Positions 1 through 55,979 of a stretch of DNA of 55,979 nt are shown here, piece after piece. Below the pieces are notes generated by a model. It was given only the letters and a program-made list of their open reading frames with translations, was not told the origin of the DNA and did no database searches. The stretch comes from an uncultured Alistipes sp. Its GTDB lineage: Bacteria > Bacteroidota > Bacteroidia > Bacteroidales > Rikenellaceae. Position numbers and translations under genes: made by a program. Location: contig CALUNE010000014.1 of the NCBI GenBank assembly GCA_944321945.1, forward strand, positions 1-55,979, in the 5' to 3' direction. Each line of letters starts with the position of its first letter. Position 1 is the first letter of the stretch.

Positions 1-208
1 GCAGATCTACTTCCGGCAGAAATAACCGCGTTGGCTCTCCGGAACGCCGCACCGGCCCGAAAAATCCGGCGCCGACAATCCCTCTAAATCCCCCTTTGAA
101 AAGGGGGACTTTTTATTTCGGGCGTCCCGATGCAGATCTACTTCCGGCAGAAATAACCGCGTTGGCTCTCCGGAACGCCGCACCGGCCCGAAAAATCCGG
201 CGCCGACA
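1..208. repeat. 77-bp perfect direct repeat pair (1-77 and 132-208)
   Basis: The 77 bases at 1-77 recur exactly at 132-208, 131 bp apart. Between the two copies is a short hairpin (90-107, CCCCC TTT / AAA GGGGG) of the kind found in dispersed intergenic repeats. No gene covers the stretch. The first copy starts at the window edge, so the array may extend to the left. The role is unknown; it looks like an intergenic repetitive element rather than coding DNA. Confidence 0.85.
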
Positions 209-241
209 CGGGCAAAAGGGCTTTCCGGAAAGCATCCCGAC

Positions 242-279
242 AATAAACGAGGCCCCTCACCGGAGGAGCCTCGTTTATT
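242..279. terminator. Hairpin terminator downstream of the acyltransferase gene
   Basis: AATAAACGAGGC (242-253) pairs perfectly with GCCTCGTTTATT (268-279), a 12-bp stem with A/T-rich flanks on both sides. It lies 26 bp past the stop of the leftward acyltransferase gene and could work in both directions. Confidence 0.75.
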
Positions 280-304
280 CGTCTGTCTGCAACCGAGGGG
301 AGAG

Positions 305-1441
305 TCAACGACGCGTCAAAAAACGACGCGTCAACCACCGCCGCATCGGTTCGTCATATACTTTCAGCACCAGCCGGGCCAACAGAATCACACCCACAAA
401 CAACCCGGCCGCCACGGGCCATGCTTTTGCAAACGGAATCGCTTCACCGCTCCATAACCAGGCGAAAAAGAGATACAAGAATGGATAATGGATCACATAG
501 ACCGGATAGGAGATGTCTCCGAGGAACATGCAGATCCGGGAGGTGCACCGGTCAGTAGCCCGGCCCGAGGCGCCGAGCCATACCAACAGCGGAAACAGTA
601 CCACGACACACAACGTATCATAAAGACCATTCCACTGCGGCATCGAGCCACTCCCCACATAAGGAAGCCCCAACAGCAAGACAATCGCCGCCGCACAGAT
701 CCAGAAGGCTCCGCGTACCGCCACGGGGCGGAAAATCCGCGACAGAAGAAGCCCCATCGGGAAAGCGAACAACAGCCGCAGCAGACCGCCCGGCAGGTTG
801 TTGCCCGCGAGCGACCATCCGACACCCAGATGTCCGTATCCCGAACCATTTCCCAGAGCGAAAGCCGCCAGTCCGAGGCCCGCCACGGCGACGAAGCCCG
901 CCAGCCAACGGGTCGGAAGACGCCGCAGAAAGAGCAGATAAAGAAGGTTGCCGAGGTATTCGAAGAACAAGGACCAAACGGGACCGTTGAGCGGATACAT
1001 CTCGCCGTTGCCCCGCACCTCGGGCGCAGAACCCGGCACGGCCGGGATCAGGAACAGATGCAGCACGAGGGCCAGCACCACGGCCGGAATGGCAACCTGC
1101 GTACCGTCCCACTGCACACGCCCCTGCAAACAGAAAGTCACGACACCCAAAACCGCACCGAGCACCACCATCGGATGCAGACGGATCAGACGCCGCTTGA
1201 CGAATCCTCCCAGCGTAAGGGTCCTCCGCCGCCAGCGGTCATCGTAGGCATAACCCACCACGAAACCCGAGAGGATGAAGAAGAAATCGACGGCCAGATA
1301 GCCGTGATTGAAACGCTGGTCGACGGGGCTCGTCGCGAAACCCTCGAAAAGATGGTACCAGATGACCACCAGCGCCGCCACACCGCGCAGACCGTCCAGC
1401 AGTTCGTAGTGCGGTTTCGAATCCGCAAAGGAGGCGGACAT
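305..1441 (-). CDS. Acyltransferase family 3 membrane protein
   Basis: This is an integral membrane O-acyltransferase (Acyl_transf_3/OafA type), a family that moves acetyl or other acyl groups onto sugars of envelope glycans or secondary products. About ten hydrophobic segments are visible. Near the N terminus the family's Arg-x10-His signature is intact (LRGVAALVVIWYH), followed by the 'FFFILSGFVVG' segment. I chose the ATG at 1441, giving MSASFADSKPHYELLDGLRG, because family members begin just before this motif. An in-frame upstream start at 1534 would add 31 residues of low-complexity sequence and begin 11 bp after the helicase stop. The gene follows the helicase on the same strand and ends in a strong hairpin. 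The acyl acceptor cannot be told from the sequence. Confidence 0.85.
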   Translation of the reverse strand: MSASFADSKPHYELLDGLRGVAALVVIWYHLFEGFATSPVDQRFNHGYLAVDFFFILSGFVVGYAYDDRWRRRTLTLGGFVKRRLIRLHPMVVLGAVLGVVTFCLQGRVQWDGTQVAIPAVVLALVLHLFLIPAVPGSAPEVRGNGEMYPLNGPVWSLFFEYLGNLLYLLFLRRLPTRWLAGFVAVAGLGLAAFALGNGSGYGHLGVGWSLAGNNLPGGLLRLLFAFPMGLLLSRIFRPVAVRGAFWICAAAIVLLLGLPYVGSGSMPQWNGLYDTLCVVVLFPLLVWLGASGRATDRCTSRICMFLGDISYPVYVIHYPFLYLFFAWLWSGEAIPFAKAWPVAAGLFVGVILLARLVLKVYDEPMRRWLTRRFLTRR

Positions 1442-1545
1442 GCGGTTCGCTCCGAGCGGCTCGGACGACGATAGGCTGCAGGTCGTGGTCGAGGGGGTCA
1501 TCCGAAGAGGCGTTTCGAAGTGTGGAACAGGCATCGGCAGGTCAT

Positions 1546-3060
<1,515 letters not shown>

Positions 3061-3447
3061 AATTTCGTATCTCTCTTAAATCTTCTTGTCAAACAACCGG
3101 ATGTCGGCAATCGTCGTGCCGCCATCGCATCCATTTATCCTGTTCGAAGCCCCGTCTGGACTCCGCCTTATAATATTAAATACGTATTCATTTCCCGGGA
3201 ACAATGACTTCCGCCGGTTTTCTCCGGCTCCTTCCCTGCCCGTCGATCCATCTTGTCAGATCCGCCCACGGCATCTTCCATCCTTCCTCCCTCAAAGGCC
3301 CCTTCCGGTCCTTCCGGTCCTTTTAGTTCCTCGATCCCAGCCGGCCTCTTCGGTTCCTCGATCCCAGCCGGCCCCTTCCGGTCCTTCAGCCCTTCCGGCC
3401 CCTTCAGCTCCTCAATCCCAGTCGGCCTCTTCCGGGCCCCTCCGGTC
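3061..3447. repeat. Spacer with degenerate 27-bp tandem repeats
   Basis: The 387-bp space between the miaB stop and the helicase start holds no gene. Its right half is a degenerate tandem array with a 27-bp period. The core GTTCCTCGATCCCAGCCGGCC occurs at 3326-3346 and 3353-3373, a diverged unit at 3380-3400, and GCTCCTCAATCCCAGTCGGCC at 3407-3427. Because 27 is a multiple of three, the minus strand reads as nine-residue repeats, but that frame has no recognisable protein. The left half is AT-rich. Confidence 0.8.
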
Positions 3448-4797
3448 TCAGAGGGCCTCGCCAAAGAGCGTGGCGGCCGTACAGCCCGTAATGCGCACCC
3501 GGACGTATTCACCCACGCGGTGGTCGCCCCGGTCGAAGACCACCACCTTGTTCTGCGACGTACGGCCCGACAGCTGATCGGGATTGCGCTTCGACTGCCC
3601 TTCGACCAGCACCTCAAACTCATGTCCGACGTCACGACGGTAGCTCTCCAGCCCCAGTTCGTTCTGCAGGGCGATGATCTCCTGCAGGCGCCGCGACTTG
3701 ACCTCCTCGGGCACGTCGTCGCCCAGGTGTTTCTGGGCAAAGGTCCCCGGACGCTCCGAATACTTGAACATGTAGGCGAAATCGTATCCCACCTCGCGCA
3801 TGAGCGACAGGGTCTGACGATGCTCCTCCTCGGTCTCGCCCGAGAAGCCGGCGATCAGGTCCGTCGTAATCGAGCAGTCGGGCATGTAACGCCGGATGGC
3901 CGCAATACGGTCGAGGTACCATTCGCGCGTGTACTTGCGGTTCATGCGTTCGAGCATCGACGTGGCGCCCGACTGGGCCGGCAGGTGGATCGAACGGCAG
4001 ATATTGGGCATCGAGGCCATCGTCTCGAGCAGGCGGTCGCTCATGTCCTTGGGGTGCGACGTGGCGAAGCGCACGCGCAGCAGCGGCGAGATCGAGGCCA
4101 CCCGACGCAGCAACTCCGGAAAATCGACGTCGCCCGTGCGATATGAATTGACATTCTGGCCCAGCAGCGTCACCTCGCGATAGCCGTTGTCGAAGAGGCT
4201 TTGGGCCTCGGCCACGATGGTCGAGGCTTCGCGGCTGCGTTCGCGGCCCCGCGTATAGGGAACCACACAATAGGAGCAGAAGTTGTTGCAGCCGCGCATG
4301 ATCGCCACAAAGGCGCTCACCCCGTTGCGGTCCAGCCGCACGGGGGCAATCTCGGCATAGGTCTCCTCGGTGGAGAGCAGCACGTTGACCCCCTTTCCGC
4401 CCGCTTCGGCCTCGCGCACCAGGCGCGGCAGGTCCCGGTAGGCATCCGGTCCGGCCACGACATCCACCCCCGTCGGTCCGTCGAGCAGCTTCTCGCGCAG
4501 GCGTTCGGCCATACAGCCGATGATGCCCACGACCAGTCCCGGATGGGTCCGGCGCAGACGTTTCATCTCGGCCAGCCGGCCCCAGATGCGCTGTTCGGCA
4601 TTGTCACGGATCGAGCAGGTATTGATCAGAATGACGTCCGCCTCCTCCGGGCGGTCCGTATAGACATATCCTTCATCCTGCATCAGCGAGACCACGATTT
4701 CCGTATCGCCGACATTCATCTGGCATCCGTAGGTCTCGACAAAGAGTTTTTTCCCCTCGCCCTGGAGGGGTCGCAATGTATTCGTATTTATTTCCAT
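3448..4797 (-). CDS. miaB: tRNA-2-methylthio-N6-dimethylallyladenosine synthase
   Basis: MiaB adds a methylthio group to C2 of i6A37 in tRNAs reading UNN codons, using radical SAM chemistry in the cytosol. The UPF0004 domain has its three cluster cysteines (GCQMN C25, NTC C61, GC C95, counted from the start used here). The radical SAM motif CNNFCSYC carries C170, C174 and C177. Later family motifs LLGQNVNSY, HLPAQSGA and DLIAGFSGET are present, and the C-terminal TRAM domain runs to the end. I chose the ATG at 4797 (MEINTNTL) because a purine-rich GGAAAAG stretch precedes it; an in-frame ATG ten codons upstream at 4827 is possible. The 449 residues match the family. Low-complexity spacers flank both ends. 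Confidence 0.95.
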   Translation of the reverse strand: MEINTNTLRPLQGEGKKLFVETYGCQMNVGDTEIVVSLMQDEGYVYTDRPEEADVILINTCSIRDNAEQRIWGRLAEMKRLRRTHPGLVVGIIGCMAERLREKLLDGPTGVDVVAGPDAYRDLPRLVREAEAGGKGVNVLLSTEETYAEIAPVRLDRNGVSAFVAIMRGCNNFCSYCVVPYTRGRERSREASTIVAEAQSLFDNGYREVTLLGQNVNSYRTGDVDFPELLRRVASISPLLRVRFATSHPKDMSDRLLETMASMPNICRSIHLPAQSGATSMLERMNRKYTREWYLDRIAAIRRYMPDCSITTDLIAGFSGETEEEHRQTLSLMREVGYDFAYMFKYSERPGTFAQKHLGDDVPEEVKSRRLQEIIALQNELGLESYRRDVGHEFEVLVEGQSKRNPDQLSGRTSQNKVVVFDRGDHRVGEYVRVRITGCTAATLFGEAL

Positions 4798-4906
4798 CGT
4801 TTTTTCGTCTTTTCCGGGCAGTCGCACCGTCGGGGGAAGATCGGATTTCTACCGGAAGAGAACCGTTGTCCGGATCATCCGACAGCTTCCTTGCCGTTCC
4901 GCGTCA

Positions 4907-5064
4907 CCGGTTCGGGTCATTTCCGCTTCCGCTCCTTTCTCTTCCTCCGCCCCCCGGTTCGGGTCATTTCCGCTCCGGTCCTTTATCCTTTTAACCTTTC
5001 CCCGGCCCGAGCCATTTTGGCCCCGGTCTTCCAGCTTCCAGCTTCCTCCCCCCCCCGGCTCGGG
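4907..5064. repeat. Degenerate repeats and G9 tract between miaB and yitT-like gene
   Basis: The 267-bp spacer 4798-5064 has no gene. It contains a near-exact 21-bp repeat beginning CCGGTTCGGGTCATTTCCG at 4907-4927 and 4954-4974. More diverged copies follow, and a related CGGCTCGGGCTATTCGG runs into the last codons of the neighbouring gene. A run of nine C (5048-5056), read as G9-AG on the transcript strand, lies 9 nt past the stop codon of the YitT gene. Confidence 0.7.
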
Positions 5065-6054
5065 CTATTCGGCCTGAATCTGGTTCTTGTCCGGGAACTG
5101 CTTGAAGCCCTCGCCGAAGGTTTCGTAGGCATCCGTCACCACGACGAAGGCCCGCGGATCGATCTCCCGAATGCGGTTCTGAACCACGTGCACCTCCTTG
5201 CGGCTGATGACCAGAAAGATCACGTCGCGCGACTGGTCGGTAAACATGCCCTTGCCCTTGAGATAGGTGGCTCCGCGCTCCAGATCGTTGATGATGAACT
5301 GCTTGATCTCCTCGTGGTGGTCGCTGATGATGAAGAGCAGCTTGTCGTACGAAGCTCCGTCCAGCAGGTAGGCCACCACCCGCGACGAGATGTAGATCGT
5401 CAACAGCGAATAGAGCGTCAGCATCCAGCCGTTCGACGAGGCCTCGCCCGTTCCGAGTCCGAAGCCGATCACGGCCAGACCCGACAGCACGACAAATCCG
5501 TCGGCCAGAAAGATGCCCGTCGAGAACTTGATCCCGGCAAATTTCTGCAGCAGCATGCCGACGATGTCCGTACCCCCCGTGGTGGTCTGCTGCCGCACGA
5601 CGATGCCCTGCCCCACACCGATGGCCACGGCCCCGATGATGCAGGTCAGCAGCAGATCGTCCGACAGATCGAGGCGTCCGCCCAGCATCAGCGACGGATC
5701 AAGCGATTCGACCGCCTCGGGCGTCGGATAGATCAGCCGCGTGAGGATGTTCATGAAGCCCGGCGTGTAGAGCGCCGCCAGCACCGTCCGCGTGCCGAAC
5801 CCGCCGCCGAAAACCAGCATCGCCGTAATCATCAGCGGAATGTCGAACATGTAGCCGAAGGTTCCCACCTGAATCGACGGGAAAATGTTGTGAAGCACGA
5901 TACCCATACCGTAGACACCGCCCGGCACGAAGTTGTAAGGGTTGATGAACAACACGAAACCCGCGCCCATGATCGAGCAGCCCAGAAAAATCAGGAACCA
6001 CGAACGCCACCACGCCCACGATCCCATCGGTTCGAGTAAAGCCTTTGTATTCAT
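5065..6054 (-). CDS. YitT family membrane protein (DUF161/DUF2179)
   Basis: A multi-pass inner-membrane protein of the YitT family, whose function is not established. The N-terminal two thirds holds five to six hydrophobic segments, with the family's glycine-rich stretches NPYNFVPGGVYGMGIV and QTTTGGTDIVGMLL. The C-terminal part (about residues 240-329) is the soluble DUF2179 domain with the typical VHVVQNRIREIDPRAFVVVTDAYE ending, split here only for description. The 329 residues are close to family size. A TATCTTTG box lies 20 bp upstream of the start on the minus strand. The gene is divergent from plsY. Confidence 0.88.
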   Translation of the reverse strand: MNTKALLEPMGSWAWWRSWFLIFLGCSIMGAGFVLFINPYNFVPGGVYGMGIVLHNIFPSIQVGTFGYMFDIPLMITAMLVFGGGFGTRTVLAALYTPGFMNILTRLIYPTPEAVESLDPSLMLGGRLDLSDDLLLTCIIGAVAIGVGQGIVVRQQTTTGGTDIVGMLLQKFAGIKFSTGIFLADGFVVLSGLAVIGFGLGTGEASSNGWMLTLYSLLTIYISSRVVAYLLDGASYDKLLFIISDHHEEIKQFIINDLERGATYLKGKGMFTDQSRDVIFLVISRKEVHVVQNRIREIDPRAFVVVTDAYETFGEGFKQFPDKNQIQAE

Positions 6055-6073
6055 ACGTTTTTTATTGAGTGTA

Positions 6074-6160
6074 CAAAGATACGAAATTCTTCGGATTTAC
6101 GCCCATCCTGTCGCTTTTTTGCGTTGCAGGTTCCGAAACCGGATTTTTTTGCTATATTTG
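6074..6160. promoter_or_regulatory. Divergent -7 boxes between yitT-like gene and plsY
   Basis: On the minus strand TATCTTTG (6081-6074) precedes the YitT gene; on the plus strand TATATTTG (6153-6160) precedes plsY. Both match the Bacteroidota -7 consensus TAnnTTTG. Convincing -33 TTTG elements at 19-21 bp were not found for either. The string GTGTACAAA-n-ATACGAA around the leftward box is repeated almost exactly at 11225-11241 in front of another leftward gene. Confidence 0.55.
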
Positions 6161-6187
6161 CATAAACAACCAAACGCCGAAAACGTC

Positions 6188-6970
6188 ATGATTCTGACCA
6201 TCTATACCGCTACCACCATGATTATCATCGCCTATCTGCTGGGCTCGATTCCGAGCGCCGTGTGGATCGGCAAGAAATACTACGGTATCGACATCCGCGA
6301 ATACGGCTCCAAAAACGCCGGCACGACCAACATGCTCCGCGTCCTGGGCAAACGGGCCGCCGCTCCGGTCTTCGCCCTCGACTTCCTCAAGGGATTCGTC
6401 GCCGTGACGATCGTCGAACTCATGCAGTACGACGACCTGATCGGCGCCAACGACCTCATCAACCTCAAGATCGGAGCCGTCTTTGCCGCCGTCCTGGGCC
6501 ACATCTTCCCGATCTTCGCCGGTTTCCGCGGCGGAAAGGGCGTCGCCACGCTCGTCGGCGCCGTCACGGGCATCTATCCCCCCGTGGCCCTGCTCTGCTT
6601 CGGCGTGTGGCTCGTCGTGTTGATGATCTTCCACTACGTCTCGCTGGCCTCGATGGTCGCCGGATGCTGCTTCCCGATCTTCACGCTCATCTCCCCGAAG
6701 GTCAACGGATCGACCTCGTTCGTGGTCTTCTCGTTCGTCATCGCCATCCTGCTGATCTACACCCACCGCAAAAACATCGAACGGCTCAAGGCCGGCACCG
6801 AATCGAAAATCTATATCTGGAAGCCCCGACGCATTAAGGTCGACGGAGCCGCCCCGTCCGGTCCGCAATCCCCGGTCAGTCACACACCCGGGAAAGCCAC
6901 CGCAAACGAAACAGCCGCCCCGGCCTCGGAACCGAACAGGGAAAAAACACAACAGGCGCAGAAGAATTGA
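6188..6970 (+). CDS. plsY: Acyl-phosphate:glycerol-3-phosphate acyltransferase
   Basis: PlsY transfers the acyl group from acyl-phosphate to glycerol-3-phosphate, the first step of phospholipid synthesis, at the inner membrane. Signature segments are visible in order: GSIPSAVWIGK (about residues 19-29), GSKNAGTTNMLR (40-51), GFRGGKGVATLVG, and a C-terminal THRKNIERLKAGTE. Five or so hydrophobic helices separate them. At 260 residues it is longer than the usual 200, the excess being a Pro/Ala/Glu-rich tail of about 50 residues after KIYIWKP. The ATG at 6188 was chosen because the protein then starts directly at the first membrane helix; the open frame continues 82 codons upstream without family similarity. 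Confidence 0.93.
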   Translation: MILTIYTATTMIIIAYLLGSIPSAVWIGKKYYGIDIREYGSKNAGTTNMLRVLGKRAAAPVFALDFLKGFVAVTIVELMQYDDLIGANDLINLKIGAVFAAVLGHIFPIFAGFRGGKGVATLVGAVTGIYPPVALLCFGVWLVVLMIFHYVSLASMVAGCCFPIFTLISPKVNGSTSFVVFSFVIAILLIYTHRKNIERLKAGTESKIYIWKPRRIKVDGAAPSGPQSPVSHTPGKATANETAAPASEPNREKTQQAQKN

Positions 6971-7109
6971 GGTGAAGAAGGAGATCGCCTGAAAGACCCG
7001 GACGCACAGGCTGCAGCATGAAAAACAAACACATGCACCGGACCGCCAATCCGCGCAGCCCGAAGAATCGAAACAAACCGTTCCCAGTCGAACCCGAAAT
7101 ACCTACTTC

Positions 7110-8810
7110 ATGTTACAGGAAAATCTGCTGAAGATATACGAAAAGAGTTTTCGCGAAAACCGCGAAATGTCGGCCCTGACCGACTACTTCAAAAACGAGA
7201 CCTTCTCCTATTACGAGATGGCCAAGGAGATCGCCAAACTCCATCTGCTCTTCAAAAAGGCCGGCATCAAACAGGGCGACAAAATCGCGCTGATCGGCCG
7301 CAACAACCCCCGATGGTGCATCACCTATCTGGCCACGATCACCTACGGCGCCGTCATCGTCCCCATTCTGCAGGACTTCACCCCGGCCGACGTCATCCAC
7401 ATCATCAACCACTCGGAAAGCCGGCTGCTGTTCCTGGGCGACAACTTCTGGGACGTCATCGAAGAGGACCAGATCCGTCAGATTGAGGCCGTCTTCTCGC
7501 TGACGGACTTCCACGTCATCTACGAACGCGACGGAAAGTCGCTCACCAAGTTCCAGCGCGACATCCTCAAGAACTACCGCTCGAAATACCCCCGCGGATT
7601 CAGCGTCAACGACATCAAATATCCCGACGTGCCGAACGACCGCGTCATCCTGCTGAACTACACCTCCGGCACCACCGGATACTCCAAGGGCGTGATGCTC
7701 ACGGTGAACAACCTCACCGGAAACGTCGTCTTCGCCATGTCGGCGCTCAACACCCAGACCGGTCAGCTCTACTTCCAGCGCGGCGGCCGCACGCTGTCGT
7801 TCCTGCCGCTGGCCCACGCCTACGGCTGCGCCTTCGACTTCCTGGCGCCGATGGCCGTCGGCGGACATATCACCCTGCTCGGAAAGATCCCCTCGCCGAA
7901 GATCCTCATCGAGGCCATGGCCGTCGTCAAGCCCACGATCATCTGCTGCGTGCCGATGATCCTCGAAAAGGTCTACCGCAAACAGGTGCTCCCGATGCTC
8001 GAAAAGGGCCCGATGTCCATCGCCATGAAGATCCCGCTGCTCAATACGGCCATCTACTCGGTCATCCGCAAGAAACTCATGGATGCCTTCGGCGGCAACG
8101 TCTCGATCTTCATCGTCGGCGGAGCCCCGATGAACCAGGAGACCGAATCCTTCCTGCGCAAGATCCACTTCCCGATCACGATCGGATACGGCATGACCGA
8201 ATGCGCTCCGCTCATCAGCTTCGCCCCCGACAACGAATTCAAGCAGTCGTCGTGCGGCCGCTACCTCAAGGGGCTGCTCGAGGTGAAGATCGATTCGCCC
8301 GACCCGGAACACGTCGCCGGCGAAATCATCGTCCGCGGCGAACACGTCATGAAGGGGTACTACAAGAATGAAAAGGCCACCGAAAAGGTCCTCGACCCCG
8401 ACGGATGGCTCCATACGGGCGACATGGGCACGATGGACCCCGACGGCACGCTCTACATCCGCGGCCGCTCGAAGACGATGATCCTCTCCGGAAACGGCCA
8501 GAACATCTATCCCGAAGAGATCGAGGACAAACTCAACAACATGTATCTGGTCCTCGAATCGCTGGTGCTCGACACCGGCAACGGACGCCTCAAGGCACTG
8601 GTGGTCCCCGACTACGAACAGGCCGATGCCGAAGGCATCGACAAGACCGACCTGCCGCAGATCATGCAGCAGAACCTGCAGGAGCTCAATACGCAGCTGG
8701 CCGCCTACGAACGCGTGGCCGACATCGTGATCTACCCCACCGAATTCGAGAAGACCCCCAAGCGCAGCATCAAGCGCTACCTCTACGAACCGTCGCTGCT
8801 CAACAAATAG
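7110..8810 (+). CDS. AMP-dependent long-chain acyl-CoA synthetase
   Basis: A member of the ANL superfamily that activates a fatty acid to acyl-AMP and then to the CoA thioester, most like FadD15-type long-chain ligases. The P-loop motif TSGTTGYSKG (about residue 187), the FLPLAHAYG segment, the adenine-binding YGMTE, the GWLHTGD motif and the hinge GRSKTMILSGNGQNIYPEEIE are all intact, so the enzyme should be active. The C-terminal catalytic lysine region KTPKRSIKRYL is also present. The 566 residues are normal. It follows plsY by 139 bp on the same strand, so the two lipid genes may be co-transcribed, and it ends in a terminator hairpin. Confidence 0.92.
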   Translation: MLQENLLKIYEKSFRENREMSALTDYFKNETFSYYEMAKEIAKLHLLFKKAGIKQGDKIALIGRNNPRWCITYLATITYGAVIVPILQDFTPADVIHIINHSESRLLFLGDNFWDVIEEDQIRQIEAVFSLTDFHVIYERDGKSLTKFQRDILKNYRSKYPRGFSVNDIKYPDVPNDRVILLNYTSGTTGYSKGVMLTVNNLTGNVVFAMSALNTQTGQLYFQRGGRTLSFLPLAHAYGCAFDFLAPMAVGGHITLLGKIPSPKILIEAMAVVKPTIICCVPMILEKVYRKQVLPMLEKGPMSIAMKIPLLNTAIYSVIRKKLMDAFGGNVSIFIVGGAPMNQETESFLRKIHFPITIGYGMTECAPLISFAPDNEFKQSSCGRYLKGLLEVKIDSPDPEHVAGEIIVRGEHVMKGYYKNEKATEKVLDPDGWLHTGDMGTMDPDGTLYIRGRSKTMILSGNGQNIYPEEIEDKLNNMYLVLESLVLDTGNGRLKALVVPDYEQADAEGIDKTDLPQIMQQNLQELNTQLAAYERVADIVIYPTEFEKTPKRSIKRYLYEPSLLNK

Positions 8811-8827
8811 CTTCGGCACCCGCCCCG

Positions 8828-8857
8828 AAAAGCCCGGTTTTCAAATTCCGGGCTTTT
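8828..8857 (+). terminator. Terminator after acyl-CoA synthetase
   Basis: AAAAGCCCGG (8828-8837) pairs with CCGGGCTTTT (8848-8857) and continues into a T run. It lies 17 bp after the stop codon. Confidence 0.85.
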
Positions 8858-8861
8858 TTGG

Positions 8862-8869
8862 TATCTTTG
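8862..8869 (+). promoter_or_regulatory. -7 box immediately before the sensor kinase start
   Basis: TATCTTTG at 8862-8869 matches the Bacteroidota -7 element and ends only 4 bp before the ATG at 8874. A transcript from it would have almost no leader. No good -33 element is seen; the region overlaps the preceding terminator. Confidence 0.45.
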
Positions 8870-8873
8870 AGCC

Positions 8874-9944
8874 ATGAGAATCTCCCGAAAACAAGCCATC
8901 GGCGAAAACCTGCTCTACGTGATGGTCTGGTCGGCGATCATCCTGGTCCCGGTCCTCAACTCGCAGATGATGTCCGAGATGCACGTTAACCTGGAAAACG
9001 TGCTGATCGCCTGGCGGCAGATCGCCCCCTACCTGGTCATCTTCGTCATCCACAACACGATCCTCGCCCCGCGCTACATGCTGCGGCACAAGTACGGCAA
9101 GTATCTGCTGAGCGACCTGGCACTGATCATCGGCGTCTTCTGGCTCGTGCAGATCTACGAGAAACACCTGGCCGACAACCTCATCGCACAGACGAGCATC
9201 AACGTCTCGGAAGCCTACCGCCAGGCCTCGTTCTCGAATCTGGAGATCTACTGGAACATCGTGCTGGGATTCTTCATGACCGGCGCCAACACCGGCATCA
9301 AGCTCATCTACCAGTCGATGCGCGACGAACAGCAGATGGAAGCCCTCAAGCGTCAGAACCTCCAGGCCGAGATGGATTATCTGAAGTATCAGATCAATCC
9401 GCACTTCTTCATGAACACGCTCAACAACATCCACGCCCTGATCGACATCGACGCGGAATCGGCCAAAAGCGCCGTCATCGAGCTCTCGAAGATGATGCGC
9501 TACGTCCTCTACGAATCGGGCCACGAACTCATCTCGCTCAACAGCGACATCCAGTTCCTAAAGAACTACATCGAACTGATGCGCATCCGCTACACGGACG
9601 ACGTGGACATCCGCGTGGACTACCCGCGGGGGCTGCCCGAACAGGTGCAGATTCCGCCGCTGCTGCTAATCGTCTTCGTCGAGAACGCCTTCAAGCACGG
9701 CATCAGCTACAACCACCCCTCGTTCATCCGCATCCGCATCGAATACGCCGACGGAAAGGTCTACGCCACGATCGAAAACAGCCGCCATACGGCTCCCGAC
9801 CGGCAGCATCCCGTCGGCATCGGCCTCGAAAACGTCCGCAAACGCCTCTCGCTGATCTACGGCGAAAAGGGCTACCTGCTGGAGATCCGCGAGGCCGAAA
9901 CGACCTATACCGTCCACCTCGAAATCCCCACGCTCCATGCTTAA
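8874..9944 (+). CDS. LytS/YehU-type sensor histidine kinase
   Basis: A membrane sensor kinase of the His_kinase (PF06580) family, paired with the LytTR regulator that follows. Three to four hydrophobic segments occupy residues 13-145, followed by a short coiled stretch. The phospho-acceptor is H177 in YQINPHFFMNTLN. The ATP-binding HATPase_c domain shows the N box ENAFKHG and the G box GIGLENVRKRL. The 356 residues are typical. Its stop overlaps the next start by 8 bp (ATGCTTAA), so the pair is translationally coupled. The signal sensed cannot be inferred. Nothing suggests it controls the glycan locus 16 kb away. Confidence 0.93.
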   Translation: MRISRKQAIGENLLYVMVWSAIILVPVLNSQMMSEMHVNLENVLIAWRQIAPYLVIFVIHNTILAPRYMLRHKYGKYLLSDLALIIGVFWLVQIYEKHLADNLIAQTSINVSEAYRQASFSNLEIYWNIVLGFFMTGANTGIKLIYQSMRDEQQMEALKRQNLQAEMDYLKYQINPHFFMNTLNNIHALIDIDAESAKSAVIELSKMMRYVLYESGHELISLNSDIQFLKNYIELMRIRYTDDVDIRVDYPRGLPEQVQIPPLLLIVFVENAFKHGISYNHPSFIRIRIEYADGKVYATIENSRHTAPDRQHPVGIGLENVRKRLSLIYGEKGYLLEIREAETTYTVHLEIPTLHA

Positions 9945-10677
9945 GTGTATCGCCATCGACGACGAGCCGCTGGCTCTGCGTCAAATCGCCGCCTACATCG
10001 CCAAGGTCCCCTATCTGGACCTCGTGGCACGGTTCAACAATGCGCTGGAGGCCCAGCAGCGGCTGGCCGCGGAGAAGATCGACCTGATCTTCGTGGATAT
10101 CAACATGCCCGACCTGAACGGCGTGGATTTCGTCCGCGGGCTGGTCGACCGGCCGATGATCGTCTTCACGACGGCCTACTCGGAGTATGCCGTCGAGGGA
10201 TTCAAGCTCGATGCCGTGGACTATCTGCTCAAGCCGTTCAGCTTCGCCGACTTCAGCCGGGCGGCCGCCAAGGCCAACTCGCTCTACGAACTGCGCCACA
10301 ACCAGCGTGCACCGCAGGAGGCCCCCTCCGAGGCGCTGCCCCGCGACAAGGAGTATCTCTCGGTAAAGGCCGACTACAAGGTCTCGCTCGTCCGCATCAG
10401 CGACATCGTCTACATCGAGAGCGAGGGCGAATACGTACGGCTGCACCTGGCCGACGGATCGGCCATCACCACACTCTTCCGGCTGAAAAACATGGAGACG
10501 GCTCTGCCGGTCGATTCGTTCATGCGCGTGCATCGCTCCTACATCGTCAACCTGCGGGCCATCCGCTCCTACATCAAGGGGCGCATCTACCTCAGCGATA
10601 CGGAGTACGTTCCCATCGGCGAGAATTACAAGGAGGCTTTCCAGAACTACATCCGGCAGAATTTCCGCAACCTCTGA
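9937..10677 (+). CDS. LytTR family response regulator
   Basis: A cytosolic DNA-binding response regulator, partner of the upstream kinase. The receiver domain (residues 1-120) has the acidic pair IDDE, the phosphorylated aspartate D54 in FVDINMPD, the conserved Thr in FTTAYSEYAVEGF, and Lys in YLLKPF. A short linker leads to a LytTR DNA-binding domain (about 140-246) with the typical DIVYIESEGEYVRLHL and FMRVHRSYIVNL segments. The 246 residues are standard. The target genes are unknown. The gene converges on the HsdR_N gene, whose stop lies 57 bp away. Confidence 0.94.
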   Translation: MLKCIAIDDEPLALRQIAAYIAKVPYLDLVARFNNALEAQQRLAAEKIDLIFVDINMPDLNGVDFVRGLVDRPMIVFTTAYSEYAVEGFKLDAVDYLLKPFSFADFSRAAAKANSLYELRHNQRAPQEAPSEALPRDKEYLSVKADYKVSLVRISDIVYIESEGEYVRLHLADGSAITTLFRLKNMETALPVDSFMRVHRSYIVNLRAIRSYIKGRIYLSDTEYVPIGENYKEAFQNYIRQNFRNL

Positions 10678-10733
10678 CGGCCTTCGCCGCCAGGCGATCC
10701 GACGCCCGACCGGGCCAGAGGAGAAGAGCGGGG

Positions 10734-11192
10734 TCACTCACCGTCCCGGCTCAGATCGGGATATCCGGCCAGACGGCGATAGCCGCCGTCGGTGAGTTCG
10801 CAGCAGTAGTGACAGAGTCCGTTGGTCAGCACCACGTAGCGGGCCCCAAGTACGGAATTGTAACGCACGGCCTGGGCCAGCGTCCGTTCGTCGATCTTCA
10901 CCTGCGGCGCCTTGCACTCGGCCAGCAGCAACGGCCGGGCCTGCGCATCAACCACCACCACATCGGCCCGCTGGGGCTGGCCGTTGAGCGCTACGGCATA
11001 CTCCTGCACGATACGCATGGGACGGGCCCCGCACCGCGAAACCAGATAGGCAATCAAATGCTGCCGGACCCACTCCTCGGGGGTCAGCACCAGATAGACT
11101 CCCCGCAGCGGATCCCACACCTCGACCTCCGCGCCCCGATGCCGGGCCCGCAGCCGAATCGCCGGAAAATTGAGTTTGGGAAGCCCGTTCAT
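10734..11192 (-). CDS. HsdR_N domain protein (PD-(D/E)xK nuclease-like)
   Basis: A small 152-residue protein resembling the N-terminal nuclease domain of type I restriction HsdR (PF13588). The PD-(D/E)xK core is visible: D77 in QRADVVVVD, then E92 and K94 in LLLAECKAP, with Q107 in LAQAVRYNSVLGARYVVLTNG. The motor and specificity subunits of a restriction system are absent. Single-domain proteins of this kind are common housekeeping neighbours in Bacteroidota, with unknown function. The start at 11192 (MNGLPKLNFP) is supported by a minus-strand TATATTTG box at 11236-11229. The gene is divergent from the GH2-like gene, with 51 bp between starts. Confidence 0.8.
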   Translation of the reverse strand: MNGLPKLNFPAIRLRARHRGAEVEVWDPLRGVYLVLTPEEWVRQHLIAYLVSRCGARPMRIVQEYAVALNGQPQRADVVVVDAQARPLLLAECKAPQVKIDERTLAQAVRYNSVLGARYVVLTNGLCHYCCELTDGGYRRLAGYPDLSRDGE

Positions 11193-11213
11193 CGCAGTCT
11201 CGAAAAAATTACC

Positions 11214-11236
11214 TATCTTTACCGTGTACAAATATA
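11214..11236. promoter_or_regulatory. Overlapping divergent -7 boxes
   Basis: Plus-strand TATCTTTA (11214-11221), one base off consensus, faces the GH2-like gene at 11244. Minus-strand TATATTTG (11236-11229) faces the HsdR_N gene at 11192. The two promoters overlap within 51 bp, so they probably interfere with each other. Confidence 0.5.
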
Positions 11237-11243
11237 CGAACTT

Positions 11244-12545
11244 ATGCGGACGATCCTTTCGACCCTTGCACTTTTTTCCCTCTGCGGGCTCTGCGCCCAG
11301 GAGTATGTCCCGACCTACGGACGCGAACTTCCGCGCGGCGAACTGCTCGTCTACCCCTCGGCCGAGGCGGCCGAAGCGGCCGACGGCGGCAACAACCGAT
11401 ACTTCACCCGGCTGATGGAGTGGAGCCTCGAGGAGAACAACCGTTTCACGACCAACTTCACCGTGCCGTTCGCCTGGGCCAACCGCCAGGTGCTGCTGCA
11501 TGTCGGACACTCGACGGGCGACTATGAGGTTCTCGTCAACGACCGCCCGGCCGCCTACGTCGCCGACGGCAACAGCCCCGCCGAGTTCAACATCACCAAA
11601 CTGACGCACGAAGGCCGCAACAAGGTCGAAATCCGGGTCGCGCAACCCTCGCCCACCGCCCCGCTCGAGAGCTGGAAGGAGAATCCCGATCCGATGTTGG
11701 GCGGCATCTGGCTGCTGAGCCAGCCCACGATGCGGATCCGCGACGTGGCGACCAAGACGCGTGTCGGCGAGAACGGATTCGCCACGGCCGAGGTGGCCGT
11801 CATCGTCAAGAGCGAGGCGCTCAATCCGCGCACGTCGCGCATCCACTATCAGCTGATCGACCCGACGGGTGAAAATGCCGCTGCAGGATTCAAGGATCTG
11901 ACGCTGGAGATGCGCGGCGAAGACACGGTGCGTTTTCTGGCCCGCATCCCGGCCAACCGGCTCTGGACGCCCGAACTCCCCACACAGTACATTCTGCGCC
12001 TGAAGACCCAATACGAGGGACGCTACGTGGAGTTCGCCGAACTGCGCATGGGCTTCCGCGAGGTGAAGGTCAACGAGGGCCGGATGGAACTGAACGGCCA
12101 GCCGATCACACTTCGCGTGCGGGAGGTTCCGGGCACGATCGACGAAAACGAGATCGCCAACCTGCGCGAAGCGGGCTACAATACGGTCCGACTGCTGCCG
12201 GGCCCCGTTTCCGAAGAGTTTCTGGAACACTGCGACGAACAGGGAATCTGCGTGATCGCCCAGGCGCCGATCGATACGAGCCGCAGCGGCGACTCGCGCC
12301 GCAAGGAGGGCAACCCGTCGAACGATCCGGCCTGGAAGGAGGCCTACATCGAACGGGCTGTCAATTCGTACCACACGACCAAACGGCATCCGTCCGTAGT
12401 GGCATTTTCGCTGGCCACGCGTTCGTCGAACGGCATCAACCTCTATGAGAGTTACCTGAAAATGAAGCAGTTCAACGATTCTCGTCCGTTTATCTATCCC
12501 GAGGCCGACGGGGAATGGAACAGCGATCGGCTCATTCTGGAATAG
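11244..12545 (+). CDS. Secreted GH2-like protein, probable non-catalytic
   Basis: A 433-residue exported protein with the domain order of glycoside hydrolase family 2: signal peptide (about 1-18), a sugar-binding jelly-roll (about 50-150, ending SQPTMRIRDVATKTRV), an immunoglobulin-like domain (about 150-275, ending AELRMGFREVKV), and the beginning of the TIM barrel (LNGQPITLRV, IANLREAGYNTVRLLPGPVSEEFLEHCDEQGICVIAQ). Where active GH2 enzymes have the acid/base 'W-x-x-GNE', this reads VAFSLATRSSNGIN, with no Glu. The protein stops about 50 residues later, so the half that would carry the nucleophile is missing. No frameshift is evident and the reading frame is clean, so this looks like a stable pseudo-enzyme, perhaps sugar-binding. 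The start is set by the signal peptide. Confidence 0.7.
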   Translation: MRTILSTLALFSLCGLCAQEYVPTYGRELPRGELLVYPSAEAAEAADGGNNRYFTRLMEWSLEENNRFTTNFTVPFAWANRQVLLHVGHSTGDYEVLVNDRPAAYVADGNSPAEFNITKLTHEGRNKVEIRVAQPSPTAPLESWKENPDPMLGGIWLLSQPTMRIRDVATKTRVGENGFATAEVAVIVKSEALNPRTSRIHYQLIDPTGENAAAGFKDLTLEMRGEDTVRFLARIPANRLWTPELPTQYILRLKTQYEGRYVEFAELRMGFREVKVNEGRMELNGQPITLRVREVPGTIDENEIANLREAGYNTVRLLPGPVSEEFLEHCDEQGICVIAQAPIDTSRSGDSRRKEGNPSNDPAWKEAYIERAVNSYHTTKRHPSVVAFSLATRSSNGINLYESYLKMKQFNDSRPFIYPEADGEWNSDRLILE

Positions 12546-12554
12546 GCTCGGCCG

Positions 12555-12586
12555 GTCCCCGGCGGAGGGTTTGACGCCGCCGGGAC
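12555..12586. other. GC-rich stem-loop after the GH2-like gene
   Basis: GTCCCCGGCGG (12555-12565) pairs with CCGCCGGGAC (12577-12586) with one bulged C. It has no T run, so it may slow or stabilise the mRNA 3' end rather than act as a standard terminator. The rest of 12587-12700 shows nothing recognisable. Confidence 0.45.
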
Positions 12587-12708
12587 GATCAACCACTCCG
12601 GCATCGGCGAGGGGAGGGACACGCGACATACGGTCCGAAAGCGGCAAACACGATGAAGGCTCCGAAGCGGGGAAGAAAAAATAAATTTGCAATTTTTTTA
12701 CGATTTTC

Positions 12709-12739
12709 TTTGGAGAGTTGAAAATTATCCTTACCTTTG
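12709..12739 (+). promoter_or_regulatory. Promoter of first tRNA-Lys
   Basis: TTTG (12709-12712), 19 bp, then TACCTTTG (12732-12739): a full match to the Bacteroidota -33/-7 promoter, about 25 bp before the mature tRNA. Confidence 0.8.
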
Positions 12740-12764
12740 CACTCGCAATCAGAAATTGATTGAT

Positions 12765-12837
12765 GCCTCTTTAGCTCAGTTGGTAGAGCACGACACTCTT
12801 AATGTTGGGGTCCAGGGTTCGAGCCCCTGAGGGGGTA
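12765..12837 (+). tRNA. tRNA-Lys (anticodon CTT)
   Basis: A 73-nt cloverleaf. The acceptor GCCTCTT pairs with AGGGGGT (three G-U pairs). The D arm is GCTC...GAGC, the anticodon stem CGACA/TGTTG closes the loop CTCTTAA with anticodon CTT, and the T arm is CAGGG-TTCGAGC-CCCTG. CCA is not encoded. The anticodon reads AAG. Confidence 0.95.
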
Positions 12838-12840
12838 CGA

Positions 12841-12870
12841 AAGCGAAAAACTTCGGTTTTTCGCTTTTTT
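12841..12870 (+). terminator. Terminator after first tRNA-Lys
   Basis: AAGCGAAAAAC, a TTCG tetraloop, GTTTTTCGCTT, then further T: an 11-bp stem with a T tail, 3 bp after the tRNA. Confidence 0.88.
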
Positions 12871-12880
12871 GCTTTATTTC

Positions 12881-12911
12881 TTGCGAAATAAAAATTTTAT
12901 CCCTATCTTTG
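12881..12911 (+). promoter_or_regulatory. Promoter of second tRNA-Lys
   Basis: TTG (12881-12883), 20 bp, then TATCTTTG (12904-12911), so the second tRNA has its own promoter. Confidence 0.8.
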
Positions 12912-12936
12912 CACTTGCAATCTGGGAATGATTGAT

Positions 12937-13009
12937 GCCTCTTTAGCTCAGTTGGTAGAGCACGACACTCTTAATGTTGGGGTCCAGGGTTCGAGCCCCT
13001 GAGGGGGTA
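12937..13009 (+). tRNA. tRNA-Lys (anticodon CTT), second copy
   Basis: Identical over its 73 nt to the copy at 12765-12837. The preceding leader bases (ATTGATGCC context) are also conserved, while the promoter and terminator sequences differ, so the duplication is not recent over its whole length. CCA is not encoded. Confidence 0.95.
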
Positions 13010-13012
13010 CAG

Positions 13013-13046
13013 AAAGGCCGATAATCTGACGATTATCGGCCTTTTT
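13013..13046 (+). terminator. Terminator after second tRNA-Lys
   Basis: AAAGGCCGATAATC (13013-13026) pairs perfectly with GATTATCGGCCTTT (13031-13044) around TGAC, followed by TT. Confidence 0.9.
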
Positions 13047-13089
13047 CGTGTGGCATGGACGTTGCAGCAGATTGAAAAAAAGTGGAGAG

Positions 13090-13190
13090 GGCAAGCCCCG
13101 GGTGCGAAGCACGGAACACCAGGCACGGAATGCCAGGGTGCGGAATGCCGGGGTGCGGAAGGGAAGGAGTGCGGAAGGAGGGGACTTAGA
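13090..13190. repeat. Degenerate GGTGCGGAATGCC repeats
   Basis: The 174-bp spacer between the tRNA terminator and the thrC stop holds several imperfect copies of a 13-15 bp unit (GCACGGAACACC, GCACGGAATGCC, GTGCGGAATGCC, GTGCGGAAGGG, GTGCGGAAGG). No gene is seen. Confidence 0.6.
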
Positions 13191-13220
13191 ACCCCGATCC
13201 TCCTCCACGTCCCCCGATGC

Positions 13221-14513
13221 CTACAACCGAGCCACAAACTCCTCCAGCGCCTGAAGATCCACCGCCAGAGGATCGGAATGCTGTTCACGGCGGGTCAATG
13301 CCTCCAATCGCTCGGGCAACGGCACCCGACGCCCGGTCACCGAAGCGATCACCTCACCGAACTTCGCCGGATGAGCCGTCGAGAGGTAGAATCCCGGCTT
13401 GCCGACGGCCACCGAAGCCGCATAACCGACGGCACTGTGCGGATCCGAAAGATAGCCGCAACGTTCGTACAGCGCATCGATCGTACGCCGGATCCCGGCA
13501 TTGTCGCACCGATAGCCGGTCAATTCGGCACGCAGCGCTTCGGGATCTCCGCCGCAAAGCCACAACATCCGTTCGAAATTGCTCGGGGCCCCGACATCCA
13601 TCGCGCTGGCCGGGGTCTGCACCGACGGCCGCGGGCGGTAGATGCCCGTGCGCAAAAACTCCGGAACCACATCGTTGAGATTCGAGGCCGCCACGAATCC
13701 CCCGACCGGAAGCCCCATCCGGCGGGCCAGCATCCCGGCCGCCAGATTGCCGTAGTTGCCGCTCGGCACGACGATCGTCGGCTGCTCGCCGCCCGTCTCC
13801 CGCTGCCAGAGGAAGTAACCGTAGAAGTAGTAGAAGGCCTGCGGAATCCAGCGCAGCAGGTTGATCGAATTGGCCGAAGTCACCTGTCGCCGGGCCCGGA
13901 AGGCCTCGTCGGCAAAGAGCTCCTTGACCAGGCGCTGGCAGTCGTCGAACGTCCCGGACACCCGCAGTGGATGGATGTTGCCGCCGAGGGCCGTCATCTG
14001 ACACTCCTGCAGGCGGCTGATCTTCCCCTCGGGATAGAGAATCACCACGTCGATCCCCGGGACGTTGTAGAAACCGTGCGCCACGGCACTGCCCGTATCG
14101 CCCGACGTGGCCGTGAGGATCACCAGCCGCTCCTGCCGGCGACCGAGCAGCCCCGCCATCCGCCCCATGAATCCCGCTCCGAAGTCCTTGAAGGCGCACG
14201 TCGGGCCGTGGAAGAGTTCGAGCGTGTAGCGGCCGCGGCCGACCCGCCGCAACGGAACCTCGAAGTCGTAAAGCGCCTCCATCTCGCGGGCAAGAAGCTG
14301 CGGATCGAAATCCCCGTCGAAGAAGAGCCCGGCCAGATAGCTCGCCAGCGAGGCATACGACTGTTCGGCACGACGCCGGGCCTCGCCCAGGTCAGCCTGC
14401 GGAATCCGCTCCGGAACAAAAAGACCTCCGTCGGGAGCCAATCCGCGCATTACGGCCTCGCGCAACGGCAGACCGTGCTCGTGTTTCTGATCGCGTGTAC
14501 TGTACCAATTCAT
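13221..14513 (-). CDS. thrC: Threonine synthase
   Basis: PLP enzyme converting O-phospho-L-homoserine to L-threonine, the last step of the pathway. The N-terminal YSTRD and LPLREAVMRGLAPDGGLFVP segments are typical of the long threonine synthase class. The PLP lysine is K109 in GPTCAFKDFGAGFMG. Further family motifs are TATSGDTGSAVAHGF, LYPEGKIS, QMTALGGNIHPLRVSGTFDDC, SANSINLLRWIPQ, PSGNYGNLAAG and the C-terminal TAHPAKFGEVI. The 430 residues are normal. It lies 32 bp after thrB on the same strand and is surely co-transcribed with it. The fused aspartokinase/homoserine dehydrogenase gene thrA is not upstream as it often is in Bacteroidales. Confidence 0.96.
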   Translation of the reverse strand: MNWYSTRDQKHEHGLPLREAVMRGLAPDGGLFVPERIPQADLGEARRRAEQSYASLASYLAGLFFDGDFDPQLLAREMEALYDFEVPLRRVGRGRYTLELFHGPTCAFKDFGAGFMGRMAGLLGRRQERLVILTATSGDTGSAVAHGFYNVPGIDVVILYPEGKISRLQECQMTALGGNIHPLRVSGTFDDCQRLVKELFADEAFRARRQVTSANSINLLRWIPQAFYYFYGYFLWQRETGGEQPTIVVPSGNYGNLAAGMLARRMGLPVGGFVAASNLNDVVPEFLRTGIYRPRPSVQTPASAMDVGAPSNFERMLWLCGGDPEALRAELTGYRCDNAGIRRTIDALYERCGYLSDPHSAVGYAASVAVGKPGFYLSTAHPAKFGEVIASVTGRRVPLPERLEALTRREQHSDPLAVDLQALEEFVARL

Positions 14514-14545
14514 GACTGTTCGTTTTCAGGATTCAACCACTCGTT

Positions 14546-15475
14546 TCAGGATTCGACCACCCGTGCCCCGGCATTCGACACCCGCCCGGCATAGGTCCGG
14601 CAATCGATTCCGCGCACGGCGAAATGTTCGCGCATGCGATCGGCAATGCGGCCGGCCACGGCATAATCCGACGCCAGGGCGAAGACCGAAGGTCCCGATC
14701 CGGCGATATTGAGCGCCAACGCCCCCTCGTCCAGCGCGGCGCGCTTCAGCAGGTCGTAGTCGGGAATGAAGCCCTTGCGATAGGGCTCGATGACGGCATC
14801 CTGCATCGAGCGTCCGATCAGCGCCACGTCACGCAGCGCAAAGCCGGCCACAAGCCCGCCGACATTGCCCCACTGCTTCACGGCCTTGGCCAGGGGAATC
14901 TCGTGCGGAAGGACCTCGCGGGCCATCTTCGTACTGACGACGATATCGGGATGGACAACGGCATAGAAAAAGTTGTCGGGCACGGGCAGCCGCACGATGT
15001 CGAAGGGTTCGTAGCCGCGGATCAGCACCACTCCGCCCAACAGCGCCGGACCGACATTGTCGGCATGGGCCGTACCTCCGAGCAGCGCCTCGCCCTGCAT
15101 GGCAAACTCGACGAGTTGTTTGCCCGAGAAGGGACGTCCGAGCAGTTCGTTGATGCCGTAGACGGCGGCGGCCGACGAGGCGGCACTCGAACCGATGCCG
15201 CTCCCGGGGACAATCTTCTCCAGCAGGCGGATCGCGACCCGCACCGGGCGTCCGTAAGCCGCCAGCATCGCCCGAACGGCCGGCGTAATGACATTTTCAT
15301 CGATCGATTCGGGGAGCTCGACCCCACTATCGTTGCGGATCGAAAACCCCTCGGCATCCGTTTCGACCGCAACCTCCATCCGGTCGCCCACGCCGTCGAG
15401 CGTCAGCCCCATCACATCGAATCCGCAACCCAGATTAGCCACCGTTCCCGGGGCAAAAACTTCCATATGTTTCAT
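14546..15475 (-). CDS. thrB: Homoserine kinase
   Basis: GHMP-family kinase phosphorylating L-homoserine, which supplies the substrate of the following threonine synthase. Visible motifs are the N-terminal VFAPGTVANLGCGFDVMG, the ATP-binding PGSGIGSSAASSAAA (about residue 90), GGTAHADNVGPALLGG, and the C-terminal GALALNIAGSGPSVFAL. The 309 residues match the family. An 800-bp non-coding or leader region lies upstream, containing a leftward promoter and a threonine-rich small reading frame. Confidence 0.95.
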   Translation of the reverse strand: MKHMEVFAPGTVANLGCGFDVMGLTLDGVGDRMEVAVETDAEGFSIRNDSGVELPESIDENVITPAVRAMLAAYGRPVRVAIRLLEKIVPGSGIGSSAASSAAAVYGINELLGRPFSGKQLVEFAMQGEALLGGTAHADNVGPALLGGVVLIRGYEPFDIVRLPVPDNFFYAVVHPDIVVSTKMAREVLPHEIPLAKAVKQWGNVGGLVAGFALRDVALIGRSMQDAVIEPYRKGFIPDYDLLKRAALDEGALALNIAGSGPSVFALASDYAVAGRIADRMREHFAVRGIDCRTYAGRVSNAGARVVES

Positions 15476-15712
15476 GTTGATTCTGCTTTTTTAAGGATAA
15501 AACTTCGAAATCGGTTGGTCTCCGAACAGGCCGCCAGGACGAAGTGCTGCGGCAGGTTCCGCGCCCGGAGTCAGTCTCCGGAACAGTGCCGCGCAAAGCG
15601 GTCCGGAGAGGGCGGATTCCCGGGTCGGAATCGATTCGGAGAGTTGTTTTTCGGTAAATATCCGCTCCGGCAGCCTGGGCCGGGATGCATGCGACAATGC
15701 GACGGATGATGA

Positions 15713-15901
15713 CTACAGGACCCCCACAGGGGTGGTACCGGTGACGGTAAAGGAGGTCGTACCGACGGTCAGGCGACCGACGGTGAAAACACCATGCAGC
15801 AGAGCAACGAAGCATTCGTTCCCCCGAGCCTCCGATCCGCGAAATTCGACGGCGGATCCGTACCCGTTCACATGAGCCGTATGGTTTCTCAGACGATCCA
15901 T
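15713..15901 (-). CDS. Small threonine-rich ORF, possible thr leader peptide
   Basis: A 62-codon frame between the thr promoter and thrB. Its last 24 codons contain eight threonines (TVGRLTVGTTSFTVTGTTPV), the composition expected of an attenuation leader for a threonine operon. The first 38 codons are unremarkable. If transcription starts from the mapped -7 box, the ATG at 15901 is only about 7 nt from it, so translation would be leaderless or begin at an internal GTG/TTG. Downstream, 15571-15610 folds into a strong TCTCCGGA...TCCGGAGA hairpin without a T run. No clear terminator/antiterminator pair was found, so the regulatory role is an inference. Confidence 0.35.
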   Translation of the reverse strand: MDRLRNHTAHVNGYGSAVEFRGSEARGNECFVALLHGVFTVGRLTVGTTSFTVTGTTPVGVL

Positions 15902-15907
15902 CGAGGG

Positions 15908-15938
15908 CAAATATAAAACAAATATTTTAATAATCCAA
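15908..15938 (-). promoter_or_regulatory. Leftward promoter for thrBC
   Basis: On the minus strand TTG (15938-15936), 20 bp, then TATATTTG (15915-15908): a perfect Bacteroidota promoter. It faces thrB across a 430-bp leader. From here to 16219 the DNA is AT-rich with no supported gene. Confidence 0.75.
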
Positions 15939-16219
15939 GAGCCGGTAACAATTTGTAAGCATTTTTCAAGCACAAAACAGAGCATACCTTATATATGGAT
16001 GTATAACAAGGATTTTCGGAGGCATGAAAGCCAAAAAATCGAAAGTCCAAAACCGGGTCACATCCGCCGAATGGAGGCAGGACCCAAAAGTCGCTCCAAA
16101 CCGTCCCGAACCGCCTTGCAAATCATAATTTAAATACCTCTTATTTTTACAGTTTGTAAAGACAAATTGCAGAATTCAGTTTCGGATCATTATATTATTA
16201 AATTTTTTTAGGAAATTTC

Positions 16220-16250
16220 TTGCTCGTTTCATCCACATTTCCTATCTTTG
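16220..16250 (+). promoter_or_regulatory. Promoter of the ilv operon
   Basis: TTG (16220-16222), 20 bp, then TATCTTTG (16243-16250). Transcription should begin about 16256, some 20 nt before the leader peptide. Confidence 0.85.
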
Positions 16251-16276
16251 CTACACAACCAAAGAAATTGTAAGGC

Positions 16277-16363
16277 ATGACTGCCCTGAATCATTCGAAT
16301 CTCGTCATTAACGTCATTAACGTGCTGCTCGTGGTCAATAACAGGATAACGGGAGGAAGGTGA
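16277..16363 (+). CDS. ilv operon leader peptide
   Basis: A 28-codon frame starting MTAL and containing [12 protein letters not shown]: 12 of its 28 residues are Ile, Val or Leu, and 11 of these fall in codons 9-24. This is the signature of a branched-chain amino acid attenuation leader (compare the E. coli ilv leader, which also begins MTAL). It is preceded by TTGTAAGGC and ends TGA at 16361-16363. Its last codons (GGA GGA AGG) form one arm of the antiterminator, so ribosome position directly decides the fold. It is too short to be a functional protein. Confidence 0.85.
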
Positions 16364-16424
16364 CGTACCTGATCGAAGCATATCGAGAACCTTTCTCCCG
16401 CCCCGGAGAAAGGTTCTTTCGTTT
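16351..16424 (+). promoter_or_regulatory. Transcription attenuator of the ilv operon
   Basis: Two exclusive folds are visible. The antiterminator pairs GGGAGGAAGGT (16351-16361) with ACCTTTCTCCC (16389-16399), 11 bp with a single G-U. The terminator pairs GAACCTTTCTCC (16387-16398) with GGAGAAAGGTTC (16405-16416) and is followed by TTTCGTTT. Both use the same central arm. Ribosome stalling at the Ile/Val/Leu codons would leave 16351-16361 free and favour read-through; a ribosome at the leader stop codon would cover it and favour termination. Confidence 0.85.
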
Positions 16425-16451
16425 CAGAGCCCACCCTGTCGAATCGCAAAC

Positions 16452-18329
16452 ATGGAACCGCACATGGAACCGCAACAGATGAAACACCCACTCAGAAGCG
16501 CCGTCACCCTCACGGGACGACGCATGGCCGGAGCCCGGAGCCTCTGGCGTGCCAACGGCATGCGCGAAGAGCAGTTCGGACGCCCCGTCATCGGCATCGC
16601 CAACTCCTTCACACAATTCGTCCCCGGCCACGTCCACCTGCACCAGGTCGGCCAACTGGTCAAACAACGCATCGAAAGCCTCGGCTGTTTTGCCGCCGAA
16701 TTCGACACGATCGCTATCGATGACGGCATCGCCATGGGCCACGACGGCATGCTCTACTCGCTCCCCTCGCGCGAAATCATCGCCGACAGCGTCGAATACA
16801 TGGCCAACGCCCACAAGATCGATGCCCTGGTCTGCATCTCGAACTGCGACAAGATCACCCCCGGCATGCTGATGGCCGCCATGCGGCTCAATCTGCCGAC
16901 GATCTTCGTCTCGGGCGGACCGATGGAGGCCGGACGCCTTGGCAACCGGGCCCTCGACCTGATCGATGCCATGGTCATGTCGGCCGACGCGAAATATTCG
17001 GACGAGGAGATCGCCGGAGTCGAACGTGCCGCATGCCCCGGATGCGGCTCCTGCTCGGGGATGTTCACCGCCAATTCGATGAACTGTCTGACCGAGGCGC
17101 TGGGACTTTCACTGCCGGGCAACGGGACGATCGTCGCCACGCACGCCAACCGCCGACAGTTGTTCGAGGATGCCGCCGCACTGATCGTCCGCAATGCCGA
17201 ACGCTACTACTTCGAGGGTGACGAGCGCGTCCTGCCCCGCTCGATCGCCACGAAGGCCGCCTTCGAAAACGCCATGTCACTCGACATCGCCATGGGCGGT
17301 TCGACCAACACGGTGCTGCATCTGCTGGCCGTGGCCCACGAGGCGGAAGTCGACTTCACGATGCAGGACATCGACCGCCTCTCGCGCCGTGTGCCGGTGC
17401 TCTGCAAGGTGGCCCCCAACTCGCATTATCACATTCAGGATGTCAACCGCGCCGGCGGCATCCTCTCGATCCTCGGCGAACTCAACCGCGGCGGGCTGCT
17501 CGACACGACGGTCTGGCGCGTCGACGGACGCACACTGGGCGATGCCATCGCCGCCTGCGACCTGCTCTCGCCGACGGTCACCGATGCCGCACGGCGCCGT
17601 TCGCTGAGTGCCCCGGCCGGCCACTACAGCCGCGAAATGGGGTCGCAGCACTGCTACTACGAGGCTCCCGACACGGACCGTGCGGAGGGCTGCATCCGCG
17701 ACCTGGACCACGCCTACTTCCGCGACGGCGGACTGGCCGTGCTGACGGGCAACATCGCCCGCTCGGGATGCGTCGTCAAGACGGCCGGCGTCGACCAAAG
17801 TCTCTTCGTCTTCCGCGGCCGGGCCCGCGTCTACGAGTCGCAGGAACAGGCCATGAACGGCATTCTCGCCGACGAGGTGCAGCCCGGCGAGGTAGTCGTC
17901 ATCCGCTACGAAGGCCCGAAGGGCGGCCCCGGCATGCAGGAGATGCTCTACCCGACATCGTACCTCAAGTCGAAGCATCTGGACAAACTCTGCGCACTGA
18001 TCACCGACGGACGCTTCTCGGGCGGCACGTCGGGCCTCTCGATCGGACACATCTCGCCGGAAGCCGCCGCCGGTGGCGAAATCGCCATCGTGCAGACGGG
18101 TGACGAGATCGAAATCGACATTCCGAAACGTTCGATCCGGCTGCTGGTCGACGACTCGGAGATCGCCTCGCGCATGGCCGCACGGCACCGCTTCCGCCCC
18201 GAGGCCCGCGACCGTCAGGTGCCGCGTTCGCTGCAGGCCTACGCCCGGCTGGTCAGCTCGGCCGACCGCGGCGCCGTACGGATCCTCGACGACGAAACCC
18301 AAGAAACGGATCATCGATGCCAAAAATGA
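16452..18329 (+). CDS. ilvD: Dihydroxy-acid dehydratase
   Basis: Fe-S enzyme that dehydrates 2,3-dihydroxy-isovalerate and -3-methylvalerate to the 2-oxoacids, the third step of Val/Ile synthesis. Motifs: [16 protein letters not shown] near the start, cluster cysteines in [13 protein letters not shown] and [20 protein letters not shown], the phosphate-binding [12 protein letters not shown], and the C-terminal [21 protein letters not shown]. This is the long E. coli-like form, about 615-625 residues. Three close in-frame ATGs exist (16452, 16464, 16479); the last, [13 protein letters not shown], best matches the family start. It is the first structural gene after the attenuator and overlaps ilvB by 13 bp. 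Confidence 0.96.
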
Positions 18330-20065
18330 ATGCTGCCATGAATACTTCCTCCAGCGAAGCCCGACAAACGGTCGACGGCCCCCGAATGACGGGCTCGCAG
18401 GCCCTGCTCGAATCGTTTCTGATCGAGGGCGTCGACACCCTCTTCGGCTACCCCGGCGGCGCCATCATCCCGGTCTACGACGCACTGTACGACTACCGCG
18501 ACCGGCTGCGCCACATCCTGGTGCGCCACGAACAGGGAGCCGTCCACGCCGCCCAGGGCTATGCCCGCGTCAGCGGACGCGTTGGGGTCTGTCTGGTCAC
18601 CTCGGGACCCGGCGCCACGAACACCGTCACGGGGCTGGCCGACGCCCTGATGGACTCCACACCGCTGGTACTGGTCACCGGACAGGTCGGCTCCGAACTG
18701 CTCGGCACCGACGCCTTCCAGGAGACCAATTTCGTCGGCATCACGCAGGCCGTCACCAAATGGAACTGCCAGGTCAAACGCACCGAGGATATTCCGGCCG
18801 CCATGGCCAAGGCCTTCTACGTGGCCCGCTCGGGACGCCCCGGACCGGTGGTCGTCGACATCACGAAGGATGCCCAGTGCGGCACGGCACCGTTCCACTA
18901 CGAAAAAATCGCATCGATCCGCAGCTACGTACCCGTTCCGGAGCCCGACCCGGAGTGCATCGAGGAGGCCGCCCGGCTGATCGACAGCGCACGGCGCCCG
19001 CTGGTGATGGTCGGACAGGGTGTCATCCTCGGGAATGCCGAGACCGCCCTGCGGGCCTTTCTCGACAAGAGCGGCATGCCCGTCGCCTCGACCCTGCTGG
19101 GGCTGTCGGCCGTACCGACCGACGATCCGCAATACGTCGGCATGCTCGGCATGCACGGCAACTACGGTCCCAACATCCGCAACCGCGAGTGCGACCTGAT
19201 CGTCGCCGTCGGGATGCGGTTCGACGACCGCGTGACGGGTTCCCCGAAGCATTTCGGCGAGCATGCCAAGGTCATCCACCTGGAGATCGACCCCGCGGAG
19301 ATCGGCAAGATCATCCCGGCCGACGTCCCCGTGGCGGGCGACGTGCGCGAGACGCTGCCGATGCTGACCCGGCTCATCCACCGCCGCGACCATAGCGACT
19401 GGATCGCGGGATTCCGCGCCTGCGACCGCATCGAAGAGGAGCGCATCATCCGGCCGGCCCTGCACCCCGCCGGCGGCCGCATCCACATGGGCGAAGCCGT
19501 GGCGGCAGTGGCCCGCGCCTACGAGAACGACGCCGTGGTGGTCACCGACGTCGGACAGCAGCAGATGTTTGCCGCCCGTTACTTCGGATTCCGTCGCACG
19601 CGCAGCCTGGTCACCTCGGGCGGACTGGGTACGATGGGATTCGGTCTGCCGGCCGCCATCGGGGCCAAACTCGGCGCCCCGGACCGCGACGTGGTGCTCT
19701 TCGTCGGCGACGGCGGTCTGCAGATGACCATTCAGGAGCTGGGCACGATCTTCCAGTCGCGCGTCCCGGTCAAGATCGTCCTGCTGAACAACTCGTTCCT
19801 CGGCATGGTCCGCCAGTGGCAGGAGCTCTTCTACGATTCGCGCTACTCCTTCACCGAACTCACGAACCCCGACTTCGGGATGATCGCCCGCGCCAACGGA
19901 CTCTCCTACCGCTGTGTCGAACGCCGCGAGGAGCTGGACGACGCCGTGGCCGAAATGAAGGCCGCAGAGGGCGCCTCGCTGCTCGAGGTGCGTGTCGAAC
20001 ACCAGGAAAACGTCTTCCCGATGGTGCCCGCCGGAGCCCCCGTCTCGGAAATCAGGTTCGAATAA
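18317..20065 (+). CDS. ilvB: Acetolactate synthase large subunit
   Basis: ThDP-dependent catalytic subunit that condenses pyruvate with pyruvate or 2-oxobutyrate, the first step of branched-chain synthesis. Visible: [15 protein letters not shown], the ThDP glutamate in [26 protein letters not shown], the FAD region, and the ThDP/Mg motif [18 protein letters not shown]...LLNN. The 582 residues are normal. The frame opens at 18317 inside ilvD, and an alternative ATG lies at 18338 (MNTSSSEA), past the ilvD stop; family alignment would favour the later one. The gene for its regulatory subunit follows after 12 bp. Confidence 0.96.
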
Positions 20066-20077
20066 ACACCCCCAACC

Positions 20078-20629
20078 ATGGAAACGGAACAGGAATACAT
20101 CATCACCGTATTTTCGGAAAACAAGGTCGGTCTGCTGAGCCAGATCACCACGGTCTTCACCTGCCGGAACGTCAACATCGAAAGTCTGACCACCTCGGAA
20201 TCGGCCCTGCAGGGGATCCACAAGTTCACGATCGTCGTGCGCACCACGCCCGAAACGGTCGAAAAGATCGTGCGGCAGGTCGAAAAGAAGATCGACGTGC
20301 TGAAGACCTTCGTCTACACCGCCGACGAAGTCGTCCAGCAGGAGATCGCCCTCTACAAGGTGACGCGCAGCAGCAGCGTCGAGCAGCTCGTCCGCCAGCA
20401 CAACGTCCGCATCCTGGAGGTCGACACCGACTACATCGTCGTCGAAAAGACCGGACACAAGGAGGAAACCCAGGCGCTGTTCCGGCTGTTGCAGCCCTAC
20501 GGCGTACAGCAGTTCGTGCGCAGCGGCACGGTGGCCGTCATCAAGTCGCGGCGCGAGCTGCTGAACGAATACCTCGAGGAGCTCGAAAAGATGCGCCGCC
20601 AGCCGGAACCCGTCCGCACGGGCGCCTGA
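20078..20629 (+). CDS. ilvN: Acetolactate synthase small (regulatory) subunit
   Basis: Regulatory subunit that raises the activity of IlvB and gives feedback inhibition by valine. The N-terminal ACT domain is clear (YIITVFSENKVGLLSQITTVF followed by RNVNIESLTTSES and IHKFTIVV), and the C-terminal half has the family's EIALYKVT and VEKTGHKEETQALFRLLQPYGVQQFVRSG. The 183 residues are typical of the two-domain form. The symbol could equally be ilvH. A 135-bp gap with no clear signal separates it from ilvC. Confidence 0.94.
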   Translation: METEQEYIITVFSENKVGLLSQITTVFTCRNVNIESLTTSESALQGIHKFTIVVRTTPETVEKIVRQVEKKIDVLKTFVYTADEVVQQEIALYKVTRSSSVEQLVRQHNVRILEVDTDYIVVEKTGHKEETQALFRLLQPYGVQQFVRSGTVAVIKSRRELLNEYLEELEKMRRQPEPVRTGA

Positions 20630-20764
20630 CTGCCGGACAACCGGACCGGGTCGGGCCGGCAACGCTGAATACCCCGCGGAACATGCCGGGCATCAAGCGG
20701 GCCGCCGCCCCTCCGCAACCGAAGATTCGAAAACATTCAACAAACCAATAAATCTCAAACAACT

Positions 20765-21811
20765 ATGGCAAAGATCAATTTCGGCGGCGTCGAGGAGAAC
20801 GTCGTCACACGCGAGGAGTTCCCGCTGGAGAAGGCGCTCGAAACACTCAAGGACGAAACTATCGCCGTCATCGGCTACGGCGTGCAGGGCCCCGGGCAGT
20901 CGCTCAACCTGCGCGACAACGGCTTCCGCGTCATCGTCGGCCAGCGCAAGGGAACGAAGAGCTGGGACAAGGCCGTCGCCGACGGATGGGTGCCGGGCGA
21001 GACGCTCTTCGAGATCGAAGAGGCCGCCCAGCGCGGTACGATCATCCAGTACCTGCTCTCGGATGCCGGCCAGATCGCCGTGTGGCCCACCATCAAGAAG
21101 CACCTCACCCCGGGCAAGGCCCTCTACTTCTCGCACGGATTCGGCATCACCTACAAGGACCGCACGGGAATCGTCCCGCCGGCCGACGTCGACGTCATCC
21201 TGATCGCCCCGAAGGGCTCGGGCACCTCGCTGCGGCGGATGTTCCTCCAGGGCCGCGGCCTGAACTCGAGCTACGCCGTCTTCCAGGATGCCACGGGCCG
21301 CGCCATGGACCGCGTCATTGCACTCGGCATCGGCGTCGGATCGGGCTATCTGTTCGAGACCGACTTCCAGCGCGAGGTCTACTCCGACCTGACGGGCGAA
21401 CGCGGTACGCTGATGGGCGCCATCCAGGGCATCTTCGCCGCCCAGTACGACACGCTGCGCGCCCACGGGCACACCCCCTCGGAGGCCTTCAACGAGACCA
21501 TTGAGGAGCTGACGCAGTCGCTCATGCCGCTGGTGGCCGAAAACGGCATGGACTGGATGTATGCCAACTGCTCGACCACGGCCCAGCGCGGTGCTCTGGA
21601 CTGGTGGAAACGCTTCCGCGACGCCACCAAACCCGTCTTCGAGGAGCTCTACGAGAGCGTCCGCAGCGGCAACGAGGCCCAGATCTCGATCGACGCCAAC
21701 AGCAAGCCCGACTACCGCACGAAACTCAACGAGGAGCTGCGCGAAATGCGCGAAAGCGAAATGTGGCAGGCCGGCGCCGTCGTCCGCAAACTCCGTCCCG
21801 AAAACAACTGA
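20765..21811 (+). CDS. ilvC: Ketol-acid reductoisomerase
   Basis: Second step of Val/Ile synthesis: alkyl migration and NADPH-dependent reduction of acetolactate or acetohydroxybutyrate. The Rossmann motif GYGVQGPGQSLNLRDNG (residues 38-53) is followed by the cofactor loop VGQRKGTKSW (about 58-67), whose Arg/Lys residues point to NADPH. The catalytic domain has LIAPKGSGTSLR, GVGSGYLFETDFQREVYSDLTGERG and ETIEELTQSLMPLVAENGMDWMYANCSTTAQRGALDW. The 348 residues are near the class I length of about 335. It is expressed with the rest of the ilv operon. Confidence 0.96.
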   Translation: MAKINFGGVEENVVTREEFPLEKALETLKDETIAVIGYGVQGPGQSLNLRDNGFRVIVGQRKGTKSWDKAVADGWVPGETLFEIEEAAQRGTIIQYLLSDAGQIAVWPTIKKHLTPGKALYFSHGFGITYKDRTGIVPPADVDVILIAPKGSGTSLRRMFLQGRGLNSSYAVFQDATGRAMDRVIALGIGVGSGYLFETDFQREVYSDLTGERGTLMGAIQGIFAAQYDTLRAHGHTPSEAFNETIEELTQSLMPLVAENGMDWMYANCSTTAQRGALDWWKRFRDATKPVFEELYESVRSGNEAQISIDANSKPDYRTKLNEELREMRESEMWQAGAVVRKLRPENN

Positions 21812-21847
21812 TCACAACAGACCAAACCCCTCTAAAAGCCGAACATC

Positions 21848-23524
21848 ATGTGTGGATTCGTTGGATTGTTCGACATCCGGCAGCAGTCGGATGCGCTGCG
21901 CACCCAGGTGCTGAAAATGTCGAAACAGATTCGCCACCGCGGTCCCGACTGGTCGGGCATCTATTGCGGTCCGCGGGCCATTCTGGCACACGAACGTCTC
22001 TCGATCGTCGACCCGCAGTCGGGCCGGCAACCCCTGTACAGCCGTGACGGGAAGCTCGTGCTAGCCGTTAACGGCGAGATCTACAACCATCGCGAGATCC
22101 GCGCCGAACTGGCCTCGGAGTACGACTTCATGACCGGCTCCGACTGCGAGGTGATCCTGCCCCTCTACCGCAAGATGGGGCTCGGACTGCTCGAAAAGAT
22201 CAGCGGCATCTTCGCCTTCGCCCTCTACGACATCGAACGCGACGAGTATCTGATCGCCCGCGACCCGATCGGCGTCATCCCGCTCTACATCGGCTGGAAC
22301 CGCGACGAACAGTTCTACGTCGCCTCGGAGCTGAAGGCCCTCGAAGGGGTCTGCACGACGATCCAGCCCTTCCTGCCGGGCCACTACTGGTCGTCGAAGG
22401 AGGGTCGGATGGTGCGCTGGTACCGCCGCGACTGGTTCGACTACGACGCCGTGAAGGAGAACAAGACCGACATCGCCCAGCTCCGCACGGCACTCGAGGA
22501 GGCCGTCCGCCGGCAGCTGATGTCCGACGTGCCGTACGGCGTACTGCTCTCGGGCGGTCTCGATTCGTCGATCATCTCGGCCGTGGCCAAGAAGTTCGCC
22601 GACCGCCGTATCGAAAGCGGAGGCCGCGATGCCGCCTGGTGGCCGCAGCTGCACTCGTTCGCCGTGGGTCTCGAAGGTTCGCCCGACCTGGCCGCCGCCC
22701 GCAAGGTCGCCGAACACATCGGCACCGTCCACCACGAGATCCACTACACGATCCAGGAGGGCCTGGACGCCATCCGCGACGTGATCTACTACATCGAAAC
22801 CTACGACGTGACCACGGTCCGCGCCTCGACGCCGATGTATCTGCTGGCCCGCGTCATCAAGTCGATGGGTATCAAGATGGTCCTCTCGGGCGAGGGGGCC
22901 GACGAGATCTTCGGCGGCTACCTCTACTTCCACAAGGCCCCCGACGCCCGGGCCTTCCACGAGGAGACCGTGCGCAAGATCGGCCGGCTGCACCTCTACG
23001 ACTGCCTGCGGGCCAACAAGTCGCTCGCAGCCTGGGGCGTCGAGGGTCGCGTGCCGTTCCTCGACAAGGAGTTTCTCGACGTGGCCATGCGCCTCAACCC
23101 GGCCGACAAGATGGCCGGAAACGGCCGCATCGAAAAGTGGGTGCTGCGCAAGGCCTTCGAAGACATGCTGCCCGAGGAGATCGTCTGGCGCCAGAAGGAG
23201 CAATTCTCCGACGGCGTGGGCTACGGGTGGATCGACACCCTGAAGCGGATCACCTCCGAAGCCGTCTCCGACCGCGAAATGGAGCATGCCGCCGAGCGTT
23301 TCCCGATCAACCCGCCCCAAAACAAGGAGGAGTACTACTACCGGACGATCTTTGAGGAGCACTTCCCGTCGCAGACCGCCGCAGCCTGTGTGCCGTCGGT
23401 GCCGTCGGTGGCCTGCAGCACGGCCGAAGCCCTGGCCTGGGACCAGTCGTTCGCCAACTGCAACGACCCCTCGGGGCGCGCCGTCCTCGGCGTCCACAAC
23501 ACCGATCTTTCGCACAAGATCTGA
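21848..23524 (+). CDS. asnB: Asparagine synthase B (glutamine-hydrolysing)
   Basis: Makes asparagine from aspartate, glutamine and ATP in the cytosol. The start is fixed by the catalytic Cys2 (MCGFVGLFD). The glutaminase domain (about 1-200) shows RHRGPDWSG, HERLSIVDP and NGEIYNHREIR. The synthetase domain (about 210-558) shows the PP-loop LLSGGLDSSI and LSGEGADEIFGGYLYF. The 558 residues are typical of AsnB. It starts 36 bp after ilvC with no terminator between, so it should share the branched-chain attenuator. A strong terminator follows it. Confidence 0.95.
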   Translation: MCGFVGLFDIRQQSDALRTQVLKMSKQIRHRGPDWSGIYCGPRAILAHERLSIVDPQSGRQPLYSRDGKLVLAVNGEIYNHREIRAELASEYDFMTGSDCEVILPLYRKMGLGLLEKISGIFAFALYDIERDEYLIARDPIGVIPLYIGWNRDEQFYVASELKALEGVCTTIQPFLPGHYWSSKEGRMVRWYRRDWFDYDAVKENKTDIAQLRTALEEAVRRQLMSDVPYGVLLSGGLDSSIISAVAKKFADRRIESGGRDAAWWPQLHSFAVGLEGSPDLAAARKVAEHIGTVHHEIHYTIQEGLDAIRDVIYYIETYDVTTVRASTPMYLLARVIKSMGIKMVLSGEGADEIFGGYLYFHKAPDARAFHEETVRKIGRLHLYDCLRANKSLAAWGVEGRVPFLDKEFLDVAMRLNPADKMAGNGRIEKWVLRKAFEDMLPEEIVWRQKEQFSDGVGYGWIDTLKRITSEAVSDREMEHAAERFPINPPQNKEEYYYRTIFEEHFPSQTAAACVPSVPSVACSTAEALAWDQSFANCNDPSGRAVLGVHNTDLSHKI

Positions 23525-23547
23525 TCCCGCGGTATCGTTGCCGCACA

Positions 23548-23588
23548 AGCGAGGGGATTGCCGCCTGCCGGGTGGCAATCCCCTCGCT
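23548..23588 (+). terminator. Terminator of the ilv-asnB operon
   Basis: AGCGAGGGGATTGCC (23548-23562) pairs perfectly with GGCAATCCCCTCGCT (23574-23588), 15 bp, 23 bp after the asnB stop. The T tail is weak (CGTTGCC). Confidence 0.75.
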
Positions 23589-23641
23589 CGTTGCCCGCCG
23601 GCCCCATTCTCCCGCTTTTTCGCCATACGACGACTTTTCAC

Positions 23642-23672
23642 TTGGCTTTGCGGCCAAATTTTCATACCTTTG
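23642..23672 (+). promoter_or_regulatory. Promoter of the ROK kinase-manA pair
   Basis: TTG (23642-23644), 20 bp, then TACCTTTG (23665-23672); the start codon follows 37 bp later. Confidence 0.8.
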
Positions 23673-23709
23673 CCGGGCAAAGCCCCGAATAATCTAAACT
23701 CAACCTGAT

Positions 23710-24816
23710 ATGTACGATCACGACAACCGGGTGGTCATCACCCTCGACGCCGGCGGCACGAACTTCGTCTTCGGCGCCATGCAGTCCAACAAATTCATCG
23801 TCGACCCCATCACCATGCCCTCGCATGCCGACAACCTGGATCAGTGTCTGGCCACGATGGTCGACGGATTCCGACAGATCATCGACCGTCTTCCGGAGAA
23901 ACCCGTCGCCATCAGCTTCGCATTCCCCGGCCCGGCCGACTACCCGAACGGCATCATCGGCGGATTCCTGCCCAACTTCCCGTCGTTCCGCGAAGGCGTA
24001 GCCCTCGGTCCGTTCCTCGAGGCCACGTTCGGCATCCCGGTCTTCATCAACAACGACGGCGACCTGTTCGCCTACGGCGAAGCCCTGGGAGGCGCCCTGC
24101 CCGAAGTCAACGCCCGCCTCGAAGCTCTCCACAGCCCCAAACGCTACAAGAATCTCCTCGGATACACGTTCGGCACGGGATTCGGCATCGGTATCGTCGT
24201 CGACAACCGCCTCAACCGCGGCGACAACTCCTGCGTCGAAACCTTCTGCCTGCGCCACAAGAAATACCCCGACATCATCGTCGAAGACGGTGTGGCCGTG
24301 CGCGCCATCAAGCGTGTCTACGGCGAACTGACCGGTAACCCCGACCACGGTCTGGAACCCAAGGACATCTGCGAAATCGCCGACGGAACACGCCCGGGCG
24401 ACATGGAGGCCGCCCGCAAGACCTTCGCCGAATTCGGCGAGGTGGCCGGCGATGCCATGGCTACGGCCGTGACGCTGATCGACGGTCTGATCGTCATCGG
24501 AGGCGGCATCACCGCCGCCCGCAAGTGGATCATGCCGAGCCTGCTGCGCGAACTGCGCTCGAAAATCCACCAGTTCAACGGCAACGAACTCAACCGCGTG
24601 CAGATGAAGGTCTACGACCTGGACGACGAAGCCGAATTCCTCGAATTCGCCCGCGGCGACCAACGCACCCTGAAGGTCTACGGCACGGACCGCTACGTGG
24701 TCTACGACCCGCAGAAACGTATCGGCGTGATGATCTCCAAACTCGGCGCCAGCCAGGCCATCTCGGTCGGCGCCTACGCCTTCGCACTGAGCCAACTCGA
24801 TGCACAAAACGCATAA
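23710..24816 (+). CDS. ROK family sugar kinase
   Basis: A cytosolic sugar kinase of the ROK family. The phosphate-binding motif LDAGGTNFVFG is at residues 12-22. FAFPGPADYPNGIIGG and the catalytic INNDGDLFAYGEAL follow, then TFGTGFGIGIVVD, and a late GLIVIGGGITAA. The zinc motif CxCGxxGC that most ROK kinases carry is absent; the corresponding part reads ETFCLRHKKYPDIIVED. At 368 residues it is longer than the usual 300-320. The gene stops 4 bp before manA, which suggests mannose or another hexose as substrate. From memory, Bacteroides RokA-type kinases phosphorylate glucose and related hexoses. The exact sugar cannot be fixed from the sequence. Confidence 0.85.
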   Translation: MYDHDNRVVITLDAGGTNFVFGAMQSNKFIVDPITMPSHADNLDQCLATMVDGFRQIIDRLPEKPVAISFAFPGPADYPNGIIGGFLPNFPSFREGVALGPFLEATFGIPVFINNDGDLFAYGEALGGALPEVNARLEALHSPKRYKNLLGYTFGTGFGIGIVVDNRLNRGDNSCVETFCLRHKKYPDIIVEDGVAVRAIKRVYGELTGNPDHGLEPKDICEIADGTRPGDMEAARKTFAEFGEVAGDAMATAVTLIDGLIVIGGGITAARKWIMPSLLRELRSKIHQFNGNELNRVQMKVYDLDDEAEFLEFARGDQRTLKVYGTDRYVVYDPQKRIGVMISKLGASQAISVGAYAFALSQLDAQNA

Positions 24817-24820
24817 CGAC

Positions 24821-25786
24821 ATGTACAAGTTTCAACCGATTCTGAAATCCCTGATCTGGGGCGGCGAGAAGATCGCCCCCTACAAGCAGATCGAAACCCA
24901 ACAACACAACATCGGCGAGAGCTGGGAGCTCTCGGGTGTCGAAGGCAACGAATCCGTCGTCGCCAACGGCACAGAAGCCGGCACCAAACTCCCGGATCTG
25001 CTGGCCCGTCACGGCGCCTCGCTGCTGGGAAAAGCCAACTACGAACGCTTCGGCAACGAATTCCCGCTGCTCATCAAGTTCATCGACGCCCGTCAGGACC
25101 TCTCGATCCAGGTACACCCCAACGACCAGCTGGCCTGGGAGCGCCACCACTCGAAGGGCAAAACCGAAATGTGGTATGTCGTGGCTACGGACGAAGGCGC
25201 CCACCTGCGCTCGGGCTTCTCGAAGCAGGTAACGCCCGAAGAGTACGAGGCCAGTGTCAACAACCACACCATCACGGACATTCTGGCCGACTATGCCATC
25301 CGTCCGGGCGACGTCTTCTTCCTGCCCGCAGGCCGCGTCCATGCCATCGGCGCCGGATCGTTCATCGCCGAAATCCAGCAGACCTCGAACATCACCTACC
25401 GCATCTACGACTACGGACGCGTGGGCGCCGACGGCAAACCCCGCGAACTGCACACCGAACAGGCCAAAGGCGCCATCGACTACACCGTGCTGCCCGACTA
25501 CCGCACGCATTACACCCCGGCCCGCAACACGCGTGTCGAACTGGTGTCGTGCCCCTACTTCACCACGTCGCTCTTCGATCTGACGAAGGAACTGACGCTC
25601 GATCTCGCATCGCTCGACACGTTCGTCGTAGTGATGTGCCTCGAGGGCCGTGGCACGCTGACCGACGACCGCGGCGAGACGATGCCGGTACACCAGGGCG
25701 AAACGGTCCTGCTCCCGGCCACGGCCCGCACGCTGCGCTTCACGCCCGAGGGCACCATGAAGCTGCTTACCAGCTGGATCGCCTGA
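24821..25786 (+). CDS. manA: Mannose-6-phosphate isomerase, class I
   Basis: Zinc cupin enzyme interconverting mannose-6-phosphate and fructose-6-phosphate. Visible: the N-terminal KFQPILKSLIWGGEKIA, GESWELSGVEGNES, the metal-site segment IDARQDLSIQVHPND (Gln and His ligands), KTEMWYVV (Glu ligand), and FLPAGRVHAIGAG (last His). A long cupin tail ends TMKLLTSWIA. The 321 residues match the Bacteroidota short form. I chose the ATG at 24821 (MYKFQP) because it lies 4 bp past the kinase stop and aligns with family starts; an in-frame ATG at 24800 would overlap the kinase gene. A very strong terminator follows. Confidence 0.93.
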   Translation: MYKFQPILKSLIWGGEKIAPYKQIETQQHNIGESWELSGVEGNESVVANGTEAGTKLPDLLARHGASLLGKANYERFGNEFPLLIKFIDARQDLSIQVHPNDQLAWERHHSKGKTEMWYVVATDEGAHLRSGFSKQVTPEEYEASVNNHTITDILADYAIRPGDVFFLPAGRVHAIGAGSFIAEIQQTSNITYRIYDYGRVGADGKPRELHTEQAKGAIDYTVLPDYRTHYTPARNTRVELVSCPYFTTSLFDLTKELTLDLASLDTFVVVMCLEGRGTLTDDRGETMPVHQGETVLLPATARTLRFTPEGTMKLLTSWIA

Positions 25787-25800
25787 TCCGCCCCGTAACG

Positions 25801-25861
25801 AAACGATCCGGACCGGTTTGCGAAGAATTAGACGTCTTCGGCAAACCGGTCCGGATCGTTT
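25801..25861 (+). terminator. Long terminator hairpin after manA
   Basis: AAACGATCCGGACCGGTTTG plus C (25801-25821) pairs perfectly with 25841-25861, and GAAGA/TCTTC extends the stem inward; T follows. A 21-bp perfect outer stem is unusually long. The rest of 25862-26057 holds no gene. A weak TACCTTTA -7 box is seen at 26017-26024 before the lyase gene. Confidence 0.88.
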
Positions 25862-26057
25862 TACGTACATGCGACGTCACGACCTCACGGTCCGTTGCAT
25901 GAAAAACGAAGCCGGTCGCTCTTCCTCCCCGCCAGTCTTGCGGGACAGGTCCTGACCCGCACTGCTTTTTTCGGCATCAAATCAGGGAAAAATTTTTCTT
26001 ATCGCAATAAAATCACTACCTTTATTCAATCTTTCTCCAACTTCTTCAAACCGGCAT

Positions 26058-28223
26058 ATGAAAAAACTGCTCTGTTCCCTGTCCGCCATCCTTCTCACCC
26101 TTCATTTCGCCTATGCCGGATCATTGGACGGCCTGCGGGAGGCCTTCATCCGGGCCTCCGCCGCCACCTATGCCCCCAACGACTCGATAACTCGCCGATT
26201 CATCGAATACTCGGACCACGGCCGCGCCAACGACGTGCTGCTGCTCCAACTCTACATGTCGGTGCATCTCCCCGAAGATGAGGTAAAGGCCCTGTTGAGC
26301 TCCATCTCGCCCGACGGCGAATGGTCCGACATCGACTATACGGACCAAACCCGAGGCCGCTGGATGCCCACGCTCCACCTCACTCGCCTCTATGCCCTCA
26401 CCAAACTCTACGTCGATCCGGGCAATCCCCATTTCCGGGACCCGCGATTCCACGACGCCATCCACGCCGGAATCGCCTACTGGCTCCGGCTCGACCCCCA
26501 TTGTCCCAACTGGTGGCACAACGAAATCGGTGTCCCCAAAAAACTGACCACCATCCTGCTCATGCTCGGCGACGAGGCCACACCGCAGGAGATCGAAGGC
26601 TGTCTGCGCATTCTGGAACGCTCGCCCTTCGGCCGCACGGGCCAGAACAAGGTCTGGCTGGCCGGCAACAACCTGATGAAGGGTCTGCTCATCGACGACG
26701 AAAAACTCGTTCTCAAGGCCCGCGACACCATGGCCGAAGAGATTCACCAGACCTGCGACGAAGGCATCCAGCCCGACTGGTCGTTCCATCAGCACGGCCC
26801 GCAGATCCAGTTCGGAAACTACGGACTGACCTATGCCGAACTGCTCTCGTTCTGGTGCCGCGTGCTGCAGGGCACCCCCTACATGTTCACCGACGAACAA
26901 TATCTCACGCTCGAACGAATGATTACCCGAGGCATCTGCCGCAGCGTCTGGCACGGACTGATGGATCCCAGCTTCTGCGGCCGCCAGGTCTTCATCGATG
27001 CCGGACGCGGCAAGGCCCTGTCGCTGGCCGTCGCCGCCCAGAACATGGCCGCCACCGGCCGCGCCGACAAGCAAATCTTCGAACACATCTCCCGGGAGAT
27101 CCTCTACCCCGACCGCTATGCAAACACCCAGACCGGAGCCGATTACTATTACCGCTCCGACTGCGGCATCTTCCGCACCCGGGAGTGGTATGCCTCGATC
27201 CGCATGCACTCGCTGCGCACCATCGGGTTCGAACTGACCAACGGAGAGAACACACTGGCCAACTTCTCGGCCGACGGAGCCCTGTTGAACATGCAGGACG
27301 GCACCGAATACGAAAATATCTTCGCCTGCTGGGACTGGCGCTGTGTCCCGGGAACCACGGCCTACGACGACGGACGCCCGATCAAAAGCAGCGACCGTCC
27401 CGCCGACAAGCTGAATCGTTCGTCACGGGTGGGCGGCGTTGCGACCGACGACCTGCTCTGCACTTCGATGGAACTGCAACGCGACAGCCTGCATGCCTTC
27501 AAGTCGAATTTCTTCTTCGACGACCTCATCCTCGCCCTGGGCAGCGACATCCGCAGCGACGACCCCTCGCACCGGGAGATCTTCACCACGCTGGAACAGA
27601 ACCGGCTGCGAGGTGACGTCACCGTCGGAACCGCCGCAGGAACTTCGCGTATCGATCCGTCGGATCCCCGTCTCGAACGCCTCGCAGCGGGAGAACTCCG
27701 CTGGGTGCATCATGACAACCGGGGCTATGTGCTGCTGAGCGAAGCTCCGGTCCGCCTGTCGACACTCGAGCAGGTCGGGAAATGGGATGCCATCGACCCC
27801 TTCTTCAAGGACAAGAGCGACTCGGCCCGCATCTTCAAATGCCGGATCGACCACACCGTCGGCGCTGCGGGAAGCTATGCATATGCCATTCTGCCAACCC
27901 GTTCGGCCGAACAGACCGCCCGGTTCGCCGAGCGGCCTGATGTGGAAATTCTGCGCAACGACGCCCGGTGTCAGGCGATCCGCCACAAGGGGGCGGTCTG
28001 CGCTGTCTTCCACGAGCCCGGCGACGTTGTCTTCGGCCCGTACAGCCTCACGATGGACGTTCCGGGGATCGTCATCCTCAAGGGCAACCGCGTAAGCGTC
28101 GCCCTGCCCACGAATGACCGGGCAACCGTCTCGCTCCGAAAAGGGCAACGAATCCACAGCGCCACGCTGCAGTTGGACGATCTCCGTCTGACCGGCAAAA
28201 CCCTGCACGGAACCCTGAAATAA
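26058..28223 (+). CDS. PL8 polysaccharide lyase, chondroitin AC / hyaluronate lyase type
   Basis: An exported beta-eliminating lyase for uronic-acid polymers. A Sec signal peptide (about 1-20) leads into an (alpha/alpha) toroid and then beta-sandwich domains, as in chondroitinase AC. Catalytic residues are in place: NWWHNEIGVPK, N197 in TGQNKVW, H246 and Y255 in WSFHQHGPQIQFGNYG, R309 in FCGRQVFID. The spacings H-Y (9) and Y-R (54) equal those I recall for Pedobacter chondroitinase AC (225/234/288). The 721 residues match that enzyme's about 700. It stands alone rightward of manA and converges on the lyase/sulfatase operon, and it clearly belongs to the same glycan locus. Xanthan lyases share the fold, but the neighbours favour a glycosaminoglycan substrate. 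Confidence 0.88.
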   Translation: MKKLLCSLSAILLTLHFAYAGSLDGLREAFIRASAATYAPNDSITRRFIEYSDHGRANDVLLLQLYMSVHLPEDEVKALLSSISPDGEWSDIDYTDQTRGRWMPTLHLTRLYALTKLYVDPGNPHFRDPRFHDAIHAGIAYWLRLDPHCPNWWHNEIGVPKKLTTILLMLGDEATPQEIEGCLRILERSPFGRTGQNKVWLAGNNLMKGLLIDDEKLVLKARDTMAEEIHQTCDEGIQPDWSFHQHGPQIQFGNYGLTYAELLSFWCRVLQGTPYMFTDEQYLTLERMITRGICRSVWHGLMDPSFCGRQVFIDAGRGKALSLAVAAQNMAATGRADKQIFEHISREILYPDRYANTQTGADYYYRSDCGIFRTREWYASIRMHSLRTIGFELTNGENTLANFSADGALLNMQDGTEYENIFACWDWRCVPGTTAYDDGRPIKSSDRPADKLNRSSRVGGVATDDLLCTSMELQRDSLHAFKSNFFFDDLILALGSDIRSDDPSHREIFTTLEQNRLRGDVTVGTAAGTSRIDPSDPRLERLAAGELRWVHHDNRGYVLLSEAPVRLSTLEQVGKWDAIDPFFKDKSDSARIFKCRIDHTVGAAGSYAYAILPTRSAEQTARFAERPDVEILRNDARCQAIRHKGAVCAVFHEPGDVVFGPYSLTMDVPGIVILKGNRVSVALPTNDRATVSLRKGQRIHSATLQLDDLRLTGKTLHGTLK

Positions 28224-28579
28224 GGGCATGGGACCCAGGCGGCGCTGTCCATGCAAGGGGGGGGGAGAGAAAAAAACGGTTTCCGACCGTCCTGCCCCAC
28301 TGCGCCCTGCAGTGCCCGCCGGAAACTCCACAGCCCCTGACAACCTCACTCCGTACACCATCACCATCCGACCGTGAGCCCTCAGAGACTTACAGAATCC
28401 CGATGGAATCGAGCCGATCCGCAGACCTTCGTGCACGAACTTTCCCTAAAGCCGAAATGACGGACCTAAAAACGTCACCCGCCCGGCTCGGCTCCGTATC
28501 CAGCCACGAATTGCGGACCCCGACGAAAAAAAGGCTGCCCCATGTGGAGGCAGCCTTTTTCATCGGGATTTGCTTCGAC
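28224..28579. other. Convergent spacer with G9 tract
   Basis: No gene is supported in these 356 bp. A run of nine G followed by AG lies at 28257-28265, 34 nt past the lyase stop. The only other structure is the terminator at 28528-28560. Confidence 0.6.
28528..28560. terminator. Bidirectional terminator between convergent operons
   Basis: AAAAAGGCTGCC (28528-28539) pairs with GGCAGCCTTTTT (28549-28560), with A runs on one side and T runs on the other, so it can end transcripts from both directions. It lies 19 bp past the stop of the leftward operon. Confidence 0.88.
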
Positions 28580-30895
28580 TTATTCGAGCGTTGAGCCGTA
28601 GCCGGCATATTCGGACTTAACCACGAACTCACCCGTATTCACGTCACACGTCGTGAACGGACTCTCGGTGAGTTTGGGATAGGTGTTGGTTTCACCCGGC
28701 GTATACGCACCGGTGCCGTCGTAATACAGTTTCCAGCCCGACGTGCCGTATACCTTGTTTTCCGTCCGGTAAAGGTTGATCGAAGGCCACGGGCCGTTGG
28801 AATTGTAATCGTACTGAACACGCAGCACGGAGACATACTTGTCAGTCCGGGCGCTGTAAAGCAGATTGTTGGAGAACTCCATGGAACCGATCTTGCCCAC
28901 ATAGAAGTAGGCCGATCCGGAGCCCGATCCATAGCTGATGACATCAACCAGCGTATTGTTCTTGAACGTAATCGCCAGATTGGCGAGCGATCCGGCCAGC
29001 GTCGCCGCATTCGCCGCATTCTCCTGCGTGAAGAACGAGAAAGCCGTAGGCGTCGAGGCGGCTCCCGCCGTCGTCGAATAGATGATGTTGTTCTCGAAGA
29101 CAAGCGTCTTGAACTTGTCCAGCCCGCTGGTGATCTTCTGCGTCGTAATGAAGATGCACGACGAGGCCGTACCTTCGAACCGGATCTTGCAGTTGCGGAA
29201 GATGATATTCTCCACGCCGGTCGTCTCCGCGGCATTGTACATCGTCAGGAAGGTCTTGTCGAAGGAGATCTCGCAATCCTCGAAGATCAGCCGGTTCATA
29301 CCGCCCACGTCCGAACCCGAATTGTTCGCATTGAACGCATAGTTGCCGATGCCGACCATGTCGATCTTCAGATTCTTGAATGCGAGCAGTCCCGACGGGT
29401 TCCGCAGGGCCCAGTATTTCTCCATCTTCATCTCGGTCTTGGCCGTTGCATAGCGTCCGATGATCACCAGATTCTGGTTGACGCCCTGCGACGAGCCGGT
29501 TCCGATCATGTGTGCATCGCTCTTGTCGTCGAGGAAGTAGACACCGCCCTTGCTGACCGGAAGATCGAGATCCACGGCTGCATCGGCCGCCAGTTCGAGC
29601 AGTTCGGCCCCTTCGCTGTTCTGATCGTAACGCACGCCGTCGACTACGACACCCGACGTGTAATAGTCGTTCGGATCGACAGGCTGGGCGGCCGTCGTAT
29701 TCGAAACGCTGGCTACCTCACTGGTCAAATCACCCACGTAGGCCACGGCATAGATCGTATACGAGGTCTCGCCCTCGAGCCCCTCGACCGTCACACACGT
29801 TCCGGCTACGGGCGTACCCTCGGCAAGGATCTTTGCGGCATCCGGAGCCTCCGTCACCTCCGATTTCTGGCAGATGTATTTCCATCCGTCGGCGTTCGAC
29901 GAGAGCGTCACGTCGAAAGTCAACGCATCGTTCGTCGGAACGACCGTTGCGGAATTGGCGATCGAGATCGTCGGCGCAACAGCCTCGGCACCCGTGCTCT
30001 CGACCTGAATCTTCGCAATGCACGAATATTTGCCCGACGTGGCCAGAATCGCCACATCCTGCGAAGCATCGGCCGTAGCACGCGTCTGCGTCGTTGTGGA
30101 GAGCGTTCCGGGAGCCGTCACGATCAGCTGGGCCATCTCCTCGACGGGATCCGTCAGACGGGCCGTCCAGCCCTTGGGTGCCGTGACGATCGCGGCGTCG
30201 ACGCCACGCATCTCCACGTCGAAACGCTTCGTCACACCCGAATCGAACATCTGAACCCCTTCGGTCGTGGTGATGATCCGGCAGATGAAGTCCTTCAGAA
30301 TCGGGATATTAAGCTCCTGACCGTCGAGCAGTTTGATGTAGAAATTATCGCCATCGACACGTACCGTCTCGAAGAATTTGTCGGTCACCTCACCACTGCC
30401 CACGGCGCTCACGGGCTTACCTGCCGTATCGAGCACGTTCGAGAAGTTCTTGCCGCTGTCGTAGCTTACCTGCCAGTAGCCGGTGCTTTCATCCACGCGG
30501 AACTGCGGCGTCACACCGTCTTCGGCCTCGGCCTTCACCCCCAGCGACGTGAAGCTCTTGCCGCCGTCGGTCGACACCTGCCAGTTGCCCTGCGCATCGA
30601 TCGAAATGACCGGAATCACCGCCTTGGCCTCGCTGCCCTGCACCAGCGTCAGGGTCTTGCCGTTGGTCAGCGTGATGAGGTAATTCCCTTCGGACTCCGT
30701 CACCTCGGAGATCGTGGCGCCGCCGTAGAGCGTCTGCAACGCCCCGACATTGCCGTTCAACGCGTCGACCTGCGTCTCGAGAGCCTGCACGCGGCTCTTC
30801 AGATCGTCGATCGCATCCCACAGGTCATCGTTGTTGTTGCACGACTGGAAAGCCGCAGCCGCCGCAACGAAGAACAAAATCAGATACTTTTTCAT
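28580..30895 (-). CDS. DUF4988 lipoprotein with probable beta-helix domain
   Basis: A 771-residue exported lipoprotein (lipobox FQSC at about residue 19). After a short heptad coiled coil (LKSRVQALETQVDALNG) comes a DUF4988-like region with two copies of a G-x-W-x-VS-x-D-x-GK motif (GNWQVSTDGGKSF, GYWQVSYDSGKNF). A fibronectin-like domain follows (about 310-405). The C-terminal 350 residues show repeated strands of the type LIFEDCEISF, NIIFRNCKIRF, TLVFENNIIYS and ITFKNNTLVD, the pattern of a right-handed beta-helix as in polysaccharide lyases and glycan-binding proteins. No catalytic residues can be assigned. It is the last gene of the leftward operon and probably acts at the cell surface on the same glycan. 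Confidence 0.7.
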   Translation of the reverse strand: MKKYLILFFVAAAAAFQSCNNNDDLWDAIDDLKSRVQALETQVDALNGNVGALQTLYGGATISEVTESEGNYLITLTNGKTLTLVQGSEAKAVIPVISIDAQGNWQVSTDGGKSFTSLGVKAEAEDGVTPQFRVDESTGYWQVSYDSGKNFSNVLDTAGKPVSAVGSGEVTDKFFETVRVDGDNFYIKLLDGQELNIPILKDFICRIITTTEGVQMFDSGVTKRFDVEMRGVDAAIVTAPKGWTARLTDPVEEMAQLIVTAPGTLSTTTQTRATADASQDVAILATSGKYSCIAKIQVESTGAEAVAPTISIANSATVVPTNDALTFDVTLSSNADGWKYICQKSEVTEAPDAAKILAEGTPVAGTCVTVEGLEGETSYTIYAVAYVGDLTSEVASVSNTTAAQPVDPNDYYTSGVVVDGVRYDQNSEGAELLELAADAAVDLDLPVSKGGVYFLDDKSDAHMIGTGSSQGVNQNLVIIGRYATAKTEMKMEKYWALRNPSGLLAFKNLKIDMVGIGNYAFNANNSGSDVGGMNRLIFEDCEISFDKTFLTMYNAAETTGVENIIFRNCKIRFEGTASSCIFITTQKITSGLDKFKTLVFENNIIYSTTAGAASTPTAFSFFTQENAANAATLAGSLANLAITFKNNTLVDVISYGSGSGSAYFYVGKIGSMEFSNNLLYSARTDKYVSVLRVQYDYNSNGPWPSINLYRTENKVYGTSGWKLYYDGTGAYTPGETNTYPKLTESPFTTCDVNTGEFVVKSEYAGYGSTLE

Positions 30896-30915
30896 AATTT
30901 ATCATGTATTGTTAT

Positions 30916-33522
30916 TTATTTCAAGGAATTGAGCCATCCGGGAACATACCCCAGGCGTTCGCGCAGCTGGGCTTCGTACAGCGATTCGGGCTCGACGGCC
31001 GTTCCGTTGCTTTCGAGGTATTCGAGCTGTTTGTCGCCGTTTTCGTCCGTGAGGGCGAAGTTCACCGCTCCGCCGTGGAATCCCACGATGATCGGCGGCA
31101 TGATCTTCCACCAGTCGTTGCTCGAGAGCCACCACTTGAACACACCGGCACCGAAATCGTGCTTGATGTTGGTGGCATTGAGGTTCCAGATCGTCAGATC
31201 GCGCAGGTGGTTGGGGACGTTCGAGACGTCGCCGCCGAAGCGCCACTGCACGAAACCGCCCGTACAACGGTCGACGAGCGTGGCACGCGGCTGCTTCGAG
31301 TGCGATTCGAACAGCGCGTCGTCGCCCCACGTATTGTTCCACAGCACGGTGCCCATCGACTGGTTCGAGACACCCGTGGCGTGATACTGTCCGGCCGTCT
31401 GCATGAACGTGCCTCCCGGCAGACCGCTCGACGTCGTGCATTCGTAACCGCTCGTGCGGTCGATGACCTTGCCGATGAAGACCCGCGACGAGGCCTGCGA
31501 ACGCACGGACGAATGGCCGCGGTTGCCCGAAATGACGATATCGTAGGCCGAGCAGTTGGCCGTTGCCGAGAAGGTCAGCGCCTCGCTCACGTTCTCGAAG
31601 TCGACGCGCCGCACCCACGAGTTGGTCAGACGCATCATGTTGAGCGGTTTGAAGGCGCCGTCGTCCTCCCACGACACGTGGTGGCCGAAATTCTCCTTGG
31701 AGTTGCCCACGAACGTGAGATCCTCCACTCCGACGTTCTCATAGTGCGGGAATTCGCGGATCTCCCAGCCATACCGGGCCTCGACCTCGTGCATGATCGG
31801 CTCGCAGAAGGTGACCGTATTGCCGCTGACGGACTTCACCTGGTGGTAGTCGTAGACACAGATCGTCTGGATGTCGGTCATGGCGGGTTTGTCGACGCTC
31901 TTGGGTGCGAGCTCCTTGGCCACAAGTTCCGGATCGTTGTTCTGCAGGTAGAGCATCACCCAGTCGCCGGTCGAAATGCCCGCCGTCGAGCCCACCTCCA
32001 CCGAGAAGCTCCCCTTCGGAGCATCCGCCGTGACGGAGGCCAGCGCCGAATAGTTGTTGCCGATCCGCGAGCTGTTGTTCTTGATGTTGATCATCACGGG
32101 CGACGACCACATGTCACCCGTTGCCGGATAGTTCTTCGTCTTCATGACCAGCCGCGTCTTGTCGCGTCCGGCCCCCTTGATGACGAAGTTGCCGCCCAGG
32201 ATGATGATGTCCGAGCTCTTGTATTCGACCGTCTGGCCGTCGTTGACCAGCGGCGTGTCTCGTTTCTCGTCGTCCGACTCGTCGTGGAGGATGTATTCGC
32301 CCTCCGGGAAGTAGATGATGGCATTGGCCGAGGCATTGGCCTGGTTCTTGCCCTGGTCGTTCTGACCGGTGAGCTTCAGACTGTGCAGCAGATCGATGAA
32401 GGCCTGCCGCGACGAGGTCTGTCCCGTCGGATCCAGTCCGTAGTCGAGCACGTTGTAGACCTTGTAGCCCAGTCCCCAGACATCGGGAGGCGCCACCTCG
32501 CCGTGTTTGTAACCGGCATACGAGAAATCGAGCAGGACGTTCTCCGCAGTTCCGGCCTTAAAATTCCGCCACGCCGTGCAGGCGTTGGCATCGAGCGCTT
32601 CGTTGCGAAGCGTCAGTTTCAGCGTCGCGATCTTCAGATAGCCCTCCTTCGAGGTGGCCACCACCGACAGTGCGAGATCGCTCTGCGCGCCCGCCACGGC
32701 CGGAGCCGTAATCGTGAGCGTGGTCTCCTCGAGCGAGGCCTTCCAGCCGTCGGGAACCTGGATCATCGCCTCGGCAACGTTCGTCTGCACGACTTCGAAT
32801 TCGCGCGTCTCGTTCAGATAGAACGTTTCGTTCTCATCGGCCCGGATCGTCAGATCGAACGTGTCGAAGACCGGAAAGGTCAGCGTCTCGCCCGTCAGGA
32901 GCTTCACCGTGAGCAGTTTCTCGGCCTCGTCGTACGACACCGTTTCGAAGGCCGAACTGTAACTGATCGAGACCTCGCCGCCGACGGCATTGACCGGTTG
33001 GCCGTTCTGCAGCAGCGGTTTGTAGCTCATTCCGCCGTCGAGGCTGACCTCCCACTGTCCGTCGGCCGTCACCCGCAGGCGGGGTGTCGTTCCCGCGGCA
33101 CCGTCCTCATGTTCACCGTCCGCAACGGGCCAGGCCGAAACCGGCTGTCCCCCGACTTCGAGACGCGTCGAGGTGGCGCCGCCGTCGAGGCTCACGGTCC
33201 AGTAACCCTCCGCATCGATTCCCATCATGGGTACCAGGGCATCGAGTTTCTCGCCTTCGATCACCGGATATTTGCTGCCGTCACTGAACTCGATCACATA
33301 ACCTTTTTCGTCGGGCGTGACTCCGACAATGACCGTCGCTTCGTCCATCAGCTGATGGAGCGTCACGATTGCGGTATTCACCTCGCCGACCTTCGCCTCG
33401 AGCGCCATCACACGGTCGCGCAGGCCGTCGATCTCGTTCTGAATACCGTCGGTCTTCTCACACGATTGCAGCACCAGGGCCGAAGCCGCCGCAATCCAGA
33501 AAAACAATCTGTTCATATTCAT
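30916..33522 (-). CDS. DUF4988 lipoprotein, candidate PL29-type lyase
   Basis: An 868-residue lipoprotein (lipobox LQSC). It starts with a coiled coil and a DUF4988-type region with the same W-x-VS-x-DGG motif as its neighbour (GYWTVSLDGG, GQWEVSLDGG). Residues about 340-868 read as a parallel beta-helix beginning YKVYNVLDYGLDPTGQTSSRQAFIDLL, the opening typical of pectate-lyase-like folds, and later VGVEDLTFVGNSKENFGHHVSWEDDGAF. From memory this layout is that of B. thetaiotaomicron BT3328, founder of PL29, a chondroitin/dermatan/hyaluronan lyase (DUF4955). The glycosaminoglycan context agrees. I cannot align it here, so the lyase assignment is inference. Gaps to its neighbours are 20 and 11 bp, so it is in the operon. 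Confidence 0.65.
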   Translation of the reverse strand: MNMNRLFFWIAAASALVLQSCEKTDGIQNEIDGLRDRVMALEAKVGEVNTAIVTLHQLMDEATVIVGVTPDEKGYVIEFSDGSKYPVIEGEKLDALVPMMGIDAEGYWTVSLDGGATSTRLEVGGQPVSAWPVADGEHEDGAAGTTPRLRVTADGQWEVSLDGGMSYKPLLQNGQPVNAVGGEVSISYSSAFETVSYDEAEKLLTVKLLTGETLTFPVFDTFDLTIRADENETFYLNETREFEVVQTNVAEAMIQVPDGWKASLEETTLTITAPAVAGAQSDLALSVVATSKEGYLKIATLKLTLRNEALDANACTAWRNFKAGTAENVLLDFSYAGYKHGEVAPPDVWGLGYKVYNVLDYGLDPTGQTSSRQAFIDLLHSLKLTGQNDQGKNQANASANAIIYFPEGEYILHDESDDEKRDTPLVNDGQTVEYKSSDIIILGGNFVIKGAGRDKTRLVMKTKNYPATGDMWSSPVMINIKNNSSRIGNNYSALASVTADAPKGSFSVEVGSTAGISTGDWVMLYLQNNDPELVAKELAPKSVDKPAMTDIQTICVYDYHQVKSVSGNTVTFCEPIMHEVEARYGWEIREFPHYENVGVEDLTFVGNSKENFGHHVSWEDDGAFKPLNMMRLTNSWVRRVDFENVSEALTFSATANCSAYDIVISGNRGHSSVRSQASSRVFIGKVIDRTSGYECTTSSGLPGGTFMQTAGQYHATGVSNQSMGTVLWNNTWGDDALFESHSKQPRATLVDRCTGGFVQWRFGGDVSNVPNHLRDLTIWNLNATNIKHDFGAGVFKWWLSSNDWWKIMPPIIVGFHGGAVNFALTDENGDKQLEYLESNGTAVEPESLYEAQLRERLGYVPGWLNSLK

Positions 33523-33533
33523 CGCTTGATTGG

Positions 33534-35069
33534 TTATTCTTCGTCATAGGGGATCCACTCCGCCAGCACGCGGTTGCGATACCAGATGTCGTTGTTTTCG
33601 CGCAGCAGCACGGCCAGTTCGCCGCACAGCGACGCGAAAAGCTCCGCATGCTCCTCGGGCGAAAGGTTGTGCAGCTGGTAGGGATCCTGCCGATCGTCGT
33701 ACATCAGCACGCGTTTCAGCCGGCCGTCGCGGTCGATGCACAACTCCATCGTGTGCGACGGTGTCTTCACGCCGCGGGCCTCGGGGAAGAAGCCGCGGAC
33801 CCGTCCGTCGGCATCGCGCTCGCCGTCGAGGTTGCGCAGGTAGAGCGCCGCACGCGGACGTTCGGGCTGCACGGCATCCTGACGCAGAATGGCCGAGAAG
33901 TCGCGCCCCTCGACGCTCGCGGGAATCCGGTCGCCCAGGCCGGCCAGCCCCAGCACCGTCGGCATGATGTCGGGCGTCGAGAGCAGCAGGTCGTCCACCC
34001 GGTGGGGCACCCGTCCCGGATAGCGCACCAGGAAGGGGATGTTCAGCGATTCGCACCAGATCGAGTTCTTCGGATCGGCCGTCGAATGGCTGGTCATCGT
34101 CTCGCCGTGGTCCGAGGCGAAGATGACGATCGTCTTTTCGGTCAGTCCCGCCTCCTCGAGCGTACGCATCAGCCGGCCGAATTCACGGTCGATGCCGCTC
34201 ACGTTGGCAAAATAGTAGCGGGCGGCGGCGGCCTTGGCCATCGTCGTATCGGCATTGTCGCGGACCAGCAACTCGGTGAGCGACTTGTCGCGATAGAGTT
34301 CGTACCCCTCCAGATCGCAATCCTCCGTCGAGGCGTAGGGCGAATGGGGCGGGTTGATGCCCAGCATCAGGAAAAACGGCTTGTGCGCGTCGCGCTGCGA
34401 GCTGCGGTTTTCGATATATTCGATCGCCTTCGAGATCTCGTGCTGCGGCGACCATTCGTCCACGTCGTGGCGGCGGCCCTCCGTATCCCAGTAGTGGGGA
34501 TGCTTGTGGACATCGTAGGTGCCGTACGAATACCAGTAGTTGAATCCGTGGCGGCGTTCGGGGGGCGTGTAGGCGTCCCACTCCGGCACGGCGTCGCTCA
34601 CGTAGGTCCCCGGGCGCTGGGGGTTGTTCTTCGTCGGGTGGTCGACATGCAGCTTGCCGATGTAGGCGCAGTCGTAGCCTGCCGCCGAGAAGACGTCGCT
34701 GATGCACTCGGCATCCTCGCGCAGCGAACTCTCGGGCCGCTCCGACATGCAGTTCAGCACCACGCCGCTGCGCTCGGGATACATGCCTGAAAGAAGCATG
34801 CCGCGGTGAGGACTGCTCAACGGGCAGTTGCTCACGGCTTCGCTCAACACCGTCGCCTCACGGGCAAACCGATCCAGATTGGGCGTCGAGACCGGATCGC
34901 CGCGCCAGCCGACCCATGGGGCGAACTCCGGATCGGACCAGAATCCCAACGATGCATTGCGGTACTGGTCCGGGAAAATGTAGATCACGTTGGGGTGCTC
35001 GGCCACCGACGTCCCGCAGGCCGTCAGGGCAAGCCCCGCAAACGGAATCACTCCTCTTATTTTCAACAT
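33534..35069 (-). CDS. Ser-type sulfatase lipoprotein
   Basis: A sulfatase of the alkaline-phosphatase fold that removes O-sulfate from a sugar. A lipobox (ALTAC) puts it in the periplasm or at the surface. PNVIYIFPDQYR starts the catalytic domain. The formylglycine motif is S85-S-P-H-R89 within NCPLSSPHRGMLLSG, so a Ser-type enzyme that needs an anaerobic maturase (anSME), not seen in this window. Metal-site segments DHGETMTSH and GKLHVDHP are present. The S1 subfamily, and so the position of the sulfate (4-O, 6-O or 2-O), cannot be told here. I chose the ATG at 35069; the upstream in-frame GTG at 35075 overlaps the preceding stop. Confidence 0.88.
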   Translation of the reverse strand: MLKIRGVIPFAGLALTACGTSVAEHPNVIYIFPDQYRNASLGFWSDPEFAPWVGWRGDPVSTPNLDRFAREATVLSEAVSNCPLSSPHRGMLLSGMYPERSGVVLNCMSERPESSLREDAECISDVFSAAGYDCAYIGKLHVDHPTKNNPQRPGTYVSDAVPEWDAYTPPERRHGFNYWYSYGTYDVHKHPHYWDTEGRRHDVDEWSPQHEISKAIEYIENRSSQRDAHKPFFLMLGINPPHSPYASTEDCDLEGYELYRDKSLTELLVRDNADTTMAKAAAARYYFANVSGIDREFGRLMRTLEEAGLTEKTIVIFASDHGETMTSHSTADPKNSIWCESLNIPFLVRYPGRVPHRVDDLLLSTPDIMPTVLGLAGLGDRIPASVEGRDFSAILRQDAVQPERPRAALYLRNLDGERDADGRVRGFFPEARGVKTPSHTMELCIDRDGRLKRVLMYDDRQDPYQLHNLSPEEHAELFASLCGELAVLLRENNDIWYRNRVLAEWIPYDEE

Positions 35070-35071
35070 GT

Positions 35072-38000
35072 TCACTTCAGTTTAGTCAGTTTAACCTCGC
35101 GGGTAGCCCCCTCGCGGCAGTCGAAGGTCAGGATCGTACGTTCGCCGTCGATCCGCGCACGGCACGCCGTCGCGCCGTCGTCCAGACGCCAGCGGCCCCG
35201 GAGCGTCACCTCGGGGTGCGATTCGCCCGAAGGTGCGTCGATCCACTCCCGCGAATAGATGCTCCGCTCGACGCGTTTGCCCGCCTCGTCGAACACCTCG
35301 TCGCTCGCCCCCTCGTAGAAGCGCAGATCGGGGTCGGCCACGCTGACCGTCAGCCGCTCCTCGCCGCCGCCGATCATCACCAGCACCGGCATCGAAACCC
35401 GTTCCAGCCACCCCTGACCGACCTCTCCGCCGCAAAAGAGCGCATATCCGACAATGCCCGTCGGCCGGTCGCGCAGGATGTGGGCTGTCGAATCACGCCG
35501 CAGCACCTCGTAAGGCAGCTCGGCGGCATAACGCGCCGCCTCGTCATCCGAAGCGTGCACCGCCATCAGGTATTCGTAGCCGCCGTCGTCGACCGCACCC
35601 TCACCGTGGTCGATCCACGCCGTCGCAAAGTCGTTCTCGGTCGGGGCATCGGTCTCTTCGTGCAACGAATGCTGCCGGCTCCGCTTCACGCAGACCCGGC
35701 CGTCCGGAATCACATAGAGATTGCCCAGGTTGTCACGCAGCACGCCTCCCTGCGGCAGGGTCACCGCATAGGGGAAGCCGGTCACCTGCACGCCGTCCAC
35801 CGCAATGGCATCGGAACGGTTCGCCAGATAATTCTGGAACAGGGTCGTATGCACGCCGCCTTCGGCCCGGTTCTCGATGTCGGACCCCAGGCAGACCACC
35901 CGGTTGTCGAACAGGAAGAAGGTCTTCCGGGCCCGCAGCGTCCCGTTATATTTGTCATGGTCGTGGAGTTTCATGGCGAACAGGCCGTTGCGCCCTTCGT
36001 GGCTCACGCCCCCGACGAACGCCTCGTCCGAAAGCAGCATCTCCTCGTAGCCCGAGAAGGTATCGACATTGCGGATGTCGGCCTTCAGCTCGTCCATCGG
36101 GATTTCAAGGGCCGTCGTGCCGGGAATGTGACACCAGTCCCACCCCTCCTGCCGGAATCCGCTGCCGAAGGCGCTCACGGGATTCCCGTCGCCCAACAGC
36201 TGCAGGCTGCCGTTCGTCAGATAGCGGCCGTAATGGTTGCACCCCTGGTAGATCTCCGCTGCCCACAGATAGCGGCTGTGACCCGCCACCGTGACGAGCC
36301 AGTCTCCGCGTCGGTGCGACAGCGAAGCGTTGTAGCCGTAGACGTGCGTACCTTCGGGCGAAGGCTCCGCCGCGAAGCCCTTCTCCGCAAAGAGGCGCGC
36401 ATAGCGATCCTTCCCCGGGCTGACGCGCAGATAGGCCGTCGCAAGCTCCGGATCGATCTCCTCGCGGCCGTCGGGCGATCCGGCCACAGCCAGCCGTGCA
36501 TAGTGCCACGGGACCAGAGCACCCCGTCCGTCGGGATGACGCCCCGACAGGGCCAGCGGGAACGACCGCAGGTTGCAGTAGAAACGCATCTCGAGCAGCG
36601 CCCGCTTCAGAACGGCATGGCTCTCCTCGCTGACCGCAAAGCGCGTCTTCGACAGCAGCCACACGGCATTCACCGCCCCGCCGCTGAAGCCGTCGACCGC
36701 ATAGGCCGGATAGTGGTGGCGGTGGTGGAAGACCGTACCGTCGCTCTTGAAGCAGGGTCCCGTTCCCTCGGTGATCTTGTAGCCGTTGTCGACCCAGCGT
36801 GAGAAGGCCGTCAGATAGGCCGCCTTCGCGGGGGTGTCCGGAAGCAGCACGATGCTGGCCAGACGCCCGATCAGCGAAGTATTGAAGGCATCGATATCCA
36901 TACCGGGCGTCTCGGGCGGCAGTTTCACCTCCCCGACCCCCGAAAACCACTCCATGGCCTGCTGTACGTCGTGCTCCAGCCCGGCCCGGCGCAACACGTC
37001 ACGCATGAGAACCGGCGCCGTATAGAAATTGCGCATGCTGTAGCCCAGGTGGTGGAGCGTGCCCAGCGCACTCCCCGCCGCAAAGCCCTGATCCAGCAAA
37101 TGACGCGTCAGCAGTACATACATGCGTTCCAGTTCGGCGCGCTCGGCCGGATCCTCCGCCGCATGGTACGCCACGGCGATCTGAAACAGAAAATCGTTGT
37201 ACCCGCGCAGCAGCTGGTCGTTCGCGGCGTAGAGTTTCGCCACCTCCGGGTGGCCCAGATTGATATAGGTCTCGGCATAGCGCACGAACCAGATCGGTTT
37301 GCCGCGCAACGTGCCGTCGGCATTCTCCGTGATGCCGTAGCCTTCGAACCGGCGGCGCAGTTCCGCCAGCGGCAGGGGCTTCTTCCCGTCCAACAGCAGT
37401 TCGCACAGACGCTCCTCGACCGTTGCCATGTCGCGCCGCGTCGCCTCGTCGATCGACGCCGGAGCCTCCGGCATCGGCTTGCGCCACGATTCGAGCAGCA
37501 CGAGCCAGTGGCTCGTGGTCCCGGCATTGATGAACGGAGCCTGGAAGTCGGCCGTATGGTGCCGCACGTCCTGGAACGAGGAGAGGATCCAGTGGTCGAG
37601 GAAGAGTTCGCCGCGCCGGGCCCCCTCGACCGTCACCACCAGCTGATCCATCCCCTCTTCGGGACGGCCCTGCATGTCGCGGTCAAAGGCCACCCATGCC
37701 CCGCGCCAGCCCGTGAACGAGAGTCCGTAGTCGAACCACGCGCACGTACGGCCCTGCTTGCGGAATTCGAAGCGCAACGTCCCCTCCAGCGCCTTCGGGG
37801 CATAGACCCAGAAGACGAAGGTCGAAACCGACGTTTCGCGCGGATTGGGATTCTCGGCCAGATAGCCGATCGGGGCATCGATCCGCAATTGGGCTCCGTT
37901 GCGCGTCCAGCGCCAGCAGGCCGAATGGCTGCCGAGCTTGTAGTGGTCGCCGCTGACGCTCAGCGACGATCCCCGCGAGGCCGCAAGCGGGGCTGCCGAA

Positions 38001-38104
38001 TCCTCGAACGAGAGGATCCGGCTGTTGGCAACCTCCGCAACGGGTTGCGCCGATACGGCCAGCGACCAGAGTGCAGCCGCGGCAAAAATGGTCACTCTGT
38101 GCAT
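35072..38104 (-). CDS. PL8 chondroitin sulfate ABC lyase
   Basis: A 1010-residue exported lyase (signal peptide ending AVSAQ) of the broad chondroitin ABC type. An N-terminal lectin-like jelly-roll (LRFEFRKQGRTCAWFDYGLSFTGWRG, given as a region) precedes the (alpha/alpha) toroid and C-terminal beta-sandwiches. Active-site residues: HH351-352, H461 and Y468 in FHHRHHYPAY, R522 in SGRHP, and Glu in WAAEIYQGCNHYGRY. The His-x6-Tyr spacing is that of Proteus chondroitinase ABC I (His501/Tyr508, from memory). Length agrees with that enzyme. It starts 19 bp after the GH88 gene and ends 2 bp before the sulfatase start, so these genes are coupled. Confidence 0.9.
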   Translation of the reverse strand: MHRVTIFAAAALWSLAVSAQPVAEVANSRILSFEDSAAPLAASRGSSLSVSGDHYKLGSHSACWRWTRNGAQLRIDAPIGYLAENPNPRETSVSTFVFWVYAPKALEGTLRFEFRKQGRTCAWFDYGLSFTGWRGAWVAFDRDMQGRPEEGMDQLVVTVEGARRGELFLDHWILSSFQDVRHHTADFQAPFINAGTTSHWLVLLESWRKPMPEAPASIDEATRRDMATVEERLCELLLDGKKPLPLAELRRRFEGYGITENADGTLRGKPIWFVRYAETYINLGHPEVAKLYAANDQLLRGYNDFLFQIAVAYHAAEDPAERAELERMYVLLTRHLLDQGFAAGSALGTLHHLGYSMRNFYTAPVLMRDVLRRAGLEHDVQQAMEWFSGVGEVKLPPETPGMDIDAFNTSLIGRLASIVLLPDTPAKAAYLTAFSRWVDNGYKITEGTGPCFKSDGTVFHHRHHYPAYAVDGFSGGAVNAVWLLSKTRFAVSEESHAVLKRALLEMRFYCNLRSFPLALSGRHPDGRGALVPWHYARLAVAGSPDGREEIDPELATAYLRVSPGKDRYARLFAEKGFAAEPSPEGTHVYGYNASLSHRRGDWLVTVAGHSRYLWAAEIYQGCNHYGRYLTNGSLQLLGDGNPVSAFGSGFRQEGWDWCHIPGTTALEIPMDELKADIRNVDTFSGYEEMLLSDEAFVGGVSHEGRNGLFAMKLHDHDKYNGTLRARKTFFLFDNRVVCLGSDIENRAEGGVHTTLFQNYLANRSDAIAVDGVQVTGFPYAVTLPQGGVLRDNLGNLYVIPDGRVCVKRSRQHSLHEETDAPTENDFATAWIDHGEGAVDDGGYEYLMAVHASDDEAARYAAELPYEVLRRDSTAHILRDRPTGIVGYALFCGGEVGQGWLERVSMPVLVMIGGGEERLTVSVADPDLRFYEGASDEVFDEAGKRVERSIYSREWIDAPSGESHPEVTLRGRWRLDDGATACRARIDGERTILTFDCREGATREVKLTKLK

Positions 38105-38123
38105 GTGTATCCGTCCTTATCGG

Positions 38124-39338
38124 TCAAAACAGAGGTTCTCCCGCCTCGACATGGCCCTTGCGGATCAACGCTTCGAGGAAATAGTAGTCGGCATAGTTTA
38201 GCGGCACGTCGATGTTGCTGCCGTGCGGGATGCTGCCCACGGAGTGCATCAGCAGGAAGCCGCCGTTCTCACCCACCGGAGCCCGGTAGGCCGGCGACGA
38301 GAGCGACTCGATCATCCGGTCGGCCTTCTGCTTGTAGAGGTCGTTGCCCGTGTAGGTGAACATCTCGTAGAAGGCCGAAGCCAGAATGGCGGCCGTCGAG
38401 ACGTCACGCGGTTCGTCGGGAATGTTCGGAGCATCGAAATCCCAGTAGGGAACCAGATCCTCGGGCATGTTCTTGTCGTTGAGAACGAACGAGGCCACCT
38501 TCTCCGCATGGTCCAGATAGCGCTTGTCGCCCGTATAGCGGTAGCAGGTCGTGTATCCGTAGACGGCCCACGCCTGACCCCGCGCCCAGGCCGAAGAGTC
38601 GGCATAGCCCTGCGCCGTGCAGCGACCCCGCACGTGACCGTCCTTGAGATCGTAGTCCACGACGTGGTAGCAGCTGTAATCGTCACGGAAATGCTCCTTC
38701 ATCGTCCGGTCGGCATGGCTGACCGCTATATTATAAAAAGTACTGTCACCCGAGAACTCCGTAGCCTTGAACAACAGTTCGAGGTTCATCATGTTGTCGA
38801 TGATCACCGGACACTGCCAGCCGCGCTCACTCTGCCAGCCGCGGTCGGTATTCCAGGACTGGATGACGCCCGGCACCTCGCGGAAACGCGTCGACAGCGA
38901 CCGCGCCGTCTGCACGATCACCTCCTTGTAGCCCGGAATCTGCTTCAGCCGCAGGCCGTTCCCATAGCTGTCGTAGATCATGAAGCCCACGTCGTGGTGC
39001 CATTGCAGATACTGGATCGAATCGAGGATTTCGGTATGCCGGCGGGCCCGTTCGGCCCACGCCTCGTCCCCCGTGAGTTCATACATGTACCAGAGCGAGC
39101 CGGCAAAGAAGCCGCTCACCCAGTCGTCGGTCGGGACGTAGTCGATACGGCCGTTCTTGTAGGTCGAGGGGATGCGGATCACACCGCCCGTCTCGCTCGA
39201 ATCGGCCAGCATGGCAAGTTGCTGACGGGCGACCGCCACGTTTTCGTCGATGATCGAGGTCGTCTTCGGGGCCTGCGTGCAGGCGATGGCGCCTCCGGCA
39301 AAAAGCACGGCTATCGCGCATTTTGAGATTACAGTCAT
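38124..39338 (-). CDS. GH88 unsaturated glucuronyl hydrolase
   Basis: Hydrates and removes the 4,5-unsaturated uronate left at the non-reducing end of oligosaccharides by the lyases nearby. A lipoprotein signal ends GGAIAC at Cys20. The (alpha/alpha)6-barrel shows the family signatures DYVPTDDWVSGFF, WHHDVGFMIYDS (likely catalytic Asp116) and CPVIIDNMMNLELL (second Asp181), AWARGQAWAVYG and VPYWDFDAP. About 404 residues, normal for the family. I chose the ATG at 39338 because it directly precedes the signal sequence; an in-frame ATG at 39410 adds 24 unrelated residues. It is the first gene of the leftward operon. A minus-strand TATCTTTG box lies at 39448-39441. Confidence 0.93.
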   Translation of the reverse strand: MTVISKCAIAVLFAGGAIACTQAPKTTSIIDENVAVARQQLAMLADSSETGGVIRIPSTYKNGRIDYVPTDDWVSGFFAGSLWYMYELTGDEAWAERARRHTEILDSIQYLQWHHDVGFMIYDSYGNGLRLKQIPGYKEVIVQTARSLSTRFREVPGVIQSWNTDRGWQSERGWQCPVIIDNMMNLELLFKATEFSGDSTFYNIAVSHADRTMKEHFRDDYSCYHVVDYDLKDGHVRGRCTAQGYADSSAWARGQAWAVYGYTTCYRYTGDKRYLDHAEKVASFVLNDKNMPEDLVPYWDFDAPNIPDEPRDVSTAAILASAFYEMFTYTGNDLYKQKADRMIESLSSPAYRAPVGENGGFLLMHSVGSIPHGSNIDVPLNYADYYFLEALIRKGHVEAGEPLF

Positions 39339-39575
39339 AAATTTGAATTTGGCAGTTATAATTACACATGTGTATGGGAGCCGGATTTTGCAACCCCTCC
39401 CATTATTCATTTTTTCACAAACCCAACCACTCTTTCAGCACAAAGATAAAATAATTTCCAGACTTCCCCTATTTTTTAACATTTTTTTACTCTTCCTAGT
39501 ATTTTTTTGACATTTTGTCTCCTACAAATTTGGGTAGTCCGAATTCTTTCGTTATTTTTGAACAAATTGAATGGT
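39339..39575. promoter_or_regulatory. Divergent promoter region of the glycan locus
   Basis: AT-rich control region shared by the two main operons. Rightward: TTTG (39529-39532), 20 bp, TATTTTTG (39553-39560), then the start at 39576. Leftward: TATCTTTG (39448-39441), without a clear -33. Between them are long T tracts. A regulator such as a hybrid two-component system would be expected to bind here, but none is encoded in the window. Confidence 0.7.
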
Positions 39576-42527
39576 ATGAAAAAACTACTATCATACGGTA
39601 TATCAACCGTTTTTGGACTTTTTGCCGCATTCGGAAGCCTTTCCGTACAAGCCGCAATCGACGCAAAAATCAACTTCGAGGAGGGCCTCCCAAAAGCCTT
39701 CGCCGCCGGCGAAAACAGCCGCATCGAAATCAGCACCCGCCACTTCAAGGACGGTCGCCAGTCGATGCTCTGGAGCTGGTCGGCCCCCTCGACGCTCCAG
39801 TACAACGACTTCGGCCAACTCATCCGCTCGTTCCGCGTCAAGCAGGCTGGCATCATGCTCTGGATCTACAACCCCCGCGCCATCGACGGCGATCTGCACT
39901 TCGCCTTCGAAACCCCTACGGGAGAGACCCCCTATTACTTTGATTTTCATCTCGACTTCACCGGGTGGCGTGCCTGCTGGATCAAGTACAACGACATGCC
40001 CGGCGACCACGCCTCGCAACAGATCTCGCGGCTGGTGATCTCCACCCCCCAAGCGGCCGCAAGCGGCGAACTCTTCATCGACCGCCTGACCTTCTCGGAA
40101 ACCCGTCTGCACGACCAGATCACCCCCGACCAGCAGATTCCCAACAACAACTGCAACCTCAAACGCGCGTTGTGGCACTGGGCCCGCCTCTGGGAGTGGG
40201 AGCAGTATGAATACGACGAACCGCTGCAGGAGCCGACCCCCGAACAGAAAAAGGAGCTCGATCTGGTCAAGTCGCGCATCAATGCCATCGTCGAGGCCAA
40301 CATGTCGAGCGGCAACTACATCAACGGCACGATCATCCCGCGGGCGCTGAAGACCTTCGCCGCCGCCAACATCCACCGCACCGACGACGGAGGCATCATC
40401 GGCGCCCCGCTGCTCTCGAACGACGAGTGCAACCGTCCGAAGGGCGAACTGCGCCTCGACGACATCGAAAACATGCTCAACGCCTTCGCCCTGAACAGCT
40501 ACGTCAACGGCGACCCGAAATACGACGATGACTTCTTCCTGGTCATGGACCACGCCATCGACCAGGGCTTCGCCTTCGGCCACGGAAACGGCACCAACCA
40601 CCACTACGGATACAACGTCCGCAAGATCTACGACGCCATGTGGCTCATGCGCGACAAGATCGCCCAGCGCGGCAAAACCGACGAATACGTCCGCGTACTG
40701 GCCTACTGGAGCAGTCTCGCCGAAACGCGCAAACCCTATGTCTACGGTCGTGACGAACTGCTCGACTCGTGGCATACGCTGCTCATGCCCAAACTCATCA
40801 GCGCCCTGATGCTCCCCACCGAGGCCGAACAGCTGCGTGCCATGAAGGGGCTTTCGCGCTGGATGTCGGGCAGTCTGGACTTCACCCCCGGCACGATCGG
40901 CGGCATCAAGGTCGACGGCACGACCTTCCACCACGGCGGCCTCTACCCCGCCTACTCGACCGGCGCCTTCGCCTCGATCGGCTACTACTGCAAGGCCGTG
41001 CGCGGCACCGAGTTCAACCTCACGGAAGAGGCCCGCAAATGCTTCAAGCTGGCCCTGCTGACCATGGCCAACTACACCAATCTGCGCGACTGGGGCCTCG
41101 GCATCGCCGGCCGCCACCCGCTGAACAAGAACAACCGCATCCCCGATGCCGACGTCAACGCCTTCGGCTATCTGGCCGCCCTGGGCGATCTGACCGGCAG
41201 CGGAAAGGCCGTCGATCCCGATCTGGCCGGCGCCTACCTGCGGCTGAAAGGCACGGACAAGGAGCTGAACAGCCTCTTCAAAAAGGAGGGAATCGGCGTC
41301 GGCCCCACACCGTCGGGCTTCTTCGTCTACAACTACGGGGCGCTGGGCATCCACCGCCGCGGCGACTGGATGGTCACCCTCAAGGCCTTCAACAGCGACG
41401 TCTGGGGATCGGAGATCTACACCCGCGACAACCGTTACGGACGCTACCAGAGCTACGGCACCACGCCGATCATCGGCTCGGGCAACCCCGTCACGGCCGC
41501 CGAAAGCGGCTTCGTGCAGGCCGGCTGGGACTGGAACCGCGCCCCCGGCGCCACGACCATCCATCTGCCGTGGGCCGAACTGAACAACCCGCTGCCCGGC
41601 ACGCTCATGGAGCGTAACCCCGAACGCTTCTCGGGCGCCTCGTCGCTCGAAGGCCAGAACGGCATTCTGGCCCTGCACTTCATCGAGGGCAACCGCAAGA
41701 ACTTCACCCCCGGTGCCACAGCCTACAAGACCGTCTTCTGCTTCGACAACCGGCTGGTCTTCCTCGGCAGCGGCATCGACAACAACAACTCGACCTACCC
41801 CACAGAAACCACCCTCTTCCAACTCAATCTGGAGGATCGCGGCGAACAGCTCGAGGTCGACGGCGAATTCTACGACACCTTCCCGCTCCAACTCTCGAAG
41901 AGCGGCCAGCGCGTGGCTCTCTCCGACACGAAGGGCAACTACTACGTGGTGAAGAACGTCAGCGCGCTGAATGTCACCAAACAGGAACAGTCGTCGCCCA
42001 ACGACAAGACCCATGCCATGCAGACGGGCAGCTTCGCCACAGCCTGGATCGACCACGGCCGCGCCCCGAAACAGGCCGAATACGAATACGCACTCTACAT
42101 CCAGCCCTCGAATAAGGAGATCAACCGCCTGCTCAAAAAGGACGACTACGAAGTGCTGCGCAAGGACAACACCGCCCACGTGGTGAAGGATCTGCCGACG
42201 GGAATCACCGGCTACGTCTGCTTCGGCGCGTATGAGGGCGAGGGACTGGTCCGCAAGGTGACCGCCGAAACGATCGTCATGGAGCGCGCAACATCCGACG
42301 GCAACGTCGTCATGAGCGTCTGCACCCCCGACCTCGGCCTGACCGAAAAGAGCTACACCACGCGCCAGGAGAGCCAGCCCATCGAAAAGGAGGTGCTGCT
42401 CGACGGTTCGTGGGAACTCGCCGGACAGACCCCCGGCGTGACGCTCTCGTCCGATGCGCAGGGAACCCTGCTGAAGGTGACCTGCCGCCACGGCCAGCCC
42501 GTTGAATTCCACCTGATCAAGAAATAA
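39576..42527 (+). CDS. PL8 chondroitin sulfate ABC lyase, second ABC-type copy
   Basis: A 983-residue exported lyase (signal peptide ending SVQA). It has the same three-part layout as the leftward ABC-type enzyme, with an N-terminal jelly-roll, toroid and beta-sandwiches, but only moderate overall similarity. Active-site residues: HH342-343 in TNHHYGYN, H453 and Y460 in FHHGGLYPAY, R513 in AGRHP, and Glu in WGSEIYTRDNRYGRY. The two ABC-type copies may differ in endo/exo action or in sulfation preference. I chose the ATG at 39576 (MKKLLSYGIS), which matches the signal peptide and the promoter. It is the first gene of the SusCD operon; 32 bp separate it from susC. Confidence 0.92.
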   Translation: MKKLLSYGISTVFGLFAAFGSLSVQAAIDAKINFEEGLPKAFAAGENSRIEISTRHFKDGRQSMLWSWSAPSTLQYNDFGQLIRSFRVKQAGIMLWIYNPRAIDGDLHFAFETPTGETPYYFDFHLDFTGWRACWIKYNDMPGDHASQQISRLVISTPQAAASGELFIDRLTFSETRLHDQITPDQQIPNNNCNLKRALWHWARLWEWEQYEYDEPLQEPTPEQKKELDLVKSRINAIVEANMSSGNYINGTIIPRALKTFAAANIHRTDDGGIIGAPLLSNDECNRPKGELRLDDIENMLNAFALNSYVNGDPKYDDDFFLVMDHAIDQGFAFGHGNGTNHHYGYNVRKIYDAMWLMRDKIAQRGKTDEYVRVLAYWSSLAETRKPYVYGRDELLDSWHTLLMPKLISALMLPTEAEQLRAMKGLSRWMSGSLDFTPGTIGGIKVDGTTFHHGGLYPAYSTGAFASIGYYCKAVRGTEFNLTEEARKCFKLALLTMANYTNLRDWGLGIAGRHPLNKNNRIPDADVNAFGYLAALGDLTGSGKAVDPDLAGAYLRLKGTDKELNSLFKKEGIGVGPTPSGFFVYNYGALGIHRRGDWMVTLKAFNSDVWGSEIYTRDNRYGRYQSYGTTPIIGSGNPVTAAESGFVQAGWDWNRAPGATTIHLPWAELNNPLPGTLMERNPERFSGASSLEGQNGILALHFIEGNRKNFTPGATAYKTVFCFDNRLVFLGSGIDNNNSTYPTETTLFQLNLEDRGEQLEVDGEFYDTFPLQLSKSGQRVALSDTKGNYYVVKNVSALNVTKQEQSSPNDKTHAMQTGSFATAWIDHGRAPKQAEYEYALYIQPSNKEINRLLKKDDYEVLRKDNTAHVVKDLPTGITGYVCFGAYEGEGLVRKVTAETIVMERATSDGNVVMSVCTPDLGLTEKSYTTRQESQPIEKEVLLDGSWELAGQTPGVTLSSDAQGTLLKVTCRHGQPVEFHLIKK

Positions 42528-42559
42528 CCCCATTTATCCCTCAACTATCATATCAATTT

Positions 42560-45500
42560 ATGAAAAACGTACTGAAACGAATGGCCGCAGCGTGGCTGCT
42601 GACCGCGTCGGTTCTGTTCAGCGGAGAGGCTTTCGCTCAGAACACCGTCGTCGGACGCGTGGTCGACACGAACAACGTCCCGTTGATCGGTGTCAACGTC
42701 GTGGTCAAGGGCACCACCACCGGTACCACTACCGGCGTCGACGGCAACTACTCGATCAAAGTCGCCGAAAACCAGACGCTGGTCTTCTCCTATCTGGGCT
42801 ACACCACCGTCGAAGAGGTTGTCGGCAAACGAACGGCCATCAACGTCAAGATGAATGAAGAGGCCACCCAGCTGGGAGCCGTCGAGATCGTCAACATCGG
42901 TTACGGAACCACGACGCGCCGCGACCTGACGGGTTCGGTCGCCAAAGCCGACCTGGGTACGATGATGAAGGCCAACGTCACGAGCTTCGACCAGGCTCTG
43001 GGCGGCCGTATCGCCGGCGTGGTCGTCACGACGAGCGACGGTTCGCTCGGCGCCGAGGCCAACATCACCATCCGAGGCAACAACTCCCTCACCCAGAGCA
43101 ACGCCCCGCTCTACATCATCGACGGATTCCCGTCGGAAGGTTCGTTCGCCACGTCGATCAACCCCGCCGACATCGAATCGATCGACGTGCTGAAGGATGC
43201 CTCGGCCACGGCCATCTACGGAGCCCGCGGCGCCAACGGCGTCATCGTCATCAACACCAAACGCGGTCAGGAGGGCAAGCCCACCGTGAACTTCAGCGCC
43301 ACCTTCTCGATGAGCCAGATCGCCAACAAGGTCGATTTGATGGACTCCTACGAGTTCGTCCGTCTGCAGGACGAACTGGTCAGCCCCACGTCGATGGCCA
43401 GCAGCTACTACAGCTACAGCGAAGAGTACGGGCGGAATCTCACCCTCGATGACTACCGCAACATCCCCGGCATCGACTGGCAGGACGAACTCTATCGCAC
43501 GGCCTTCCAGCAGAACTACAACATCTCGCTCTCGGGCGGCAACAAGGAGGGGCTGCGCTACAACGTCGGCTTCTCGGCACTGGATCAGGACGGTATCATC
43601 ATCCGCTCGAACTTCCAGCGCTACCAGGGCAAGGCCAACTTCACGCTCCCGATCTCGAAGAAACTCACGCTGAACGCCAACGCCAACTACTCGCACACGG
43701 CCACCAACGGCGTGAACCCCACGACGGCCGAAACCACCTCCTCGTCGTCGGGCTGGCTGATGTACTCGGTATGGGGCTACCGCCCCGTGGCATCGCCCGG
43801 CCAGGATCTGCTCAACACGATCATCGACGAGTCGATCGACGGCACGGACGACTACCGCTTCAACCCCGTGAAGACCGCCAAGAACGAATACCGCAAAACA
43901 CTGGTCGACTACCTCAACGCCAACGTGGCCCTGACGTGGAAGATCACCCCCGAACTGACCTTCAAGACCACGGGCGGCTACGTGCTGAACAAGCGCCGCC
44001 GCGAGGAGTTCAACGGCGTCGAAACCTACACGGGCTACCCGGGCTCACCCAGCGGAAAGGGCGTCAACGGCGCCATCTACTGGACCGACCAGTCGAGCTG
44101 GTCGAACGAAAACACGCTCAACTACAAACACCGCTTCGGCCGCAACCACAACGTCGACCTGATGGCCGGCCTCTCGTTCCAGGGCCAGGACTACACCTAT
44201 GACGGCGTCTCGGCCACACAGATCACCTCCGAAGAGCTGGGCATCGCCGGAATCCACACCGGAAGCTATCAGAGCGTGCCGAGCAACTACTACGACTGGC
44301 GGATGATGTCGATGTTCCTGCGTGCGAACTACAACTTCCGCTACAAGTACTATCTCACCTTCTCGTTCCGCGCCGACGGTTCGTCGAAATTCCCCTCCGA
44401 CAACCGCTGGGGATACTTCCCCTCGGTGGGCGCCTCGTGGAACTTCAACCGCGAAAACCTCTTCAAGAACTCCGACTGGCTCAACAACGGAAAACTCCGC
44501 TTCTCGTGGGGCCTCACGGGTAACAACCGCACCCAGACCCCCTATGACTTCTACACGCAGATCACCGTCACGCCGGGTTCGGGCAACTCGTTCGACTACG
44601 TCTTCGACGGCGAACGCGCCCCGGGCTACTACGTCTCGAACATGACCAACGACAGGCTCAAATGGGAGACCACCGAACAGTGGAACGTCGGTATCGACCT
44701 GGGATTCTTCGAGGATCGCCTCAAGGTGACGGCCGACTGGTACGACAAGGTGACCCACGACCTGCTGCTCTATGCACTGCTGCCCGCCTCGAGCGGCTAT
44801 GAGCAGGGTATGCTCAACATCGGCAAGATCCGCAACCGCGGCTTCGAATTCACGCTCGAAACGGTCAACGTCAAGACGCGCCAGTTCCAGTGGTCAACGT
44901 CGTTCAACATCGCCTTCAACCGCAACCGCATCCTGGCCCTGGTCGACAACCAGAACACGCTCCAGACCGCCGTGTCGTGGGAAACGCACTTCAACTCGCA
45001 GTTCCCCTACATCTCACAGGTCGGAAAACCCACCGGCATGATGTACGGCTTCATCTACGAGGGCACCTACAAGCCCGAAGACTTCGATGCGGCCGGCAAC
45101 CTCCTCAACGGCGTGCCCGCCTACAAGGGCAACAAGATGCAGCCCGGCGACATGAAGTACCGCGACATGAACGGCGACGGCAAGATCGACGACTACGACC
45201 GGACGATCATCGGCTGCGGCCAGCCCCTGCACACGGGCGGTTTCAGCAACAACTTCACGTGGAAGAACTTCGACCTGAACATCTTCTTCTCGTGGAGCTA
45301 CGGCAATGACCTGATCAACGCCAACCGCCTGATCTTCGAATCGGGCTGGAAGTCGCAGACCAACCAGTTCGCCTCGTACGCCAACCGCTGGACCCCGGAC
45401 AACCCCACGTCGGACATCCCCCGTGCGGTAGCCACCGGCAGCGAAGAGTATTCGTCGCGGGTGATCGAGGACGGCTCGTACCTGCGGCTGAAGAACGTTT

Positions 45501-45715
45501 CGCTCGGCTACACGATCCCCAGCCGTCAGCTCCGCAAGGCCGGCATCAGCTCGATGCGCATCTACGTCTCGGCCGACAACATCTGGACGCTGACCAATTA
45601 CAGCGGCCCCGACCCCGAAGTATCGACCCGCAACTCGGTGCTGACCCCCGGTTTCGACTGGTCGGCCTACCCGCGCGCCTACGGTTTCACGGCCGGTGTA
45701 AACATCTCGTTCTAA
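42560..45715 (+). CDS. SusC-like TonB-dependent outer-membrane transporter
   Basis: A 1051-residue outer-membrane importer for oligosaccharides, energised by TonB. Signal peptide ends GEAFAQ. Then comes a carboxypeptidase-like regulatory domain ([22 protein letters not shown]), the plug domain with the SusC-type stretch LTGSVAKAD and [31 protein letters not shown], and the 22-strand barrel ending in aromatic Phe (GVNISF). It should form the pedal-bin complex with the SusD protein encoded 23 bp downstream. Substrate is inferred from the locus: chondroitin/hyaluronan oligosaccharides. Confidence 0.96.
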   Translation: [1051 protein letters not shown]

Positions 45716-45738
45716 CGCTCTAAATGCACGTTTACGTC

Positions 45739-47637
45739 ATGAAAATGAAACACATATACAGATTGGGAACGCTGATGGCGCTCGGAACGGTCCTGTCGGC
45801 CTGCACGTTCCTCGACACCGATCCGCAGATCATCCCCAGCGGCGGCTATTACACGAACGAAACCCGCCTGAAATACGGTCTGGCCGGCGTCTACGGCGCC
45901 TTGAACAGCGAAGCCCTCTACGGCAACTACTATTCGCTGCAGATCAGCAACGCCGACGACCTCTGCTATTTCAACAACTACAACAACGCCGATACCCGCC
46001 CCGACCGCTACAACCATACGGCCGGCACGTCGGTCATCTACGAGACGTGGCTCAAGCTCTATCAGGGCATCAAGAACGCCAACGAATACCTCAAGGGCGT
46101 CGAAGAGGCACAGATCGATCCCGAAAAACTCTCGGTGAGCAAGGATCGCTATGCGGCCGAGGCCCGTTTCCTGAGAGCCTATTACCACTTCCTGCTGGCC
46201 CAGGCCTGGGGCGACGTACCCCTGCGTGCGACAGCAGCCGATTCGCCCAACCCGAACGACGTACAGATCGCCGCAACCCCGCAGGAAGAGGTGCTCAAAT
46301 GGTGCGTCGACGAGATCGAGGCCGTAGTCGACGACCTCGATCCGGAGGTCGAGCAAACCCCCTCGCGCGTAAGCCGCACCGTGGCCGAAGGCATTCTGGC
46401 CCGCATCTACCTCTTCATGGCGGGCGAGACCGTCGCCGAGGTGAACGGACTCTCGAAAGCCGACATGTACAAGAAGGCTGCCGAATGGGCCTATGAGGTG
46501 ATCCGCTCGGGCAAGCACCAGCTCAATCCGAGCTACGAGCAGGTCTTCATCAACATGATCCAGGACAAGTACGACACGGAGTATCATGAATCGATGTGGG
46601 AGGCCGAATTCCTCGGTGACCGCACGAGCGCCGACAAGTGGACCAACGGCCGCATCGGCGACCTGATCGGTCTGAAGTCACAGTCGGGAAGCACCAACTT
46701 CTCGGAATGGGCCTGCAACTACTCCTACGGATTCTACAACGGCAGCTACACCCTCTGGCAGCTCTATTCGGAGACGGACCGCGTGGAGAGCGACCTGAGC
46801 CAGGCCGACGACGAGGACAACATCGCCGGCAAGATGGTCATCGACAAGCGCCGCATCTGGAACCTACCGGGATACAACTTCCAGGGTTACAGCGGTTCAC
46901 ACCCGTCGGGCGGCCGCGAGATCTCCTACAAGATCAACGGAGTAGACAAATCCGGCATCCTGCTGCAAACCCGAAGCATGTATCGCACGCCGTGGAACTA
47001 CAACAACATCTTCGCCATGCGCACGATCGACGGCCTGCAGGAGGTCGACGGCAAGTTCGACATGAACGATCTGGTCTACGAACCGGACGTGATGTGCGCA
47101 GTCCGCAATGCGGGCAAGTGGCGCCGTGAAACCATCTACGAACAGCAGATGTCGGCCAAAAACCTCTACACGACGATCAACTTCCCGATCCTGCGCTATT
47201 CGGACGTGCTGCTGATGTTCGCCGAGGCCGCCAACGAATACAACGGCCCGCTGACCGACCGCGACGGCCAGGCCATCGATTACCAGACGGAGGCCAAAAA
47301 CGCCCTGCTGGCCGTCCGCCAGCGCGCCGGCATCGCCACGGACGAGACCCAGTTGAACAATCCGCAGTCGTTCCGCGAACTGGTGCGCAACGAACGCGGC
47401 CGCGAACTGGCCTTCGAGGCCCTGCGCAAGTACGACCTGATCCGCTGGGGCATCTTCGTCGAGCGGATGCATCAGGCCGGCACCAACATCCCGGCTGAAA
47501 ACAAGTACCGCAACGTCACCTACACGAACTACGCCGCCTCGACCTATGCCAACGTCGGAGCCCGGCATATCTATCTGCCGATCCCGACCAAGGAACTCGC
47601 GGTGAACCATGCAATCCAACAGAATCCCCTATGGTAA
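45739..47637 (+). CDS. SusD-like surface glycan-binding lipoprotein
   Basis: Outer-membrane lipoprotein that forms the lid of the SusC transporter. Lipobox LSAC at about residue 20, followed by TFLDTDP. The tetratricopeptide-like core shows AEARFLRAYYHFLLAQAWGDVPL, SRTVAEGILARIYLFMAG and the C-terminal LRYSDVLLMFAEAANE with NERGRELAFEALRKYDLIRWG, all typical of the SusD/RagB family. 632 residues, a little above average. I chose the ATG at 45739 (MKMKHIYRLG) because it gives a clean lipoprotein signal; an in-frame ATG at 45724 is possible. It follows susC directly. Confidence 0.95.
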   Translation: MKMKHIYRLGTLMALGTVLSACTFLDTDPQIIPSGGYYTNETRLKYGLAGVYGALNSEALYGNYYSLQISNADDLCYFNNYNNADTRPDRYNHTAGTSVIYETWLKLYQGIKNANEYLKGVEEAQIDPEKLSVSKDRYAAEARFLRAYYHFLLAQAWGDVPLRATAADSPNPNDVQIAATPQEEVLKWCVDEIEAVVDDLDPEVEQTPSRVSRTVAEGILARIYLFMAGETVAEVNGLSKADMYKKAAEWAYEVIRSGKHQLNPSYEQVFINMIQDKYDTEYHESMWEAEFLGDRTSADKWTNGRIGDLIGLKSQSGSTNFSEWACNYSYGFYNGSYTLWQLYSETDRVESDLSQADDEDNIAGKMVIDKRRIWNLPGYNFQGYSGSHPSGGREISYKINGVDKSGILLQTRSMYRTPWNYNNIFAMRTIDGLQEVDGKFDMNDLVYEPDVMCAVRNAGKWRRETIYEQQMSAKNLYTTINFPILRYSDVLLMFAEAANEYNGPLTDRDGQAIDYQTEAKNALLAVRQRAGIATDETQLNNPQSFRELVRNERGRELAFEALRKYDLIRWGIFVERMHQAGTNIPAENKYRNVTYTNYAASTYANVGARHIYLPIPTKELAVNHAIQQNPLW

Positions 47638-47660
47638 AACGCACATCAACAGCGCATACG

Positions 47661-48677
47661 ATGAATACGAAACGAATCTCATATCTGGCTGCGGTGCTGG
47701 CCCTCGCAGCAGCGGGAAGCTCGTGCGACCACGACGAAATCTACACCCCGCTGGAGTTCTCCGTGCAGCTGGACCCGTCGAACACCTATCGCGTGGGCGA
47801 TCCCGTGGTCTTCAACTTCAGCGGAAACGCCGACTACATCACGGCCTGGAACGGCGACACGGGACACGAATACTGCAACCGCGACCGTACGACCATGCCC
47901 GTCTCGGAACTCGAAACCTGTCAACTGACCTTCTCCCTGTCGCGCCGTTCGGGCTCAAACAAGGGGGACGTCCAGGTCTACGTGACGAACGGATTCGAGG
48001 GGCTCTCGGGCCACAATGCCGCCACCGACAAGGCAACGATCGAAGCCATCGAAGCCGACAACTTCGCCGGCTGGACCCGTCTGGAGGTCACCGAAGAGAG
48101 CAAAAGCGGCCAGTGGGGCACCACCACCTGCAACCTGCTCGACGTCGACGGCAACGGCACGGCCCTGACCGACAACTTCACACTGCTGATCCGCTGGCAT
48201 CCCCAGTCGGTCACAGCCCAGCGAAACTACTACATCAACACGTCACTGGAGGTCAAGTTCAAAAACCGCGAATCGACGACGCTGAACTACGCGGATCTGC
48301 AATTCGTCAACTTCAACATGGCTGACGAAATGGCCGGCAAAGAGTACGACACCTACTCGACCGGTTCGAAGATCGGCTACCTGCAGTACGGTCAGAATGC
48401 CGGCAACATCATCCTGAATGCCATCGAATCGGGAACGATGTGTCCGTATCTGATCGACACGTGGATCTTCTCAACCCCGATGGCCCTCAACCACACCACC
48501 CCCGACACGGGACAAAGCATCAAGGGCGTCACCGACGACATCTCAAGCTTCTCGTACACCTACGACCGCCCCGGAACCTACACCGCCACGTTCGTCGTCG
48601 CCAACGGCAACTATCAGGGCGAATCGGGCATCAAGGCCTATGACGTAACCTTCACGATCGTCGAATCGATCGAATAA
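47661..48677 (+). CDS. DUF5017 surface glycan-binding lipoprotein
   Basis: A lipoprotein (lipobox SSC at about residue 22) encoded just after susD, the usual place of the SusE/F-type surface glycan-binding protein. The N-terminal DUF5017 segment reads YRVGDPVVFNFSGNADYITAWNGDTG, a PKD-like fold. The rest is beta-rich, ending FSYTYDRPGTYTATFVVANG, another PKD-like strand pattern. 338 residues. It probably recruits the polymer or oligosaccharide at the surface for SusCD. I used the ATG at 47661 (MNTKRISYLA), the one that yields a lipoprotein signal; an upstream in-frame ATG at 47631 overlaps susD. Confidence 0.83.
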   Translation: MNTKRISYLAAVLALAAAGSSCDHDEIYTPLEFSVQLDPSNTYRVGDPVVFNFSGNADYITAWNGDTGHEYCNRDRTTMPVSELETCQLTFSLSRRSGSNKGDVQVYVTNGFEGLSGHNAATDKATIEAIEADNFAGWTRLEVTEESKSGQWGTTTCNLLDVDGNGTALTDNFTLLIRWHPQSVTAQRNYYINTSLEVKFKNRESTTLNYADLQFVNFNMADEMAGKEYDTYSTGSKIGYLQYGQNAGNIILNAIESGTMCPYLIDTWIFSTPMALNHTTPDTGQSIKGVTDDISSFSYTYDRPGTYTATFVVANGNYQGESGIKAYDVTFTIVESIE

Positions 48678-48699
48678 TGCCAACCAATTCGAAATGACC

Positions 48700-48740
48700 G
48701 AAAAAGCCTGCTTTTTCCACCCCGGAAAGCAGGCTTTTTC
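48700..48740. terminator. Terminator of the SusCD operon
   Basis: GAAAAAGCCTGCTTT (48700-48714) pairs perfectly with AAAGCAGGCTTTTTC (48726-48740), 15 bp with flanking A and T runs, 22 bp past the stop. Confidence 0.9.
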
Positions 48741-48751
48741 GCTCCTCGGGG

Positions 48752-48782
48752 TTGCAATTTTACGTTATTTTCAATATCTTTG
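48752..48782 (+). promoter_or_regulatory. Promoter of the amino-sugar salvage operon
   Basis: TTG (48752-48754), 20 bp, then TATCTTTG (48775-48782). The leader to the first start codon is about 90 nt and shows a modest GC-rich inverted repeat but no known riboswitch. Confidence 0.8.
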
Positions 48783-48875
48783 AATGGGCGTACGGAGCCA
48801 AATCCGCCCGTCTGCGGGCAGCAAGGCGCTTGCCTGCGTACCCATTTGACCTGAAACCGAAACGAATCACCACCT

Positions 48876-49979
48876 ATGAATAACAAAACCGCTTTGCTGG
48901 ACATTGCATCGCAATTCGCGCTGAATGGAGCCATTCAGTCGATTGACTCGCTGGGCGACGGATTCATCAACGACACGTTCATCATCCGTACCGCCGGCGA
49001 TGCGCCCGATTACATTCTCCAACGCAAAAACAAACAGGTCTTCCCCGATGTGCCGGGCATGATGGAGAACATCCGCAAAGTCTCGGACCACATCCGACAG
49101 CGCGTCATCGCCGAGGGCGGCGACCCGATGCGCGAAGCCATGACCGTCGTCCCGACCCACGACGGAAAACTCTACCACATCGATCCCGAGGGCGAATACT
49201 GGGCCGTGACGGTCTTCATCGCCGACACGGTGGCCTACAACAAGGCCGATTCGCCCGAACTGGCCCGCAAGGGCGGCGAAGGTATCGGCAAGTTCCAGGC
49301 CCAGCTGGCCGACTTCGACGAACCGCTCGTCGAGACGATCAAGGGCTTCCACAACATCCGCCACCGGTTCGTACAGTGGGACGAGGCGCTCCGGCGCGAT
49401 GCCGCCGGACGCGTGAAGGATCTCTCAACGGAGATCGGCTGGATCGAGTCGCGCCGTACGGAGATGCTCGACTTCTGGAAACTGGTCGAGGAGGGCACGA
49501 TCCCCACGCACGTGACCCACAACGACACGAAAATCAACAACATCCTCTTCGACCAGAAGGGCGATGTACTCTGCGCCATCGACCTTGACACGGTGATGAA
49601 CTCCACGTCGCTCAACGACTTCGGCGACGCCATCCGCTCGTATGCCAACACGGGCGACGAGGATGACCGCGATCTGACGCGCGTCGGACTGTCGCTCGAG
49701 ATGTTCCGCGCCTACACCGACGGCTATCTCTCGCAGCGGGCCCGTCAGCTCACCCAGCCGGAGATCGACCACCTGGCCTTCTCGGCCCGCTACATCACCT
49801 TCGAACAGGTGCTGCGATTCCTGATGGACTACATCGACGGCGACGTCTACTACAAGATCAAATACCCGGAACACAACCTCGTGCGTACGCACGCCCAGTA
49901 CAAACTGCTGCAAAGCATGGAGGAGCAATACCCGGAAATGTGTGCGATCGTCCGCGAAACGGTGGCCAAATACAAATAG
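48876..49979 (+). CDS. NahK-like N-acetylhexosamine 1-kinase (APH fold)
   Basis: A cytosolic kinase of the aminoglycoside phosphotransferase fold. Catalytic motifs are HNDTKINNILFD (H215, D217) and CAIDLDTVM (D236/D238). The N-terminal IDSLGDGFINDTFII is the nucleotide loop. It resembles NahK of bifidobacteria, which phosphorylates GlcNAc and GalNAc at C1. GalNAc (chondroitin, dermatan) or GlcNAc (hyaluronan) is what the neighbouring locus would release, so salvage of the free hexosamine fits. 367 residues, as in NahK. It is the first gene of a four-gene operon that ends with nagB. Other APH-fold sugar kinases cannot be excluded. Confidence 0.75.
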   Translation: MNNKTALLDIASQFALNGAIQSIDSLGDGFINDTFIIRTAGDAPDYILQRKNKQVFPDVPGMMENIRKVSDHIRQRVIAEGGDPMREAMTVVPTHDGKLYHIDPEGEYWAVTVFIADTVAYNKADSPELARKGGEGIGKFQAQLADFDEPLVETIKGFHNIRHRFVQWDEALRRDAAGRVKDLSTEIGWIESRRTEMLDFWKLVEEGTIPTHVTHNDTKINNILFDQKGDVLCAIDLDTVMNSTSLNDFGDAIRSYANTGDEDDRDLTRVGLSLEMFRAYTDGYLSQRARQLTQPEIDHLAFSARYITFEQVLRFLMDYIDGDVYYKIKYPEHNLVRTHAQYKLLQSMEEQYPEMCAIVRETVAKYK

Positions 49980-49989
49980 AACGGAAAAG

Positions 49990-50637
49990 ATGGAAATCCG
50001 CAAGATCACGGGGATTGACCCCGAAAATCCGCAGGCCGTCGAAGAGGCCTTCGCCCAGATCGCCCAACGGCCGATCGCCTGCTGCAACTGGCCCGACGGC
50101 TATCCCTATGCTCCGCAGGTGCGGTTCCGCATGTTCCACACCGGCAAGCGGCTGATGCTGCGCTTCGACGTGGAGGAAAACTACACGGCCGCCCGCGTCA
50201 CGGAGGACAACGGCGAGGTGTGGACCGATTCATGCGTGGAGTTCTTCCTGGCCCCGGGCGACGAAAGCGGTTACTACAACTTCGAAACCACCTGCATCGG
50301 CCGGATGCTGCTCGGGTACCGTCACACGCATGCCGACGCCGTGCACGCTTCGCCGCAGGTGATGGACTCGGTCAAACGCACCACGACGCTCCCCTACGGC
50401 ATTCCGTTCGAGGAGCGCGAGGGAGACAACCGCTGGTCGGTCACGCTGGCCATCCCGCCCGAAGCCCTCTTCCGCCACTCGCTGCACGACTGGAGCGGCG
50501 TCGAGGCCCGCATCAACCTCTACAAATGCGGCGACAAACTCTCGCACCCCCACTTCCTGTCGTGGCGCCCGATCCAAACGGAAAAACCCGACTTCCACCG
50601 CCCCGAATACTTTGAGAAAGTGGTCTTCGAGAAATAA
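49990..50637 (+). CDS. Cytosolic CBM9-like protein
   Basis: A 215-residue protein with no signal peptide, resembling the carbohydrate-binding module family 9 fold (CBM9-like, cellobiose-dehydrogenase cytochrome type). Typical segments are LMLRFDVEE, the acidic VWTDSCVEFFLAP and YYNFETTCIGRMLLGYR, then RWSVTLAIPPEALF and RINLYKCGDKLSHPHFLSWRPI. Such modules normally sit in exported enzymes; a free cytosolic form within a sugar-salvage operon is of unknown function. It starts 10 bp after the kinase stop and ends 27 bp before the next gene. Confidence 0.7.
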   Translation: MEIRKITGIDPENPQAVEEAFAQIAQRPIACCNWPDGYPYAPQVRFRMFHTGKRLMLRFDVEENYTAARVTEDNGEVWTDSCVEFFLAPGDESGYYNFETTCIGRMLLGYRHTHADAVHASPQVMDSVKRTTTLPYGIPFEEREGDNRWSVTLAIPPEALFRHSLHDWSGVEARINLYKCGDKLSHPHFLSWRPIQTEKPDFHRPEYFEKVVFEK

Positions 50638-50664
50638 GGCAAACAAGAATCAAACGCAATTCAT

Positions 50665-52620
50665 ATGACAATGAACAACAAGTATTCACTTCCGAAGGAT
50701 GGCGGACTGATCGCCGAATCGGCCCCGCGCGACATCATCCATCGCTACGAGAAGATCCACACCCGGGTCTATGACAACGAATACCAGGGTGTGCAGTACG
50801 TCGCCGACACGATCGTCAAGGCGATCCGTACGTACAACGAAATCCACTCTTCGAACGAAGTCTACGAAGAGTCACAGCCCTTCGTACTGGGCCTCACGAC
50901 GGGACGCACCCCCCTGGGCCTCTACCGCGAACTGGTCAAACGCCACCAGGAGGGCCAGATCAGCTTCCAGAACGTCGCCGTCTACAGCCTCGACGAATTC
51001 TACCCGATCAAGTCCACCGAGCAGCAGAGCCGCAACTTCCGTATCCACGAAGAGTTCCTCAACCACATCGACATCCTGCCCGAAAACGTCCACATTCCGG
51101 ACGGTACAATGCCCGAAGAGCGTGTCTCGGAATACTGCGCCTCGTATGACCTGGCCGTGCGCCACATCGACCTGATGATCATCGGCGTGGGCGAGGACGG
51201 TCAGATCGGCTTCAACGAACCCGGATCCTACTTGCGTTCGCGGACGCGTCTGGTACAGCTGACCTACAATACCCGCAAGATCCAGTCGGGCGCCTTCTTC
51301 GGACTGGAGAACACCCCCAAGATGGCCATCACGATGGGTATCGACACGATCATGCGCGCCGACCGCATCATCCTCATGGCCTGGGGCGAAGAGAAGGCCA
51401 GCATCATCCAGAAGGTCGTCGAGGGCGAAATCTCCGAAATGGTCCCGGCCTCCTATCTGCAGGCCCATCCGAACATCGAGGTGGTGATCGACGAAAACGC
51501 CGCCCAGTTGCTCACCCGCGAGCAGACACCGTGGATGGTCGGGCCGTGCGAATGGACTCCGAAATTCGTCCGCAAGGCCGTCGTATGGCTCTGCGGCGTG
51601 GTGAAGAAGCCGATTCTGAAACTTACCTACAAGGACTATATCGAGAACTCGCTCGGCGAACTGCTCGAACAGGGCCGCACGTTCGACCAGATCAACATCG
51701 ACGTCTTCAACGACCTGCAGCACACCATCTCGGGCTGGCCGGGCGGCAAACCCAATGCCGACGACTCGACGCGCCCCGTGCCGTCGAAACCCTTCCCCAA
51801 ACGCGTGGTGATCTTCTCGCCCCACCCCGATGACGACGTCATCTCGATGGGCGGTACGTTCATCCGCCTCGTCCAGCAGGGCCACGACGTGCATGTGGCC
51901 TACGAAACCTCGGGCAACGTGGCCGTTCACGACGACGTCGTGCTGCAGAACATCGACACGGCCCGCGAGTTGGGCTATGCCGACCACTACGAGGAGGTCA
52001 AGCAGATCATCGCCAACAAGAAGAAGGGCGAACCCGAACCGCGTGCGCTGCTCGATCTGAAGGGCTCGATCCGCCGTGCCGAGGCGCGTGCCGCCGTACG
52101 GTCGTTCGGACTGAATCCCGACACCAACGCCCACTTCCTCAATCTGCCGTTCTACGAAACGGGCGGCATCAAGAAGGGTCAGCTCACGGAAAAGGATATC
52201 AACATCATCGTCAAGCTGCTGCGCGAGATCCAGCCGCACCAGATCTACGCCGCCGGCGACCTGGCCGACCCCCACGGTACGCACCGTACCTGCATGGAGG
52301 CCGTATTGGGCGCCCTGGAGGTCGTCAAGGACGACGAATGGATGAAGGGCTGCCACCTGTGGCTCTATCGCGGCGCCTGGATGGAGTGGGATCTGGGCAT
52401 GGTGGACATGGCCGTGCCCCTGTCGCCCGACGAGTTGATCAAGAAACGTCACGCCATCTACCGCCACCTTTCGCAGAAGGACATCATGCCCTTCCCGGGC
52501 AGCGACCCGCGCGAATTCTGGCAGCGCGCCGAGGAGCGGACCCAAAATACCGCCAAACTCTACGACCAGTTGGGCATGGCGGAGTACCAGGCCATCGAGG
52601 TCTTCGTGAGAATGTTCTAA
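50665..52620 (+). CDS. NagB-like / LmbE (PIG-L) fusion protein
   Basis: A 651-residue two-domain protein. The N-terminal half (about 20-300) is a glucosamine-6-phosphate deaminase/isomerase domain: LGLTTGRTPLGLYREL, YSLDEFYPI (D110, equal to E. coli D72), GVGEDGQIGFNEPGS (D178 and E185). The ring-opening histidine (E. coli H143) is Q180 here. The C-terminal half (about 380-651) is a PIG-L/LmbE zinc deacetylase domain with IFSPHPDDDVISMGG (H387, D390) and DPHGTHRTC. The fusion is known in Bacteroidota genomes, often annotated simply as glucosamine-6-phosphate deaminase. It could deacetylate an N-acetylated sugar phosphate and pass it on, but the His-to-Gln change makes normal deamination doubtful. 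Confidence 0.88.
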   Translation: MTMNNKYSLPKDGGLIAESAPRDIIHRYEKIHTRVYDNEYQGVQYVADTIVKAIRTYNEIHSSNEVYEESQPFVLGLTTGRTPLGLYRELVKRHQEGQISFQNVAVYSLDEFYPIKSTEQQSRNFRIHEEFLNHIDILPENVHIPDGTMPEERVSEYCASYDLAVRHIDLMIIGVGEDGQIGFNEPGSYLRSRTRLVQLTYNTRKIQSGAFFGLENTPKMAITMGIDTIMRADRIILMAWGEEKASIIQKVVEGEISEMVPASYLQAHPNIEVVIDENAAQLLTREQTPWMVGPCEWTPKFVRKAVVWLCGVVKKPILKLTYKDYIENSLGELLEQGRTFDQINIDVFNDLQHTISGWPGGKPNADDSTRPVPSKPFPKRVVIFSPHPDDDVISMGGTFIRLVQQGHDVHVAYETSGNVAVHDDVVLQNIDTARELGYADHYEEVKQIIANKKKGEPEPRALLDLKGSIRRAEARAAVRSFGLNPDTNAHFLNLPFYETGGIKKGQLTEKDINIIVKLLREIQPHQIYAAGDLADPHGTHRTCMEAVLGALEVVKDDEWMKGCHLWLYRGAWMEWDLGMVDMAVPLSPDELIKKRHAIYRHLSQKDIMPFPGSDPREFWQRAEERTQNTAKLYDQLGMAEYQAIEVFVRMF

Positions 52621-52644
52621 ACCGTAACCTAAAAAACGAGCATC

Positions 52645-53445
52645 ATGCGCTTAATCATTGAAAATACCCCGCAGCAGGTAGCCCAGTGGGCCGCCAACTA
52701 TATCATCCAGCAGATCAAGGCCAAGGAGCAGGTGACCAAATCACCCTTCGTACTGGGTCTGCCGACCGGCTCGACACCGCTGGAAACCTACAAGGAGCTG
52801 ATCCGCCGCCACAAGACGGGAGAGGTGTCGTTCAAGAACGTCATCACGTTCAACATGGACGAATACGTCGGCCTTCCGGAGGAACACCCCGAAAGCTACC
52901 ACTCGTTCATGTGGAACAACTTCTTCAAGCACATCGACATCAAGCCCGAGAATGTCAACATCCTGGACGGCAATGCCGAAGATCTGGTCAAGGAGTGCGC
53001 CGACTATGAGGCCCGCATCGTCGAGGCCGGCGGTATCGACCTGTTCATGGGCGGCGTGGGCGAAGACGGCCACATCGCCTTCAACGAGCCCTTCTCGTCG
53101 CTGAACTCCCGCACGCGCGTCAAGACGCTTACGCAGGATACGATCCAGGTCAACTCGCGCTTCTTCGGGGGCGACGTCACGCTGGTTCCGAAGACGGCCC
53201 TGACGGTGGGTGTCGGCACGGTCCTGTCGGCCAAAAAGGTGTTGATCCTTGCAACGGGACACAAGAAGGCCCGCGCCGTACGCCACGGCGTCGAGGGCGC
53301 CTATAACCACCAGTGGACGATTTCGGCACTTCAGGTACATCCGAACGGCATTCTGGTCTGCGACGACCCGGCCGCCGAAGAGCTGCGCGTGGCTACGTAC
53401 CGCTACTTCAAGGATATCGAGAAGGACAACCTTATCTCGCGTTAG
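52645..53445 (+). CDS. nagB: Glucosamine-6-phosphate deaminase
   Basis: Converts glucosamine-6-phosphate to fructose-6-phosphate and ammonia, feeding amino sugars to glycolysis. All catalytic residues are present with E. coli numbering: D72 in [11 protein letters not shown]141, H143 and E148 in [29 protein letters not shown] and [12 protein letters not shown] also match. The 266 residues equal the E. coli enzyme. It lies 24 bp after the fusion gene in the same operon, and offers a direct comparison with the altered active site there. Confidence 0.97.
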
Positions 53446-53829
53446 TCCGCGAGGGAGGGGGGGGGAGCCAAACAGCAAGCCGGAGGTACAGGAGGTACAG
53501 GAAGGAGTCGCCGGAGGATGGCCGCCGGAGGATGGCCGTCGGAAGGAGGAACCATCGGAAGGAGGAACGATCGGAAAAATCCGCCGGAAGAGGTGCCGAA
53601 CAAACAGGTCCCGCCGGAAGAAGCCACCGGAAGAAGGAAGGCTGCCGAACGAAAGGTCCAAACGGTAAGGTCCGAACGGTAAAGTCCGAACGGTAAGTGG
53701 TGCAAAAGGATAGCTCCCCCCACTTGAGAAAACCCACAGAAAACCCCGCAGAGCCATAAAACTCTGCGGGGTTTTTCATGCAAGCCGTCCAATTACAGGA
53801 CACTCCTGCCGGAACGGTCTCTCAGGAGC
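53446..53829. repeat. Spacer packed with several short tandem repeats
   Basis: No gene in these 384 bp. Starting 12 nt past the nagB stop: a G9-AG tract (53457-53465), a 9-bp doublet (GGAGGTACA at 53482-53499), a 14-bp GCCGGAGGATGG doublet (around 53507-53535), a 16-bp CGGAAGGAGGAACCAT doublet (53540-53571), and a 14-bp GGTCCGAACGGTAA triplet (53655-53696). The sense strand is strongly purine-rich. Confidence 0.8.
53741..53776. terminator. Bidirectional terminator between nagB and DUF4465 gene
   Basis: AAACCCCGCAGAG (53741-53753) pairs with CTCTGCGGGGTTT (53762-53774), with T following on the plus strand and A runs on the other side, so it serves both convergent genes. Confidence 0.88.
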
Positions 53830-54705
53830 CTATTCGAGCGTCAGATCGTCCAGGCAGAAGTAGCACGGCGTATAGGTACCCGCCGTGATGAGCGACTTGA
53901 AGGTCAGTTTATCGACCTCGCCCAGCGACGTAAGGTCCACCTTGACCCAATCCTCGACACGCGTCGCACCGTCGACCAGCGTGCAGGTCACGCTCTTGCC
54001 CTCGGTGCCGTTCAGCCAGCCCGTAATCCGGACGGCGTAGCTGTCGGTCGCCTCACCCGTAAAATAGGTATACGTATAGGTCGAATTGGCCAGATAGAGA
54101 CATACGGGCTTCACGGCCTTGGCAAAATCGATCTGCGGAGCGTTGTACTCCTTGGGCTCCATATACCCTTCGCCGGCCGTGTTGCTGTCGTAACCCACGG
54201 CAAAGGTCGAGGTGCCGTTGGCACCACCCGTGGCCCAAACGTCAAACTGATTGGCATAATCGGAGGTCGAAGCCTGCTTGTTGGCCTGCTGCGAAAGCGC
54301 AAAACCTCCCCACGTGTCGGTAACCTTGCCGCTCATCGACACGTCCCAGATGGTTCCGTCGTCGTAGTATCCACCGAACATCACCTCACCGTCCAGCGCC
54401 TGGAAATAGGGCCCCTGCCAGTATTTCTGTTCGTAATCATCTTCCTCAGTGGCGTAGGGCTTGGCCCAGAAGACATGCTCCTGCGAGTTGGCAACCGAAC
54501 CGGACGAATAGACATCGACCGGACCCAGCGTGACGGGCTGTCCCAGATAATCCGTCACGTTCTCATCCTGCTCGAAGGAGACCACCCGATACGTCGGGTC
54601 GGGAGTAGGTTCGGGATTGGGCGTGTCGTCCTTCCCATCGTCCGAACATGCCACAAAGGCTGCGGCCATAAGCACCGCCATAAACGATCGTTGTAAAAGT
54701 TTCAT
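53830..54705 (-). CDS. DUF4465 lipoprotein, probable cobamide-binding surface protein
   Basis: A 291-residue lipoprotein (lipobox FVAC at about residue 20, then an acidic, Pro-rich linker DDGKDDTPNPEPTPDP). The DUF4465 domain covers the rest, with WQGPYFQALDGEVMFGGYYDDG, TWGGFALSQQANK, PVCLYLANSTYTYTYF and the closing YFCLDDLTLE. Cobalamin-riboswitch control (see the aptamer upstream) points to vitamin B12 or cobamide capture. From memory DUF4465-type lipoproteins are linked to Bacteroidota B12 loci (BtuH-like), but no btuB or btuG is beside it here. I used the ATG at 54705, which gives a clean lipoprotein signal. Confidence 0.8.
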   Translation of the reverse strand: MKLLQRSFMAVLMAAAFVACSDDGKDDTPNPEPTPDPTYRVVSFEQDENVTDYLGQPVTLGPVDVYSSGSVANSQEHVFWAKPYATEEDDYEQKYWQGPYFQALDGEVMFGGYYDDGTIWDVSMSGKVTDTWGGFALSQQANKQASTSDYANQFDVWATGGANGTSTFAVGYDSNTAGEGYMEPKEYNAPQIDFAKAVKPVCLYLANSTYTYTYFTGEATDSYAVRITGWLNGTEGKSVTCTLVDGATRVEDWVKVDLTSLGEVDKLTFKSLITAGTYTPCYFCLDDLTLE

Positions 54706-54742
54706 AGCTTTACGATTTATGAATTGGTTGTTTGCATGGCAT

Positions 54743-54778
54743 AAAAAAATCCGATCCCGGCATTTCCCTCCGAAATCG
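54743..54778 (-). terminator. Riboswitch expression-platform terminator
   Basis: On the minus strand CGATTTCGG (54778-54770) pairs with CCGGGATCG (54760-54752), 9 bp with two G-U pairs, and is followed by GATTTTTTT (to 54743). It ends 38 nt before the start codon, placed to stop transcription when the upstream aptamer binds ligand. Confidence 0.75.
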
Positions 54779-54929
54779 AACCTCTTTTCAGCCATCTTCC
54801 ATCTCCCCCCCCCTTGCTCGCAATGCCGCTCAACCATTTGTCGTGGCTTACCGACGAAAGCCGCCTCGCAACGATGCTCCGTTCTCCGCAGATGCATCCG
54901 AAAAAAGATTCAATTCCCTTGTGGAAAAT

Positions 54930-55106
54930 CGAAAGGCAGGTCTTCTGGCTCATCCCAATTGCAACGCCTTCCCGGTCCTCGGGACCAGTGGCCAAAGCGT
55001 GTTGCAACCTCATCAGGGGACTTACAGCAGCGGGAACTGCTGCCGATTTTCACGGCATTCCCTTTTCATCACGCGGGGTCTTGCCCGACCCTTTGTGAAC
55101 CTTTCG
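54930..55106 (-). ncRNA. Cobalamin (AdoCbl-type) riboswitch
   Basis: On the minus strand the conserved core elements occur in order: AAAAGGGAA (55066-55058), the CCCGCTGCTGTAAG segment, GCCACTGG (54992-54985), GGGAAGGCG, and the B12 box GAGCCAGAAGACCTGCC (54951-54935). The closing helix P1 pairs CGAAAGG (55106-55100) with CCTTTCG (54936-54930). A -7 box TAACTTTG (55118-55111) lies just before it. The aptamer precedes the DUF4465 lipoprotein gene and a terminator, so expression should fall when cobalamin is plentiful. Confidence 0.93.
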
Positions 55107-55110
55107 GATG

Positions 55111-55139
55111 CAAAGTTAGAAAATAAATTCGTATCTTTG
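55111..55139. promoter_or_regulatory. Divergent promoters for riboswitch transcript and fabD
   Basis: Minus-strand TAACTTTG (55118-55111) begins the riboswitch transcript; plus-strand TATCTTTG (55132-55139) precedes fabD by 28 bp. The two -7 boxes lie 13 bp apart, so the promoters overlap. Clear -33 elements are not visible. Confidence 0.65.
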
Positions 55140-55167
55140 CAGCGCTAAACCAAAAAACACGAAAATC

Positions 55168-55979
55168 ATGAAGCACGCTTACGTGTTCCCGGGCCAGGGC
55201 GCCCAGGCCGTCGGAATGGGTAAAGACCTCTATGAGAATGTCCCCGAAGCCAAAGAACTCTTCGAAAAAGCCAACGAAATACTCGGTTTCCGCATCACCG
55301 ACATCATGTTCGCCGGTACGGACGAGCAACTCAAGCAGACGAAGGTCACCCAACCGGCCGTCTTCCTGCATTCGGTCATCATGGCCAAGGCCCTCGGCGT
55401 AAAACCCGATGCCGTTGCCGGCCACTCGCTGGGTGAATTCTCGGCCCTGGTCGTAGCCGGAGCCCTCTCGTTCGAGGACGGTCTGAAACTCGTCTCGAAA
55501 CGTGCCATGGCCATGCAGGCCGCCTGCGAGGCTCAGCCCGGAACGATGGCCGCCATCCTCGGTCTGGAGGACAAGGTTGTCGAAGAGATCTGCGCATCGA
55601 TCGACGGCGTGGTCGTTGCCGCCAACTACAACTGCCCGGGTCAGCTGGTGATCTCGGGTGCCGTCGAGGCCGTCGAGGCCGCCTGCGAAAAGGCCAAGGC
55701 CGCCGGAGCACGTCGTGCGCTGCGTCTGCCCGTCGGCGGAGCCTTCCACTCGCCGCTGATGGAGCCCGCCAAGCAGGAGCTCGAAAAGGCCATCCACGAG
55801 GCTCCGTTCCAGACCCCTACGTGCCCGATCTACCAGAACGTGGACGCCAAACCCTATACGGATCCCGCCGCCATCAAGGCCAACCTGATCGCTCAGCTGA
55901 CCGCCCCCGTGCGCTGGACCTACATCGTCAAGAACATGCTGGCCGACGGCGTGACGGAATTCACCGAACTCGGCCCCGG
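55168..55979 (+). CDS. fabD: Malonyl-CoA:ACP transacylase (partial, runs off the window)
   Basis: Loads malonate from CoA onto acyl carrier protein for fatty acid synthesis. MKHAYVFPGQGAQAVGMGKDL is the normal start (given as the first segment only). The catalytic serine is in the AGHSLGEFSAL motif, with QPAVFLHSV before it and the active-site His region GAFHSPLM later. 270 codons are present; the family is about 290-310 residues, so only the C-terminal end is cut off by the window edge at 55979. It is divergent from the B12-controlled gene. Confidence 0.96.
   Translation, partial: MKHAYVFPGQGAQAVGMGKDLYENVPEAKELFEKANEILGFRITDIMFAGTDEQLKQTKVTQPAVFLHSVIMAKALGVKPDAVAGHSLGEFSALVVAGALSFEDGLKLVSKRAMAMQAACEAQPGTMAAILGLEDKVVEEICASIDGVVVAANYNCPGQLVISGAVEAVEAACEKAKAAGARRALRLPVGGAFHSPLMEPAKQELEKAIHEAPFQTPTCPIYQNVDAKPYTDPAAIKANLIAQLTAPVRWTYIVKNMLADGVTEFTELGP

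Follow-up and report, generated by a model that had tools for sequence, protein, structure and literature searches.

The ilv locus and its upstream region

The window, that is, the whole 55,979-nt stretch of DNA analysed, carries on its plus strand four genes of branched-chain amino acid (BCAA) synthesis, ilvD, ilvB, ilvN and ilvC, preceded by a short leader open reading frame (ORF) and a set of mutually complementary segments. The genome is that of an Alistipes-like gut bacterium; the closest named relative of the ilvD product belongs to an uncultured Alistipes (97% identical). On the same strand, asnB (asparagine synthase B, 21848-23524) begins 36 nt past ilvC and may belong to the same transcript as the ilv genes. 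The parts, with the evidence for each, are as follows.

16219..16250, plus strand: probable Bacteroidota-type promoter (CTTG at 16219-16222, TATCTTTG at 16243-16250)
16277..16363, plus strand: leader ORF, stop included (ATG 16277-16279, TGA 16361-16363, 28 sense codons)
16294..16319, plus strand: putative arm 1, TTCGAATCTCGTCATTAACGTCATTA, with 16358-16387 as its proposed partner
16301..16336, plus strand: predicted control codons, codons 9-20 of the leader (sequence, codon bias in the leaders of relatives, footprint model)
16351..16361, plus strand: arm 2, the 5' arm of the antiterminator, GGGAGGAAGGT, overlapping the end of the leader ORF
16358..16387, plus strand: spacer together with the 3' end of arm 2, with which arm 1 is proposed to pair
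16387..16399, plus strand: arm 3, common to antiterminator and terminator (read in the sequence; pairing change in relatives)
16405..16421, plus strand: arm 4 (itself 16405-16416) and the start of an imperfect U-tract
16452..18329, plus strand: ilvD, dihydroxy-acid dehydratase, the first gene under the proposed control (NCBIfam NF009103 and TIGR00110, above cut-off)
18317..20065, plus strand: ilvB, acetolactate synthase large subunit (TIGR00118, above cut-off)
20078..20629, plus strand: ilvN, acetolactate synthase small subunit (TIGR00119, above cut-off)
20765..21811, plus strand: ilvC, ketol-acid reductoisomerase (TIGR00465, above cut-off)

An earlier, sequence-only reading of this DNA had described a 28-codon leader, an 11-bp antiterminator and a 12-bp terminator at these positions, and direct reading confirmed all three. 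In the antiterminator (2:3), GGGAGGAAGGT (16351-16361) pairs with ACCTTTCTCCC (16389-16399) over 11 bp including one G-U; in the terminator (3:4), GAACCTTTCTCC (16387-16398) pairs with GGAGAAAGGTTC (16405-16416) over 12 bp around the loop CGCCCC. Both helices use arm 3 and are thus mutually exclusive, the competition for one arm that had been claimed. The 5' arm of the antiterminator had been described as the last three sense codons plus the first base of the stop; these do belong to it, together with the last base of codon 25.

At the control codons, 10 of 12 residues are Ile, Leu or Val (I/L/V). Among the 444 ATG-started ORFs of 12-40 aa on both strands of the whole window, the leader is the sole one with at least 9 I/L/V in 12 residues. 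The terminator hairpin folds with -22.1 kcal/mol (z -5.71 against 200 shuffles) and is followed by an imperfect U-tract, UUUCGUUUC; a consensus terminator scan that requires 5 T in 8 did not pick up the hairpin. Bacteroidota promoters have the consensus TTTG / TAnnTTTG, and the promoter claimed earlier finds probable boxes of this type upstream of the leader. The -7-type box TATCTTTG stands 34 nt 5' of the leader ATG, with an identical box and spacing in the related locus L001 and, by eye, boxes resembling it in relatives. A sigma-70-type promoter scan gave no site at the leader and listed one unrelated site.

Conservation of the leader and arms in Bacteroidales

We compared the upstream DNA of 80 named loci encoding ilvD relatives, scoring the presence of a leader in which 6 or more of 10 codons specify I/L/V, together with arms 2, 3 and 4. 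Leader and three arms were present in 73 of these loci, in addition to the window (for L019, the upstream one of two attenuator copies was taken). No I/L/V leader was seen in five (L051, L060, L069, L075 and L078), and the remaining two (L041 and L046) showed by eye a divergent leader-like ORF and hairpin that fail the test.

In an order-wide draw, ilvD was matched in 69 of 148 genomes, the own genome included, and 62 of the 64 long matches besides the own one were used as an order-level sample. Leaders were present at 52 of these 62 places (11.4 expected in shuffles) and leader plus arms at 51 (3.9 expected), of which at least five look by eye like chance arm matches (L111, L121, L138, L139 and L143); at the other 11 places leader plus arms were not found. 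At least two places occur in both sets (L089 and L102 appear to share their contigs with L017 and L072), so the named and order-level counts are not independent; a later count used 99 non-redundant loci. At 38 hand-picked places outside the order, leader and arms occurred in 4 of 18 from the class (0.95 expected) and in 4 of 20 from the phylum (0.6 expected).

Apart from their richness in I/L/V, the leader sequences vary widely between loci. Across 83 aligned loci, four consecutive T columns 3' of arm 4 are at least 90% conserved. This comparison suggests that the attenuator is common to much of Bacteroidales.

Covariation of the two competing helices

For the alignment, L019, L079 and the order-level loci L093, L111, L121, L136, L138, L139, L143 and L150 were left out at selection. 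From the 93 selected loci, ten with a shifted register or odd arms were removed by hand (L040, L043, L050, L058, L072, L105, L125, L145, L146 and L148), giving 83 aligned loci. In the 2:3 helix, 92.4% of cells are paired; two-sided change was found in 8 of 11 pairs (equalled in 2 of 500 shuffles) and in 57 cells, against 17.4 in shuffles (reached in 0 of 500). Sliding the 2:3 partners abolishes this signal. In the 3:4 helix, 93.6% of cells are paired, with two-sided change in 11 of 12 pairs and in 86 cells against 27.9 (0 of 500 shuffles).

Because pairing had guided the choice of loci and ten of them had been removed, the count was repeated on the 93 and on the 99 loci. With all 93 kept, two-sided change in 2:3 extends to 9 of 11 pairs and 42 cells, against 9.6. 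The 99-locus set was picked by leader and 3:4 only, arm 2 not being used; there, 2:3 is 87.6% paired, with two-sided change in 10 of 11 pairs (1 of 200 shuffles) and in 93 cells against 37.8 (0 of 200 shuffles).

The first locus search had demanded 7 of 8 pairs, which makes it circular for pairing; the 99-locus set and an alignment-free test of arm 2 answer that. The latter began with 143 upstream regions, of which 15 lacked a leader and 13 with a leader, L017 among them, were missed by the strict 3:4 search, leaving 115 loci. The arm-2 match beat shuffles at p<=0.05 in 84 of these and did not in 31; it also passed at 20 of the 37 loci whose arm 3 is unlike the common sequence. These p values are indications only, because the shuffles keep relatedness and the 143 regions contain some duplicates. 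The comparison with relatives that had been proposed as a check has thus been run, and leader and both pairings are kept in Bacteroidales with compensatory change. The element is real and, on this comparative evidence, very probably functional.

A possible arm 1

A third pairing, absent from the earlier reading, is proposed here: early leader codons would be able to form a helix with the spacer and the adjoining 3' end of arm 2. Among 55 representatives of 74 loci, the 1:2 duplex has a mean of -14.8 kcal/mol; shuffling the spacers weakens this to -12.7 (Wilcoxon p 9e-5) and exchanging them between loci to -11.9 (p 8e-8), neither p value being corrected for relatedness. Taken singly, 13 of the 55 loci reach p<=0.05, and the exact 1:2 pairs vary from species to species. 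The duplex in the window has -16.7 kcal/mol, no better than shuffles (p 0.535). A 1:2 helix is thus likely for the family, and the window alone gives it no support.

Ribosome position, alternative folds and codon choice

We modelled the ribosome footprint in 115 of 125 loci, ten being left out by name, and placed its edge 13 nt beyond the first base of the A-site codon. In this model, a ribosome stalled at a control codon leaves arm 2 free in at least half of the cases at every one of the 115 loci, and a ribosome on the stop codon covers half or more of arm 2 at 113 of 115. Both hold together in 113 of 115 loci, against 53% for a random position of arm 2 in the interval searched (74 loci). With a stalled ribosome and the polymerase just past arm 3, the 2:3 helix reaches a predicted probability of 0.5 or more at 101 of 115 loci (0.99 in the window); with the ribosome on the stop, the same is predicted for 3:4 in 111 of 115 (0.997 in the window). 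At equilibrium, the terminator wins over the antiterminator even with a stalled ribosome (P 0.99 versus 0.005 in the window, medians 0.87 versus 0.08), so the antiterminator would have to act kinetically, by forming first.

The control codons of 55 loci differ in usage from the ilvD genes behind them. ATT makes up 77% of Ile control codons versus 34% in ilvD (per-locus p 1e-9), GTC 56% of Val codons versus 25% (per-locus p 2e-8) and, in pooled counts only, CTA 18% of Leu codons versus 4%; Leu CTC showed no bias. Such biased control codons are what the theory of selective charging describes for E. coli (PMC1183508).

Related elements before other genes

A covariance model, R1, was built from the ilvD attenuator alignment, partly from order genomes that were later searched with it. 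In the window it gave one strong match, of 62.5 bits, and two others of about 10 bits, which is chance level. At E<=0.001, R1 finds a match in 120 of 247 order genomes; some of these are sources of the model and some perhaps plain terminators, a doubt that the weak order-wide matches share. Among 150 matches listed, at least 24 sit away from the known ilvD place of the same genome. We inspected 20 sites, 18 of those 24 and two others, judging the next gene from its protein start: it was leuA at 16, ilvB at one and gltB at three. Family searches of four such genes placed two leuA and one ilvB above cut-off, and the partial gltB of L234 matched glutamate synthase below cut-off. At the three gltB-like sites (L226, L234 and L237), the short ORFs show no enrichment in Glu or Gln and, for the most part, none in I/L/V.

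Two loci (L017 and L019) have two complete BCAA attenuators in tandem before ilvD, and the 150 matches listed include at least five pairs of same-strand matches no more than 400 nt apart, of which one is probably L017. Outside the order, leaders such as MKTSTKNIISVVVVVS with similar arms precede a gene that by eye resembles acetolactate synthase at three loci (L249, L250 and L252), all from one genus of a different order in the class. The class-wide R1 tally of 73/197 was rejected as evidence of spread: many matches lie below 45 bits, and in G652, G744 and G464 the matches cover both strands and overlap, as ordinary terminators do, one of them at 52 bits. A pattern search returned 0 matches and is uninformative, as the pattern fails even on the window's own leader.

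Unlike leuA at the 16 inspected loci of other Bacteroidales, leuA of the own genome (L189) shows no visible BCAA leader. An attenuator before it was therefore rejected: none was seen in L189, and the own genome has one R1 match.

Other leader-like ORFs and RNA elements

Divergent from the ilv attenuator, a Thr-rich leader-like ORF (window 15713-15901, minus strand) ends in LTVGTTSFTVTGTTPVGVL and lies before thrB. This leader type, with up to 12 consecutive Thr and TPVGV near its end, was seen in 14 of 14 loci (L001-L014), and thrB lay downstream in all eight of the sequences displayed. It was not seen at 21 of the 22 loci L015-L036, some with little upstream DNA; the other, L020, has a distant ORF. 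These sequences suggest a second, divergent attenuator at the Thr leader.

The window and 13 loci share a conserved stretch just past the Thr leader (CCGGCCCAGGCTGCCGG with its flanks, window 15647-15745, minus strand). It has no Rfam match except one snoRNA model at chance level and no pair with two-sided change, and a U-tract is mostly missing. A model of this stretch, R2, has matches in 4 of 148 order genomes, among them the own genome. By eye, the Thr leader ends in TPMGV at one match (L243, antisense) and in TPAGV at another (L245), where it precedes an aspartokinase-like gene; L244 looks like chance.

Elsewhere in the own genome (L191:1142, contig C3), a His-rich leader, MMQFIHIHHHHHHFDQGAAIVYGA, is followed by a hairpin that looks by eye like a terminator, with a U-tract, and then by hisG, and a his attenuator is likely there on the sequence. 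The window also holds a cobalamin riboswitch (54918-55119, minus strand) and two tRNA genes with equal scores (12765-12837 and 12937-13009, plus strand).

Comparison with known attenuators

The ilvL attenuator of enteric bacteria has a leader with Leu, Val and Ile codons and alternative antiterminator and terminator structures. The ilvGMEDA operon of E. coli and Salmonella thus resembles the window element in its leader codons, its mutually exclusive helices and the ilv operon downstream; the window element differs in that its first gene is ilvD and its arm 2 overlaps the end of the leader. The leader's MTAL start had been noted as matching the E. coli ilv leader, by chance or convergence. Chance is the best reading, because 3 of 125 leaders have this start (the window, L006 and L014) and near relatives begin with MIAL, MIAS or MNAL, so that the shared MTAL is not kept; on the same count, homology to E. 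coli IlvL was rejected. The ilvGMEDA operon is named among attenuated operons in PMC1183508.

Rfam searches of 15900-16700 at E up to 10 gave no attenuator family and two chance-level matches, to a snoRNA and a miRNA model; at the gathering score, the element was matched neither in the window nor in 17 related loci. The Bacteroid-trp RNA of Bacteroidetes is known as an attenuator. It is listed as a candidate cis-regulatory RNA (RF01692; PMC2864571, Table 1). Its covariance model matches 6 of 99 order genomes, five above cut-off; it has no match in the own genome and none at the gathering score in the window.

Bacteroidetes/Chlorobi are reportedly among the groups with candidate attenuators in the abstract of Vitreschak 2004. 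Flavobacterium psychrophilum belongs to the same phylum as the window organism and to a different order. One study reports 'strong clues' in this species that operons of amino-acid biosynthesis are preceded by leader-peptide attenuators (PMC9723704), a likeness by description, without sequence or operon name. Small ORFs reminiscent of leader peptides are mentioned for B. thetaiotaomicron (PMC7366714). In another phylum, actinobacterial ilv genes have BCAA leader ORFs and terminators upstream, as the window element does (PMC1262725; PMC10272879); changing the candidate regulatory codons of a similar-looking leader before Streptomyces coelicolor ilvB reportedly had no effect (PMC1262725). Among the literature matches listed, whose coverage is partial, none describes an ilvD attenuator in Bacteroidales. 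Earlier publications already point to attenuation in Bacteroidota, and we do not claim the ilvD element as unpublished.

Proposed mechanism and alternatives

We give a probability of roughly 93% to the reading that a classical four-arm, ribosome-mediated transcription attenuator controls the ilvD-ilvB-ilvN-ilvC operon. Comparison or modelling shows the leader, arms 2-4, their covariation and the geometry; we infer where transcription starts, that it terminates, that the ribosome stalls, what arm 1 does and how the switch responds to starvation. With ample Ile, Val and Leu, the ribosome would reach the stop codon and cover arm 2, and the 3:4 terminator would form. When charged Ile-, Val- or Leu-tRNA is scarce, the ribosome would stall at codons 9-20 and occupy arm 1, leaving arm 2 free to pair with newly made arm 3 before arm 4 exists, with read-through into ilvD. 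In the absence of a ribosome, 3:4 would form with the help of 1:2 and transcription would end. This working is that of the enteric amino-acid attenuators, and the mechanism is textbook.

A short ORF followed by a terminator formally makes a complete gene, and the hairpin might then be a plain terminator and the leader an independent small protein gene, with no switching. This is very improbable, as arm 2 is kept in relatives and changes in step with arm 3, the leaders differ widely beyond their richness in I/L/V, and like elements stand before leuA and ilvB. We hold it to be just as improbable that the 2:3/3:4 switch is real and set by a factor other than the ribosome, for example a protein or a tRNA on the leader. 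The three arms alone would suit any such regulator, but the I/L/V leader is conserved, its codons are biased and a terminating ribosome is placed to cover arm 2; moreover, identity as a riboswitch or T-box was rejected, 15900-16700 having no such Rfam match at E up to 10. The ribosome might also set control mainly on translation or Rho-dependent termination and not at the hairpin, to which the imperfect U-tract of the window would lend itself. Against this, the least credible of the three, stand the four consecutive T columns, conserved to at least 90% after arm 4 in the 83 loci, and a 3:4 stem that covaries and folds strongly. The conserved leader and both covarying pairings thus support the interpretation already advanced from the single sequence, a ribosome-dependent attenuator of branched-chain synthesis.

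Implications for Bacteroidales

The lineage is thought to initiate translation largely without Shine-Dalgarno pairing. A broader claim, to which we give slightly better than even odds, is that the window element represents one copy of an RNA regulon spread across the order and unlisted in Rfam, in which ribosome-read attenuators with GAGAAAGG/CCTTTCTC/GAGAAAGG arms and their covarying variants stand before ilvD, leuA or ilvB, sometimes in tandem, in a lineage that initiates in this way. As sequence evolution alone suggests, many Bacteroidales would use the translating ribosome to control the transcription of BCAA genes, and transcription and leader translation must then be well timed there. 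If the order-wide regulon holds true, the timing of the leader ribosome relative to the polymerase in Bacteroidota would become directly testable.
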